DNA of 45,925 bases. It comes from a virus. This document shows positions 1 to 45,925 of this stretch, in pieces. The position numbers and the translations under genes were made by a program. Positions within the stretch are counted from its first letter, which is position 1. The number at the start of each line of letters is the position of its first letter. The stretch covers positions 1-45,925 of the IMG/VR virus record IMGVR_UViG_3300042462_000287. One strand, given 5' to 3'. A model generated the notes under the pieces. The model was not told the DNA's origin, did no database searches, and saw only the letters and a program-made list of their open reading frames with translations.

Positions 1-2
1 CA

Positions 3-3000
3 ACTAAAGTAGCAAAAGGAATGTTTGAGGGTTTTGGAATATCTTTAACAGATATAGTTCAAAGAAATGCAGGAGACACAACAGCAACTATATTAGAGCT
101 ACAGTCAGCATTAGAGACATTGAATCCTTTACAGAAACAGCAAGCTTTAGAGCAACTGTTTGGTAAATTTCAATTTGCTCGTATGAATGCATTATTTGAA
201 AATCTTGGAAAACAGGGAAGTCAAACTTTGCAAGTATTAGATTTAATGAAAGCAAGCTCTCAAGAATTAGGAAACCTAGCTGATCGAGAATTAGCAGCTG
301 TAACAGAATCTGCATCTGGTAAGTATCGTAGAGCAATAGAAGGATTAAAAGCAGATCTAGCTGGCGTTGGCGAACAATTCTTAAAAATTAATACTTCTTT
401 AATAAAGTTTATTAACGGAATATTGGATTTTGCACAATCTTTACCAAAACCAATTAAACAAGCATTAGGATTTATTGGAATGATCACTGCTGCATCTGGT
501 CCATTAATTATGTTAACTGGTGTACTTGCAAACTTTTTTGGATATATTATTAAAGGAGCTTCACACTTTAGGTCTTTCTTCAAAGGTGGAGAAGGCTGGA
601 AACTACTAACGCCAGAAATACTTGCAGCACAAAAGGCTGGAAATTTAGTTGAACAAACATTCTATAGCGATGCAAAAGCCGCTGCTGTATTAAAACAAGC
701 AATATCATCTTTGTCCGCAGAGTTTGCAACATTAGAACAAAGAGCGATGTCAGCAGCAGTTGCCGTAAACCCAGCCGTTTCAACTGTTGGTGGAACAGCA
801 ATAATGGCTGGCAGCGTAAATCCATCTCACCCACTTGTCGGAAAACCAGGAACTAGAGCAGCAGCACACCATAACCCAAGATCTGGAATGTCTCAAGCAC
901 AAAGAGATTCACAAACTATTCACTCAGTAACACCAGCACCAATTCCTGTAAATCAAAAAATAGGAGCGGTGCCACAAATATTCATGGGAGACAATTTCCC
1001 ACAATATGAAGGACTAACAACTTCTAAAGGAGTTTCAACTGGAATTGTTGCAGGAGAAGCAGCAAAGTGGCATGCAATGATGGGTTCTTTGTCTATGATG
1101 ACAAAACAAGAAGTTGCTGCGCTTAAAAAAGAAATTGCTAGAACTGGAACATTCAGCGCAGAAATAAACAGTACATTTGGTCAACTCCTACCAGCGATGA
1201 CAAAACTAACATCGAATGCAGCAACAGAGTCAGCAGCAATTGTTAGACAGCTTCAGTCTGGTAAAATAACAGTAGATGCGGCTCGTACAAAAATTATTGC
1301 AGTTAATGCTGAACTAGAAAGATTAATGGCTCAAACAACATCACAAGTAGCAGCGGGACTAGGAAGAACTGCAAACTTAACTCAAGTTCCTTTAGTTAAT
1401 CAGCCAATTGTAAGTAATACTGGAAAATCAAACATTAAAGAAATATTTAGACCAAATAGAAAAGCATCTGGAATTCTTGATAAAATTGCTAAATCATTAG
1501 GAGTAAGAACTTGGGGAGGCGGGTACTCAACAGAAACAACAATGCCTAAAAAGTTTGCTGGCGGAGTTACCGCATTAGGATTAAGGCTTCCAAGGTTTAC
1601 AAATCGAATTCAGGCTAAGGGCGCTTCAAAACTATTGAGATCGTTTTCAGAACAAGCAGGAAGAATTGGTGGCTCTAGAGTTCCTTCTGCTGGACAAGCT
1701 GCAACATATTTAGCAGCACAAAGGGGAGAACGTGTAACATCAAGAAGCAGGGGAATGAGTACTGCAGCACACGTTGAACAAGGAGCTGGCAAAACTTATA
1801 GAGAATTTTCTAAACGACAAGGTGATTTGTACAAAGATCCAGAAATAATTAAATATGGAATTACTCCAACAAAACCTGGAATAGATGATGAAAACCAAGT
1901 TCTAGTTCATGGAATTGGAAAAGCATTTAGAAATAGAACAAGAAATTTAACAACCCTCCCAGGTCAATCTGCTCCAATGATTCCAGGAGATCAATTGTCA
2001 TCTCTTAATATGACTGGTAAAACAAACAAGCCTTATGTGCAACTTCTTCCAACACAATTTGTTAAAAATAGAGAAGGATTTAATAAAAATTTAAATAAAG
2101 GTATTGCTACTTCTGCTGACTGGGCACCAGTTACTGGAGACGATATGGTAAGCCTTAAATATTTCTTAAAAGAACAAGGTGTAAACGTACAAGCAGCTAA
2201 TCGTATTGCAGCAAGAGCCGCAGATGTTTTAAATGATAAAATTGCAAACAGTAAGGGGCCAATAACAGAACAAATATTTGGCGACATGCTTAACCAGGCT
2301 TCAATTAGAGGAATAAGATCAGCATTCCTTCCAATGATGAGCCAGTCATCTGCCTCCGCTGCTCGTCCATCAGATCCATTCTGGGGACGTGGCAATCTTG
2401 TGCCTACGCCATTTAAAAATGGAGTTTCACAATTACCAGGATATGGCGGGGGAGATATAGTCCCAGCGCTCCTTGAACCAGGAGAATCAGTTGTAACAAA
2501 AACTGCAACATCTGGAAATCAAAATGCAATTACATTAATGAACCAAGGATACCCAGTAGATAGAATGCTTGGATTTAAAAATGGAGTTACTGGCGTAGGA
2601 ATGCCAGTTCAGAAATATGCCAACGGAGTTACCTCAGCATTTACATCTGGACTTAAAAATCCTTACGGTAAGTCTATGTTAACTAATGGCCAAATGCCAA
2701 GAATGGGTACGGGCGCCTCATTAGGAATTGGAATGGGCGGCATGGCGGCGGGAAGCATGATTGGTGGTGGCGCAGGGCAAGCCATAATGATTGCATCTAG
2801 CATGGCATCAATGATGCCTATGTTTGCAGGACTTTCTCAAGGAGTAGGAATAGTTACAAAACTTGCTTCTGTACTTGGAAAATTAACAATTCCTGGTGCA
2901 TTTATAGGTGCATTGCTTGGTGTTGGAAAAGTATTATTAGATATTAAAAAGAATGCAGAAGATGCAGGTAAAGCAAATAGGCTAGCATTTGGTGGGACTC

Positions 3001-5231
3001 AGGAATCATTTGCATCTGTTGGAATTACTAAATTTAAAACCCTCTCAGATAGAATAAAAGAAGTTAATGAGCAAATAGAATTAAACAAAGTTAAAGCTCA
3101 ATCTGCATATGAACAGTATACAAAAAATGGACCAACTGGAATTACATTAAGCATAGCTGAACTAAATAAGGCCGTTGAAGATGCCAAAAAGAATCAAACC
3201 GATTATATAGAGGCATTTAATAAAATTGATAGCAGTGGAGTAAACAAATATGCAGCCGACCTAAAGGCACAATTTGTTGCAATGGGTCTATCTGCATCCG
3301 AAGCATCTAATCAAATATTTGCAATGATTAAAGCTTCAGAAAAAGCTAGCCAAGCCTTTTCTGCAGTAACAACTAGTGATTTTAAAAACATTATAGATCA
3401 AAGCTCAGCACTATCACGACTATTTAATAACCTAAGCAAAGCATCCACTGTAGATAATTTTAACCCAGAAGAATTTGCTCAAGGCCTGGATACTTTAATA
3501 AACTCAGTTTTAGCTTATCAAGAAGGACTAATTGGCACAAAAGATGCGGTAGATCCTAAAAATATAATTGATTCAGCAGAATCTTTAAGAATTACTATGG
3601 AAAAAATTACAAAAATTAATGGAAAAAATAATGAACTGTCTGTTGACCAGGTAAATAAATTAAAAGAACAAAATATAATATATGCATCTATTTTAGGCAA
3701 CGCAGAATCTTTAGCTAGCGTAACAGCAAAGATATTGCTTTACAACTCAGAGCTGGGCTCTGTAATAGATCTTTCAAAGATGTCTGGACAAGAGGCAATT
3801 GATTTAACTTCTAATCTTGCAACAATACAAAATGGATTGAATCAAATAACAGAGGATACAGGAAAAAATAACCCATTGTCATTTTTGGCTGATCCAATTT
3901 CTAAAGCTGTTGCAGCTACAAAAAATTATTCAACATCAATTAAAAATGCTCAAAAACAAGATGCAGATTATTATAAGAATAAAATAAAAGCAATAGATTT
4001 AGAAATAAAGAAAATTAATGAAGCGGCAAATGCTAGAAAAAAAGCTTTGCAGGAACAACAAGACTCTGAATCATTCTCAATAGAAATTAAAAAGAAACAA
4101 CTAGAGTATCAAGATGCTTTAGCTGCTGGAGATATGTCTAGAGCGGCGCAAGCACAATTAGACATACAGCAACTGACCAAAGAAAAGCAAATGAAATCTG
4201 CAATTGCAGCAATTGATGCAAAACAAGAGGCAGACGTAAAAATAAAAGAAGCACAAAAACAAAAACTACAAGACGCTGAAGATAAGTTTAATAAAGGAAT
4301 ACAAACATCAATGGCCAAGTCCGCAGAAACAAGCGCAAATTTAGCCAAGTTAACAAATATTAGAGATGAAATTGAAAGATTAACTATTTTAGGACGAGCC
4401 CCTGGTGCAGACAAAGAAGGAATTAAAAAACAAATTGCAGAAATTTTAATTGGATTAAAAAATGGAACAAGCGATGAGAAAAAAATGTATTCTCAATATG
4501 AAAAAGAATATGGGTATACTGGTCAGGTTTATAGTCAAAATAATCCATTAAGTATGGCTAGTAATTTATTGGCAAAGATGAATTCTTCAATGAGTTCTAA
4601 GGGAGCGTCAGACTCAGTATTTCAATCAGCTGTAACCAGATTTGACGCTGCTGTAAGTAAATTTTCTGGTCAAACTGGTCCAAAATCAGTAACTAAAGAC
4701 TACGGAAATTTTGTAGATGCTTATAATCCGCTGACATGGAAAAATATGAATAATTTAAAAAATCTTATAAAAGCAGAAGGCTTAAAAGAGGGTGATAAAT
4801 TTACATATAAAGGAAAAACTTATAATATAGATGACGACTCTGGAATTGGAGTAGTGTCAACAGTTAAAAAAGCGATGGGTGGATATGTTAAATATTATCA
4901 ACCAGGAGGTGCAGTCTATGGTCCAGGAACTGGAACATCCGATTCTATCCCAGCGATGCTTTCAAATGGAGAATATGTAATTAATGCTGATTCAGTTAAA
5001 AAGTATGGAGTCCAAACATTTGAAGCATTTAATAATAAAAAATATGCAATGGGCGGATACGTACAAAGAACTCCTTACGCCCAAGGCGGGTTAGCAAAGT
5101 CATCTAACTCTTTATATAATATAAATGTTACACTTAATGGATCAAATCTTGACGCAAACGATGTAGCAAGATCAATTCATAGAGAAATGAAAATGCGTGA
5201 AATAGCCTCTGGAAGGAGTAGAACATTATGA
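3..5231 (+). CDS. Tail tape measure protein (5' end missing)
   Basis: The reading frame is open to the left edge (T-K-V-A-K-G before the first internal Met at 21), so the real start lies outside the window and about 1740 residues are visible. Tape measure proteins span the tail tube lumen and set tail length. Support: great length, Ala/Gln/Lys-rich helical stretches, a hydrophobic segment near residues 145-185, a long Gly/Ala/Met-rich hydrophobic block near 895-975, and a Lys/Glu coiled coil near 1330-1440. Two copies of a motif typical of these proteins are present: GGDIVPALLEPGESVVTKTA near residue 805 and a related SIPAMLSNGEYVINADSV near the C-terminus. It overlaps the next gene by ATGA, and tail genes follow, as expected. 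The motif repeats are known from phage tape measures; membrane insertion of the hydrophobic blocks is inference. Confidence 0.93.
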   Translation, partial: TKVAKGMFEGFGISLTDIVQRNAGDTTATILELQSALETLNPLQKQQALEQLFGKFQFARMNALFENLGKQGSQTLQVLDLMKASSQELGNLADRELAAVTESASGKYRRAIEGLKADLAGVGEQFLKINTSLIKFINGILDFAQSLPKPIKQALGFIGMITAASGPLIMLTGVLANFFGYIIKGASHFRSFFKGGEGWKLLTPEILAAQKAGNLVEQTFYSDAKAAAVLKQAISSLSAEFATLEQRAMSAAVAVNPAVSTVGGTAIMAGSVNPSHPLVGKPGTRAAAHHNPRSGMSQAQRDSQTIHSVTPAPIPVNQKIGAVPQIFMGDNFPQYEGLTTSKGVSTGIVAGEAAKWHAMMGSLSMMTKQEVAALKKEIARTGTFSAEINSTFGQLLPAMTKLTSNAATESAAIVRQLQSGKITVDAARTKIIAVNAELERLMAQTTSQVAAGLGRTANLTQVPLVNQPIVSNTGKSNIKEIFRPNRKASGILDKIAKSLGVRTWGGGYSTETTMPKKFAGGVTALGLRLPRFTNRIQAKGASKLLRSFSEQAGRIGGSRVPSAGQAATYLAAQRGERVTSRSRGMSTAAHVEQGAGKTYREFSKRQGDLYKDPEIIKYGITPTKPGIDDENQVLVHGIGKAFRNRTRNLTTLPGQSAPMIPGDQLSSLNMTGKTNKPYVQLLPTQFVKNREGFNKNLNKGIATSADWAPVTGDDMVSLKYFLKEQGVNVQAANRIAARAADVLNDKIANSKGPITEQIFGDMLNQASIRGIRSAFLPMMSQSSASAARPSDPFWGRGNLVPTPFKNGVSQLPGYGGGDIVPALLEPGESVVTKTATSGNQNAITLMNQGYPVDRMLGFKNGVTGVGMPVQKYANGVTSAFTSGLKNPYGKSMLTNGQMPRMGTGASLGIGMGGMAAGSMIGGGAGQAIMIASSMASMMPMFAGLSQGVGIVTKLASVLGKLTIPGAFIGALLGVGKVLLDIKKNAEDAGKANRLAFGGTQESFASVGITKFKTLSDRIKEVNEQIELNKVKAQSAYEQYTKNGPTGITLSIAELNKAVEDAKKNQTDYIEAFNKIDSSGVNKYAADLKAQFVAMGLSASEASNQIFAMIKASEKASQAFSAVTTSDFKNIIDQSSALSRLFNNLSKASTVDNFNPEEFAQGLDTLINSVLAYQEGLIGTKDAVDPKNIIDSAESLRITMEKITKINGKNNELSVDQVNKLKEQNIIYASILGNAESLASVTAKILLYNSELGSVIDLSKMSGQEAIDLTSNLATIQNGLNQITEDTGKNNPLSFLADPISKAVAATKNYSTSIKNAQKQDADYYKNKIKAIDLEIKKINEAANARKKALQEQQDSESFSIEIKKKQLEYQDALAAGDMSRAAQAQLDIQQLTKEKQMKSAIAAIDAKQEADVKIKEAQKQKLQDAEDKFNKGIQTSMAKSAETSANLAKLTNIRDEIERLTILGRAPGADKEGIKKQIAEILIGLKNGTSDEKKMYSQYEKEYGYTGQVYSQNNPLSMASNLLAKMNSSMSSKGASDSVFQSAVTRFDAAVSKFSGQTGPKSVTKDYGNFVDAYNPLTWKNMNNLKNLIKAEGLKEGDKFTYKGKTYNIDDDSGIGVVSTVKKAMGGYVKYYQPGGAVYGPGTGTSDSIPAMLSNGEYVINADSVKKYGVQTFEAFNNKKYAMGGYVQRTPYAQGGLAKSSNSLYNINVTLNGSNLDANDVARSIHREMKMREIASGRSRTL

Positions 5232-5701
5232 CAACAGTAACAATGCCTAGAGGATCTATACTTCAAATTCAAGGATATGACGCATCTGCAAATGGCGGAG
5301 ATGGTTCATTAAAATACAATAAAGTTTCAGAACACAACAGATCTCAATTTGATATTTCAAGTGAGCGTATTGAAAGACAACAAAGAATGTCTAATGGAAC
5401 ACTTAGAAAATATTTTGTGGCAGATAAAAAGACATTTACCTTATCTTGGGACATGCTTCCATCATATAGAACATTAACAGTTGATGGTGAATGGGGAGCA
5501 GAAGATTTAAGAACATTCTACAGTAGTGCCCAAGGGCAGTCATCATTTAATATTAGAGTAAATTTAGCAAAAAATGGAACTAATCAGGAGGCAGAAAACT
5601 ATGAAGAGTACACAGTTGTATTTAGCGACTGCAACTTTACGGTATTAAAAAGAGGTATGCAGCCATTTTGGAATGTATCAATAACACTGGTAGAGGTCTA
5701 A
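5228..5701 (+). CDS. Small tail protein, possibly distal-tail like
   Basis: 157 residues, starting at an ATG that overlaps the tape measure stop by four bases (ATGA), which implies translational coupling. The protein is beta-rich with no signal peptide or membrane segment. Features include a central FTLSWDMLP stretch and a C-terminal half ending WNVSITLVEV, a pattern common in distal tail or tail-tube-like beta-sandwich proteins. Position directly after the tape measure and before the hub-like gene supports a role at the tail tip. I cannot name a family with certainty; distal tail protein is inference from size and place. The next gene starts two bases after its stop. Confidence 0.7.
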   Translation: MTTVTMPRGSILQIQGYDASANGGDGSLKYNKVSEHNRSQFDISSERIERQQRMSNGTLRKYFVADKKTFTLSWDMLPSYRTLTVDGEWGAEDLRTFYSSAQGQSSFNIRVNLAKNGTNQEAENYEEYTVVFSDCNFTVLKRGMQPFWNVSITLVEV

Positions 5702-5702
5702 A

Positions 5703-7736
5703 ATGATAACAGCTTCAACTAATTTAAAGAATACTCTTTATAACAATACTAACATTCAAATAGACTCAGGATGCTATATTGAATATAACATGAACCACAT
5801 GCTAGATAATATTTCTGCAACAAACAATATTGCCGATTCGGCATACACAGGTCAAATTACTAATGCAATAGGACAAGCATCTTGGCCTTCAAGCCGACCA
5901 AATCCTTATAAAAAATTATTTCCCGTAGACTCACTAATAAAACCTTTTAGGCCTTTAAGCTCAGGAATTAAATATTTTATTATGGCAGATGCCGATACAT
6001 ACACAAATTCATTTTCACCATACAGGTCTGTAAAGTACCCAGACAATCAACCTAGAATATATTATCCAGGAGTAGAAACGTTTTATAAGTATTGGGTTAC
6101 TCCAATAAATACAGGAGCAAATGTAACAATAAATTATGCTACATCTGGAACAAAGTATGCTCTTACAAATAAAATTGTATTAAGATTTGAAAAAAATCAC
6201 ACGCTTCCATCCACCTATACAGTAGTAGTAACTAAGTCAGATAATACTCAGGTTACAATTGCAAGTGCATTGTCAACCCCTTCTGATGGAAACGTATCTT
6301 TATCTTATAATGGAACATCATGGACATCAAGCCCACTACCAGAGCCAACATCTTTTGGAACACCAATATCAATTAAATCTGTTACAGTTACAACTCCAAG
6401 CGCTGGGGCAGGGAAAATAATTGGTCTTATAGAGATCTCAGCAAGATGGGTAAAAGATATATCATCAGATGTAGTATCATTTGAAATAAATAAAGAATCT
6501 TCATCCAGCTCAGAAGACATACTGCCAGTTGGAAAAGTAACCGCTAATAGTTTAAGCGTAAGTTTAGCAAAATTTAATCAAACAGCACCGCAATATATTT
6601 CCTATAATAGGACCTCAACGCTAGATAGTTCATTAACATATATATATAAAAATGCAATAATTAATCCGTATTTTAAAATATACCATTCAAATGGAGCAAT
6701 TACTGAAGGATCTAAAAAGTACGACAAAATATCTCAAGGGTATTATTATGTAGACAACTGGGACATAGATAGCTACGGGGAGTCAACAGTAACTGCATTA
6801 GACAACACTAAGTATTTAATGGAAACCGTGGCACCAGATATTCTTTGCGAGTACTACCCAGCCACAGCCGTAATTAGAAGATTACTAGACTCAGTAGGAT
6901 TTACAAACTATTCTTTTAATTTAACATCTGACACAGATAATTCTATACCATTTATTAATTATTTTTGGACAGATGGAAGCAAGACTGTGTGGGAAAATAT
7001 TCAAGAGATATGTAGAGACATACAGATGAATGCTGTAGTGGACGAAAACAATATACTGCAATTTTATAGTAGAAACTATATGTATTCAAGAACTGAAAAG
7101 TCTTGGAATTTTTATTATGAAAAAGACGGTACATATTTGCCAAACATAGCTAGCTTTAATCAGAAAGAAATAGCATCAGCAAATCAAGTTAAAGTTCTTT
7201 GGTCTACCCCAATATCATCTAGCTATCTAGGCGCATCTGGTCCCCTGTGGCAGTCACCAACCTCATATTTAATTGCTGGAGGACTAAAAGAAACTCTAAC
7301 TTCAAGTAGTACTAAAGTAATATTAGATTTAGGAACTTTAGATAAGTACAGCAAGTTTCAATCAGGATTTAATTTTAATGGATACTTTATGATAGACTCA
7401 GAAATAATAGAGTTTGATGCAATAGGTTACCAGTATATTCCAAAAGAACTAACCCCTTCTACAATTTATGACGCATTAACAGAAACAAACGTTTCAAATA
7501 ATGGATCAAACTTTATAAATATTTGGATAGAGAACTCAGCAGATGTAAATAAATATAGAAATTTTTCAAAAGTAGGAACCGCAGACATAAACTCAGAAAT
7601 TTACTTTAAGCCAAATGGAGCATATAGAGTTAAAGCAAGAGGTGCTCTGGGAACTACAGCAGCGGCACATAATGCTAGCGGTGTGCCCTCAACAGAATAT
7701 TTTTGGACTGGAACTTTGGTGACTCAAAATGCGTGA
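5703..7736 (+). CDS. Tail hub / baseplate-like minor tail protein
   Basis: 677 residues. Residues about 125-250 look like a beta-sandwich (discoidin or FnIII-like) insertion. Residues about 340-480 look like a tail-hub domain: an aromatic stretch with YYVDNWDIDSYGESTVTALD, then a helix pair around ICRDIQMNAVVDENN, where hub proteins carry a conserved helix that packs on the tail axis. The C-terminal part is beta-rich with IDSEIIEFDAIGY, a motif seen in phage hub or adhesin-carrying proteins. It overlaps the next gene by 8 nt, and that gene carries the sort of hub C-terminal strand absent here. The two may therefore be one split structural unit. The hub assignment is inference from fold-like patterns and synteny. 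Confidence 0.65.
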   Translation: MITASTNLKNTLYNNTNIQIDSGCYIEYNMNHMLDNISATNNIADSAYTGQITNAIGQASWPSSRPNPYKKLFPVDSLIKPFRPLSSGIKYFIMADADTYTNSFSPYRSVKYPDNQPRIYYPGVETFYKYWVTPINTGANVTINYATSGTKYALTNKIVLRFEKNHTLPSTYTVVVTKSDNTQVTIASALSTPSDGNVSLSYNGTSWTSSPLPEPTSFGTPISIKSVTVTTPSAGAGKIIGLIEISARWVKDISSDVVSFEINKESSSSSEDILPVGKVTANSLSVSLAKFNQTAPQYISYNRTSTLDSSLTYIYKNAIINPYFKIYHSNGAITEGSKKYDKISQGYYYVDNWDIDSYGESTVTALDNTKYLMETVAPDILCEYYPATAVIRRLLDSVGFTNYSFNLTSDTDNSIPFINYFWTDGSKTVWENIQEICRDIQMNAVVDENNILQFYSRNYMYSRTEKSWNFYYEKDGTYLPNIASFNQKEIASANQVKVLWSTPISSSYLGASGPLWQSPTSYLIAGGLKETLTSSSTKVILDLGTLDKYSKFQSGFNFNGYFMIDSEIIEFDAIGYQYIPKELTPSTIYDALTETNVSNNGSNFINIWIENSADVNKYRNFSKVGTADINSEIYFKPNGAYRVKARGALGTTAAAHNASGVPSTEYFWTGTLVTQNA

Positions 7737-9438
7737 TATATATCCAATTGGAGGATCCTACACTGGGCTAGCATTTGTTAAAAATTTAGTAATAAAACCA
7801 CTCTCATACACCTCAGTAGAAATAAATATAGATACGTACGAATGGTCTGTTAACCCAACATCGTACAGTATTTATATACAAAAAAAGATATACTCTGGCG
7901 GGGTATGGGTAAACGACCCAGCGTCTGCAGAAGTTTCATTAAGCAAAACTGCCGATCCTTTTGTTATTGATAATTTAATTATGGGAGCAACCTATGATTT
8001 TCAAGTAGTGCCATATCTAAATTCAAACATGGGCTATGGAGTACAGCAAAAAAATTACACAATGCCAACTGATGGAATTTCTATACAAACGCTTTCATCT
8101 ACTCCAAAAGATTTTAAAGTGGCAAAATCATACATGGCTTTATCTGTTACAGAGCAAGACTATTTGGCAAAAAGATACGCTATTGCTTCTAGAGAATTCC
8201 CAGCTATTGTTGTTCCAACAACAAAAACAGTTTCTCAGGTAAATGGAAATGAATACAATGTGGGATACTTTTCGTATGGCACTAGTTTAATTTTAGATAA
8301 TACTGTTGAAAATCCAAATCAGATGGGTGGTCTGGGATTTTTTGTAAATAGCTTGGGGCAAACTGGATACTATATTTTAATAGAATCCACATCGTCAGCG
8401 GCAGCAGCAGATAAAAAATCAGTAAGAATTGTTAAGTTTGTAGGAAATAAAGTAAAGCCATTAAAAGAAATTGGAACAAGAACAGAGTCTACAGTAGAAG
8501 GAATCTATGGCGGAAGAATATATAATATTGATGTAAAAGTAAAAATAGAAAACAGAGTCGTAAATATTGATGCTTATATAAATGGCTATAAAGTTAGCTA
8601 TCAAGACTCAACCGTTAAAACAGCAAATAAGGTTGCCCTACTAGAAACATCTATTCTTGCACCAACTAATAAAGTTGCAGTTATATGTGGCCGTGGCGAA
8701 GTTGCATTTGATTATGTTTACGGAAATGAATTAAAAGATTATCAATACGTAGATGCAAGCTTTGATGTAAATCTATATCAAGGTCAATTTGGAAACGATT
8801 TAATTAATACTTCATTTGGAGACCTATCATATATGGGCAATTATTCTCAAGATGAGATAGCAATTGGAAACAAAAAGCTAACCGCCCTAGACGAGTTTGG
8901 AACAGTTGTAAGAGAAATTTTAAAGGTAGATGTTAAATACGACACAAGGCCGTCGTATCCAATTAAATGGAGTACTGGTATAAATAAATATGCAAGTCTT
9001 ATTGGTCAAAAAGTATCTAACTTTGGAGCACAAGCATATATATTAAACAATACTTCTACCAGCATACCAATATCAAATGGACTTGAAGCGAGCCTTTATA
9101 TATATGGCAATACGCTAGGAAGTTCTGGGGAGCTAGAATATAAAACAGACGGGCTAAATGATTACGCAACTGCAGAGCCAGTTATATTTCAATCTTCATG
9201 GCTTCAAAACGAAGCGGACGTAAAAGCCCTTGCCTTATGGATTAAAAGTAATGTTATTAATAAAGGAAAATTAATAGATATGTCCATATTTGGAAACCCA
9301 CTTATTTCAGTAGGAGACATAGTTGGAATTAAATACTCTTACCATGGATTAGCGGGAACAGAAAATTTTATAGTAACCAATGTAAAGCATTCCTATTCTC
9401 AAGGATTGGAGACCCAAATAACCTGTCGAACCTTATAG
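7729..9438 (+). CDS. Minor tail protein with FnIII, lectin-like and hub C-terminal domains
   Basis: 569 residues, overlapping the preceding hub-like gene by 8 nt. Residues about 15-125 form an FnIII-like domain (VIDNLIMGATYDFQVVPYL is the usual strand E-F pattern). Residues about 185-335 resemble a concanavalin/LamG-type jelly roll (GGLGFFVNSLGQTGYYILIE, VDIDAYINGYKV-like strands, then a closing FDYVYG), suited to glycan binding. The C-terminal 90 residues (ALALWIKSNV, then ISVGDIVGIKY and FIVTNVKHSYSQGLETQITC) match the end of phage tail-hub proteins, where a low-complexity linker leads to an OB-like closing strand. A baseplate adhesin is the likely role. Exact domain borders are by eye. Confidence 0.65.
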   Translation: MRDIYPIGGSYTGLAFVKNLVIKPLSYTSVEINIDTYEWSVNPTSYSIYIQKKIYSGGVWVNDPASAEVSLSKTADPFVIDNLIMGATYDFQVVPYLNSNMGYGVQQKNYTMPTDGISIQTLSSTPKDFKVAKSYMALSVTEQDYLAKRYAIASREFPAIVVPTTKTVSQVNGNEYNVGYFSYGTSLILDNTVENPNQMGGLGFFVNSLGQTGYYILIESTSSAAAADKKSVRIVKFVGNKVKPLKEIGTRTESTVEGIYGGRIYNIDVKVKIENRVVNIDAYINGYKVSYQDSTVKTANKVALLETSILAPTNKVAVICGRGEVAFDYVYGNELKDYQYVDASFDVNLYQGQFGNDLINTSFGDLSYMGNYSQDEIAIGNKKLTALDEFGTVVREILKVDVKYDTRPSYPIKWSTGINKYASLIGQKVSNFGAQAYILNNTSTSIPISNGLEASLYIYGNTLGSSGELEYKTDGLNDYATAEPVIFQSSWLQNEADVKALALWIKSNVINKGKLIDMSIFGNPLISVGDIVGIKYSYHGLAGTENFIVTNVKHSYSQGLETQITCRTL

Positions 9439-9444
9439 GCGAAA

Positions 9445-9453
9445 TGGTATAAT
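9445..9453 (+). promoter_or_regulatory. Extended -10 promoter, leaderless type
   Basis: TGGTATAAT lies just after the stop of the upstream tail gene (9436-9438). The predicted start point, seven bases after the box, is about 9460, on the ATG at 9459. No Shine-Dalgarno sequence is visible, so a leaderless mRNA is likely. No clear -35 box is seen. Confidence 0.6.
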
Positions 9454-9458
9454 AAAAT

Positions 9459-10259
9459 ATGGCTAAAAATATTAGAACAGACATTAAGGATATCACTAGA
9501 GGATCAGTAATAGCCCTTCCAGTAGACCACCCAGACGCTATACATCTGCATCCAAATGATTATATTGCAGTTAAAGGTGGATCAATAGACTATTCTAAAT
9601 ATTTAAATTCTAATCCTTACGCATATATATCTACACCAAACACATTAGAAAATCAAGATATTTTGGCGGGAGATCCAATAACAATAGATGAAATGTTAGA
9701 CATTCCATCATTAAGCGATATAGAGAGCGTTGTTTATGAACCATATTATGACACTGTTTCTAAATTACAAAAAGTTAGAGCATTAATTAAAATTAGAAAC
9801 TCCAGTAAAAATCCAACTAATATTGCAGGTGTAGACGCAAGAATATTTAACCCTAGCACAATAGTGCCAGTTGTTTCAAATACAAACACTACAAAGTCCG
9901 TAGAATTTATTACTCCGTCTCCAGGTGTCCCAAGTGTTGTATTTAAAAGAGACTCAACTGCAATTGCATGGGGCTGGGACAATGTTTCTGGACTTGGATC
10001 ATATTCTTCTGTATCATATGAATGGATAATTAGCTCATCAAACGGAGCCTCAGCAGCAACATTAGATAGCGGAACATTAACATACTCAACATCTACAAGT
10101 AAGCAAATAGGAATTGGTGGAAAAATGAAGCAGTATAGAGTAAGTTCTAGAGATGGAAATACTAGTGCTACATCTTCATCAAGATGGCTAAGAGTAAGGA
10201 CAGTTGTAGTGGGAACAAATGGTACTACATATAGTTCTAGTTACTCTACACCAATTTAA
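9459..10259 (+). CDS. Tail fibre-associated structural protein with shared C-terminal module
   Basis: 266 residues, start ATG at 9459 right after a TATAAT box. The N-terminal 100 residues are unrecognised (RGSVIALPVDHPDAIHLHPND, acidic and soluble). The last ~100 residues are a Ser/Thr/Gly-rich beta domain with AWGWDNVSG near the start and GTNGTTYSSSYSTPI at the very end. The same module, with FGWGWNNAS and GTNGQTYSSGFSASV, closes the 805-residue protein at 13272-15689. This points to a common C-terminal tip or trimerisation/receptor-binding module. No signal peptide. A virion surface protein is the likely role; exact function is unknown. Confidence 0.65.
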   Translation: MAKNIRTDIKDITRGSVIALPVDHPDAIHLHPNDYIAVKGGSIDYSKYLNSNPYAYISTPNTLENQDILAGDPITIDEMLDIPSLSDIESVVYEPYYDTVSKLQKVRALIKIRNSSKNPTNIAGVDARIFNPSTIVPVVSNTNTTKSVEFITPSPGVPSVVFKRDSTAIAWGWDNVSGLGSYSSVSYEWIISSSNGASAATLDSGTLTYSTSTSKQIGIGGKMKQYRVSSRDGNTSATSSSRWLRVRTVVVGTNGTTYSSSYSTPI

Positions 10260-10269
10260 TAGGAGAATA

Positions 10270-11340
10270 ATGATAACAAAATTTGGAAAAAGATTTTTAA
10301 CCGATCAAATGGCTGGCAACGTATCTGGTTTAAATAAGGACATTGCCATAGGAATTGACTACACCGCAGATACTGAAAATGATACTAGACTTGGGTTCGA
10401 GTTCTACAGAGTTCCAGTGTCATTTGGAACTACAGATATACAAACATTAGACGGAATTACATCTTACTCAGTAATTTTTAAAGCAACAATTCCACAAGAT
10501 GTTGAAGGTCACATTAACGAGATAGGTCTTTATCCATCAACAAGGTCTTCAATAAATAACTTTGACAGTAAATTTATAACAGATTTTGCAACCTACACAG
10601 ACTGGACAGACACAGACGGATTTAAATCAGACTATTTAACTGGAAGCCAAAGAATTGGAAACACTATACTACTTATGCAATCAGCTGCAACTTCTGCAAA
10701 CGAATATATTCAAAACACAGTTAATTTAGATTTATCTGGATATAGCGCTAATGATACTTTAAGATTGGCATATTACAAACAAGATGAAAATTTAGCATCT
10801 ATAAAAATTAGATTCTATAGCTCAGACACAGAATATTTTGAAAAAGTAATTACACCAGCATCTGGGACTGGAAACAAATTAACTGCAGACATCCCAATGT
10901 CAGAAATTTTTAATGGGGCAACAGCCGTAGCACCAGATAAGTCATCTATTATAAAAATAGGAATAACTATAACCCCATCTTCAGGGCAAACAACTTACGT
11001 TGGATTTGATGGATTAAGAATAAATGATGAAGATACATTTGATCCAAACTTTGGATTAATTGGAAGATCTGTCGTATCTACAACAACTACAGTGTCTGGA
11101 GTATCTGGGCAAAGTACTATAACGGTAGGCTCTGTTAATAATTTATTTATAGGACAACCTGTATCTGGAACTGGAATAGCGACAGGTGCTTTAATTAGCA
11201 GCATATCAGATACAACAATTACCCTTTCATTAAACAATACAGGAACAGTTTCTGGAAGTGGAACTTTTTATGGAATTAAAAAACTTGCTGGAAGATCTTT
11301 AGATCTTGAGTATAAGTTAGATTTGGACTGGAATATCTAG
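10270..11340 (+). CDS. Tail fibre / baseplate protein
   Basis: 356 residues. I choose the ATG at 10270 (MITKFGKRFLTDQMAG) because AGGAGAATA sits directly upstream; an in-frame ATG at 10219 would overlap the previous gene and lacks such a site. The N-terminal ~100 residues (IFKATIPQDVEGHINEIGLY) resemble the base of phage fibre proteins in which a beta-sandwich anchors to the baseplate. Residues 110-260 look like a carbohydrate-binding-type jelly roll (SGYSANDTLRLAYY, then IKIGITITPSSGQTTYVGFD). A Ser/Thr/Val-rich stretch with repeated SG(V/Q/T) follows. It sits two bases before the next fibre gene. Role inferred from composition and position. Confidence 0.65.
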   Translation: MITKFGKRFLTDQMAGNVSGLNKDIAIGIDYTADTENDTRLGFEFYRVPVSFGTTDIQTLDGITSYSVIFKATIPQDVEGHINEIGLYPSTRSSINNFDSKFITDFATYTDWTDTDGFKSDYLTGSQRIGNTILLMQSAATSANEYIQNTVNLDLSGYSANDTLRLAYYKQDENLASIKIRFYSSDTEYFEKVITPASGTGNKLTADIPMSEIFNGATAVAPDKSSIIKIGITITPSSGQTTYVGFDGLRINDEDTFDPNFGLIGRSVVSTTTTVSGVSGQSTITVGSVNNLFIGQPVSGTGIATGALISSISDTTITLSLNNTGTVSGSGTFYGIKKLAGRSLDLEYKLDLDWNI

Positions 11341-11341
11341 G

Positions 11342-13267
11342 ATGGCAGCATATCAAGATTTGTTAAAAGATAATTCCGTTGCAGTTGAAAACGGAAATTA
11401 TTTTATTGTAACAGTAACAGACCTTGATTTAAATGAAAACTATCCAATTCAATTTAGATGGAAATACCAAGATGGCACATTTGGATTATGGTCAGCATCT
11501 AAACTATTAACAACTATAGGAGAAACTTTACCAGGAAGTCCAAATTTATCTTTAACAGATGTTGTTGGCGATGATGGATTTATTAAAATTACTTGGAACG
11601 GTAATGATAAATCTGGTAAGCCAATAACAAATATAGACAGAATAGATATTTTTATTGATGGATCTCCATTTGATGCAACAAAAGCTGCAGCAAGCTTTAA
11701 GGTAGCTGGAACACAAACAATAGCAGCACCAGCAGGAGATTATTTAGTAGCTCTATACGCTATTTCAAATTATGGAAGTAAATCAGCGGTTAGCGATGCA
11801 CGACTTGTTACAGTTTATAAATCTGGACAGTCTGCTATAAATCCAGAAGATCCTTCCGCACCAGAAGTAACAGCAGGACTTGCATCAGTAATTGTTGAGT
11901 GGGATGGAAAGAAGAATGACGGAGAAGGCGGAACTGAAAACTTTACTCCAGGGTCTTTTGCGGGAGCAAAAGTATTTATTGGTACCACTGCAGATTTTGT
12001 TACAAGTGATAACAATTGGGTACATACATTAAACTTTGCAAACGGATCTAATAAGGTTTCAATAGGAGTAGGCACAGTTATTAATAAATCTACTGGTGCT
12101 ACATTACAATATGGAGTTCCTTATTATATAAAAATAGACACAATTAATTCTAATAATTTATCCAACGGACAACCAGTATCAGCAAGCGGAAACCCAATAA
12201 CAGTAGATATGCTTCCTGCAAGCGAAATTAAAACAGGATTCCTAGATGCAGATGCTTATATTAAAGCTGGTGCAAGTGGTGGAGCAAGAGTTGAAATAGG
12301 TGGATCTACTACACCATTAGTTATTTATGGAACAGATGGAACAACAGAATTATTAAAATTTACTGGAGGGTCTACAGGAACATTAGCTATTAATGGATCT
12401 GGAACATTTACTGGAAATCTTTCTATTGGCACAGGCGATACAGTTTTCAAAGCAGAGCCAGCAACTGGAATATGGCTAGGAGACGCAGACTATGCAGACG
12501 CAGACTTTAGAGTTGCAACAAATGGTGTTATAAGAGCAAAAGCAGGAACTGTTGGAGGATGGACCTTAGCAGAATCGTATTTACAAAACTCAACAGGTAC
12601 ACTTAAAATAAATAGCGGAGTTAGTCCATCTATTTATCTGGGGCCAGCTTCTGGAGCACATATAAGATTGTCCCCAGATTCAATAACACATTATAATGGC
12701 GGATCACCAAGCAATAAGTTTACATTAACAACATCAAATGGAAACATATCTTTGTCTGGAGATATTACAGCAGGATCTAATATTACTGGATCTACAATTA
12801 CTGGAAGTACCATAACTGGATCAGATATTAGTTCTACTGGAGTTGGTACATATAATGGCACACTAACAATAAGTGGAGGATACATAACTCATGGCAGTGG
12901 AGTTTGGATTAACTCTCCTGAATTTTCAGTAGGTACATTTGCTGGTAACGTTGGATATTTTAGTACAAAAACAGATGGAAGTTCTTATTTAGGAAATAGT
13001 AGTTCATCTAGTTTAGCTTTTAGAATTGACATTTCTCAATCTGGAACTTACGCAAGAGGGTATCATTTTAATAATCTTGGAGCTCAAGAATTTCACCAGC
13101 CAGATCCAAACGGATACAGTCCATCAAGAACAGTTGTTGTTGGAGATGGTGATGGGTGGCTGCACACAGGAAGAGCATTTTACTATGGATCACAAGGAAC
13201 TTCTTCAGCAATTAATAGTGTAGCTGGCTCCGCCCGAATAGGCGACATATTTTTTAGTACGAGTTGA
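11342..13267 (+). CDS. Tail fibre / receptor-binding protein with beta-helix-like C-terminal half
   Basis: 641 residues, starting one base after the upstream stop. Residues about 1-60 and 60-160 look like Ig/FnIII-type domains (FRWKYQDGTFGLWS, then GKPITNIDRIDIFIDG). A further FnIII-like domain spans about 165-290. From residue ~300 the protein turns into short Gly/Ser/Thr/Ile repeats (SNITGSTITGSTITGSDISS) typical of triple-stranded beta-helix fibres, with AGTVGGWTLAESYLQNSTGT, a motif common in phage central fibres. The end (GSARIGDIFFSTS) lacks an obvious chaperone cleavage site. Likely a trimeric side or central fibre that touches the host surface. Confidence 0.75.
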   Translation: MAAYQDLLKDNSVAVENGNYFIVTVTDLDLNENYPIQFRWKYQDGTFGLWSASKLLTTIGETLPGSPNLSLTDVVGDDGFIKITWNGNDKSGKPITNIDRIDIFIDGSPFDATKAAASFKVAGTQTIAAPAGDYLVALYAISNYGSKSAVSDARLVTVYKSGQSAINPEDPSAPEVTAGLASVIVEWDGKKNDGEGGTENFTPGSFAGAKVFIGTTADFVTSDNNWVHTLNFANGSNKVSIGVGTVINKSTGATLQYGVPYYIKIDTINSNNLSNGQPVSASGNPITVDMLPASEIKTGFLDADAYIKAGASGGARVEIGGSTTPLVIYGTDGTTELLKFTGGSTGTLAINGSGTFTGNLSIGTGDTVFKAEPATGIWLGDADYADADFRVATNGVIRAKAGTVGGWTLAESYLQNSTGTLKINSGVSPSIYLGPASGAHIRLSPDSITHYNGGSPSNKFTLTTSNGNISLSGDITAGSNITGSTITGSTITGSDISSTGVGTYNGTLTISGGYITHGSGVWINSPEFSVGTFAGNVGYFSTKTDGSSYLGNSSSSSLAFRIDISQSGTYARGYHFNNLGAQEFHQPDPNGYSPSRTVVVGDGDGWLHTGRAFYYGSQGTSSAINSVAGSARIGDIFFSTS

Positions 13268-13271
13268 TAAT

Positions 13272-15689
13272 ATGACAGTATGGACAAAAACTGGAAACTC
13301 TACTTGGACAAAAATAAACTCTATATTTAATAAAACAGGTGCAACTACTTGGACAGAACTTTTAGGTGTATGGGTAAAAACAGCGTCAAGTGTATGGACA
13401 AAAGTTTTTACAAGACTACTTGTTCCAGGAAATACGGTTTTGCCAGAAGTAACTGGTAGTGAATATTTATATGGAACATTAAGTGGAACATTAGGAACAT
13501 GGACGGCTCCAAATGGAACTAATTCTTATGCTAGACAATGGCAAAGCGCTAGCAATAATTCAGGTACAGCAGGATCTTATAGTAACATATCAGGAGCAAC
13601 ATCTAGCACATATTCAACAACTTTAAATGAAAATGGTAGATGGGTTAGATTAAGAGTAACAGCAACAAATTTAAGTGGAGACTCTGTTGCATTTTCAAAT
13701 GAAGTTTTAATTACAAAATACGCCCCAGTAGCCTTAACAATTCCAGTAATTAGCGGATCCCCATCAGTTAATTCAACTTTAACAGCATTAACGACGGTTG
13801 GTACATATTGGAAAAATACTACAACAAATTCAGGAGACACAGCACCAGATAGTTTTTCTTATAGATGGCATCAAGGAGATACTGGAAATAACATAGGAAC
13901 AGATTCCTCTACATATATTGTTCAACCCTCCGATATTGATCACACGATAAGAGTAGAGGTAACAGCTACAAATACTGGTGGATCTGCATCTTCAACAAGC
14001 AGTGCAACATCAACAGTCGGTCAGGCGATAGGAATATCAAATATCACATTTAAAGATTCAAATGATAATAATGGATTTAATAATAGAGGCAACCTAGTTA
14101 CAGCAACAACAACAAAATTAAGCTGGAAAGTTTCTGGAATAAATACCTCAACAACATTTAGAGTTAGATATAGAGTATTTAATAATCAAACTTCAGCATA
14201 CTGGAACCCGTACACAGTTACAGCAGAAACTGCATCAGCAGCATGGGACGAATACGTATCTGACTATTATAATACTGGAGGCATAAGCAATGTAACGATA
14301 TCAGGTAGTGATGCTTATTTGTATGATGTATTTCAAATTAATGAAACATTTAATGGATCAACATATGATGGTGGAATTTCAAGGTGGGTGTGGCAGTATG
14401 AAATAAGCGCAGTAATAGGTGGCACTAGATACTATTGGGTCCCAGGAGACTCTGTATCAACTAGTTTTACATTTGACTATTGGAATATAGATCCAACTTC
14501 TTTAGGAACTATTACTGCTACACCAACTTCTGGTGGCCCAGGAACATCTGTAACGTTTTCAGGAATAATTCAAAGCTACCCATCAGGATTGAATACTTAT
14601 CCGTATGCATATAGGGTTGTTTATGGAGATGGTAATAATAGTGGTTGGATTTACCCAGCATATGGAACTACTAAACCAACTTATAGCTTATCAAATACCT
14701 ATAACTCAATTGGATCTTATACCGCTTACGTAGAAACAATACCCAACTACTCATCATCATCCGCAAATGTAACAATTTCAGATGTTTTAACGGCACCAAC
14801 TATTACCAACGTAGTTGCTGGTAATTCTAGTGGTCAGCCAGTAACAGTTTATTTTACAGGGGGTTCTGGCCCATTTTATCAAATATGGTGGACTCAAGGA
14901 GTTGCTGGAACCGCATATGATGAATATGGTAGCTCAAGCCCCATAACAGATAATACTGGACCCACTTCCGCAAGCACAGCCTGGTTTGCGTATGTTAGAT
15001 CTGTATCAAGTCCAACTAACACTGGAACAGGTCCGTCTTCAACAATAAGTGCCTGGAGTGCTGGATATCAATTTACTGTTACTCAGGCTCCAATAATTCC
15101 AACAATTACAATGAATGCAAATACTAATATTACTACAAGCGGTGCAACAATCAACTGGTCTTCAAGTAATCAATCGTATTCTACTGTAAACGGTACAAAT
15201 ATTGGTTTTGCTAATAGCTATACTTTTTCTAGTTTATCCTCAAGCACATCTTATTCTGGAACTGTTACTGTTTATTCTTCTACTGGTAATTCGGCATCGG
15301 CTAACTATAGTTTTACCACAAACTCTTCATTTGTTACTCCATCTATATCGCTAACCACAAATCCACCAGCATTTGCAAGATCTACTGTTAACACAAATCG
15401 ATTTGGTTGGGGATGGAACAATGCTTCTTACAGCGGAAGCACCTCTGGAAACCCTAGTTATCCATGGAGAATTAGATCAGGAAGTTCCTCTGGAACTATA
15501 ATAAATTCTGGTACACGCTCATATAGCACTGGAGCTATTAACGTGGGAGGTTCGAACTATAATTATAGAATTGGAACAGAAGAGGGAGATACACCAAGAA
15601 CTACCTCTGCTAGATGGGGAAGCTATGAAGCAACAATATTAGGAACTAATGGTCAGACATATTCTTCAGGATTCTCGGCTAGCGTATAA
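13272..15689 (+). CDS. Large modular fibre/adhesin with Ig-like and PKD-like domains
   Basis: 805 residues, four bases after the previous stop. The N-terminal ~50 residues repeat a Trp motif (VWTKTGNSTWTK, TTWTELLGVWVK, SVWTKVF). Two Ig-like domains follow (about 55-150 and 150-250), each with the RWVRLRVTATN / TIRVEVTATN strand. A PKD-like domain near 405-510 shows VTFSGIIQSY and VVYGDGNNSGW, and more FnIII-like segments run to residue ~700. The last ~100 residues are the module also found at the end of the 266-residue protein at 9459 (FGWGWNN to GTNGQTYSS). Such chains of Ig folds on phage tails usually aid loose binding to surface glycans. Domain calls are by eye. Confidence 0.75.
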   Translation: MTVWTKTGNSTWTKINSIFNKTGATTWTELLGVWVKTASSVWTKVFTRLLVPGNTVLPEVTGSEYLYGTLSGTLGTWTAPNGTNSYARQWQSASNNSGTAGSYSNISGATSSTYSTTLNENGRWVRLRVTATNLSGDSVAFSNEVLITKYAPVALTIPVISGSPSVNSTLTALTTVGTYWKNTTTNSGDTAPDSFSYRWHQGDTGNNIGTDSSTYIVQPSDIDHTIRVEVTATNTGGSASSTSSATSTVGQAIGISNITFKDSNDNNGFNNRGNLVTATTTKLSWKVSGINTSTTFRVRYRVFNNQTSAYWNPYTVTAETASAAWDEYVSDYYNTGGISNVTISGSDAYLYDVFQINETFNGSTYDGGISRWVWQYEISAVIGGTRYYWVPGDSVSTSFTFDYWNIDPTSLGTITATPTSGGPGTSVTFSGIIQSYPSGLNTYPYAYRVVYGDGNNSGWIYPAYGTTKPTYSLSNTYNSIGSYTAYVETIPNYSSSSANVTISDVLTAPTITNVVAGNSSGQPVTVYFTGGSGPFYQIWWTQGVAGTAYDEYGSSSPITDNTGPTSASTAWFAYVRSVSSPTNTGTGPSSTISAWSAGYQFTVTQAPIIPTITMNANTNITTSGATINWSSSNQSYSTVNGTNIGFANSYTFSSLSSSTSYSGTVTVYSSTGNSASANYSFTTNSSFVTPSISLTTNPPAFARSTVNTNRFGWGWNNASYSGSTSGNPSYPWRIRSGSSSGTIINSGTRSYSTGAINVGGSNYNYRIGTEEGDTPRTTSARWGSYEATILGTNGQTYSSGFSASV

Positions 15690-15696
15690 AATGACC

Positions 15697-15724
15697 TTTA
15701 CAGGTTATTTAAAAATGATATAAT
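15697..15724 (+). promoter_or_regulatory. Promoter: TTTACA - 16 bp - TGATATAAT
   Basis: A -35 box TTTACA (15697-15702) and a -10 TATAAT (15719-15724) preceded by TG form a strong consensus promoter just after the fibre stop codon. Predicted start about 15731, giving a short leader with GAAAGG before the ATG at 15751. Confidence 0.75.
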
Positions 15725-15750
15725 AGAACAAATATAAGAAAGGTAAATTA

Positions 15751-15972
15751 ATGACAAGCCCTGATTTAAATAATGAACAAAAAATAGCAATAATTAATGC
15801 CCATATTATGGAATTAAAAGCCGAACAATATAGCCATGAAATTAGAAAAATAGAATTAGAGACAATATCAAGCACGGATAATGAAATTTATTCAAATATT
15901 GTTAGAATAATTGGAGACTATAATTTACAAATTTCTACTCTAGAGTCTTTAAAATCTAACTTGCCAGCATGA
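15751..15972 (+). CDS. Small helical protein, first of a set of three
   Basis: 73 residues, with AAGAAAGG upstream of the ATG. It is predicted to be almost wholly alpha-helical and charged, with a heptad-like hydrophobic spacing from the segment EQKIAIINAHIMELKAEQY to the end. It is clearly related to the next gene: both start with L-(N/T)-x-E-(Q/E)-K-x-x-I-I-x-x-H-I-x-x-L and end in a second helix with Q-I-x-x-L. No known family is recognised. It has its own promoter, and the next two genes are of the same type. Possible roles are fibre chaperone, scaffold or regulator; none is demonstrated. Confidence 0.7.
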   Translation: MTSPDLNNEQKIAIINAHIMELKAEQYSHEIRKIELETISSTDNEIYSNIVRIIGDYNLQISTLESLKSNLPA

Positions 15973-15988
15973 ATTTAAATGCTATAAT
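15961..15988 (+). promoter_or_regulatory. Promoter: TTGCCA - 16 bp - TGCTATAAT
   Basis: The -35 TTGCCA (15961-15966) lies inside the end of the preceding gene and the -10 TATAAT is at 15983-15988 with an upstream TG. A strong AAAGGAGG Shine-Dalgarno (15992-15999) follows, then the ATG at 16004. Confidence 0.75.
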
Positions 15989-16003
15989 ACAAAAGGAGGA
16001 AAA

Positions 16004-16231
16004 ATGACTATTAACTTAACAAAAGAAGAAAAAGCTCAAATTATATCTTCACATATTAAAAATTTAAATTATACAAGATATAATTTAGAAATTGATATTA
16101 TTCAAGAAAATGCTAAAGTGTCGCCATCATCAAGCGCATTAACTAATTTTAATACACAAATAGATGAGGTTGACGATCAAATAGCAGCACTTCAAACACA
16201 ACTAACAGCAGTTAATGCTTTAACGGAATAG
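16004..16231 (+). CDS. Small helical protein, second of a set of three
   Basis: 75 residues, start fixed by AAAGGAGG five bases upstream. The sequence is helical and lacks Cys, with two helices joined by a short SPSSSALT linker. The first (EEKAQIISSHIKNLNYTRY) aligns with the first helix of the preceding 73-residue protein. The second ends in a coiled-coil-like QIDEVDDQIAALQTQL. The pair therefore arose by duplication. Function unknown; a separate promoter in front of each copy suggests their dose matters. Confidence 0.75.
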   Translation: MTINLTKEEKAQIISSHIKNLNYTRYNLEIDIIQENAKVSPSSSALTNFNTQIDEVDDQIAALQTQLTAVNALTE

Positions 16232-16238
16232 AGATAAA

Positions 16239-16418
16239 TTGGAAAAAGCAGAACTAGTAATAACAGCACTACAACAGCGTATAGGGGAAATTGTATCTAA
16301 TTATGAAACTCAGATTGCAGTACTACGTGCAGAAATTACTCAACTTATTGATGAAAAGCAGGAACGTGAAAAGTCTATTCAAGAATACTCAGACTCTCTT
16401 AATAACATCACCGACTAA
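16239..16418 (+). CDS. Small coiled-coil protein (TTG start), third of the set
   Basis: 59 residues from a TTG start at 16239 to the TAA at 16416-16418, seven bases after the preceding stop. The sequence is one long amphipathic helix (ALQQRIGEIVSNYETQIAVL, then EKQEREKSIQEY) with a regular hydrophobic heptad. The upstream signal is only a weak GAGAT. The next frame overlaps its 3' end. It has no clear sequence match to its two helical neighbours but shares their size and location. Real-gene evidence: unbroken frame, correct position and coiled-coil composition. Function unknown. Confidence 0.6.
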   Translation: MEKAELVITALQQRIGEIVSNYETQIAVLRAEITQLIDEKQEREKSIQEYSDSLNNITD

Positions 16419-16764
16419 TTTCCCTTCAGGAATTGCGGTTAAAGCCGATAAGGCAACTTATTGGATTAAAGACGGAAAGAGATATAAACTGATTTCGGAC
16501 AGGGCTTCAAAGTCTTGGTCATTTGCTACAGCAAATGCAACAGAAGAGGCATTATCGTTAATCAAGATTGCAGGAAAACTTGGGTTTAGAGACGGCTCTT
16601 TGATAAAGAATATAGCAGATGGTAAAATATATTTAATATCACAAAATAAAAAGAGACATATTGTAGACCCAGATTCATTTACTAAATACGGCCTAGATAG
16701 ATCAAAGGTTATAGAGGTAAGCGAGTCGGAATCAAATGCTCATGATTTAGGAGAAAATTTATAA
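16351..16764 (+). CDS. Protein with two YWI/YLI-type surface repeats
   Basis: About 137 residues. The start is uncertain: an ATG at 16351 or a GTG at 16366, the latter preceded by AGCAGGA. Both overlap the previous small gene in another frame. The core has two repeats of about 45 residues. The first has KADKATYWIKDGKRYKLISD and the second has DGKIYLISQNKKRHIVDP followed by SFTKYGLD. This pattern (G-x-x-Y-x-I-x-x-G-K-R-x-x-I) is known from short repeats in bacterial and phage surface or lysis proteins, where it is often joined to enzymes. The stop shares one base with the next ATG (TAATG). A virion-surface or wall-binding role is inferred. Confidence 0.65.
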   Translation: MKSRNVKSLFKNTQTLLITSPTNFPSGIAVKADKATYWIKDGKRYKLISDRASKSWSFATANATEEALSLIKIAGKLGFRDGSLIKNIADGKIYLISQNKKRHIVDPDSFTKYGLDRSKVIEVSESESNAHDLGENL

Positions 16765-17198
16765 TGGCAGAAACATGGAAGTCCGTAGTATTCAATGAGG
16801 GTGCCCCACTAGATCCTAATGATTTAAATCAATTACAAACTAATTTAACAAACGTATTTAACACATCTAAGTCTTTATTAAACGCAACTAAAGATGCTTC
16901 TGGTACAAATAGAGTTGCAATTATTGACTCAAATGTAGAAACAATTCCTCTTAGCGGGAAGGCAAACATAGCCTCCGCAGCGTTCCCAGTAACATTTAGC
17001 TCTTCATTTAATTCTGGAACCGAGATATCATTTACAGCCTCTGTAGGAGACGTACCATTATCTGGAGCTGGAGTCATATCTGTTGCAGCCGTTGTAACAC
17101 CTGGAACTTTAAGCGGTAAGATATATGTTACAACTAGTTTAGCAAAGGCTGGTTCGGTTAAAGTAAACTGGATTGCAGCTCAATTAAAAGACATTTAA
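16764..17198 (+). CDS. Small tail-fibre-like structural protein
   Basis: 144 residues, ATG overlapping the previous TAA by one base. The N-terminal 45 residues (FNEGAPLDPNDLNQLQTNL) resemble the short helical anchor that begins many phage fibre proteins (W-x-x-x-x-x-x-E-x-x-L-D-x-x-x-L-N-x-L). The rest is a Ser/Val/Ala-rich beta domain (VTFSSSFNSGTEISFTASVG) ending WIAAQLKDI. No Cys, signal peptide or membrane segment. It is the last gene of the tail block, just before the terminator. Likely a minor virion protein; the receptor is unknown. Confidence 0.65.
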   Translation: MAETWKSVVFNEGAPLDPNDLNQLQTNLTNVFNTSKSLLNATKDASGTNRVAIIDSNVETIPLSGKANIASAAFPVTFSSSFNSGTEISFTASVGDVPLSGAGVISVAAVVTPGTLSGKIYVTTSLAKAGSVKVNWIAAQLKDI

Positions 17199-17201
17199 TA
17201 C

Positions 17202-17229
17202 TTGACGATATCTAACAATATGCTACAAT
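17202..17229 (+). promoter_or_regulatory. Promoter: TTGACG - 16 bp - TACAAT
   Basis: TTGACG at 17202-17207 and TACAAT at 17224-17229 give a good consensus promoter immediately after the tail block. Its predicted start point (about 17236) is only eight bases before the hairpin at 17244, so transcripts would begin with a terminator-like structure. Confidence 0.6.
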
Positions 17230-17243
17230 TCCATGTAGTATGT

Positions 17244-17268
17244 AAAGTCACGAAACCGTGACTTTTTT
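17244..17268 (+). terminator. Rho-independent terminator after the tail genes
   Basis: A perfect 9-bp stem, AAAGTCACG with CGTGACTTT, closes a 4-base AAAC loop and runs into a T tract. It separates the tail operon from the replication block. Confidence 0.85.
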
Positions 17269-17285
17269 AATTTAAGGGACAAAGA

Positions 17286-18101
17286 ATGTCAAATGATTTA
17301 AAATGGATGCTCTCATCAGATCAGCAATTTCCTTACCAAGATGATAAAATGATTGAGCTCTGGTTTAAAGTAATGAAATGGTTTAAGCCAGACGTTGTAG
17401 ACTACCTCGGCGATACAGACGATCAGGCATGCTACAGCAAGTATACTGACGGTAAACCAACAGAATTTTTAAAGGCATACAAGAACGATGATGTAACTAA
17501 TGACTTAGAGTTAATGCTAAAAGATATGAAGATTGAAGCAAGCGGTGCTAGAGAATTTTATGCTAGGACAAGAAAAATGCTTCCTAATGCACAATTGTTT
17601 TCGGCATTGGGAAACCATGACATTAGAATTTTTGATTATCTTGATAAGAAAATTCCAGAGTATGCAAAGCATGTTACTCCAGAAGCTTTATGGAGTTTAG
17701 ATTCTTTAGGATATGACTATATATACTACGACAGTTTACCGAAGAAAAGATTTGGAGATATCCATGTTCATCATGGACTTTCAATATCAGCAACTGGGGC
17801 AGTAAGAAAAGATATGGAAGATATGCAGGTTTCATTAATTAGAGGACATTCTCATAGAATTGCTTCTCATATGGTAACCTACGAACTTAGAAATAACGGT
17901 AAAGGCGAAACCCTTAGAGGATATGAAATTGGTCACATGTGTGACGAAAAGGGTCCAGGAATGAAGTACACTCAACATCATGATTGGCAAAAAGGATTTG
18001 CTATAGCACATATTGAAAATGGAAAATACCCACACGTACAAATGATACATGTATCTCCAAATTATACATGCGTAGTTGATGGAAAGATGTTTGCCTTATA
18101 A
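17286..18101 (+). CDS. Calcineurin-like metallophosphoesterase
   Basis: 271 residues, ATG preceded by AAGGGAC. It carries the metal-binding signature of the calcineurin-like phosphoesterase fold: D12-Q-Q14, GD43-T-D-D46, GNH111D, HH163G and GH188SH190. The first motif is D-x-Q rather than the classical D-x-H, a change found in some phage relatives, so one metal ligand differs. Such enzymes hydrolyse phosphodiesters or phosphomonoesters with two metal ions; phage copies may act on DNA ends, cyclic nucleotides or RNA. The substrate cannot be read. The stop shares a base with the next ATG. First gene of the replication block and probably early. Confidence 0.85.
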   Translation: MSNDLKWMLSSDQQFPYQDDKMIELWFKVMKWFKPDVVDYLGDTDDQACYSKYTDGKPTEFLKAYKNDDVTNDLELMLKDMKIEASGAREFYARTRKMLPNAQLFSALGNHDIRIFDYLDKKIPEYAKHVTPEALWSLDSLGYDYIYYDSLPKKRFGDIHVHHGLSISATGAVRKDMEDMQVSLIRGHSHRIASHMVTYELRNNGKGETLRGYEIGHMCDEKGPGMKYTQHHDWQKGFAIAHIENGKYPHVQMIHVSPNYTCVVDGKMFAL

Positions 18102-18286
18102 TGTGGTGTCAAAAATGTAAAGGAAGAGTTTTTGTAGATAGAGTGTTTTCTCAAAAACTTCACATAGAACTTTTTTGCATTCTTTGTGGAAAAAGATGGA
18201 TGATTAACAAAGAGACGAATAGGTTTGGTAAATGGTTAGAAAAAAAAGATCAGGCATACGCAAAAAGTTCCTCTATTTCTTCTTAA
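18101..18286 (+). CDS. Small zinc-ribbon protein
   Basis: 61 residues, ATG overlapping the previous stop by one base. Two Cys pairs (C3-x-x-C6 and C26-x-x-C29) in WCQKC and FCILCGKRW make a typical zinc-ribbon knuckle pair about 20 residues apart. The remainder is short, basic and helical (TNRFGKWLEKKD). It is probably nucleic-acid or protein binding. The 3' end overlaps the start of the next gene by 55 nt in another frame. Function unknown. Confidence 0.7.
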   Translation: MWCQKCKGRVFVDRVFSQKLHIELFCILCGKRWMINKETNRFGKWLEKKDQAYAKSSSISS

Positions 18287-18711
18287 ACGATAAATTACAT
18301 AAAGTAATTAGATCGTCTAGGGCGAAAGACGAACTAGTAGCATGGTCATACCTAGATAAAAAAAGAGTCCTGTACTCATTTTCAGATGTACAAAAGAATA
18401 TGGAAACAGCATATACAATGAAACAAGCTGGACAAATATTGGGCAGGCACAAAGTTACAATTGAAGAGTATATACTTCAAGGTAAAATAAGCAAACCTCA
18501 GAAAGTATACCCAATAAGTAATCCAGATAGCAGATGGTATAAATTTATGTTTAGTGAATCTAGTATACTTAAAATACACGAGTATATACTTGAGGCTGGA
18601 TATTCTAAAAATTTACCCTCAAAGGCAGAATTACAGGCCCTTCTCAAACACAACATGATATTGTATACTAAGACCGTTGACGGTTTCGTGCCAGTATGGA
18701 AGGCGGAGTAA
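18232..18711 (+). CDS. Helix-turn-helix (MerR-like) DNA-binding protein
   Basis: 159 residues, ATG at 18232 with AGGTTTGG upstream, inside the end of the zinc-ribbon gene. A basic N-terminus (VRKKRSGIRKKF) precedes a winged-helix or excisionase-like domain near residues 60-130: AYTMKQAGQILGRHKVTIEE followed by YILQGKISKPQKVYPI, the pattern of MerR/helix-turn-helix_17 proteins that read promoter or origin DNA. Residues SSILKIHEYILEAGY form a final helix. Position at the head of the replication genes fits an origin-binding or early regulatory role; this is inference. Confidence 0.65.
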   Translation: MVRKKRSGIRKKFLYFFLNDKLHKVIRSSRAKDELVAWSYLDKKRVLYSFSDVQKNMETAYTMKQAGQILGRHKVTIEEYILQGKISKPQKVYPISNPDSRWYKFMFSESSILKIHEYILEAGYSKNLPSKAELQALLKHNMILYTKTVDGFVPVWKAE

Positions 18712-18821
18712 TGTCTAATAGAGTTGTTGTATGCGATATATGCAATAAAGAAATAGAGTTACGCTGGGCAATATTTGCAAGTGATACTTTAAGGCGACAT
18801 ATTAAGGCGGAGCATAAGTAA
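18711..18821 (+). CDS. Tiny C2H2-type zinc-finger protein (36 aa)
   Basis: 36 residues from the ATG at 18711 (sharing one base with the upstream TAA) to the TAA at 18819-18821. The pattern is C8-x-x-C11 followed by 18 residues and H30-x4-H35, with a basic helix (TLRRHIKAEHK): a classic C2H2 finger. It is coupled at both ends by TAATG overlaps, which supports translation. Stand-alone single fingers are known in phages as DNA or RNA binders. Function unknown. Confidence 0.7.
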   Translation: MSNRVVVCDICNKEIELRWAIFASDTLRRHIKAEHK

Positions 18822-19027
18822 TGTCAGAAACAAAAGTAAAAGTGGACCTTTCATTTACTAGAAATCTTGGTAATTATGAAAGCATTAAAATTAGTATTGG
18901 TGTAGAGGACGATGTTCGCTCTGGGGAAAATGTCGACTCAGCCACGGAAAGAGTGTATAAGTTTGTTGAAGAAAAATTAATTAAAAAAACTCAAGAGATA
19001 GAAGAAGAGCTAAACAGTGGAAAATAA
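18821..19027 (+). CDS. Conserved-looking small phage protein, unknown function
   Basis: 68 residues, ATG overlapping the upstream stop by one base. It has a beta-hairpin followed by a long charged helix: SFTRNLGNYESIKISIGVE, then ATERVYKFVEEKLIKKTQEI. I recall this arrangement from small proteins in phage replication regions, but no family name is certain. No Cys or membrane segment. It lies just before the helicase-associated genes and overlaps the next start by 11 nt. A helper of replication is possible but unproven. Confidence 0.65.
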   Translation: MSETKVKVDLSFTRNLGNYESIKISIGVEDDVRSGENVDSATERVYKFVEEKLIKKTQEIEEELNSGK

Positions 19028-19361
19028 TTTAGAAATTTTGCAGGTTGATAAAAACAAACAGCCATATGTTATGCTTTGGAAGTACGAAAAGCTGTATGAA
19101 GAAAAATATGGCAAAAAACCTATGTTAAATAAATACAGAGATAAGTCAGCTATGAAAGATGTAATTGAAAGTGTTGGGTTTGAAAGAGGCATGGATCTTT
19201 TAGAATATTATTTTAAAACTCCAAAGTATGGACACCCACTTATATTTTTTTTATATAATTTTGATAGAATGGACCGTGCAGAAAAAGAATTAATTAAGGA
19301 TAAAAAGAATCGTAAACTTTTAAGAGAAGCAACTAAGAAGATGGTAGAGGGCGAAGAGTGA
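19017..19361 (+). CDS. Helical protein upstream of helicase, candidate helicase loader
   Basis: 114 residues from a GTG at 19017, with AGAAGAG upstream and inside the previous gene. The protein is basic, helical and Lys/Tyr-rich, with the segment LWKYEKLYEEKYGKKPMLNK, a central SAMKDVIESVGFERGMDLLE and a final helix of alternating charge. It overlaps the helicase start by GTGA (4 nt). Small helical proteins placed directly before a DnaB-type helicase are often loaders or DNA-binding adaptors. No motif confirms this; it is inference from position. Confidence 0.65.
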   Translation: MENNLEILQVDKNKQPYVMLWKYEKLYEEKYGKKPMLNKYRDKSAMKDVIESVGFERGMDLLEYYFKTPKYGHPLIFFLYNFDRMDRAEKELIKDKKNRKLLREATKKMVEGEE

Positions 19362-20596
19362 ATACAGAAGCAACAGTAATATCGGCGGTTTGCAAAAACA
19401 AAGACATAAGCACTTTGCTTGCAGATAACGTTGATGATTTATTTACTTCGCATAGAGATGTATGGGATGGCCTAAAGTCATACTATTATAAGTTTAAATC
19501 AGTTCCAGAAATTGGAGTATTACAAGAAAAATTTAAAGACTTTGACCCAGACATAAATGTTAAAGCCGAAACTGGATACTATTTAGATAAATTAAAGAAT
19601 GAATATCTTTCTTCTAGGTTAAAGTCAATTATGTTGCAGGGCGGAGCAGCGCTTAAAGAAGATGCTGCATCTAGAGTCTTATCTGATATGCAAAGTAAAC
19701 TTGCTGGGCTATCTAGATTTACAAACAACGTAAGAGATTTAGATGTAACAGATCTAGAGTCAGCAGAGCGACACTTTATGTCTGTGAAAGATAGATCATT
19801 AGCAATGGGTGGAAGCCCAGGAATTAAAACTGGATTTCAAGCAATAGACACAGCATATCCAACTGGAATGGCACCAGGACATTTAATTGTTGCAATTGGT
19901 TGGCCAGGAAAAGGTAAAACATGGTTTACATCGTATCTTGCATGCAAAGCTTGGGAGCAAGGATTTAAGCCAATGATTATTTCCCTTGAGATGTCTCCAG
20001 AAAATATGCGTGACCGTATTTATACAATGTTAGGTTCTGGATTATTTAAAGCTAGCGATTTATCCAAAGGAGATATTAATATAGATGACTTTAAATCATG
20101 GGGTCAGAAAAAGTTTGAAGGAAAAAATAGTTTTGTGTTGGTTTCAAACGAGGGAGCAGGAGATGTAACACCAGCAACTATTCAGGGCAAGATAGATCAA
20201 CATAAACCAGACCTAGTTATTTTAGATTATCATCAACTATTTAATGATAACAAAAGAAGCAATTCTGAAGTGGAAAGAAATAGAAACGTGTCTCGTGAAT
20301 TTAAGTTATTGGCTGTAACAAATAACATACCTGTCATTGATATCACAGCAGCAACCGCAGACGATATATCAGATCAAGATAATCCACCAATGATGTCTCA
20401 AGTTGCTTGGTCAAAGGCAATCGAATATGATGCAGATATGGCACTTGCCGTACACAGACACCCAGGCACAAATTTAATTGAAATTGTTTCTAGAAAAAAT
20501 AGACATGGAACTGAGTTTGCCTTTCATTTAGATTGGGATATTAACAGAGGTATTATCAAAGAATTGTACGATTATGTACCAGCACAAACAAATTAA
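19358..20596 (+). CDS. dnaB: Replicative DnaB-type DNA helicase
   Basis: 412 residues from GTG at 19358, overlapping the previous stop by 4 nt. The N-terminal helical domain (about 1-130) is followed by the RecA-like motor. Walker A is G181-W-P-G-K-G-K-T188, Walker B is PDLVILDYHQL, and a Met/Glu-containing strand PMIISLEMSPENM matches helicase motif H2. Later DADMALAVHRH gives H3/H4-like elements. It unwinds duplex DNA 5' to 3' at the fork as a hexameric ring. The primase follows almost immediately, as in most phages that bring their own replisome. Shorter than the bacterial protein (about 450-470), chiefly at the N-terminus. Confidence 0.93.
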   Translation: MNTEATVISAVCKNKDISTLLADNVDDLFTSHRDVWDGLKSYYYKFKSVPEIGVLQEKFKDFDPDINVKAETGYYLDKLKNEYLSSRLKSIMLQGGAALKEDAASRVLSDMQSKLAGLSRFTNNVRDLDVTDLESAERHFMSVKDRSLAMGGSPGIKTGFQAIDTAYPTGMAPGHLIVAIGWPGKGKTWFTSYLACKAWEQGFKPMIISLEMSPENMRDRIYTMLGSGLFKASDLSKGDINIDDFKSWGQKKFEGKNSFVLVSNEGAGDVTPATIQGKIDQHKPDLVILDYHQLFNDNKRSNSEVERNRNVSREFKLLAVTNNIPVIDITAATADDISDQDNPPMMSQVAWSKAIEYDADMALAVHRHPGTNLIEIVSRKNRHGTEFAFHLDWDINRGIIKELYDYVPAQTN

Positions 20597-20867
20597 AAGA
20601 TTTAATATAGATGTAGAGTTTAAAGACGACTCAGATATAATTAGGCTCAAACATCAATATGAAAATATGCTAACTCATAAAATGAGAGACAAGGGATATT
20701 CAAGGGTACTTGACATAGACACCTCATTTTCGGTAGAATTTACTGGTACAACATGGAGATTCTTAATGACTCTTTATGGTATATATACAGGAAGGCGGAA
20801 AGCATGGCAATCAGAGGGAATAACACAGGGCAAGTTAGTTCCACGCAATATGCACCCAGCCATATAA
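20574..20867 (+). CDS. Small hypothetical protein between helicase and primase
   Basis: 97 residues, ATG at 20574 inside the last 23 nt of the helicase gene in another frame. The protein is basic with a central DIDTSFSVEFTGTTWRFLMT stretch and a Lys/Arg/Gln-rich C-terminus (GRRKAWQSEGITQGKLVPRN). Its 3' 64 nt overlap the start of the primase in a different frame. No family is recognised. The genuine-gene evidence is coding-like composition and tight fit between two clear replication genes. A small primase or helicase partner is possible; unproven. Confidence 0.6.
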   Translation: MYQHKQIKRFNIDVEFKDDSDIIRLKHQYENMLTHKMRDKGYSRVLDIDTSFSVEFTGTTWRFLMTLYGIYTGRRKAWQSEGITQGKLVPRNMHPAI

Positions 20868-21802
20868 AATCTGTTATAAAGGAAATTGGTTTAAGGATAA
20901 TTAGCGAGTCAAATAATAATTTGGTTTTATACTGTCCATTTCATAACAATACTCATAGCCCTAGCTTTTACATTAGCGAAGAAAATGGAGCATGGCTTTG
21001 CTTTAATCCGTCATGTGGAGAAACTGGAAACATAATTCAATTAGTTAAACGCATTGCAGGTAAAAATGATTTTGAAGCTATTAGATTAATTACATCAAAA
21101 GAGTCACAGGCACTAGATAATTTTGACGAAGCCCTAAGCCAGATGTTTGAAGATAAACCAGATTTTGTAGAGTTTGATCAAAAAAAACTTGACGACTTAT
21201 CTTTAGAATTAACTTTAAATAAACCCGCTAGAGATTATTTTGAGTCTCGTGGAATCAATGAACAATCTATGAATTATTTTAAATTAGGATATTCTGAGGC
21301 ACAAGGCATGGTTATTGTCCCAGTTCATAGTCCAGACGGTACTCCAGTAGGACTAGTAGGCAGATCAATATCTGAAAAGAAATTTAAAAATAGCACAAAC
21401 CTTCCTAAGAATAAAACTCTATTTAATATACATAGGGCAAAAAGAATTGGTGATCAAGTTATTATTGTTGAATCTAGTTTTGATGCAATAAGAATACATC
21501 AATCTGGATTCCCAAATGTTATTGCCACATTGGGCGGACACATATCCACAGATAATTTAAAGTTATTAAATAGACATTTTAATAAAGTAGTAATAATGAC
21601 AGACGCAGATCAGGCTGGCAGAGAATTAGGAATGTCAATTTCTAGTAAATTAAAAAATAAAGACATCTTGTGGGCTTCGCATTCTTATGGTAAGATATAC
21701 CCTCATGATGCAAAAGATGCAGGAGACATGACTGAGGATGAAATTAAGCTTTGTATTAACAACGCTGTTTCTGATATAGAATACAAATCCTGGAGCTTGT
21801 GA
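20804..21802 (+). CDS. dnaG: DNA primase (zinc finger + Toprim)
   Basis: 332 residues. I place the start at the ATG at 20804 (MAIRGNNTGQ), preceded by GAAGGCGG; a longer in-frame start at 20753 has no such signal. The N-terminal zinc-binding CHC2-type domain uses C44-P-F-H47 and C66-x4-C71 (one residue pair wider than the usual C-x2-C). The Toprim core has VIIVESSFDAIRI and the acidic VIMTDADQAGRE, the metal-binding Glu and DxD. It makes RNA primers for the phage replisome. At 332 residues it is short compared with bacterial DnaG and lacks a long helicase-binding C-terminus. It overlaps the upstream small gene by 64 nt and is followed by a promoter. Confidence 0.93.
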   Translation: MAIRGNNTGQVSSTQYAPSHIKSVIKEIGLRIISESNNNLVLYCPFHNNTHSPSFYISEENGAWLCFNPSCGETGNIIQLVKRIAGKNDFEAIRLITSKESQALDNFDEALSQMFEDKPDFVEFDQKKLDDLSLELTLNKPARDYFESRGINEQSMNYFKLGYSEAQGMVIVPVHSPDGTPVGLVGRSISEKKFKNSTNLPKNKTLFNIHRAKRIGDQVIIVESSFDAIRIHQSGFPNVIATLGGHISTDNLKLLNRHFNKVVIMTDADQAGRELGMSISSKLKNKDILWASHSYGKIYPHDAKDAGDMTEDEIKLCINNAVSDIEYKSWSL

Positions 21803-21808
21803 TATAAT
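21800..21808 (+). promoter_or_regulatory. Extended -10 promoter TGATATAAT before the SSB-like gene
   Basis: TATAAT at 21803-21808 has TG two bases ahead and overlaps the primase stop codon. Predicted start about 21815, giving a ~43-nt leader to the AGGGGAA site and the ATG at 21858. The -35 region (ATACAA) is weak. Confidence 0.65.
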
Positions 21809-21857
21809 ACAGTTACAGATGGATTTATACCATCAACTATATAAAAGGGGAAATAAA

Positions 21858-22523
21858 ATGGGTCTAGTAAAAGGACTAAAAGATTTAAATAAGGTAATGG
21901 ATAAACCGCAATCATCTGGCGGAGATAGCTCAAGAGCACGTTGGGTTAAATTGGATGACGCAGAAAGTGTTAAAATTAGATTTCTTCAGGAATTAGATCC
22001 TGACTCTCCCCACTATAATGAAAAAAATAGTTTGGGATTTATTGCAGTAGAACACACAAACCCAAAAGACTATAAGCGTAAAGCTTTATGTACAATTGAC
22101 GATCAAGGAAAATGTTGGGGATGTGAACAACATCGTAAAGATTACAAAGCAGGATGGAAAGGCCGTTCTCGCCTATACATCAATGTTCTTGTAGATGATG
22201 GTAAAGAAGATCCATATGTTGCCATCTTGTCTCAGGGTAGTAGCGGGAAGACTATTACTCCTACATTAATTGAATATGCTGGCGAAATGGGTAGCATATC
22301 AAATTTAGTGTGGCGCATTAAGCGTACAGGCACAAAGACAGACACCAGTTATACATCAATCCCTCTTGCCAAAGATGAAAAACCATTTGATTCATCTGGA
22401 CTGGAATTGTATGAATTGGAAAAGGTTGCAGTTCGTGACCTACCCTATACAGAGCAAGAAGCCTTCTTTAATGGTGAAGGTGGAGAAGAGCCATCAAACG
22501 CAACAGGTAGCGTAGAGTGGTAA
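21858..22523 (+). CDS. Single-stranded-DNA-binding-like protein
   Basis: 221 residues. The chosen ATG at 21858 follows AAAAGGGGAAATAAA; an ATG at 21819 in frame would lengthen the protein by 13 residues without a clear signal. The central 140 residues are beta-rich with a basic and aromatic character (WVKLDDAESVKIRFLQE; KGRSRLYINVLVDD), as in OB-fold SSB proteins. A Cys/His cluster (LCTIDDQGKCWGCEQH) may bind zinc as in T4-type gp32. The acidic C-terminus (NGEGGEEPSNATGSVEW) fits the partner-binding tail of SSBs. It has its own promoter and terminator, consistent with high expression. Assignment is by pattern. Confidence 0.75.
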   Translation: MGLVKGLKDLNKVMDKPQSSGGDSSRARWVKLDDAESVKIRFLQELDPDSPHYNEKNSLGFIAVEHTNPKDYKRKALCTIDDQGKCWGCEQHRKDYKAGWKGRSRLYINVLVDDGKEDPYVAILSQGSSGKTITPTLIEYAGEMGSISNLVWRIKRTGTKTDTSYTSIPLAKDEKPFDSSGLELYELEKVAVRDLPYTEQEAFFNGEGGEEPSNATGSVEW

Positions 22524-22535
22524 ACTAAATAGACT

Positions 22536-22568
22536 TAGGGGTGGCTATTGCCACCCCTAGTTTTATTT
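22536..22568 (+). terminator. Strong terminator after the SSB-like gene
   Basis: A 10-bp GC-rich stem (TAGGGGTGGC with GCCACCCCTA) closes a 4-base TATT loop and is followed by TTTTATTT. Its loop and right arm also contain the -35 box of the next promoter. Confidence 0.9.
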
Positions 22569-22576
22569 AGTAGAAT
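22548..22576 (+). promoter_or_regulatory. Promoter TTGCCA - 17 bp - TAGAAT, leaderless
   Basis: TTGCCA (22548-22553) lies in the terminator loop and right arm; TAGAAT (22571-22576) is 17 bp downstream. The predicted start point, 22583, coincides with the A of the next ATG and no Shine-Dalgarno is seen, so a leaderless mRNA is predicted. Confidence 0.7.
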
Positions 22577-22582
22577 CCATAT

Positions 22583-22789
22583 ATGATAACTTATGAGATA
22601 CCAGATCCATTTGCCACTTTTGTAAGAAATAGAAACATAAACTGTGTTGGTTCAACATATGATTATTTTTCTAAAGAGTGGAGTTTTAAATGCTCGACAT
22701 GTTCAGAAGTTATGTTTGCTCCAAGTAAAAAAACAATAATAAAAACCAGACTTTATCACACAAGAAATATTTGCTTAGGCGGTTACTAA
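22583..22789 (+). CDS. Small zinc-binding protein before the polymerase
   Basis: 68 residues from ATG at 22583. Four possible metal ligands are present: C21, C36-x-x-C39 (KCSTC), and a late H60/C64. The middle is basic with KKTIIKTRLYHTRNICLGGY. Start is predicted to be leaderless. The stop shares one base with the polymerase ATG (TAATG), so the two are translationally coupled. No family is recognised. Proximity to the polymerase hints at a replisome accessory, but this is unproven. Confidence 0.65.
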   Translation: MITYEIPDPFATFVRNRNINCVGSTYDYFSKEWSFKCSTCSEVMFAPSKKTIIKTRLYHTRNICLGGY

Positions 22790-25700
22790 TGAGTTTTACA
22801 CACCTACACGTTCACAGCTATTACTCTTTAATGGATGGACTTAATTCTCCAAGAGAGCTATGCCAAGCAGCACTAGATGCTGGACAAACCGCTATTGCTA
22901 TTACAGATCATGGTACACTATCATCACACCGAGATATGCAGATTGCTGCAAAAGAATTGGGCATTAAACCAATACTTGGAGTGGAAGCCTACATATCCCC
23001 AACGGATAGATTTGATAGATCATCTAAAACAGATAAAAGTATTCAGGCATACAATCACATTATTTTATTAGCAAAGAATCAAAATGGATTAAAAAATATT
23101 AATAGTTTGCAGGAAATCGCATGGAATGAAGGTTTTTATCATAAGCCACGTATTGATATGGAGGTTCTCAAAGAATATGCAAAAGATATTATTGTTCTTT
23201 CTGGATGTCTTAATGGACTTATTAGCAAGTGCATTGAAAAGGGAGAGTTTGAGGAAGCGGAAAATATACTTAAAGATTTTAAGAAAACTTTTGGCGAAGA
23301 TTTTTACATTGAGGTACAATCTCACAATCCCCAAGAAATAAATAGTAAGCTATTAGAGCTAGCAGATAAACTGGGAATTAAACCAGTTGCAACTGGGGAT
23401 GCTCACTTTGCCAAAGGCGAAGACAAGATCTTGGAAGAAGCCATGTTAATTTTATCCACTTCACCCAAGTCGGACAAGGAAGCAGATTTTGAAATGTCTA
23501 GAAACATGAATAACATGTTAGATAGATTTAATTATCTTTATCCTGACCGTAGAATTTCATTCCAAGACTATAATTTATTTATTCAGACAAGAGCTGAAAT
23601 AGAGGCAGACTTTAATAAGGCTGGAATTAGCAGAACAGACATTTATGAGAATACCATGGAGATATCCGAAAAAATTGGAGAATACGATTTTAACAGGGGT
23701 CTAGACCTTCTTCCAGTACCCAAGACGGATGCCGACCAGAAACTGGCTGAGATGGCCTTTAAAGGCCTAGAAACCCTACACCTTACCTCGCCATGGCTAG
23801 GAAATGACACATATGAACTTAGATTAAATGAAGAATTAGAAATTATTAAAGATAAAAGCTTTGCCTCATATTTCTTAGTAGTGGCAGATATGATTAATTG
23901 GGCTAAAGAGAATGGCATTATGGTTGGGCCTGGACGTGGTTCTGCTGCAGGATCTTTAGTTTGTTATGCATTAGGAATTACTGATGTAGACCCAATAGAA
24001 TATGACTTATTGTTTTTCCGATTTATTAATCCAGAGCGTAATGACTTCCCAGATATCGACACAGACTTTGAAGACCGTCGTCGTAAAGAGGTTAAAGATT
24101 ATCTTAAGAAAAAATTTAAACACGTAGCATCAATTTCTACATATACATACTTTAAAGATAAAGGTGTTATTAGAGATGCAGCCCGTGTATTTATGGTTCC
24201 TCTACAAGACGTAAATCGTGCACTAAAATCAATTGATACTTTTGAAGACTATATGGAATCTCCAAACACTAAAGAATTTAGAATGAAGTATCCAGAAGTA
24301 ACGTGGCTAGCAGAAAGACTACGTGGCAAAATTAGAAGCGTTGGTGTTCATGCTGCTGGTGTTGTTGTTGCTAAAGATGATCTTAGAAATTTTGCACCAA
24401 TAGAATCAAGAGCGGACGCACAAGATCAAGTTTCTGGACGCATACCAGTAGTCGCATACGACATGGACACAGTTGCCGATATTGGGCTAATTAAACTAGA
24501 CGCATTAGGGCTTAAAACACTTTCCGTTATTTCAGATACCATAAAAGCTATTAAAGAAAGACACAACAAGGATATAGTTTTATCAAATTTATCTATGGAC
24601 GATAAAGAAGTTTATAAGGTGCTAAGCGAAGGATATACAAAAGGAGTGTTTCAAGCCGAAGCAACTCCGTACACAAATCTATTAATTAAAATGGGTGTTG
24701 ATAAATTTGAAGATCTTGCTGCTTCAAACGCCCTAGTACGGCCAGGAGCAATGAATACTGTGGGAGCCTCCTATATTAAACGAAAACATGGAGAAGAAGC
24801 GGTATCGTATGTTCATGAAATTATGAAACCCTTTACCGAGAATACATATGGTGTTATCATATATCAGGAGCAGGTCATGCAGGCCTGCGTACACTTAGGT
24901 GGTATGTCTTGGTCAGAGGCTGATAAGGTCCGCAAGATTATCGGAAAGAAAAAGGATGCAAAAGAATTCGACCAATTCAAGGATAAGTTTATTGCTGGGG
25001 CTTCAAAACACATTTCTGAGAAAAAGGCCCAGTCTTTATGGAGTGACTTTGAGGCTCATGCTGGCTACTCTTTTAATCGTAGTCATGCTGTTGCTTATTC
25101 CATGCTTAGTTATTATACGGCTTGGCTTAAAAAGTATTACCCTCTTGAATTCATTTTTTCAATTCTTAAAAACGAAAATGATAAAGACAAAAGAACAGAA
25201 TATTTAATTGAGGCTAAAAGATTAAACCTTAAAGTATTACTGCCTCACATTAATGAATCTGAACTTTACTTTTCATTAAAAGAAAACGCAATTCAATTTG
25301 GATTAGCTGAAGTTAAATTTATTTCAGATAGCATTGCAAATAAAATTATAGAAAGAAGGCCTTATGCCAATTATTCCGATTTCGTACAAAAAGCCTCTAC
25401 GAAAGGTAGTGGGATTAACAGTAGGGCTGTATCTGCTCTTAATGCTATTGGCGGTTCTGCTTTTGAGGACAATCTCAGAGACGGTAAGGAAAAAGAAAAC
25501 TACTACGAATACTTAGGAATTCCTACATTTAATTTAGAATCTATTCCACCTAGAATTAAGGCACAAGCAAAACCAATTGAAGAGTTTGATGACTTAGGAT
25601 CTTTTCCCATGTTTGGTATGGTTAAAAGTATTAAAAGAGGAACTGGCTGGGCAAGAGTTGAGTTAGTAGATGAAACTGGATCTATAGGTTTATTTCATAA

Positions 25701-26070
25701 TGAGCAAACTCAAATAGAGACTGGACAAATGTATTTTATTCTTGTTGGAGATAATAGAATAGCAAGATACATTAAAATAAACGACATGGACCCGAACGGC
25801 TCAGATTTATTTGTAGACTATTTATATAGAAAAGAATATGACATGGAAGATGACGAGCAGATAGTTATTAACTTTAGTCCATATAAAACTAAAGCTGGAA
25901 AAACAATGGCACACATCGTGATGTCAGATAAAAATAAACAATTAACTAGAGCAATTGCATTTCCAACAATGTATACAAAAGTTTTAGCAAGAATGCGTGA
26001 GGGAATGAAAAGCAAACCAGTTCTGTCAAAATTAGATGACGGTACATTAATGATAAAGGAGATAAAGTGA
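22789..26070 (+). CDS. dnaE: DNA polymerase III alpha subunit (family C), DnaE type
   Basis: 1093 residues. The start at ATG 22789 is set by coupling to the previous stop; it begins MSFTHLHVHSYYSL, the usual start of the PHP domain. PHP metal ligands are intact: H7, H9, D16, H41 (ITDHG), the Glu of GVEAY, His of YNHIILL, Cys of LSGCLNG, and DAH. The catalytic Asp triad is D422-x-D424 (PDIDTDFED) plus D571 (IKLDALGL), with GPGRGSAAGS, and VGVHAAGVVV. The C-terminal part has an OB fold (GMVKSIKRGTGWARVELVD). The polymerase is replicative. No separate proofreading gene is seen, so the PHP site may proofread. Slightly shorter than cellular copies (~1160+), missing part of the C-terminal clamp-loader region. 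Confidence 0.96.
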   Translation: MSFTHLHVHSYYSLMDGLNSPRELCQAALDAGQTAIAITDHGTLSSHRDMQIAAKELGIKPILGVEAYISPTDRFDRSSKTDKSIQAYNHIILLAKNQNGLKNINSLQEIAWNEGFYHKPRIDMEVLKEYAKDIIVLSGCLNGLISKCIEKGEFEEAENILKDFKKTFGEDFYIEVQSHNPQEINSKLLELADKLGIKPVATGDAHFAKGEDKILEEAMLILSTSPKSDKEADFEMSRNMNNMLDRFNYLYPDRRISFQDYNLFIQTRAEIEADFNKAGISRTDIYENTMEISEKIGEYDFNRGLDLLPVPKTDADQKLAEMAFKGLETLHLTSPWLGNDTYELRLNEELEIIKDKSFASYFLVVADMINWAKENGIMVGPGRGSAAGSLVCYALGITDVDPIEYDLLFFRFINPERNDFPDIDTDFEDRRRKEVKDYLKKKFKHVASISTYTYFKDKGVIRDAARVFMVPLQDVNRALKSIDTFEDYMESPNTKEFRMKYPEVTWLAERLRGKIRSVGVHAAGVVVAKDDLRNFAPIESRADAQDQVSGRIPVVAYDMDTVADIGLIKLDALGLKTLSVISDTIKAIKERHNKDIVLSNLSMDDKEVYKVLSEGYTKGVFQAEATPYTNLLIKMGVDKFEDLAASNALVRPGAMNTVGASYIKRKHGEEAVSYVHEIMKPFTENTYGVIIYQEQVMQACVHLGGMSWSEADKVRKIIGKKKDAKEFDQFKDKFIAGASKHISEKKAQSLWSDFEAHAGYSFNRSHAVAYSMLSYYTAWLKKYYPLEFIFSILKNENDKDKRTEYLIEAKRLNLKVLLPHINESELYFSLKENAIQFGLAEVKFISDSIANKIIERRPYANYSDFVQKASTKGSGINSRAVSALNAIGGSAFEDNLRDGKEKENYYEYLGIPTFNLESIPPRIKAQAKPIEEFDDLGSFPMFGMVKSIKRGTGWARVELVDETGSIGLFHNEQTQIETGQMYFILVGDNRIARYIKINDMDPNGSDLFVDYLYRKEYDMEDDEQIVINFSPYKTKAGKTMAHIVMSDKNKQLTRAIAFPTMYTKVLARMREGMKSKPVLSKLDDGTLMIKEIK

Positions 26071-26306
26071 CCCAAACACCAGCAGAAGTATATAAAGCAA
26101 TGAGCGCTACTAACATTCTAGTAGCTATTTTAGAATCACAAAAAAAGATATCTATTCCCATAGATGTATTTTTAAATGCGTCAAAAGGAGATAAAAATTT
26201 AAATGTTGAGTATGACGAAGATACATCTTCATTTGTATTTGAGTTAAAGGAGAAAATTGAACAGCCAGATGATAATCAGAATGCTGATGCAGAACCAAAT
26301 ATCTAA
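26067..26306 (+). CDS. Small hypothetical protein after the polymerase
   Basis: 79 residues from GTG 26067, overlapping the polymerase stop by 4 nt (GTGA) and therefore coupled. Features: an N-terminal helix (AEVYKAMSATNILVAILESQ), a strand-like core (NLNVEYDEDTSSFVFEL) and an acidic tail. No motif is recognised. Possibly a small partner of the polymerase or regulator of its amount. Nothing further can be said. Confidence 0.6.
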   Translation: MTQTPAEVYKAMSATNILVAILESQKKISIPIDVFLNASKGDKNLNVEYDEDTSSFVFELKEKIEQPDDNQNADAEPNI

Positions 26307-26376
26307 AACCCCTACTCCTATTTTAAATAAAAGGTCAAAAGACTTTAATTATAATGACACAGAGCCTGATTTTAAT

Positions 26377-26384
26377 GCTATAAT
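26377..26384 (+). promoter_or_regulatory. Extended -10 promoter TGCTATAAT before recA
   Basis: TATAAT at 26379-26384 with a preceding TGC, predicted start about 26391, 16 bases before the ATG at 26407. Upstream ATGACA (26354-26359) is a possible but widely spaced -35 (19 bp). Confidence 0.7.
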
Positions 26385-26406
26385 GGGCATATAGAGAAAG
26401 AAAACA

Positions 26407-27411
26407 ATGACAATTTTAATAGATGATGTATTAGCAAAATTAGATCCAAAAACAAGAGCAAGAGTTCAGTCAGCACAAGATATTAAAGTTGAAAAACAGG
26501 CTACGCCAAGCATAGGATTAAATTTATCCTTAAAGGGTGGTCTTGGATACGGTAGACAAGTTTTGGTTTGGGGAAATAAGTCTGCTGGCAAATCATCATT
26601 TTGTTTACAAATGATTGCTATTGCACAAAAAGAAGGCAAGACTTGTGCTTGGATTGACGCAGAAGCATCATATGATCAATCATGGGCAGAGCAATTAGGA
26701 GTAGACTCATCAAAGTTAATTTATTCTTCGGCTAAAACAGTTAACGATATGGTTGATGTTGCAACTAAACTTATGGACGCAGGAGTAGATTTAATTGTAG
26801 TAGATTCAATATCTGCTTTGCTTCCAGCAATTTATTTTGAAAAAGATGGAAATGAAATGAAAGATCTTCAAGATACCAAACAGATTGGCGCAGAAGCAAA
26901 AGACATGACCCACGCAGTCAAAATGTTAAACTATGCAAACAAAAACACACTACTTGTTCTTATTTCACAACAAAGAAATCAATTTGGATCGATGCATGCA
27001 AGCCATATTCCAACAGGTGGCATGGCAGTAAAATTCTTTTCTTCTACGGTAATTAAATTATGGTCTTCTGAAGCTGAGGCAAATGCAATTAAAGCTGGAG
27101 TTAAAGTTGGAGATAAAATTATTGAACAAAGAGTTGGAAGGCCAGTTAATTGGATTATTGATTACAATAAACTAGGGCCCCCAAATTTATCAGGACAGTA
27201 TGACTTTTACTACCAAGGAGAAACTCTTGGCGTGGATTCAGTAGGAGAAACTTTAGATGTTGCTGAAATGGTTGGAGTTGTTGAAAAGGGTGGAGCGTGG
27301 TACACAGTTAATGGAGAAAGATTTCAAGGACGTGCAAAAGCTGTTCAGTATTTAAAAGAGAATCCAAAAGTTGTTGAAGTACTTAAAAAGGGCATAGATG
27401 CCAAAAATTAA
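26407..27411 (+). CDS. recA: RecA recombinase
   Basis: 334 residues with GAGAAAGAAAACA upstream of the ATG. Walker A is G56-N-K-S-A-G-K-S63 (GPESSGKT-like in cellular RecA), followed by a Walker B with VDLIVVDSISALLPAI. A loop L1-like region (MKDLQDTKQIGAEAKDMTHA) and L2-like region (SHIPTGGMAVKFFSSTVIKLW) lie between. The protein forms filaments on single-stranded DNA and catalyses strand exchange, here for phage repair and recombination. About the usual length, lacking the long acidic C-terminal tail. Has its own promoter and overlaps the next small gene by 14 nt. Confidence 0.95.
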   Translation: MTILIDDVLAKLDPKTRARVQSAQDIKVEKQATPSIGLNLSLKGGLGYGRQVLVWGNKSAGKSSFCLQMIAIAQKEGKTCAWIDAEASYDQSWAEQLGVDSSKLIYSSAKTVNDMVDVATKLMDAGVDLIVVDSISALLPAIYFEKDGNEMKDLQDTKQIGAEAKDMTHAVKMLNYANKNTLLVLISQQRNQFGSMHASHIPTGGMAVKFFSSTVIKLWSSEAEANAIKAGVKVGDKIIEQRVGRPVNWIIDYNKLGPPNLSGQYDFYYQGETLGVDSVGETLDVAEMVGVVEKGGAWYTVNGERFQGRAKAVQYLKENPKVVEVLKKGIDAKN

Positions 27412-27586
27412 TGAGTTTTTTAAAAACCCAGAAATTTTGCATAAAAAAGATTTAGAATTAATTCCTGGAACAAAACCTTGCGGCAAGTGCAATAAAGATG
27501 CACAAGAATCTTTTTGGGACCCAACAAATTTAATTATGTCCTGGAAATGTCCAGACGGACATAGCAATCAGCATAAGGTTAACTAA
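27398..27586 (+). CDS. Small zinc-binding protein downstream of recA
   Basis: 62 residues from ATG 27398, overlapping the recA end by 14 nt and sharing its stop base with the next ATG (27586). Metal-binding pattern: C28-x-x-C31 (PCGKCNKD) and a late WKCPDGHSNQH (C, H, H). Otherwise short and hydrophilic. Its place between recA and a putative nuclease suggests a DNA-metabolism role, but no family is recognised. Confidence 0.6.
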   Translation: MPKINEFFKNPEILHKKDLELIPGTKPCGKCNKDAQESFWDPTNLIMSWKCPDGHSNQHKVN

Positions 27587-27900
27587 TGTCTGAAAGGTCG
27601 GAGGCTAAACGTGACGGAGCAAAACAACAAAAAAATAGTGGACGTGGTGATTATCAAAAAGGTGACGCTCAATGGAGAGATTTTGTGGTGGATTATAAAG
27701 AGTACGAAAAGTCAATCTCTATTTCGCAAAACATATGGGCTAAAATTTGTACAGATACTTTTAAGGTCAGCAGGGATAAGTATCCAGTACTTAAACTAAT
27801 ACTTGGCTCTACTAGCAGTAAAACAAGGCTTGCTGTTATTGAATGGGCACTTTTAGAACAACTAATAGAATGTTGGGAGGAAAATAATGGGATCAAATAA
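27586..27900 (+). CDS. Candidate small PD-(D/E)XK nuclease
   Basis: 104 residues, ATG coupled to the previous stop. The N-terminus is basic and Gly/Ser/Arg-rich (EAKRDGAKQQKNSGRGDYQK). A PD-(D/E)XK-like core is visible: D27 in KGDAQW followed by a strand FVVD36-Y-K38 (the DxK), then a helix with QNIWAKICTDT and a strand with VLKLILG. This is the arrangement in Hjc/VRR-type resolvases and related phage nucleases. The next gene starts inside its 3' end. Nuclease activity is inferred from pattern only. It could equally be a basic DNA-binding protein. Confidence 0.5.
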   Translation: MSERSEAKRDGAKQQKNSGRGDYQKGDAQWRDFVVDYKEYEKSISISQNIWAKICTDTFKVSRDKYPVLKLILGSTSSKTRLAVIEWALLEQLIECWEENNGIK

Positions 27901-28018
27901 TAAAATACCTTTTAATCCTACTGTTATTAAAAATGGTAGAATAGTAAGAATTAGAAAAGATGGAAGCATAAAGGCTGATTTGGGTCCATATAAATCAAAG
28001 AAGAAGGTAAAAAAATGA
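27887..28018 (+). CDS. Small basic protein (43 aa)
   Basis: 43 residues from ATG 27887 to TGA 28016-28018, with a strong GGGAGGAAAATA signal upstream. It is lysine-rich (pI high) with FNPTVIKNGRIVRIRKDGSI, a short beta-rich core, and a terminal KKKVKK run. It overlaps the next gene's ATG by 4 nt (ATGA). Probably nucleic-acid or membrane-contacting, function unknown. The good ribosome site is the main evidence that it is real. Confidence 0.6.
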   Translation: MGSNNKIPFNPTVIKNGRIVRIRKDGSIKADLGPYKSKKKVKK

Positions 28019-28830
28019 TAAAACAATCTGGACTAGTTAGATTGTTAACTGAAGAGCAGTGCGAAGATATTGTGTCTAAAATTGATTCATTAAATAAATA
28101 TTGGACTGCTAGACCAAGAAATGGTTTAAATATGTTTTATACCATGGGTGGAGCAGCTTATTTAGACACCTATAACGGCTCCAGACCAGATCAATATGTA
28201 AAGTCATATACAAAAATGAATCCAATACTCATGGAAAATTTTTCTGAATTATATGATCTATTATTAAAAAATTTAAATTCAATAGTTGGACCATGTGCAT
28301 TAGCAGATGACTTAGCAATACCTGGGTTTCAAATATTTGGATTAAAAAAAGAGAACATGACATTGCCTATTCCTATACCTAATTTAGGTTACTCGACAGA
28401 ACTTCATTCAGATAAAGTCTCATACGACCACAAAGAATTTTGGTCAAAGTATAAAAATGTGGAAGAAGATTTATTAACAATAACAGTTGCAATTGATGTA
28501 CACAACAATGGTTCTGGTTTAGCTGTCTGGGATAAAGAAATGAATATAGACTCAAACAGCGAATACGCAAACACTGTTAAACAGCAAGGAATGGAAGCAT
28601 TAAATAAAATTAAAGAAGTTTCAGGATACCCATTTAACTCGGATAAAATTGCAGAGTTTGATATGGAATATCCTAAAATTGTAGAGTATTTTAAAGGCAG
28701 TATGTTTTATGTAATTGGAGACCCTTGGCATCAAGTGACACCGCCAATTAATGCAACAACAAATGAGCGCAGGATTACTTTACAGGCACATGCTTTAAAG
28801 TGTGATGGAATATGGAGACTACACTTTTGA
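28015..28830 (+). CDS. 2-oxoglutarate/Fe(II)-dependent oxygenase-like protein
   Basis: 271 residues, ATG at 28015 overlapping the previous stop by ATGA. The iron facial triad of 2OG-Fe(II) oxygenases can be seen: H131-x-D133 (TELHSDKVSY) and distal H239 (GDPWHQVTP), with the 2-oxoglutarate-binding Arg at R252/R253 (ERRITLQAH). Between them DLLTITVAIDVHNNGSGLAVW gives the core double-stranded beta-helix strands. Such enzymes hydroxylate proteins, nucleobases or small molecules. The target cannot be read from sequence. Placement near recombination genes and before the cobalamin cassette allows no more than speculation. Confidence 0.6.
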   Translation: MIKQSGLVRLLTEEQCEDIVSKIDSLNKYWTARPRNGLNMFYTMGGAAYLDTYNGSRPDQYVKSYTKMNPILMENFSELYDLLLKNLNSIVGPCALADDLAIPGFQIFGLKKENMTLPIPIPNLGYSTELHSDKVSYDHKEFWSKYKNVEEDLLTITVAIDVHNNGSGLAVWDKEMNIDSNSEYANTVKQQGMEALNKIKEVSGYPFNSDKIAEFDMEYPKIVEYFKGSMFYVIGDPWHQVTPPINATTNERRITLQAHALKCDGIWRLHF

Positions 28831-28931
28831 TTAAATTTTTTATAGGAGTTTTAATTGGATTTTTAATCGCATATCCAATAGGGTTATGGGCTGGATATTA
28901 TACTGATTGGATAAATAGAGATGGAAAATAA
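28827..28931 (+). CDS. Small single-span membrane protein (34 aa)
   Basis: 34 residues from TTG 28827 to TAA 28929-28931, overlapping the preceding stop (TTGA). The sequence is a membrane helix, IKFFIGVLIGFLIAYPIGLW, followed by a short polar tail, AGYYTDWINRDGK. TGGAGA lies about ten bases upstream. Its 3' end overlaps the next ATG by 11 nt. Probably an inner-membrane peptide. The TTG start is an inference. Confidence 0.5.
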   Translation: MIKFFIGVLIGFLIAYPIGLWAGYYTDWINRDGK

Positions 28932-29268
28932 ATCTGATTCAAAAAACACATTAGAATTAATTAGTGATATTACTGAATTTAATGATTTACATGAGTTTAT
29001 GAAGGATGAACATTTAGATAAAGCTCTTGCAATTGTGGTAAAATTGTTAATGAACCCAGATGTGCCTTCAGCTAAAGCACCTCATTTAATTATGGAGCTA
29101 CAGGCAATGTCTACTAAATTTGCAGTTATGTCTTCTGTATACTCAACTATTATGAAAGATAAGGCTGGAACAGTTAATAATAATAAAAAGAATGTATATT
29201 ATTCAGTAAAAGAATCTATAGACAAACTTGTTGATGCACTTAAATATGTTGTTAGGTATAACTCATGA
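28921..29268 (+). CDS. Helical hypothetical protein
   Basis: 115 residues from ATG 28921, in the same packed block as the preceding and following genes. The protein is helical and mildly hydrophobic, with LDKALAIVVKLLMNPDVPSA and AMSTKFAVMSSVYSTIMKDK. No Cys, no membrane segment of typical length. This general form occurs in phage genomes near recombination genes, but I cannot assign a family. Its stop overlaps the next ATG by 4 nt. Unknown function. Confidence 0.6.
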   Translation: MENKSDSKNTLELISDITEFNDLHEFMKDEHLDKALAIVVKLLMNPDVPSAKAPHLIMELQAMSTKFAVMSSVYSTIMKDKAGTVNNNKKNVYYSVKESIDKLVDALKYVVRYNS

Positions 29269-29714
29269 TTCAAAAAAGAATTATGTTTTTGTTTATTTTT
29301 ATTGGTTCAGCAATAGGATTGTTTGTTTTAAATTCTAATCAACCAGAGTGCATTAACCTATATGTAGACTACGGAAATAATTCTACCGTAGAAAAGAAAT
29401 GCGTCAGTGCCAGTGGTAAAGTTAATTCTTTAGATCTATTAAAAGCAAATGGATATAAGATAGAGGGGACAGCAAAGTATGGGAATGCTGTTGTCTGCAG
29501 AGTAAATAATTTTCCCAACAACAGTGTTGAAAAATGCCAAGACATGCCACCAGAAAATGCATATTGGGCCGTGTTAGTAAAAAAGAATCAGGCCTTGCCA
29601 TTTCCAAGAAATGAATGGGGCTGGGCACAAAAGGGAATTAATGAAACTTTTGTCGAACCAGGAGACCACCTTGGCCTAGTATTTTCTACTAAAGGAGAAG
29701 TAAGATGGCCGTAG
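29265..29714 (+). CDS. Membrane-anchored DUF4430-like (transcobalamin-like) protein
   Basis: 149 residues, ATG overlapping the previous stop by ATGA. An N-terminal signal anchor (residues 6-24, IMFLFIFIGSAIGLF) is followed by an extracellular domain with three Cys spread over residues 29-91. The order NLYVDYGNN, VNSLDLLKANGY, YGNAVVCRVNNFP, a YWAVLV strand, and a final VEPGDHLGLVFS matches the DUF4430/transcobalamin-like beta-grasp domain, in which W and a terminal GD are typical. Such domains are predicted to bind cobalamin at the cell surface. Two genes on is a PduO-type cobalamin adenosyltransferase, which supports this reading. Binding is inferred, not shown. Confidence 0.6.
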   Translation: MIQKRIMFLFIFIGSAIGLFVLNSNQPECINLYVDYGNNSTVEKKCVSASGKVNSLDLLKANGYKIEGTAKYGNAVVCRVNNFPNNSVEKCQDMPPENAYWAVLVKKNQALPFPRNEWGWAQKGINETFVEPGDHLGLVFSTKGEVRWP

Positions 29715-29866
29715 AATTATTAGAAGAAGTAGAATTATTAGAAGAAAAGGTTAAGAATAAATCTTTTCCAATATTAGTTATTGCTCAGCTTTTTATAACA
29801 GTTGTTGCTTTATCTGTAGTTAATGAAATTGCAGTAGATGTTTGGCGTTCTTTAAGGGGTCATTAA
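29705..29866 (+). CDS. Small single-span membrane protein (53 aa)
   Basis: 53 residues from ATG 29705 to TAA 29864-29866, overlapping the preceding gene and sharing its last base with the next ATG. An acidic helix (LLEEVELLEEKVK) precedes a clear membrane span (FPILVIAQLFITVVALSVV), followed by a short basic tail (VWRSLRGH). Located between the DUF4430-like and adenosyltransferase genes, it could link membrane uptake and enzyme, but no family is recognised. Confidence 0.6.
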   Translation: MAVELLEEVELLEEKVKNKSFPILVIAQLFITVVALSVVNEIAVDVWRSLRGH

Positions 29867-30363
29867 TGGTAATACTAAGTAAAATTTATACTAAAACTGG
29901 TGACGATGGGCAAACCTCTAACGCTAATAACGAAAGGGTGTCTAAGACTAGCCCCGTAATGGAAGCAATAGGTGCTGTAGATGAGGCTAACTCTGCTATT
30001 GGAATGGCAACAGATGAATATAATGATGTTATTGAAAGAGTTCAGAGCGACTTATTTGATCTTGGTGCAGAGCTTGCGGGGGCCCCAACAATAACAATAT
30101 CTGAAAACAGAGTGACATATTTAGAAAATGTAATTGATGACTACAATGAATATCTAGAGCCTCTAAGATCTTTTGTTTTACCAACAGGTCCACTGCACAA
30201 TGCAAGGACTGTTGTAAGAAGGGCAGAGCGTGAGGTTTGGAAGATAGAAAATGTAAATCCAAACATTGCTAAGTATTTAAATCGTCTATCAGACTTATTG
30301 TTTGTTATGGCTAGATATCACAATAAAGGAAAAGAAAAAATGTGGGTGCCAAACAATGAGTAG
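29866..30363 (+). CDS. PduO-type cob(I)alamin adenosyltransferase
   Basis: 165 residues. Start at ATG 29866, coupled to the upstream TAA. An in-frame TTG at 29842 would add eight residues inside that gene. The ATP-binding N-terminal KIYTKTGDDGQTSN, the AVDEANSAIG helix, RRAER (118-122) and the C-terminal YLNRLSDLLFVMAR are hallmarks of PduO-type enzymes. They transfer adenosine from ATP to cob(I)alamin to make adenosylcobalamin. One oddity: the usual LPGG...ALH loop is short here (VLPTGPLHNARTV, residues 104-116). The gene belongs to a dense run of overlapped genes starting at 28827. Product would support cobalamin-dependent enzymes such as class II ribonucleotide reductase, which I do not see in this window. 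Confidence 0.92.
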   Translation: MVILSKIYTKTGDDGQTSNANNERVSKTSPVMEAIGAVDEANSAIGMATDEYNDVIERVQSDLFDLGAELAGAPTITISENRVTYLENVIDDYNEYLEPLRSFVLPTGPLHNARTVVRRAEREVWKIENVNPNIAKYLNRLSDLLFVMARYHNKGKEKMWVPNNE

Positions 30364-31141
30364 AGAAATAGTAAAGAACCTTAAATTTAAAAAACATACT
30401 GGAAAATTCTTTGACCCAGAACTTTTTGCAAATCTTCTCGATGAGTCTTATAGAAATACAAAACGTCCAAGCGGAGAAATGACAAAGAAATCTTTTAGCC
30501 CAAGCTCACTTGGGTATGGTCATGGCACTTGTCCAAGATATTGGTACATGGCATTTTCTGGCGCTATGTTTATAGACGACAACGACGCTGTTGCTGTTGC
30601 TAATATGGCCCAAGGAACTCAAGCACACGAGAGACTTCAAAAACTTATTTCTACTATGCCAGAGTGGAAAGCAGAAGAAGAAGAAATTGTTAATGATTAT
30701 CCACCAATTAGAGGGTTTATAGATCTTATTATGGAATACGATGGCGAAACAGTAGTTGGTGAAATAAAAACAGCAAAGCAAGAAGTTTGGGACATAAGGC
30801 AGTCAGAAATGAAACCTACAGCAAACCATTTGTTGCAATTATTAACTTATATGAAATTAAAAAAAGCAAAAGAAGGATTTTTTCTTTATGAAAACAAAAA
30901 CACACAGGAGCTAATAGTCATTCCAGTTTCCATGAATGAAAAAAATACAGCTATTATTGAAGAAACTTTTACTTGGATGTGTGAGGTTTGGGATAACTTT
31001 AAAGATGGAGATCTCCCAATGAAGCCCTCTGGCGCTACAAAATCTAAAATGCCTTGCACCTATTGCCCAGTTAAAAAAGAATGTTACGCAGGACTTACTG
31101 GAACAGTTCAAATAGAATCTTATAAGGTACCATCTATATGA
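30356..31141 (+). CDS. Cas4/RecB-like PD-(D/E)XK exonuclease with Fe-S cysteines
   Basis: 261 residues from ATG 30356 (MSREIVKNLK), overlapping the upstream stop; an in-frame start at 30302 sits inside that gene. Core residues of a RecB-type nuclease: QAH91ERLQ, IRGFID123LIMEYD, VGEIK (E136-x-K138), then a Gln/Leu-rich helix NHLLQLLTYMK. Four cysteines frame the fold as in Cas4 and AddB: C59 (GTCPRYW) and C234, C237, C243 (PCTYCPVKKEC), likely a [4Fe-4S] cluster. It would resect DNA ends for recombination with RecA. No CRISPR array is present, so the Cas4 likeness is structural only. Confidence 0.88.
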   Translation: MSREIVKNLKFKKHTGKFFDPELFANLLDESYRNTKRPSGEMTKKSFSPSSLGYGHGTCPRYWYMAFSGAMFIDDNDAVAVANMAQGTQAHERLQKLISTMPEWKAEEEEIVNDYPPIRGFIDLIMEYDGETVVGEIKTAKQEVWDIRQSEMKPTANHLLQLLTYMKLKKAKEGFFLYENKNTQELIVIPVSMNEKNTAIIEETFTWMCEVWDNFKDGDLPMKPSGATKSKMPCTYCPVKKECYAGLTGTVQIESYKVPSI

Positions 31142-31416
31142 TTTGTTTTAATAAAGAATGTGGTAAAGATTTTGAACCCAAAACACATAATCAAAAATAT
31201 TGTAATGAGCAGTGTTGTCGTATTTCTACAAATAGAAAAATAATGGAAAAATATTATGAAAAAAAAGCAATTAAAAATGGAGCAACAAGAATTTGCAAAT
31301 CTTGTAAAACTAAACTAAGTAGGTACAACCAGCAATCTGTGTGTTCTTCTTGCGAAAAAAACATTAATCAACAAGCTAAAGCAGCAATATGGAGCATTCT
31401 AAATGAACTTAGCTAG
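31138..31416 (+). CDS. Cys-rich zinc-finger protein
   Basis: 92 residues, ATG overlapping the previous stop by ATGA. Two treble-clef-like zinc units are seen: C3/C8 with YC22-x3-C26 (KYCNEQCC), then a second pair C54-x2-C57 (ICKSCKTK) with C70-x2-C73 (VCSSCEKN). Basic helices (NRKIMEKYYEKKAIKNG) lie between. These patterns occur in HNH-type nuclease fingers and phage DNA-binding proteins. No HNH is seen. It precedes and overlaps the RuvC-like gene by 14 nt. Likely nucleic acid binding. Confidence 0.65.
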   Translation: MICFNKECGKDFEPKTHNQKYCNEQCCRISTNRKIMEKYYEKKAIKNGATRICKSCKTKLSRYNQQSVCSSCEKNINQQAKAAIWSILNELS

Positions 31417-31969
31417 TTTAGTCAAAACTAAAGCAAACAGAGTTTTAGGAATAGATGCTTCCACTAACTCAGTAGCATTTTGTTTAATGGAAAATGACGT
31501 CCCATTAAAATGGGGCAAAATAGAATTATCTGGATCAGACATATACGAAAAAATATATGATGCAAAAGTTAAAATGAAAGCAATGCTTAATGAATTAAAG
31601 TCTGATTATATAGTTGTAGAAGGCGCTATACTTGTCAGATCACCAGATGCTGTGATAAAATTATCTTATGTCTATGGTGTTGTTATTGCTGAGCTTATGT
31701 CTACTGGCGCTAAGGTTATTACTATTGGCCCATCCTCGTGGCAGGCGTACATTGGCAACAAAAATCCAACAAAGGATGAAAAATCTGCAATAAGATTAAA
31801 AAATCCAGGGTATGCAGATTCTTGGTACAAAAATCAATTAAGGAATATGCGTAAGCAAAGAACGGTAGATTATTTTAATAGTAAGTATAATTTATCTTTA
31901 ACCGATTTTGATGTCGCAGATAGTTTTGGAATTGCTCATTATTCAAATCAAGTTTTAACCAAAAGATGA
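31403..31969 (+). CDS. RuvC-like Holliday junction resolvase
   Basis: 188 residues from ATG 31403 in the tail of the upstream gene. RNase H-fold catalytic acids as in RuvC: D18 (VLGIDASTNSV), E73 (IVVEGAIL), and a C-terminal D-x-x-D (FDVADSFGIAHY). A basic, aromatic middle segment (PGYADSWYKNQLRNMRKQR) may contact DNA. It should cut four-way junctions during phage recombination or before packaging. Slightly longer than E. coli RuvC (173). Coupled to the next small helix-turn-helix gene by an ATGA overlap. Confidence 0.88.
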   Translation: MNLASLVKTKANRVLGIDASTNSVAFCLMENDVPLKWGKIELSGSDIYEKIYDAKVKMKAMLNELKSDYIVVEGAILVRSPDAVIKLSYVYGVVIAELMSTGAKVITIGPSSWQAYIGNKNPTKDEKSAIRLKNPGYADSWYKNQLRNMRKQRTVDYFNSKYNLSLTDFDVADSFGIAHYSNQVLTKR

Positions 31970-32112
31970 AATTATACCAAAGCCATCCTTGGCTATATAG
32001 AAGATATATTGTACAAAAAAAGACAGTTACAGAAATTGCTATTGAGTGTGCGGTTTCTCCAATGACAATACAAAGATATCTAGAACAGTTTGGACTAATT
32101 AAAAGGAGATAA
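31966..32112 (+). CDS. Small helix-turn-helix protein (48 aa)
   Basis: 48 residues from ATG 31966 (overlapping the resolvase stop by ATGA) to TAA 32110-32112, with the next ATG two bases later. It contains a complete HTH unit: TVTEIAIECAVSPMTIQRYL, then EQFGLIKRR. Such minimal HTH proteins resemble the DNA-reading part of homeodomain-like regulators. It is well placed to regulate the block following it, but the operator is not identified. Confidence 0.65.
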   Translation: MKLYQSHPWLYRRYIVQKKTVTEIAIECAVSPMTIQRYLEQFGLIKRR

Positions 32113-32113
32113 T

Positions 32114-32875
32114 ATGAGTATAGAAAAAAAGATCTGGCAGACTTACGAAACAAGTTTTGATGAATTGCCAATTTACGCTAAAGAAAGCGTAGGGACATGG
32201 ACTCATCAAAATCCAGGATGGGCTTATGGCTACATGAGTGGACAAGACAGGGAAAACTTCTTTAAGGAACACTTCGACTCAAAAACATATGAGACCTATT
32301 TAAACCTGCCTTTAGGAGTAATGAAAGCTGGCTTATGGAGATTTGCTATTCTTTATATTCACGGTGGGATATATACAGATATGGACACACACTGCAAGAC
32401 TCCAGTAGATACTTGGTTAAGCCCTGAATACGATATGATTTTAGATATCGAAAGAGATACCCCATGGCTAGCAACTCAAACAATTGCCGCTAAAGCTGGG
32501 CATCCGCTACTAAAAGCAGCCATAGACCTTTGTGTTGAAAGATGTTCTGAAGGAATTATTCAACATAATCATATGGTTCATTACTATACTGATGTTCAAA
32601 TGTTTACAGATGCACTATATAAAAAATTAGGCGTTGAGCCTTATCAAAAACATATCAATGAGTGGGCCCCAGAACTTATGGAAATGGATTTTCTAAAAGA
32701 AAATAAAGTAAAAATTCTTTGTGGAGAAGAAGCCAGAAGACTATTAGATAAAGATGTAGTCCATCTTTATTGGGGAGATGACAGAGAAGCAGGATGGATT
32801 GCTTGGAAAAAAGATCCTCTTGTAAATGAATCTTATCCTAATGGATTTAATCCTCATGAATGGGAAAAAGAATGA
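32114..32875 (+). CDS. GT32-family glycosyltransferase (TcdA/OCH1 DxD type)
   Basis: 253 residues, ATG with AAAAGGAGA immediately upstream. N-terminal KKIWQTYETS and the middle LWRFAILYIHGGIYTDMDTH (D89-M-D91) are the GT32 hallmark with a metal-binding DxD in the nucleotide-sugar site. C-terminal HLYWGDDREAGWIAWKKD fits the acceptor end. The usual Asp before LWR is Gly here. It transfers a hexose from a nucleotide sugar to an unknown acceptor. The next gene overlaps by ATGA and makes nucleotide sugars, which supports a local glycan pathway. Confidence 0.8.
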   Translation: MSIEKKIWQTYETSFDELPIYAKESVGTWTHQNPGWAYGYMSGQDRENFFKEHFDSKTYETYLNLPLGVMKAGLWRFAILYIHGGIYTDMDTHCKTPVDTWLSPEYDMILDIERDTPWLATQTIAAKAGHPLLKAAIDLCVERCSEGIIQHNHMVHYYTDVQMFTDALYKKLGVEPYQKHINEWAPELMEMDFLKENKVKILCGEEARRLLDKDVVHLYWGDDREAGWIAWKKDPLVNESYPNGFNPHEWEKE

Positions 32876-33534
32876 GTGTTATAGGAGTATTGCCAGCATC
32901 TGGAAAAGCTTCTAGAATTGGTGGCATCCCTAAATTTTGTTTACCTATATCAGATGAAAGATCTCTTTTACAATGGCACGTAGAGCAAATGCTTGAAGTG
33001 TGTGATGAGGTTAGGGTATCTACAAGAGCTGAGTGGGTTCCAATTATTCAAAATATGGACATGAATATTAAACTAATTGTTCGTGAGCCTTCAACAATGT
33101 CAGATGCAGTAAAGTTTATGGTGGGCGAGTATAACGATACAGTGCTTATTGGAATGCCAGATACATATATATTAAACGCACCTGTAAATATATACAAACC
33201 TTTATTTAAAGATAATAACGCAGACCTTGTTCTGGGAATTTGGGAATGCGGAGAAGTATTAAAAGGACGTGTCGGTCAAGTTTTAGTATCCCAAGATAAA
33301 GTAATTGGTTCAGAAGACAAGGTAGATAATTGTGATTACCCAGATATGTGGGGCACTATGCTATTTCGAAAGAATATGATAAGATACATAGATACAACAT
33401 TAGATCATCCAGGAAAACAATTAAAGGAATGGATATCTCAAGGATTTAATATTAGGGCGGAAAGACCAGGTGGACAGTATATGGATATTGGAACATTAAG
33501 AGGACTTAAACAATTATACAAGGAGATGGAATGA
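32872..33534 (+). CDS. Sugar nucleotidyltransferase (GlmU/RmlA-like)
   Basis: 220 residues. I choose ATG 32872 (MSVIGVLPASGKASRIGG), overlapping the glycosyltransferase stop by ATGA; an in-frame ATG four codons earlier lies within that gene. The nucleotide-binding G-x-G-x-x-R...PK motif is present as PASGKASRIGGIPKFCLPI, and MPDTYILN gives the metal-site Asp. The C-terminal YMDIGTLRGLKQLYKE is also usual for the family. It joins a sugar-1-phosphate to a nucleotide to make NDP-sugar for the neighbouring transferase. Specific sugar unknown. Lacks any left-handed beta-helix acyltransferase extension. Confidence 0.82.
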   Translation: MSVIGVLPASGKASRIGGIPKFCLPISDERSLLQWHVEQMLEVCDEVRVSTRAEWVPIIQNMDMNIKLIVREPSTMSDAVKFMVGEYNDTVLIGMPDTYILNAPVNIYKPLFKDNNADLVLGIWECGEVLKGRVGQVLVSQDKVIGSEDKVDNCDYPDMWGTMLFRKNMIRYIDTTLDHPGKQLKEWISQGFNIRAERPGGQYMDIGTLRGLKQLYKEME

Positions 33535-33857
33535 CATTAAAACCAGTATTTGCAGATGTTAAAAATTTTCATTACGATGATTTATATCTACATGCCGTAT
33601 CAGCGCCAGCTGGACATAAAATTTTAAATGCATGCTTAGAGGCTGCTCAAATGCTTATTGAAAAAAACATATCTTATGGCAACTCAGCTTTAGATCCAAT
33701 TAGAATATTTTCAACGGCTGACTCTACAGAGCAATTAAAGGTAAGAATTGACGATAAGCTAAATAGGGTAAAAAATAACCAGGGTTTTGCAGGAGATAAT
33801 GACATAGACGACCTAATTGGATACCTATTATTATATAAAATAGCAAAATCTAATTGA
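33531..33857 (+). CDS. DUF1599-like nucleotide-modification-associated protein
   Basis: 108 residues, ATG overlapping the previous stop by ATGA. An all-alpha acidic protein with IEKNISYGNSALDP and VRIDDKLNRVKNN, then DIDDLIGYLLLYK, the pattern of DUF1599 (nucleotide modification associated domain 1), related to MazG-type NTP pyrophosphohydrolases. Such proteins often sit near DNA base modification genes; here they neighbour a nucleotidyltransferase and glycosyltransferase, so base modification cannot be excluded. The terminase promoter overlaps its stop codon. Confidence 0.65.
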   Translation: MTLKPVFADVKNFHYDDLYLHAVSAPAGHKILNACLEAAQMLIEKNISYGNSALDPIRIFSTADSTEQLKVRIDDKLNRVKNNQGFAGDNDIDDLIGYLLLYKIAKSN

Positions 33858-33882
33858 CTTTTCAGTCAACTAGAATTATAAT
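33854..33882 (+). promoter_or_regulatory. Near-consensus promoter TTGACT - 17 bp - TATAAT with inverted repeat
   Basis: TTGACT (33854-33859) and TATAAT (33877-33882) have an ideal 17-bp spacer. The predicted start point (33889) is two bases before the terminase ATG at 33891. TTGACT is also the left half of an inverted repeat, TTGACTtttcAGTCAA (33854-33869), suggesting repressor binding at the -35. Confidence 0.85.
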
Positions 33883-33890
33883 AACTATAT

Positions 33891-34427
33891 ATGGAAATTG
33901 AATTATCTGATCATTTTGATCGAATGAATAAGGTTGTTGCCGAACTATTAAAAGGTAACAATCCTACACAAATAGCTACCCTAACTGGATTCAAAAGGTC
34001 TGATGTAGTAGAGCTTATAGATGAATGGAAAGCTGTTGTCTATAACGATACAAGTTCAAAAGAACGTGCCAAGGAAGCAATCTCTGGGGCTGACCAACAC
34101 TACTCTATGCTTATTAAAGAAGCATGGAAAACAGTAGAGGATGCAGATCAGGCAGGACAATTAAATGTTAAGGCTAACGCACTCAAGTTAATTTCAGACA
34201 TTGAGACTAAAAGAATTACAATGTTAAAAGAGGTAGGCTTACTAGATAATGCTGAGATGGCATCTCAAATTGCAGAGACAGAACATAAGCAAGACATTTT
34301 AATTAAAATATTAAAAGAGGTAACAGCCAGTTGTCCAAAATGCAAAATGGATGTTGCACGTAGACTATCTCAAATTACTGGGATTGTTGAACCAATAGAA
34401 ATTATTGAGGAAGTAAGTGGATCTTAA
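33891..34427 (+). CDS. terS: Terminase small subunit-like protein
   Basis: 178 residues from ATG 33891; no Shine-Dalgarno is seen and the promoter places the transcript start almost on the ATG. An HTH near residues 18-50 (NNPTQIATLTGFKRSDVVEL, then IDEWK) could bind pac or cos DNA. Middle helices (QLNVKANALKLISDIETKR) and a C-terminal segment with C-x-x-C (SCPKCKMD) follow, a layout of oligomeric small terminases. The next gene is the large subunit, overlapping by 11 nt. Assigned by order and HTH, so the family is inferred. Confidence 0.75.
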   Translation: MEIELSDHFDRMNKVVAELLKGNNPTQIATLTGFKRSDVVELIDEWKAVVYNDTSSKERAKEAISGADQHYSMLIKEAWKTVEDADQAGQLNVKANALKLISDIETKRITMLKEVGLLDNAEMASQIAETEHKQDILIKILKEVTASCPKCKMDVARRLSQITGIVEPIEIIEEVSGS

Positions 34428-36216
34428 TTTTAATGACCTTATTGACATACTCGATGGAGAAGAGTTTGAAGAAAGACCAGTAGATCTAAGAGCATTTGTA
34501 ACCAACCCAGAGTATCTTGGACTTCCACCACTTTCCGAATATCAATATACCTTAATTGAAAAAAGTTCTCAGATATATAAAGAGGCAACCCTAATGAAAC
34601 TTTTTGGAGAAGAAGAGGGTTCTAGAATATTTAAGCAAACGGCTAACGAAGTAATTGCTCAACTTGGTAAGGGTTCTGGTAAAGACTACTGCTCAACAAT
34701 TGCAACAGCCTATATAGTTTATTTATTATTATGCTTAAAAGACCCAGCGGCATATTACGGAAAGCCACCAGGAGATGCAATTGATATTTTGAATATTGCT
34801 ATTAACGCACAGCAAGCAAACAATGTTTTTTTTAAAGGGTTTAAAACACGAATTGAAAAGTCTCCGTGGTTTACTGGAAAGTACACAGATAAAGCTTCTG
34901 AAATGAAGTTTGATAAATCTATTACAGTTCATTCTGGTCACTCTGAGCGTGAGGCTTGGGAAGGTTATAACGTTATTGTTGTTATCCTTGATGAGATTTC
35001 AGGATTTGCTACAGAAAATACAACTGGACACGATCAAGCAAAAACTGCAGATGCAATATATGATATGTACAGGGCTTCAGTAGATTCACGTTTCCCAGAC
35101 TTTGGTAAAGTAATATTGCTTTCTTTTCCAAGATTTAAAAATGATCCAATACAAAAATTCTATGAATCTGTCATTGCAGAAAAAGAAATTGTAATAAGAA
35201 GTCATAATTTTAAAATGGACCTAGACCTGCCAGACGGAACCGAAGGAAATGAATTTGTAATTGAATGGGAAGAAGACCATATAGTTTCTTATTCTATTCC
35301 AAAGGTGTATGCATTGAAACGTCCAACTTGGGAAATTAATCCAACTAGAAGCATTGATGATTTTAAAGTAGCATTTTATAAAAACTCTATGGATGCACTA
35401 GGAAGATTTGCCTGCATGCCGTCAGACGCAGTAGATGCATTTTTTAAATCAAGAGAAAAAATAGAAACTGCATTTAACAATACAGCAATTGCCCTAGATC
35501 AATTTGGAAGATTTGAAAATTGGTTTGCACCAGATCCAGATAAAGAATATTTTATACACGTAGACCTTGCACAAAAGCATGACCACTGTGCAGTTTCTTT
35601 AGCGCATGTTCAAAAATGGGTAAATGTAAAAGTTACAGACACGTACTCACAACCAGCGCCAATAGTAGAAGTAGATGCTGTCAGGTTTTGGACTCCCACG
35701 CCAGACAAATCTGTGGACTTTGCAGAAGTAAGAGACTACATATTGTCTTTACAAACAAAAGGTTTTAAAATAAGACTTTGTACTTTTGATAGATGGAACT
35801 CTCACGATATGATGCAACAATTAAAGCAATATGGAATTAATACAGAAATTTTATCTGTTGCTAAAAAACATTATGATGACATGGCAATGATAGTTTTAGA
35901 AGAAAGACTTAAGGGTCCACACATACCCTTACTTATAGATGAACTATTACAATTAAAAATTATGAGGGACAAGGTAGATCACCCAAGAAAAGGATCAAAG
36001 GATTTGGCTGACGCCGTTTGCGGCTCAGTATTTAATGCAATAAGTAAAACTAAATTTGATTTAAATCAAGAAATTAAAATACATACATATGAATCTATGA
36101 GTTTTGATGACGACTTCTCAAAAGATAACCCAGATGTTACGGCTACCAACATGATACGGGCTCCCCGTATGCCAACTAGTTTGTCAGAGTCTTTAGAAAG
36201 GATGACAACATTATGA
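34417..36216 (+). CDS. terL: Terminase large subunit (packaging ATPase/nuclease)
   Basis: 599 residues from GTG 34417, with GAGGAAGT upstream. ATPase: Walker A-like QLGKGSGKD90 (Asp where Ser/Thr is usual), Walker B VVILDEISGF. RNase H-like nuclease: D at FIHVDLAQKHDHC, second acid at RLCTFDRWNSHDM, and third at KDLADAVCGSVFN. The enzyme pumps DNA into the capsid and cuts concatemers. The portal and capsid genes are not next to it, unusual for siphovirus-type clusters. The next gene starts at the overlapping ATGA. Confidence 0.9.
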   Translation: MDLNFNDLIDILDGEEFEERPVDLRAFVTNPEYLGLPPLSEYQYTLIEKSSQIYKEATLMKLFGEEEGSRIFKQTANEVIAQLGKGSGKDYCSTIATAYIVYLLLCLKDPAAYYGKPPGDAIDILNIAINAQQANNVFFKGFKTRIEKSPWFTGKYTDKASEMKFDKSITVHSGHSEREAWEGYNVIVVILDEISGFATENTTGHDQAKTADAIYDMYRASVDSRFPDFGKVILLSFPRFKNDPIQKFYESVIAEKEIVIRSHNFKMDLDLPDGTEGNEFVIEWEEDHIVSYSIPKVYALKRPTWEINPTRSIDDFKVAFYKNSMDALGRFACMPSDAVDAFFKSREKIETAFNNTAIALDQFGRFENWFAPDPDKEYFIHVDLAQKHDHCAVSLAHVQKWVNVKVTDTYSQPAPIVEVDAVRFWTPTPDKSVDFAEVRDYILSLQTKGFKIRLCTFDRWNSHDMMQQLKQYGINTEILSVAKKHYDDMAMIVLEERLKGPHIPLLIDELLQLKIMRDKVDHPRKGSKDLADAVCGSVFNAISKTKFDLNQEIKIHTYESMSFDDDFSKDNPDVTATNMIRAPRMPTSLSESLERMTTL

Positions 36217-36461
36217 GTGAATATCAAGAAAAAGCAAAAGAATGCAAATGCTGTGGCAAACATGTGCCACTTCCAACAGTATTAAAAGAATACAATGGAA
36301 TGGTTGTATGCCCAACTACATTTTCAAACATTGTTGAATATCAAAGAATATGGAATGCTATTGGATCTAGGCCACCTGGAAACATAAGAAAGCATTTTTC
36401 AGAGTATGTACAACAAATAGTAGAATTGCATTTTATAGAAAACAAAAAAGATGAAAAATAA
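36213..36461 (+). CDS. Small Cys-containing protein
   Basis: 82 residues, ATG overlapping terL by ATGA. N-terminal CKCC (C11, C13, C14) and C33 could bind zinc; the rest is a helical, aromatic region (RIWNAIGSRPPGNIRKHF). No family is recognised. Overlaps the next gene by 11 nt. A zinc-binding role is a guess from Cys spacing. Confidence 0.55.
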   Translation: MSEYQEKAKECKCCGKHVPLPTVLKEYNGMVVCPTTFSNIVEYQRIWNAIGSRPPGNIRKHFSEYVQQIVELHFIENKKDEK

Positions 36462-37443
36462 AAGAGCATCTTACTGGCAAGAAAATGATAATGATGTTTT
36501 TAGTAAATTACAAAATAAAGAAACTGTAAATCTAATGTGGTCTTGTATTAATAACATAGAGCCAGAACAGCCAATGCTACTGCAAAATACATTGCGTTTA
36601 AACGAAGACAGAATGTATTTTGATTTAAGCGATAATATAGAAAAAAGAATAAATACAGATGGACACAGGGGCCCAGATTTTATTAAAAATGTAGATATTT
36701 TATTTGCTGGGTGTTCGCAAACCTATGGTTTAGGGGTTAAAGATGGGGCAATATGGGGGGAGATGGTAGCTAAAAATCTAGGCCTTAAATATAATAATGT
36801 GTCTTATCGTGGAGGATCCGTTATGCAAATAGTTTATAACATTTTTAACTATTTTGAAAAATATGGTAATCCAAAATATATCCTATGTGCATTACCATCG
36901 TTTGCCAGAACTCATGTATTTATAGATTCTGAAATATTAACCTCAGCACCTCATAACAAAGTATTAGAAAAAGCATATGGATCCGACAAAGGACCTTATA
37001 GAGCGCTATATCTTTCTAAAAATAGCAGGTACATAAAGCTTCCAGCCAAAGTAGAAGAAGTTTTTCCAAATGAACATAGAGTTTGGATTAACTTAATGTT
37101 TATTTCAATGTTAGAAACATATTGTCATTCAAATAATATAAAATTACTATGGACAACATGGCTAGACGTATATGAAGATAACAATCAACAAATGTATGAT
37201 AAATTTAAAAATTTTTTTGAATTATCAGAAGACTGGGACCAGACAATACCGCCAGACGGCATTTCTCCAGAAAAAGAAAGCGTGTGCCATCAAAACTTTA
37301 AAGATAAATATGAAAATTTTTTTCATAGGGGAACAGATTGGGATATTAGGGATCTTGAAGTTTGGGAAGGGCATTGGGGCGCCCACACACATATACACAT
37401 ATATGAAAATTTTATAAGAGAAATGAAAAAACTTGGACTATAG
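36451..37443 (+). CDS. SGNH-like hydrolase/acyltransferase, copy 1
   Basis: 330 residues, ATG at 36451 inside the end of the upstream gene. The serine nucleophile block is FAGCSQTYGLG (S89), in the phage form of the SGNH GDSxTxG motif. Block V is near the C-terminus with H308-W-G-A-H312-T-H314. A second copy of this gene type lies at 39354. SGNH enzymes remove or transfer acyl groups on glycans or small molecules. The order of oxyanion residues in between is not clear, so activity is inferred. A 90-nt AT-rich gap separates it from the carbamoyltransferase. Confidence 0.7.
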   Translation: MKNKRASYWQENDNDVFSKLQNKETVNLMWSCINNIEPEQPMLLQNTLRLNEDRMYFDLSDNIEKRINTDGHRGPDFIKNVDILFAGCSQTYGLGVKDGAIWGEMVAKNLGLKYNNVSYRGGSVMQIVYNIFNYFEKYGNPKYILCALPSFARTHVFIDSEILTSAPHNKVLEKAYGSDKGPYRALYLSKNSRYIKLPAKVEEVFPNEHRVWINLMFISMLETYCHSNNIKLLWTTWLDVYEDNNQQMYDKFKNFFELSEDWDQTIPPDGISPEKESVCHQNFKDKYENFFHRGTDWDIRDLEVWEGHWGAHTHIHIYENFIREMKKLGL

Positions 37444-37530
37444 ATTTATTATTTATTTATACTATAAGGTTATTTATAAAATAAAAAAAATATTTATAAA
37501 ACAGCCTAAGCAAAAAGATAGGTACATATA
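37444..37530. repeat. AT-rich gap with 11-bp direct repeat
   Basis: The gap before the carbamoyltransferase is almost pure A/T. TATTTATAAAA occurs twice, at 37471-37481 and 37491-37501, exactly 20 bp apart, about two helical turns. TATACT at 37458-37463 is a weak -10. No hairpin terminator is seen. Possible regulator site or bent DNA. Confidence 0.4.
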
Positions 37531-38970
37531 TTGATAATTTTAGGAATTAATGAAACTTCCCATGACGCTTCTGTATCTTTAATTAAAGATGGAGACATAT
37601 TATTTTCTGGGCATGCCGAAAGATATAGTAAGCAAAAAAATGATTGGTTTACAAATGATAGTTTAATTAAAGATGCATTAGAGTACGGGTATCCAGATAA
37701 AATAGCCTATTATGAAAACAGATGGCTAAAGAAGGCCCGTATAGCCATTCATGGCGGGTTTGGTGGTGACAAGCCATACTTTCTTCAAACACCCCTTAAA
37801 AAAATTCCTAGGGCTTCCTTTGGGCATCACAAATCCCATGCAGCAGCAGGATACTACACAAGTAATTATACAGATGCGGTTATTGTAGTTTTAGATGCAA
37901 TTGGAGAATTTAATACTTCTACGGTATGGGTGGGAGAAGGATCTAACATTAAACAAGTTTACAAACAAAACTACCCTGTAAGCTTTGGACTTTTTTATTC
38001 CGCATTTACTCAGCTTATAGGGTTAATGCCAAATCAAGAAGAATACATTATGATGGGAATGGCTGGTTACGGAGACTGGACAAAATATTATAAACAGGTA
38101 GATAATTATTTCCCTAAATATGATAAACAAAAATATAATTTTCACAAAGGCATTACTGATTGGGGATGGGTTTCAGAGCAAGACAAGTTTGATATTGCCG
38201 CAGCAGTTCAGGTAGTTTATGAGCAAAGGCTTATAGACTTTATGAATATGGCTAAATCAATAACAAGAAAAACAAATTTAGTTTTTATGGGAGGATGTGC
38301 CCTTAACTGTTCTGCTAATACATTGCTATGGAAAATATTTGATAGCGTTTGGATTATGCCTAACCCAGGAGATGCTGGTAGCTCATTAGGCGCAGCAGCG
38401 TTATTGTATGGCAAGCATTTAAATTGGAGTGGCCCCTATCTTGGATATAATTTATCAGGTGAATATCCCGTTAATGAAATTGTTGATGAGATATTAACAA
38501 ATAAAATAGTAGCGGTAGCAAACGGAAGAGCAGAATACGGACCTAGAGCGTTGGGCAATAGGAGCATACTGGCAGACCCCAGAGACCCAGACATTAAAGA
38601 TAAAGTTAATTTAATTAAACAAAGAGAAAATTTTAGGCCGTTTGCCCCAGTAATTATGGAAGAATGTGCTAGTGAATGGTTTGAAATGAATTTTACTTCA
38701 CCATACATGCAATATGCCGTAAAATGTAAAAAACCAGATTTAATACCCTCTGTTGTTCACGTAGATGGAACGTCTAGAGTGCAGACAGTAAACAGAGAAC
38801 AGCATCGAGGCTTGTGGCGTGTTTTAAATAAATTTTATCAAGAAACAGGTGTGCCAGTTTTATTAAATACTAGCCTAAATATAAAGGGTCAGCCACTTAT
38901 TAATGATAAAAATGATATCATTGACTGGCAGCAGCATTATAAGTATAATATACTAACTGGGCAACAGTAG
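37531..38970 (+). CDS. Carbamoyltransferase, NodU/TobZ/HypF family
   Basis: 479 residues from TTG 37531 (second base of a MIILGINETSHDASVSLI start, the family's normal beginning). Kae1-like metal site: H99/H103 in GHHKSHAAAGYY, D122 (VVLDAIGE) and D281 (NPGDAGSSLGAA). The C-terminal YrdC-like part carries EYGPRALGNRSILADPR and the RPFAPVIMEE block. The reaction adds a carbamoyl group from carbamoyl phosphate, by way of carbamoyl-AMP, to a sugar hydroxyl or similar. The C-terminus is shorter than usual and ends at a stop that lies within the tRNA gene, so it may have been truncated by that insertion. Confidence 0.88.
   Translation: MIILGINETSHDASVSLIKDGDILFSGHAERYSKQKNDWFTNDSLIKDALEYGYPDKIAYYENRWLKKARIAIHGGFGGDKPYFLQTPLKKIPRASFGHHKSHAAAGYYTSNYTDAVIVVLDAIGEFNTSTVWVGEGSNIKQVYKQNYPVSFGLFYSAFTQLIGLMPNQEEYIMMGMAGYGDWTKYYKQVDNYFPKYDKQKYNFHKGITDWGWVSEQDKFDIAAAVQVVYEQRLIDFMNMAKSITRKTNLVFMGGCALNCSANTLLWKIFDSVWIMPNPGDAGSSLGAAALLYGKHLNWSGPYLGYNLSGEYPVNEIVDEILTNKIVAVANGRAEYGPRALGNRSILADPRDPDIKDKVNLIKQRENFRPFAPVIMEECASEWFEMNFTSPYMQYAVKCKKPDLIPSVVHVDGTSRVQTVNREQHRGLWRVLNKFYQETGVPVLLNTSLNIKGQPLINDKNDIIDWQQHYKYNILTGQQ
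38921..38949 (+). promoter_or_regulatory. tRNA promoter TTGACT - 17 bp - TATAAT inside the carbamoyltransferase end
   Basis: TTGACT (38921-38926) and TATAAT (38944-38949) with an ideal 17-bp spacer lie inside the carbamoyltransferase coding end. The predicted start is 38956, five bases before the tRNA gene at 38961. Confidence 0.8.
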
Positions 38971-39034
38971 CTTAGTTGGTTAAAGCCCCGAACTCATAAT
39001 TCGGTAACCGTAGGTTCGAGTCCTACCTGTTGTA
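38961..39034 (+). tRNA. tRNA with CAU anticodon (Met elongator or Ile2)
   Basis: A full 74-nt cloverleaf: acceptor GCAACAG with CTGTTGT (first pair G-U), D arm GCTT/AAGC, anticodon stem CCGAA/TTCGG around loop CTCATAA (CAU at 38995-38997), T arm GTAGG/CCTAC with TTCGAGT, discriminator A; CCA is not encoded. It lacks the initiator features (mismatch at 1-72 of C-A type, three G-C pairs in the anticodon stem), so it is an elongator Met or a lysidine-modified Ile tRNA. Its first 10 nt overlap the upstream gene's end. Confidence 0.93.
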
Positions 39035-39046
39035 CAAGGAGATATT

Positions 39047-39370
39047 TTGGAATACTCAGAAGAACAGTTTGACAGAGATTTAGAATATTACATTGAAATT
39101 GGTGCTATTGAAATATCTGGCGTTGATGAATACGGCGAAATAATTTTTAAAATTACAGATGAAGCGGAAGAACTAGCCCCAGAGCTATGGCAATCACATA
39201 AAGATTATATAGACGAGACGCTTCTTGATCTTTATGAAAAAGATTTGATTTCTGTAGAGTATGATGAAAATCTTCAAGCAACAATTACTTTAACGGAAGG
39301 GGCAAAAAAAATAGCAAGGCAGCACGGAATGATAGAGTTTGAGGGAGAAGAGCATGAACAAAAAGATTAA
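39047..39370 (+). CDS. Small acidic, possibly winged-helix protein
   Basis: 107 residues from TTG 39047 with AAGGAGA upstream. It is acidic and has two helix-strand units (the segment FKITDEAEELAPELWQSH, then VEYDENLQATITLTEGAKKI), a look found in small winged-helix or DNA-mimic phage proteins. No Cys. Overlaps the next gene by 17 nt. Unknown function; a host-factor blocking role is conceivable but unsupported. Confidence 0.55.
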   Translation: MEYSEEQFDRDLEYYIEIGAIEISGVDEYGEIIFKITDEAEELAPELWQSHKDYIDETLLDLYEKDLISVEYDENLQATITLTEGAKKIARQHGMIEFEGEEHEQKD

Positions 39371-40325
39371 TATATACAAAAAAGAAAACTTTTCTGGGCC
39401 CCCATTTATTAAAGGATTAATTAGTTTTCAAAACCCAAACTCAAGTTTTAAATTAATGATACATGAAGAAAAACTGGGGATCCCAGAAGATGACGAATTT
39501 ACTTATAGTTATAATTCTGCAGGGCTGCGGTCAGACGAATTCACAAACAATCATTCTGGAACACATGTTCTTTTTGCTGGCTGCTCTGAAACAGAGGGTC
39601 TTGGGAATAAATTAGAAAATATTTGGGCAAATCAATTATATAAAAAAATTATAAATGAAGAGCCATGTTCTGGATTTTTTAACGTAGGAGTTCGGGCCGT
39701 TGGTATCTCTGCAATAAATAGGCAAATAATTAGCTACATGCAACAGTACGGGAAACCAAATAATTTATTCGTCAACTATCCAGACTTTTATAGACATTAT
39801 AAATGGAACGATATAAAAAAATTTTGGGAACAAAAAATTGGCTTAGAAACAATGGCTTCATACAATCTTAAAGATAAATTCTTTTTAAAAGAATTTAAAG
39901 ATGCAGCAATTAATGACTCTGATTCTTTTTTTATAGATGACAACTTGCCCGAAGAGGCAATGAGACAATCGGCAATAGCAAACGGGAAACTTATGATTCA
40001 TGAATATATGAGTGATGAAAGAAAATCTGACTTTGTTATAAACTCAATTCATAATATAATGTTAATGGAACAGATTTGCAAAGTAATGGGAATAAATTTT
40101 TTGTGGGGAACTTGGGATCAATATGCTTCCGCAACTATCAGAGAAAGTGGTTTATTTAATAGCTATGTAGATATTGGTAATGTCAAAAATTTTTATAAAT
40201 GGGCGGAAGAGTCTGGATACAATACAAAAGATCTGTCGGCCAGAGACCGTGGGCATTCTGGAATTCCATACCATACATATTGGGCAGAACAATTTTTTAA
40301 TTCATATAAAGAAAATAAAAAATGA
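39354..40325 (+). CDS. SGNH-like hydrolase/acyltransferase, copy 2
   Basis: 323 residues. The start at ATG 39354 (MNKKINIYKK) follows GGGAGAAGAG; an in-frame ATG at 39339 would overlap more. Nucleophile block FAGCSETEGLGNK (S78) matches copy 1 at 36451 (FAGCSQTYGLG), and DRGHSGIPYH at the C-terminus (D298, H301, H307) supplies the catalytic Asp-His. The two copies share the FLW/LLWGTW strand (INFLWGTWDQY; IKLLWTTWLDV) and thus are paralogues flanking the carbamoyltransferase. Likely acyl transfer or removal on the same glycan or metabolite. Overlaps the next ATG by 4 nt. Confidence 0.72.
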   Translation: MNKKINIYKKENFSGPPFIKGLISFQNPNSSFKLMIHEEKLGIPEDDEFTYSYNSAGLRSDEFTNNHSGTHVLFAGCSETEGLGNKLENIWANQLYKKIINEEPCSGFFNVGVRAVGISAINRQIISYMQQYGKPNNLFVNYPDFYRHYKWNDIKKFWEQKIGLETMASYNLKDKFFLKEFKDAAINDSDSFFIDDNLPEEAMRQSAIANGKLMIHEYMSDERKSDFVINSIHNIMLMEQICKVMGINFLWGTWDQYASATIRESGLFNSYVDIGNVKNFYKWAEESGYNTKDLSARDRGHSGIPYHTYWAEQFFNSYKENKK

Positions 40326-41140
40326 AATTTCATTGGATGCATAGGTTTAGTTTTGGCAACACAGAAGATAAATTAGTTGAAATGGCAAGGACTTTAGAAA
40401 AATCAAAAGCCTATTCTGTTCTTTTAACCTACTCGACAGGGTCACCAGACTATGTTCCATTTTTACCAATAATGATCAGGTTAACAAAAAATCTTAAATT
40501 TATGATGGCATTTAGGCCTTATACCTTAAGCCCAGAGTATGCAATTAGATTTTTTAATACAATGAAACAGGCTTATGGAGACAGATTAACATTTAATATG
40601 GTAGCTGGCAAAATGCTTGAAGATGAAGAACAAGCAGCAATTAAGATGTATAACCTTGAAGAATCATTAATAAATACCATTGAAAAAAGAATAGAGTTTA
40701 CAGATAAATGGGCAGAAAAATTTTTTTCTTATATGAAACCAGAAAATCTAATTTCTTATACAATAGCAAATTCACCAATTACACTTGAACTTGGGAACAG
40801 GTGGACAGATTATATTATTTTTGATCATTGGAAGATAGAAGAAAATTATGCTAAAGCAAAAGATACCAAATTAGTTTTATGTATTGATCCCCTTATTAGG
40901 GAAACCAAAGAAGAACTGGACTCAGAAATAGAATATCATTATCAATCATGGGCAACAAATGAAGGACTAAAACCCTCTATTTGGGAAAAAAGAGAGCATT
41001 TGATCCGTGGCAATATGGAAGAAGTTAAGCAGCAGATTAGAGACATATCTAAAAAATATGGGATAGATGACTTTATGATAGTAACCAGCCAAAAAGACAT
41101 ATCCAGCCTTTTGAAGCTTATGCAAGAAATGTCTGATTAG
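40322..41140 (+). CDS. Luciferase-like (LLM) flavin/F420-dependent monooxygenase
   Basis: 272 residues, ATG overlapping the upstream stop by ATGA. TIM-barrel LLM marks: FMMAFRPYTLSPEYAIRFFN followed by GDRLTFNMVAGK, the family's strand 4 pattern, and a C-terminal helix-strand pair (IRDISKKYGIDDFMIVTS). Shorter than usual (about 300-350). LLM enzymes use reduced FMN or F420 to oxidise or reduce small organics; many act in natural-product or glycan pathways. The cofactor cannot be read. Last gene of the surface/secondary-metabolism cluster, followed by the Hsp20 promoter. Confidence 0.75.
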   Translation: MKFHWMHRFSFGNTEDKLVEMARTLEKSKAYSVLLTYSTGSPDYVPFLPIMIRLTKNLKFMMAFRPYTLSPEYAIRFFNTMKQAYGDRLTFNMVAGKMLEDEEQAAIKMYNLEESLINTIEKRIEFTDKWAEKFFSYMKPENLISYTIANSPITLELGNRWTDYIIFDHWKIEENYAKAKDTKLVLCIDPLIRETKEELDSEIEYHYQSWATNEGLKPSIWEKREHLIRGNMEEVKQQIRDISKKYGIDDFMIVTSQKDISSLLKLMQEMSD

Positions 41141-41157
41141 TAGAATTTTTTAATAAA

Positions 41158-41166
41158 TGATATAAT
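41158..41166 (+). promoter_or_regulatory. Extended -10 promoter TGATATAAT before hsp20
   Basis: TATAAT at 41161-41166 preceded by TGA. Predicted start about 41173, giving a ~50-nt leader with a strong GAAAGGGG site before the ATG at 41225. No clear -35. Confidence 0.65.
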
Positions 41167-41173
41167 AATATAT

Positions 41174-41224
41174 AGGTCGCCGAATGGGGCCTAATTTAAA
41201 TTATTCGCTTGAAAGGGGAATAAA
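41174..41224 (+). promoter_or_regulatory. Structured hsp20 5' leader (candidate thermosensor)
   Basis: The leader has a 5-bp stem AGGTC/GGGCCT-type near 41174-41192, CGAAT (41181-41185) that can pair with ATTCG (41203-41207), and a 12-bp palindrome TAATTTAAATTA at 41192-41203, all ahead of AAGGGG. The alternatives compete. A heat-sensitive fold is possible but no direct pairing to the ribosome site is clear. Confidence 0.3.
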
Positions 41225-41632
41225 ATGGTAACAAAACTTGCTATGGATCTTTTCAATGATCCATTTTTTATTGGATGGGATACAAATTTTGCAAAAATGC
41301 AATCTTCAAACTCTAACTATCCAATTTACGATCTAGTCAAATTCGATAATGGTGCCTACGGCATTAGCTTGGCAATTGCTGGATTCCAACGTGAAGACAT
41401 TAGTATTCACATTGAAAATAATAATTTAGTAATTAAAGGTGAATTACACGGAGAACACTGGGATGGAGAATATATCCACGAAGGAATTGCCAAAAGAAAT
41501 TTTGAAAGGTCATTTTCATTAGGAGAATATATGGAAGTTGATCTTGCCGAAATGAAAGATGGCATGCTCCATATACACATTAGTAAAAATGTCCCTGAAG
41601 AGAAAAAACCAAAAGTCATCAAGATCAAATAA
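41225..41632 (+). CDS. Small heat shock protein (Hsp20/IbpA-like chaperone)
   Basis: 135 residues, ATG with AAGGGGAATAA upstream. The alpha-crystallin domain spans about residues 35-125, with ISLAIAGFQREDISIHIENN, GIAKRNFERSF and the family's LADGMLHI-like MKDGMLHIHI. The C-terminal tail has an I-x-I motif (VIKIK) used for oligomer assembly. An ATP-independent holdase. Phage copies are thought to help virion folding or protect host proteins during infection. Own promoter and leader. Followed by the structured RNA. Confidence 0.93.
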   Translation: MVTKLAMDLFNDPFFIGWDTNFAKMQSSNSNYPIYDLVKFDNGAYGISLAIAGFQREDISIHIENNNLVIKGELHGEHWDGEYIHEGIAKRNFERSFSLGEYMEVDLAEMKDGMLHIHISKNVPEEKKPKVIKIK

Positions 41633-41636
41633 ATAG

Positions 41637-41642
41637 TATAAT
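41637..41642 (+). promoter_or_regulatory. -10 box TATAAT before the structured leader
   Basis: TATAAT at 41637-41642 lies right after the hsp20 stop. Start predicted near 41649, just inside the structured RNA. No TG or good -35 is seen, so strength is uncertain. Confidence 0.45.
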
Positions 41643-41645
41643 AAG

Positions 41646-41728
41646 AACCTGCACCCCTTCATCGGGGAGTCGCAGGTTATTCGGGTCGCTACCCGAAGGA
41701 TGGACCTGAGCACGTCCGCAAACTGCTC
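41646..41728 (+). ncRNA. GC-rich structured RNA / leader of the thermonuclease gene
   Basis: A 7-bp stem AACCTGC (41646-41652) / GCAGGTT (41672-41678) encloses an inner CCCC/GGGG hairpin. A second hairpin TTCGGGT/ACCCGAA (41680-41697) has a CGCT tetraloop. Further pairing is possible as GGAC/GTCC (41702-41717), or alternatively GAGCA/TGCTC (41708-41728). The stretch is far more GC-rich than its neighbours and shows no reading frame of note. Terminator T tract is absent. It sits 20 nt before the GGAG and ATG of the nuclease gene, so a cis-acting leader or processed small RNA is likely. No known family is recognised. Confidence 0.6.
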
Positions 41729-41748
41729 TTTAATATTTTAGGAGAATA

Positions 41749-42153
41749 ATGTTTGAGTACAGAATTAAGCAAGTAACAAAAATTGTAGATGGAGACACAG
41801 TAGATGTCGACATAGATCTAGGATTTAGCATTTCATATGCTCAAAGACTTAGACTGGCAGGTATCGATACGCCAGAGTCTAGAACTACCGATAAGCTTGA
41901 AAAAGCATTAGGCCTCGAATCAAAAGAATATCTTAAGTCTAAGTTTAAAGACGCAAAGGTTATAGTTGTAAAAACAGAAAAACCAGACAGCACAGAAAAG
42001 TATGGTCGCATACTTGGATGGATTTACATTGACGGCAACACAAAGTCTGTTAACGAACAGATGATTGAAGATGGATACGCTTGGGGATACATGGGGGAGA
42101 CTAAAGTAAAAGATTTTGATGCTTTAGCAAAACAAAGAGCAAGGAATAAGTAG
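41749..42153 (+). CDS. Thermonuclease (SNase-like)
   Basis: 134 residues, ATG with TTTTAGGAGAATA upstream. The SNase fold is clear: KIVDGDTVDVDID, then RLRLAGIDTPESR with the catalytic Arg and Glu, and TEKYGRILGWIY (second Arg). It hydrolyses DNA or RNA with calcium. No signal peptide, so it acts inside the cell, perhaps on host DNA or in repair. It follows the structured leader, and its stop abuts the next gene with no gap (next ATG starts at once). Confidence 0.9.
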   Translation: MFEYRIKQVTKIVDGDTVDVDIDLGFSISYAQRLRLAGIDTPESRTTDKLEKALGLESKEYLKSKFKDAKVIVVKTEKPDSTEKYGRILGWIYIDGNTKSVNEQMIEDGYAWGYMGETKVKDFDALAKQRARNK

Positions 42154-42336
42154 ATGCCAACGTATGAGTATGCATGTGTAAGGTGCGACTTAGATAAAGA
42201 AGTAGTAAAGTCTTTTTCTGAAGCAGATTCTACGGAAATCTGTGAAAAGTGCGGGTGTCCAATGACTAAGGTGTACGGATCTTTTGGTATACAGTTTAAA
42301 GGAACTGGTTTTTATAAAACAGATAATCCCAAGTAA
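42154..42336 (+). CDS. FmdB-family zinc-ribbon protein
   Basis: 60 residues from ATG 42154, directly after the previous stop. MPTYEYACVRCDLDKE with a second CGCP-type pair (CEKCGCPMTKV) is the FmdB regulatory-protein zinc ribbon: C8-x-x-C11 and C30-x-x-C33. The end has FKGTGFYKTD, also common in this family. Phage copies are usually small DNA- or RNA-contacting proteins of unknown target. Normal length for the family. Confidence 0.85.
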   Translation: MPTYEYACVRCDLDKEVVKSFSEADSTEICEKCGCPMTKVYGSFGIQFKGTGFYKTDNPK

Positions 42337-42357
42337 CTAAGACTATTTAAATAGGTA

Positions 42358-42395
42358 TACATGATATAATCTTCATGTAACAAAAATTTTGTTAC
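42358..42395 (+). promoter_or_regulatory. Promoter TGATATAAT flanked by two inverted repeats
   Basis: The -10 TATAAT (42365-42370, with TGA before it) lies within a perfect 7-bp inverted repeat: TACATGA (42358-42364) and TCATGTA (42373-42379), separated by eight bases. It overlaps a second dyad, GTAACAAAA (42377-42385) and TTTTGTTAC (42387-42395), downstream. Both are operator-like. The -35 is weak. Confidence 0.7.
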
Positions 42396-42407
42396 TTGGA
42401 GATCCAA

Positions 42408-45065
42408 TTGAGTAGAAAGTTAAAATACTTTTTAGCTAGCCTTTTTGTTACAGGTTGGCTATTTTTTATTGGACCAAGTTATGCTTGGGCTACAGATCAA
42501 GGCGGACAAGAACAAGTTGTTGTAAGTCCTGCACAACAGGCAGTTAATGAAGCACTTGCAACCGCCACTACAGAGGTTCAGCAAGCCATTACAGCCACTG
42601 AAACAGCCTTAGTGGAGGTAACAGAAGCACAAACCGAATATTCTCAAGCTCAACCTATCGTGGCAGAGGTAGCATCAAAAATATCTTTAGCTAATACAGA
42701 AATAAGTAATGTTCAAACCGCTATTAATACTATTAGTAGTGTTGATTTATCTGTTACCCCAATAGATCAAGGTTCTCAGGTAGTTCAAGATGCAAAGGCT
42801 ACAGTAACTGTTGCAACTACCGCTATAAATAATATAACAACACAAATAACAGAGGCTCAGACAGCAATATCTGAAGTAGTCGCTGCAAAAACAGAAGCCT
42901 CTACAGCACAGGCAACTGCTCAAACCGAATTAACTCAAGCAAACCTTGCTATTGATGCTGCCCAAACAGCAGTCAACAATTTACAAGCCACTATTGGAAC
43001 TAGCACAAATGTTTTGGCTGGAGTAGATGATGCTGGGGTTCAAATGAATCTTCCGTTCGGAATGCAAATGGGTGGAACTGTTTATAATAACGTTTATGTT
43101 GGGTCTAATGCAACAATAACATTTGGTGTAAATGAGGGTGGCGTATACCATACAACTCCAAGTGCCCCATCCGTATCTATAGCGGGATGGGACTGGACTA
43201 CTTGGAGCACAGGAACAGGTATTACCTATGCAACAACTGGTACAAGTTTAGATATTGCTTGGGACCTTCGTCCATACCCACAACAAGATGCCTCTACGCA
43301 AATGGTTCAAGTAAGATTTAATGCTGATGTAAATCCAAATAATGGTGCATGGATGGCAAGTGTAACTGCTAATGGACCAATACCAAATCAAGCAAGGTTT
43401 AATTATAGAGAAACAACTAACGGTGCACTCATTCCAATTACAGATACTAATGTTGGAGCAGGTTTTGCTGGACAAATAAGTCAAGGTGCAGCATTCACTC
43501 CATATGTAGATTCAAACACAGAAACAGTTCAGGCATCGGTTGACGCAGCAAATGCAACGATTGCACAATTAAACTCAAGCCTTACCCCAGTAGTTGCTCA
43601 AAATACTACAAACACATCTAATATAAATGCTATTAATACTACATCTTTAACCAATACGGTAAACTCAGCGGTATCAACAAAGACATCTCTTGAGTCATCA
43701 TTAAACACTAAATCAAGTCAATTAGTTACTGCAATTAGTAACAACATTCCAACCCCTGCCCCAATAATTTCAACTCCAATTGTTGCAGGAACTACCGCAA
43801 CTATTACACCATCTCTACCTGAAGGATATACAGCAAACACTTGGTTCTATCAAGTAATAACAGATGATCCAGATGCAGAAAATCCATACGAAGGTGGAAC
43901 ATATAATACAGATGGTGCTTCTACATCTATTCAGTTAAGTGGTTTGACAGAAGGCGCTACCTATACTGTTAGAGTTGCTAACTGGTCTGGACCTGTAAGT
44001 CAATATACTGATACTGTTATTTCTGTACCAGCACCACAAGGTGCAAATTTAAATGGTGGTGGTCCTGTAGATACAACTCCAGTTAATACAACCCCTGTAG
44101 ACACAACTCCAGTTGACACAACTCCTGTAGACACAGAACCTGTAGATACAGAGCCAATAGACACAGAACCTGTAGATACAGAGCCAATAGACACAGAGCC
44201 TGTAGATACAGAACCAGTTGATACAGAACCTGTAGATACAGAACCAGTTGATACAGAACCTGTAGATACAGAACCAATAGACACAGAGCCTGTTGATACT
44301 CCTGCAGAAGAAGCAGAGGTTGTATTTGAAGAAAGTGAAGTTTCTATTGAAGAAATATCAGAAAGTGGTGCAAACCTTTCTGTAGAAGATATTCAAGAAG
44401 TTGTTACTGATTTAATTAGCGATAGTAGTTTAGATGCATCTGAGGTTTCTGCAGTACTAGAAGCAATTGCTGAAGGTGGAGAGGTTTCTGCAGAGATTGC
44501 TGCTGAAGTGTCTGAATCTTTATCAGAAGGCGGACTTACAGAAGCAGAAGCAGAATTTATTACAGAAATGCTTTCTGCAGATGGAGAAATAACAACTGCA
44601 GAAGTTGTTAATTTATCTGAAGCCTTATCTGAAGACGGCAAATTTACTTTAGCAGAAAAAGATTTAGTTGCAGATGTATTAGTTTCATCAGCAGAGGGAG
44701 CCCCAGTAACTGCAGCAAACATAGAATCAGCGGGGCTAGAATATCGTGATCTTCCTCCTACAATTCCAGTAGAGGTAAGAGAAGATGATAATGGTAACCC
44801 AGTAGTAATTCAAGCAGAGGTAGCCTCAGCGTTGCTTGTTCTAGAAAGCCCAGCAGCTTTAGCAAATGCAATAGCCAGCTGTTTCAATCCAGATGAAGCA
44901 ATTGAAGGTTTGACGGAAGAGCAAAAATGTGAATTAGGCAAGGCACTGATTAACATAGGTGCCGACATGTCTATCCCAGAACGTGAAAAAGCAGAAGATA
45001 TAGTAGTTGTAACAATAATAGCTGGCCAGATAGTTCTTGGCACAGCATATAGAAGGAAGGTATAA
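42408..45065 (+). CDS. Large secreted protein with Pro-Val-Asp-Thr repeats
   Basis: 885 residues from TTG 42408, six bases after GGAG. A signal peptide is evident: a basic SRKLKYF start, a hydrophobic core (LASLFVTGWLFFIG) and a cleavage-like SYAWA. Residues ~30-205 are Ala/Thr/Gln helical coiled coil. About 205-370 is a beta-rich domain with WDWTTW. Another helical part then follows, and an FnIII-like domain (about 455-545). Sixteen PVDTE-type pentapeptides are at about 553-632. Five 18-residue helical repeats (LSADGEITTAEVVNLSEA type) span residues ~669-757. The C-terminus has a hydrophobic stretch (IVVVTIIAGQIVLGTAYRRKV) as a membrane anchor. Probably cell-surface displayed during infection. 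No enzyme motif. Confidence 0.75.
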   Translation: MSRKLKYFLASLFVTGWLFFIGPSYAWATDQGGQEQVVVSPAQQAVNEALATATTEVQQAITATETALVEVTEAQTEYSQAQPIVAEVASKISLANTEISNVQTAINTISSVDLSVTPIDQGSQVVQDAKATVTVATTAINNITTQITEAQTAISEVVAAKTEASTAQATAQTELTQANLAIDAAQTAVNNLQATIGTSTNVLAGVDDAGVQMNLPFGMQMGGTVYNNVYVGSNATITFGVNEGGVYHTTPSAPSVSIAGWDWTTWSTGTGITYATTGTSLDIAWDLRPYPQQDASTQMVQVRFNADVNPNNGAWMASVTANGPIPNQARFNYRETTNGALIPITDTNVGAGFAGQISQGAAFTPYVDSNTETVQASVDAANATIAQLNSSLTPVVAQNTTNTSNINAINTTSLTNTVNSAVSTKTSLESSLNTKSSQLVTAISNNIPTPAPIISTPIVAGTTATITPSLPEGYTANTWFYQVITDDPDAENPYEGGTYNTDGASTSIQLSGLTEGATYTVRVANWSGPVSQYTDTVISVPAPQGANLNGGGPVDTTPVNTTPVDTTPVDTTPVDTEPVDTEPIDTEPVDTEPIDTEPVDTEPVDTEPVDTEPVDTEPVDTEPIDTEPVDTPAEEAEVVFEESEVSIEEISESGANLSVEDIQEVVTDLISDSSLDASEVSAVLEAIAEGGEVSAEIAAEVSESLSEGGLTEAEAEFITEMLSADGEITTAEVVNLSEALSEDGKFTLAEKDLVADVLVSSAEGAPVTAANIESAGLEYRDLPPTIPVEVREDDNGNPVVIQAEVASALLVLESPAALANAIASCFNPDEAIEGLTEEQKCELGKALINIGADMSIPEREKAEDIVVVTIIAGQIVLGTAYRRKV
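44064..44303. repeat. 16 tandem 15-bp repeats coding PVDTE/PIDTE/PVDTT
   Basis: Sixteen uninterrupted 15-bp units encode P-(V/I)-(D/N)-T-(T/E/P). Early units end in Thr, later ones in Glu. This reads as a flexible, acidic, proline-rich linker between the FnIII-like and helical parts of the secreted protein, and is liable to slippage. Confidence 0.9.
44412..44678. repeat. Five degenerate 18-residue repeats
   Basis: Five consecutive units of 17-18 residues of the form L-(S/I)-(E/A)-(G/D)-G-x-(V/I/F)-(T/S)-x-A-E, such as LSEGGLTEAEAEFITEM, LSADGEITTAEVVNLSEA and LSEDGKFTLAEKDLVADV. They resemble helix-loop-helix or EF-hand-like loops but lack the full calcium ligand set. Confidence 0.75.
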
Positions 45066-45066
45066 T

Positions 45067-45255
45067 ATGAATATGAACTGGTTAAAAAAATGGGGCTTTG
45101 CGGCCCTAAATGAAAACTTTACATTCCTAGGATTTTTCGTAGCCTGGGTGGTACTTGAGGGCAGCGCAAAGACAGTAGTAGGCTATGTAACTTTAGCCTC
45201 AGTAGCCCTATGGTTTTTAACTATCGGAATAAGAGAGAGATCCGACAAAGAGTAA
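45067..45255 (+). CDS. Small two-span membrane protein (holin-like candidate)
   Basis: 62 residues from ATG 45067 with AGAAGGAAGG upstream; an earlier in-frame start at 45037 lies inside the upstream gene. Two hydrophobic spans are predicted (FTFLGFFVAWVVLEG and VVGYVTLASVALWFLTIGI) joined by a short loop, with a basic N-terminus and a charged C-terminus (IRERSDKE). Size and location next to a lipoprotein, another membrane protein and a putative endolysin start suggest a holin or membrane partner. No family match is certain. Confidence 0.6.
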   Translation: MNMNWLKKWGFAALNENFTFLGFFVAWVVLEGSAKTVVGYVTLASVALWFLTIGIRERSDKE

Positions 45256-45259
45256 TAAA

Positions 45260-45268
45260 TGCTATAAT
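45260..45268 (+). promoter_or_regulatory. Extended -10 promoter TGCTATAAT, leaderless
   Basis: TATAAT at 45263-45268 preceded by TGC. The predicted start, 45275, is the A of the next ATG, and no Shine-Dalgarno is visible, so the lipoprotein mRNA is predicted to be leaderless. Confidence 0.75.
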
Positions 45269-45274
45269 AGGGTT

Positions 45275-45472
45275 ATGAAGAAATTAATCCCTATTGCTTT
45301 ATCAGGCATACTAATGCTATCCTTAAGTGGATGCGGCTATGACGGTCATTATCGTTATCCATGCCAAGATCCAACAAATTGGGAATCAGCAGAGTGCAAA
45401 CCACCAATCTGTACAGCTAACGGGGCTTGTCCAGAAGACTTAGTAGAGATGAAGGAGCCAACAAATGGCTAA
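45275..45472 (+). CDS. Small Cys-rich lipoprotein
   Basis: 65 residues from ATG 45275. A basic start (MKK), hydrophobic core (LIPIALSGILMLSLSG) and lipobox LSGC (C21 or so) show a type II signal peptide. The mature part has CGYDGHYRYPCQDP, NWESAECKPPICTANGACPE, a motif I recall from small phage proteins in aquatic genomes. Six Cys after the lipid anchor could form disulfides. It is near lysis genes, so superinfection exclusion or membrane-lysis help are possibilities. Overlaps the next gene by 8 nt. Confidence 0.72.
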   Translation: MKKLIPIALSGILMLSLSGCGYDGHYRYPCQDPTNWESAECKPPICTANGACPEDLVEMKEPTNG

Positions 45473-45872
45473 AGAAAGATTATCCCCACAAGACTTAGAC
45501 GCAAGACTTAAATTTATTTTAGGTATAACTCTAGGATCAATTCTATTTATTACAGCAACAGGAATCATGTATGCGTTAATATTTGTTACACAGCCAGTTA
45601 CTGGTCAATCAGAAAACGACAAGATGTTCTTCAACGTTCTAGGTAGCGTTGCAACATTTATTACAGGAACACTTGCTGGCTTACTAATTGGATCATCTGG
45701 AGCTAAAGATGTGATGGCAGCACAGTTGGCTAATAAAGAGATGGATGCTAAAAATACTGCAGCAGATAAAACACTTGAAGCAGAAATTGATGCAACCGCT
45801 GCACGTTTAGCAGCAAAGCCAGACGGAGCTATGCCAGCAGAACAACCAGTAGATACTGATTGGAATAAATAA
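45465..45872 (+). CDS. Two-span membrane protein with Ala-rich tail, holin-like
   Basis: 135 residues from ATG 45465, overlapping the lipoprotein by 8 nt. Two membrane segments (the first FILGITLGSILFITATGIMY, the second FFNVLGSVATFITGTLAGLL) with a short outer loop, then a charged Ala/Asp-rich C-terminal tail (LEAEIDATAARLAAKPDGAM). It resembles class II holins or membrane anchors in size and topology. Next to a putative lysin start, so it is a good lysis candidate; this is inference. Confidence 0.65.
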   Translation: MAKERLSPQDLDARLKFILGITLGSILFITATGIMYALIFVTQPVTGQSENDKMFFNVLGSVATFITGTLAGLLIGSSGAKDVMAAQLANKEMDAKNTAADKTLEAEIDATAARLAAKPDGAMPAEQPVDTDWNK

Positions 45873-45874
45873 AA

Positions 45875-45925
45875 GTGGCAGATCAGGGCACAGCAGCACG
45901 TCTTATTGAAGTTGCTACAGCAGAA
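45875..45925 (+). CDS. Start of a probable endolysin (3' end outside window)
   Basis: A frame opens at GTG 45875 and runs to the window edge: V-A-D-Q-G-T-A-A-R-L-I-E-V-A-T-A-E. The AARLIEVATAE stretch resembles the first helix of phage CHAP or NlpC-type cell-wall peptidases. It follows holin-like genes. Only 17 residues are visible, so this is a guess from position and first helix. Confidence 0.4.
   Translation, partial: MADQGTAARLIEVATAE

Follow-up and report, generated by a model that had tools for sequence, protein, structure and literature searches.

A conserved promoter nested in a putative intrinsic terminator between the tail-side and replication genes of phages related to actinobacteriophages

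Described systems and the layout of the locus

The closest described systems are the Q late promoters of lambda and 21, with their terminator tR', and the AlpA promoter with its terminator tB, in which an operon-blocking intrinsic terminator stands after the promoter (PMC6606751, PMC7969949), tB beginning 54 nt after the transcription start (PMC7969949). In phage HK022, the putL leader RNA is a structured RNA located just past an early promoter, and putRNA is described as about 70 nt long, with two stem-loops, and able to suppress termination (PMC9378689). The SAS/ESAS elements of cluster K mycobacteriophages are conserved inverted repeats beside the start codons of non-structural genes; the repeat measures 13 bp and occurs in many copies per genome, and its authors saw little support for RNA pairing (PMC3203893).

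In the window, i.e., the whole 45,925-nt stretch of viral DNA that was analysed, a compact module fills positions 17199-17285 on the plus strand, between the stop codon of the final tail-side gene and the ATG, at 17286, of a metallophosphoesterase (MPE) gene (17286-18101, plus strand; PHROG 221, E 2.6e-54) that opens the replication block. The function of the tail-side gene (16764-17198, plus strand) is unassigned, a family search of its protein gave no match and, as for the other tail-side genes of the window, its naming relies only on synteny with annotated phages. Gene order, from minor tail proteins through small genes, the MPE, a helix-turn-helix (HTH) protein, a DnaB-like helicase, a primase and SSB to the DNA polymerase, is that of the Rhodococcus phages Weasels2, Trina and NiceHouse and of the Streptomyces phage Comrade. 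The two gene blocks are separated by a predicted sigma-A-type promoter: three bases after the tail-side stop codon comes the -35 element TTGACG (17202-17207, plus strand), whose TTGAC is invariant in 49 aligned relatives, then a spacer of 16 bases and the -10 TACAAT (17224-17229), which together with TG at 17221-17222 gives an extended -10, TGCTACAAT (TG-n-TACAAT, 17221-17229, plus strand), seen both by direct reading and in the alignment. Further along the plus strand lie hairpin B, AAAGTCACG-AAAC-CGTGACTTT (17244-17265), with nine perfect pairs, identified by direct reading, folding and covariation; a T6 tract (17263-17268), the putative tail of an intrinsic terminator, three T of which belong to stem B; and a Shine-Dalgarno sequence AAGGGA (17274-17279), aligned in relatives as an AAGG-type motif. 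An earlier note had reported the promoter, the perfect 9-bp hairpin and the T tract, and direct re-reading confirmed their coordinates. Absent from that note was dyad A (17218-17243, plus strand), revealed by folding, covariation and arm swapping, in which ATATGCTACA (17218-17227) pairs with TGTAGTATGT (17234-17243); it encloses the -10, overlaps the start site and abuts the terminator.

A U-run after a stem is the signature of termination, and the module indeed resembles an intrinsic terminator in its stable hairpin, maintained by compensatory changes, directly before six T. It differs from one in lying about 8 nt past the start, in having the -10 in a neighbouring hairpin and in being followed immediately by a Shine-Dalgarno sequence; the U-run, present here, is missing from one class of related loci (L008 type) and poor in several Streptomyces phages. 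Its hairpin is far closer to the start than the tB of AlpA (PMC7969949). No loading site or antiterminator of the Q/AlpA kind was identified at the module, and the -35/-10 spacer, considered with regard to a factor-binding element within the promoter, is unconserved except for a few bases in the 49 aligned relatives. Unlike the HK022 put RNA, the local RNA consists of one hairpin and a U-run, the second hairpin being confined to upstream RNA; unlike SAS/ESAS, the module covaries and is single-copy (11 of 12 phage records). Features of a leader-RNA attenuator, whether leader peptide or riboswitch, were not found, with no alternative antiterminator pairing, only about 8 nt before the hairpin and no Rfam match.

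Conservation of order and spacing among relatives

In this A+T-rich region, a promoter or terminator motif alone proves nothing, since the surrounding 15 kb contains 63 promoter-like sites vs 59.7 ± 8.9 in shuffled sequences, and 7 terminator-like sites vs 6.7 ± 2.5. It is the conservation of order and spacing among relatives that makes the module real beyond chance. A search with the MPE protein yielded 572 related stretches, the best 80 of which were taken as the locus set. Promoter, hairpin and T-run are kept in this order at 60 of these best 80 of 572, at near-fixed spacing (-10 and stem 9-16 nt apart, stem and ATG 18-22 nt apart). Nine of the 80 combine the promoter with a hairpin followed by few U (L008, L013, L015, L018-L020, L035-L037), and at the six of the L008 type the hairpin is retained without a U-run. 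Nine more have a promoter without a clean stem: seven (L038-L044) lack the hairpin, and two (L023, L030) were classed as promoter only on account of a hairpin that is imperfect. The promoter was not found at two of the best 80, namely L069, where neither promoter nor hairpin was seen at the locus, and L075, where 39 bases remain upstream before the contig end and the hairpin and T-run are visible.

A pattern search with the hairpin core and T-run, whose contigs overlap the MPE-derived set, gave at least 120 stretches; all 80 of the matches listed precede an MPE gene (78 by tblastn, 2 partial ones with the MPE N-terminus visible), and their promoters are of the TTGA type in 79 cases and TTTACA in one. 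A covariance model matched 11 of 12 long phage records strongly, once each, the next match having an E of 0.088, and found no copy in the twelfth (G003), which led us to reject a repeated genomic motif. Chance or artefact was likewise rejected, since many contigs preserve the element and show compensatory changes in it. On this comparative evidence, the promoter-then-hairpin order is kept by selection in a large phage group related to actinobacteriophages. The Rfam search recognised only tRNA and gave no match to the module, of which no description appeared among the papers listed by searches of the open-licence PMC set. The cis-element is real, conserved and apparently undescribed; its general kind, the promoter-proximal intrinsic terminator, is known, and its nested layout is unusual. 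Elsewhere in the window, a tRNA-Met (CAT) gene occupies 38961-39035, with a TTGACT-17-TATAAT promoter immediately upstream.

Streptomyces phages (Comrade and 12 further ones) were also compared. A TTGAC-type promoter, a strong hairpin, a Shine-Dalgarno sequence and the MPE gene occur in the same layout in 10 of the 13; stems differ in sequence from phage to phage, and in several the U-run is short or missing, with terminator scores of -46 to +13 on our own approximation of a published formula, to be read as relative values only. A membrane-protein gene intervenes in Faust, Wakanda and Muntaha, where the promoter is retained without a hairpin, and in the three Rhodococcus phages read the MPE gene or its neighbour is not preceded by a gap of this kind. 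Across relatives, the promoter is thus the most constant part, the hairpin the next and the U-run the least.

Lineages with a hairpin devoid of T-run, or with the promoter only, leave room for a 5'-leader role, the strongest rival explanation, although we consider it improbable. Hairpin B would then cap the 5' end of the MPE mRNA, controlling its stability or its translation near the Shine-Dalgarno sequence, and the T-run would be secondary. The L008-type loci, which keep the hairpin without U-run, are in line with this, as are the 10 of 13 Streptomyces phages with hairpins of other stems, some almost without U, and the promoters before genes 41225 and 42396 of the window, which also precede 5' hairpins without U-run. 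Such a role predicts neither the near-invariant T-run adjoining the stem at 60 of the best 80 of 572 loci nor the covarying dyad A, which lies outside the local mRNA.

Hairpin B, dyad A and the RNAs able to form them

Hairpin B was assessed in an alignment (A1) of 49 distinct sequences, from which the divergent L035 and L037 were excluded. In these relatives, 96.8% of its cells are paired and double changes occur at six of the nine pairs, in 21 cells vs 3.6 in shuffles, a count possibly inflated by sequence kinship. Its stability is -10.6 kcal/mol; loop and leader sequences vary, stem changes maintain pairing, and the T-run is near-invariant amid variable flanks. A T6 directly after a stem, kept while its flanks vary, is best explained by termination. 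Hairpin B scores +11.7 on the approximate, relative scale, with a mean of +6.4 over 95 relatives, vs +33.8 for the terminator before gene 42396 in one relative; it is predicted to be a moderate terminator, and leakage through it is expected. The assertion that transcripts would stop at once was therefore overstated, a score of this size fitting partial stopping.

The predicted transcription start, 17236 (plus strand), lies 7 nt after the -10 and 8 bases before hairpin B; its base is T, and transcription could equally well begin at one of the adjacent purines, 17235 and 17237. Support for such a spacing comes from the polymerase-side gene 22583, where 26 of 29 distinct relatives have a -10 that precedes the ATG by 6-7 nt and the remaining three a tRNA-like sequence instead; judged by this spacing, the polymerase-side promoter is a leaderless start. 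The position near 17236 proposed in the earlier note, eight bases ahead of the hairpin, is consistent, as a predicted position, with the 7-nt spacing in the same phage group. RNA from about 17236 ending in the U-run would measure about 33-36 nt, and a 53-nt local leader folds into hairpin B alone, both as MFE and as centroid structure.

Of the cells of dyad A, 79.8% were paired, and double changes affected 22 cells vs 7.1 in shuffles; the numbers of pairs with double changes (3) and of pair types (10), two of five measures of covariation, were not above shuffles. Arms folded with their own partners gave a mean of -5.59 kcal/mol vs -4.06 ± 0.14 when exchanged among relatives (best of 200 swaps -4.46 kcal/mol; 98 of 99 distinct modules, L023/L030 unparsed), and no hairpin folded in 13 of the 98 modules; common descent weakens these tests. 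Loop length is variable (mostly 5-7 nt), a variation easier to reconcile with paired RNA than with an operator of fixed spacing, and a protein site of the latter kind is disfavoured here. The right arm reads TAGTAT/TAACAT, a -10-like sequence just beyond the start. An overlapping minus-strand promoter built on this arm was considered by eye only; in right arms with longer loops, the final T of its -10 would be missing.

In upstream-derived RNA, A and B fold side by side (z -3.81), whereas RNA starting locally begins within the right arm of A, so that B folds and A cannot. As dyad A covaries and can fold in RNA from upstream only, termination of the upstream operon probably belongs to the functions of the module. 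It could even be the sole function: hairpin B, with A, would end tail-side transcription while local transcripts pass almost freely, without real attenuation. The covarying dyad available solely to upstream RNA and the merely moderate score of B favour this explanation. By contrast, hairpin B forms fully in local RNA, and a pure boundary would be expected to have its terminator first and its promoter second, an arrangement seen in many relatives at gene 42396; the reverse is kept here, and we find this explanation rather unlikely. The terminator-first order at gene 42396 indicates that the group does not keep exclusively to the order seen at MPE.

The nesting of promoter parts in hairpins was also seen elsewhere. 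At 22524-22582, the -35 of the leaderless promoter, TTGCCA (TTGACT in relatives), lies in a GC-rich hairpin with a short T-run, and stem and -35 co-change across relatives; hairpin-nested promoter parts at the MPE and polymerase sides may thus be a general design. At 26370-26390, another extended -10 lies within a short dyad, ATGCTATAATGGGCAT. At 42337-42395, before gene 42396, a -10 inside a dyad is followed by the hairpin GTAACAAAAATTTTGTTAC, many relatives carrying instead a clear terminator and then a promoter.

Other structured stretches were noted near gene 41225, which we take to be hsp20. Positions 41161-41231 comprise a promoter, a 5' hairpin whose stem differs between relatives and another hairpin that covers the Shine-Dalgarno sequence of this gene, where the UUCGCUU/AGGGG pairing presumably recalls ROSE-type RNA thermometers. 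A hairpin with T6 at 41243-41270, inside the first codons of the gene, is also found in G010 (90228) and G002 (28730, minus strand) and may follow from the protein sequence. The intergenic stretch 41640-41740 is strongly structured, the whole gap 41633-41748 folding at -36.2 kcal/mol, and had no Rfam match.

Transcription entering the replication genes

The explanation that we favour, with slightly less than even confidence, is a compact operon-boundary element, in which a promoter nested in a moderate intrinsic terminator would end upstream transcripts and partly attenuate its own. From a mechanistic point of view, tail-side RNA would form A next to B and end at the U-run. RNA from about 17236 would begin in the right arm of A, could not form A and would meet B only; part of it would stop as a 33-36 nt species, the remainder reading on into the MPE, helicase, primase, SSB and polymerase genes. 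The nested terminator would keep late transcription out and hold the expression of the replication genes at a level that is either set or adjustable, the local promoter being throttled rather than abolished. Stopping of RNA polymerase at B, its frequency and any effect of a phage factor are what we infer in this scheme. One study reports that Mycobacterium tuberculosis RNA polymerase leaves many short transcripts and that the genome has few canonical intrinsic terminators (PMC10937400); to that extent, throttling and non-canonical behaviour are both plausible in the phylum.

Attenuation of the replication genes, already suggested in the earlier note, thus fits and is our leading reading, whereas the obligate antiterminator attached to it lacked support. 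The only lead in that direction is a protein encoded about 1 kb downstream of the module (18232-18711, plus strand), MerR-like in its HTH (Pfam HTH_17, E 0.0019, below cut-off) and SH3-like in its N-terminal part. Its structure model (pLDDT 82.6) matched MerR-type chains and SH3 folds, all weakly and none at E <= 0.001. The gene is common to Rhodococcus and Streptomyces phages, and we regard the protein as a candidate regulator, a lead only; its status as a proven antiterminator was not supported, as the gene occurs also where the module is absent.

Dedicated antitermination resembling that of lambda Q or AlpA, in which factor-loaded RNA polymerase would ignore B and later terminators and the replication genes would otherwise be off, appears to us quite unlikely. 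It shares its promoter-then-terminator logic with Q/AlpA (PMC7969949), and the -10-like right arm past the start is the kind of signal used by Q systems (PMC6606751); the MerR-like protein is also encoded nearby. However, Rhodococcus phages and L038-type loci, which lack the hairpin, carry its gene as well, and pairing with the left arm already explains the -10-like sequence. Somewhat less doubtful, yet still unlikely, is a directional valve set by the point at which RNA begins, the promoter being nested in tandem hairpins that would act as a full terminator for upstream RNA and a partial one for RNA starting within, possibly opened further by an antiterminator such as the SH3/MerR-like protein.

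The least probable explanation, which we consider very unlikely, makes the product an RNA of about 33 nt, acting as regulator or replication primer. A discrete short RNA would indeed form, and replication genes adjoin; but loop and leader vary, and stem changes preserve pairing rather than product sequence, so that the functional RNA of about 30 nt envisaged earlier found no support. As to a primer, cumulative GC skew extremes lie far from the module in two phage contigs of about 110 kb, on which ground a replication origin at the module was also rejected.

These results support a start-site rule for reading other promoters of these uncultured phages. Phages of this kind are many, mostly metagenome contigs, and share one regulatory element, which can be tested in isolated Streptomyces phages of the same layout (Comrade, Gilson and others). 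The module bears on whether a terminator a few nucleotides past the start acts as a throttle and, if our favoured explanation is true, one overlapping element would separate late from replication transcription in compact phage genomes.
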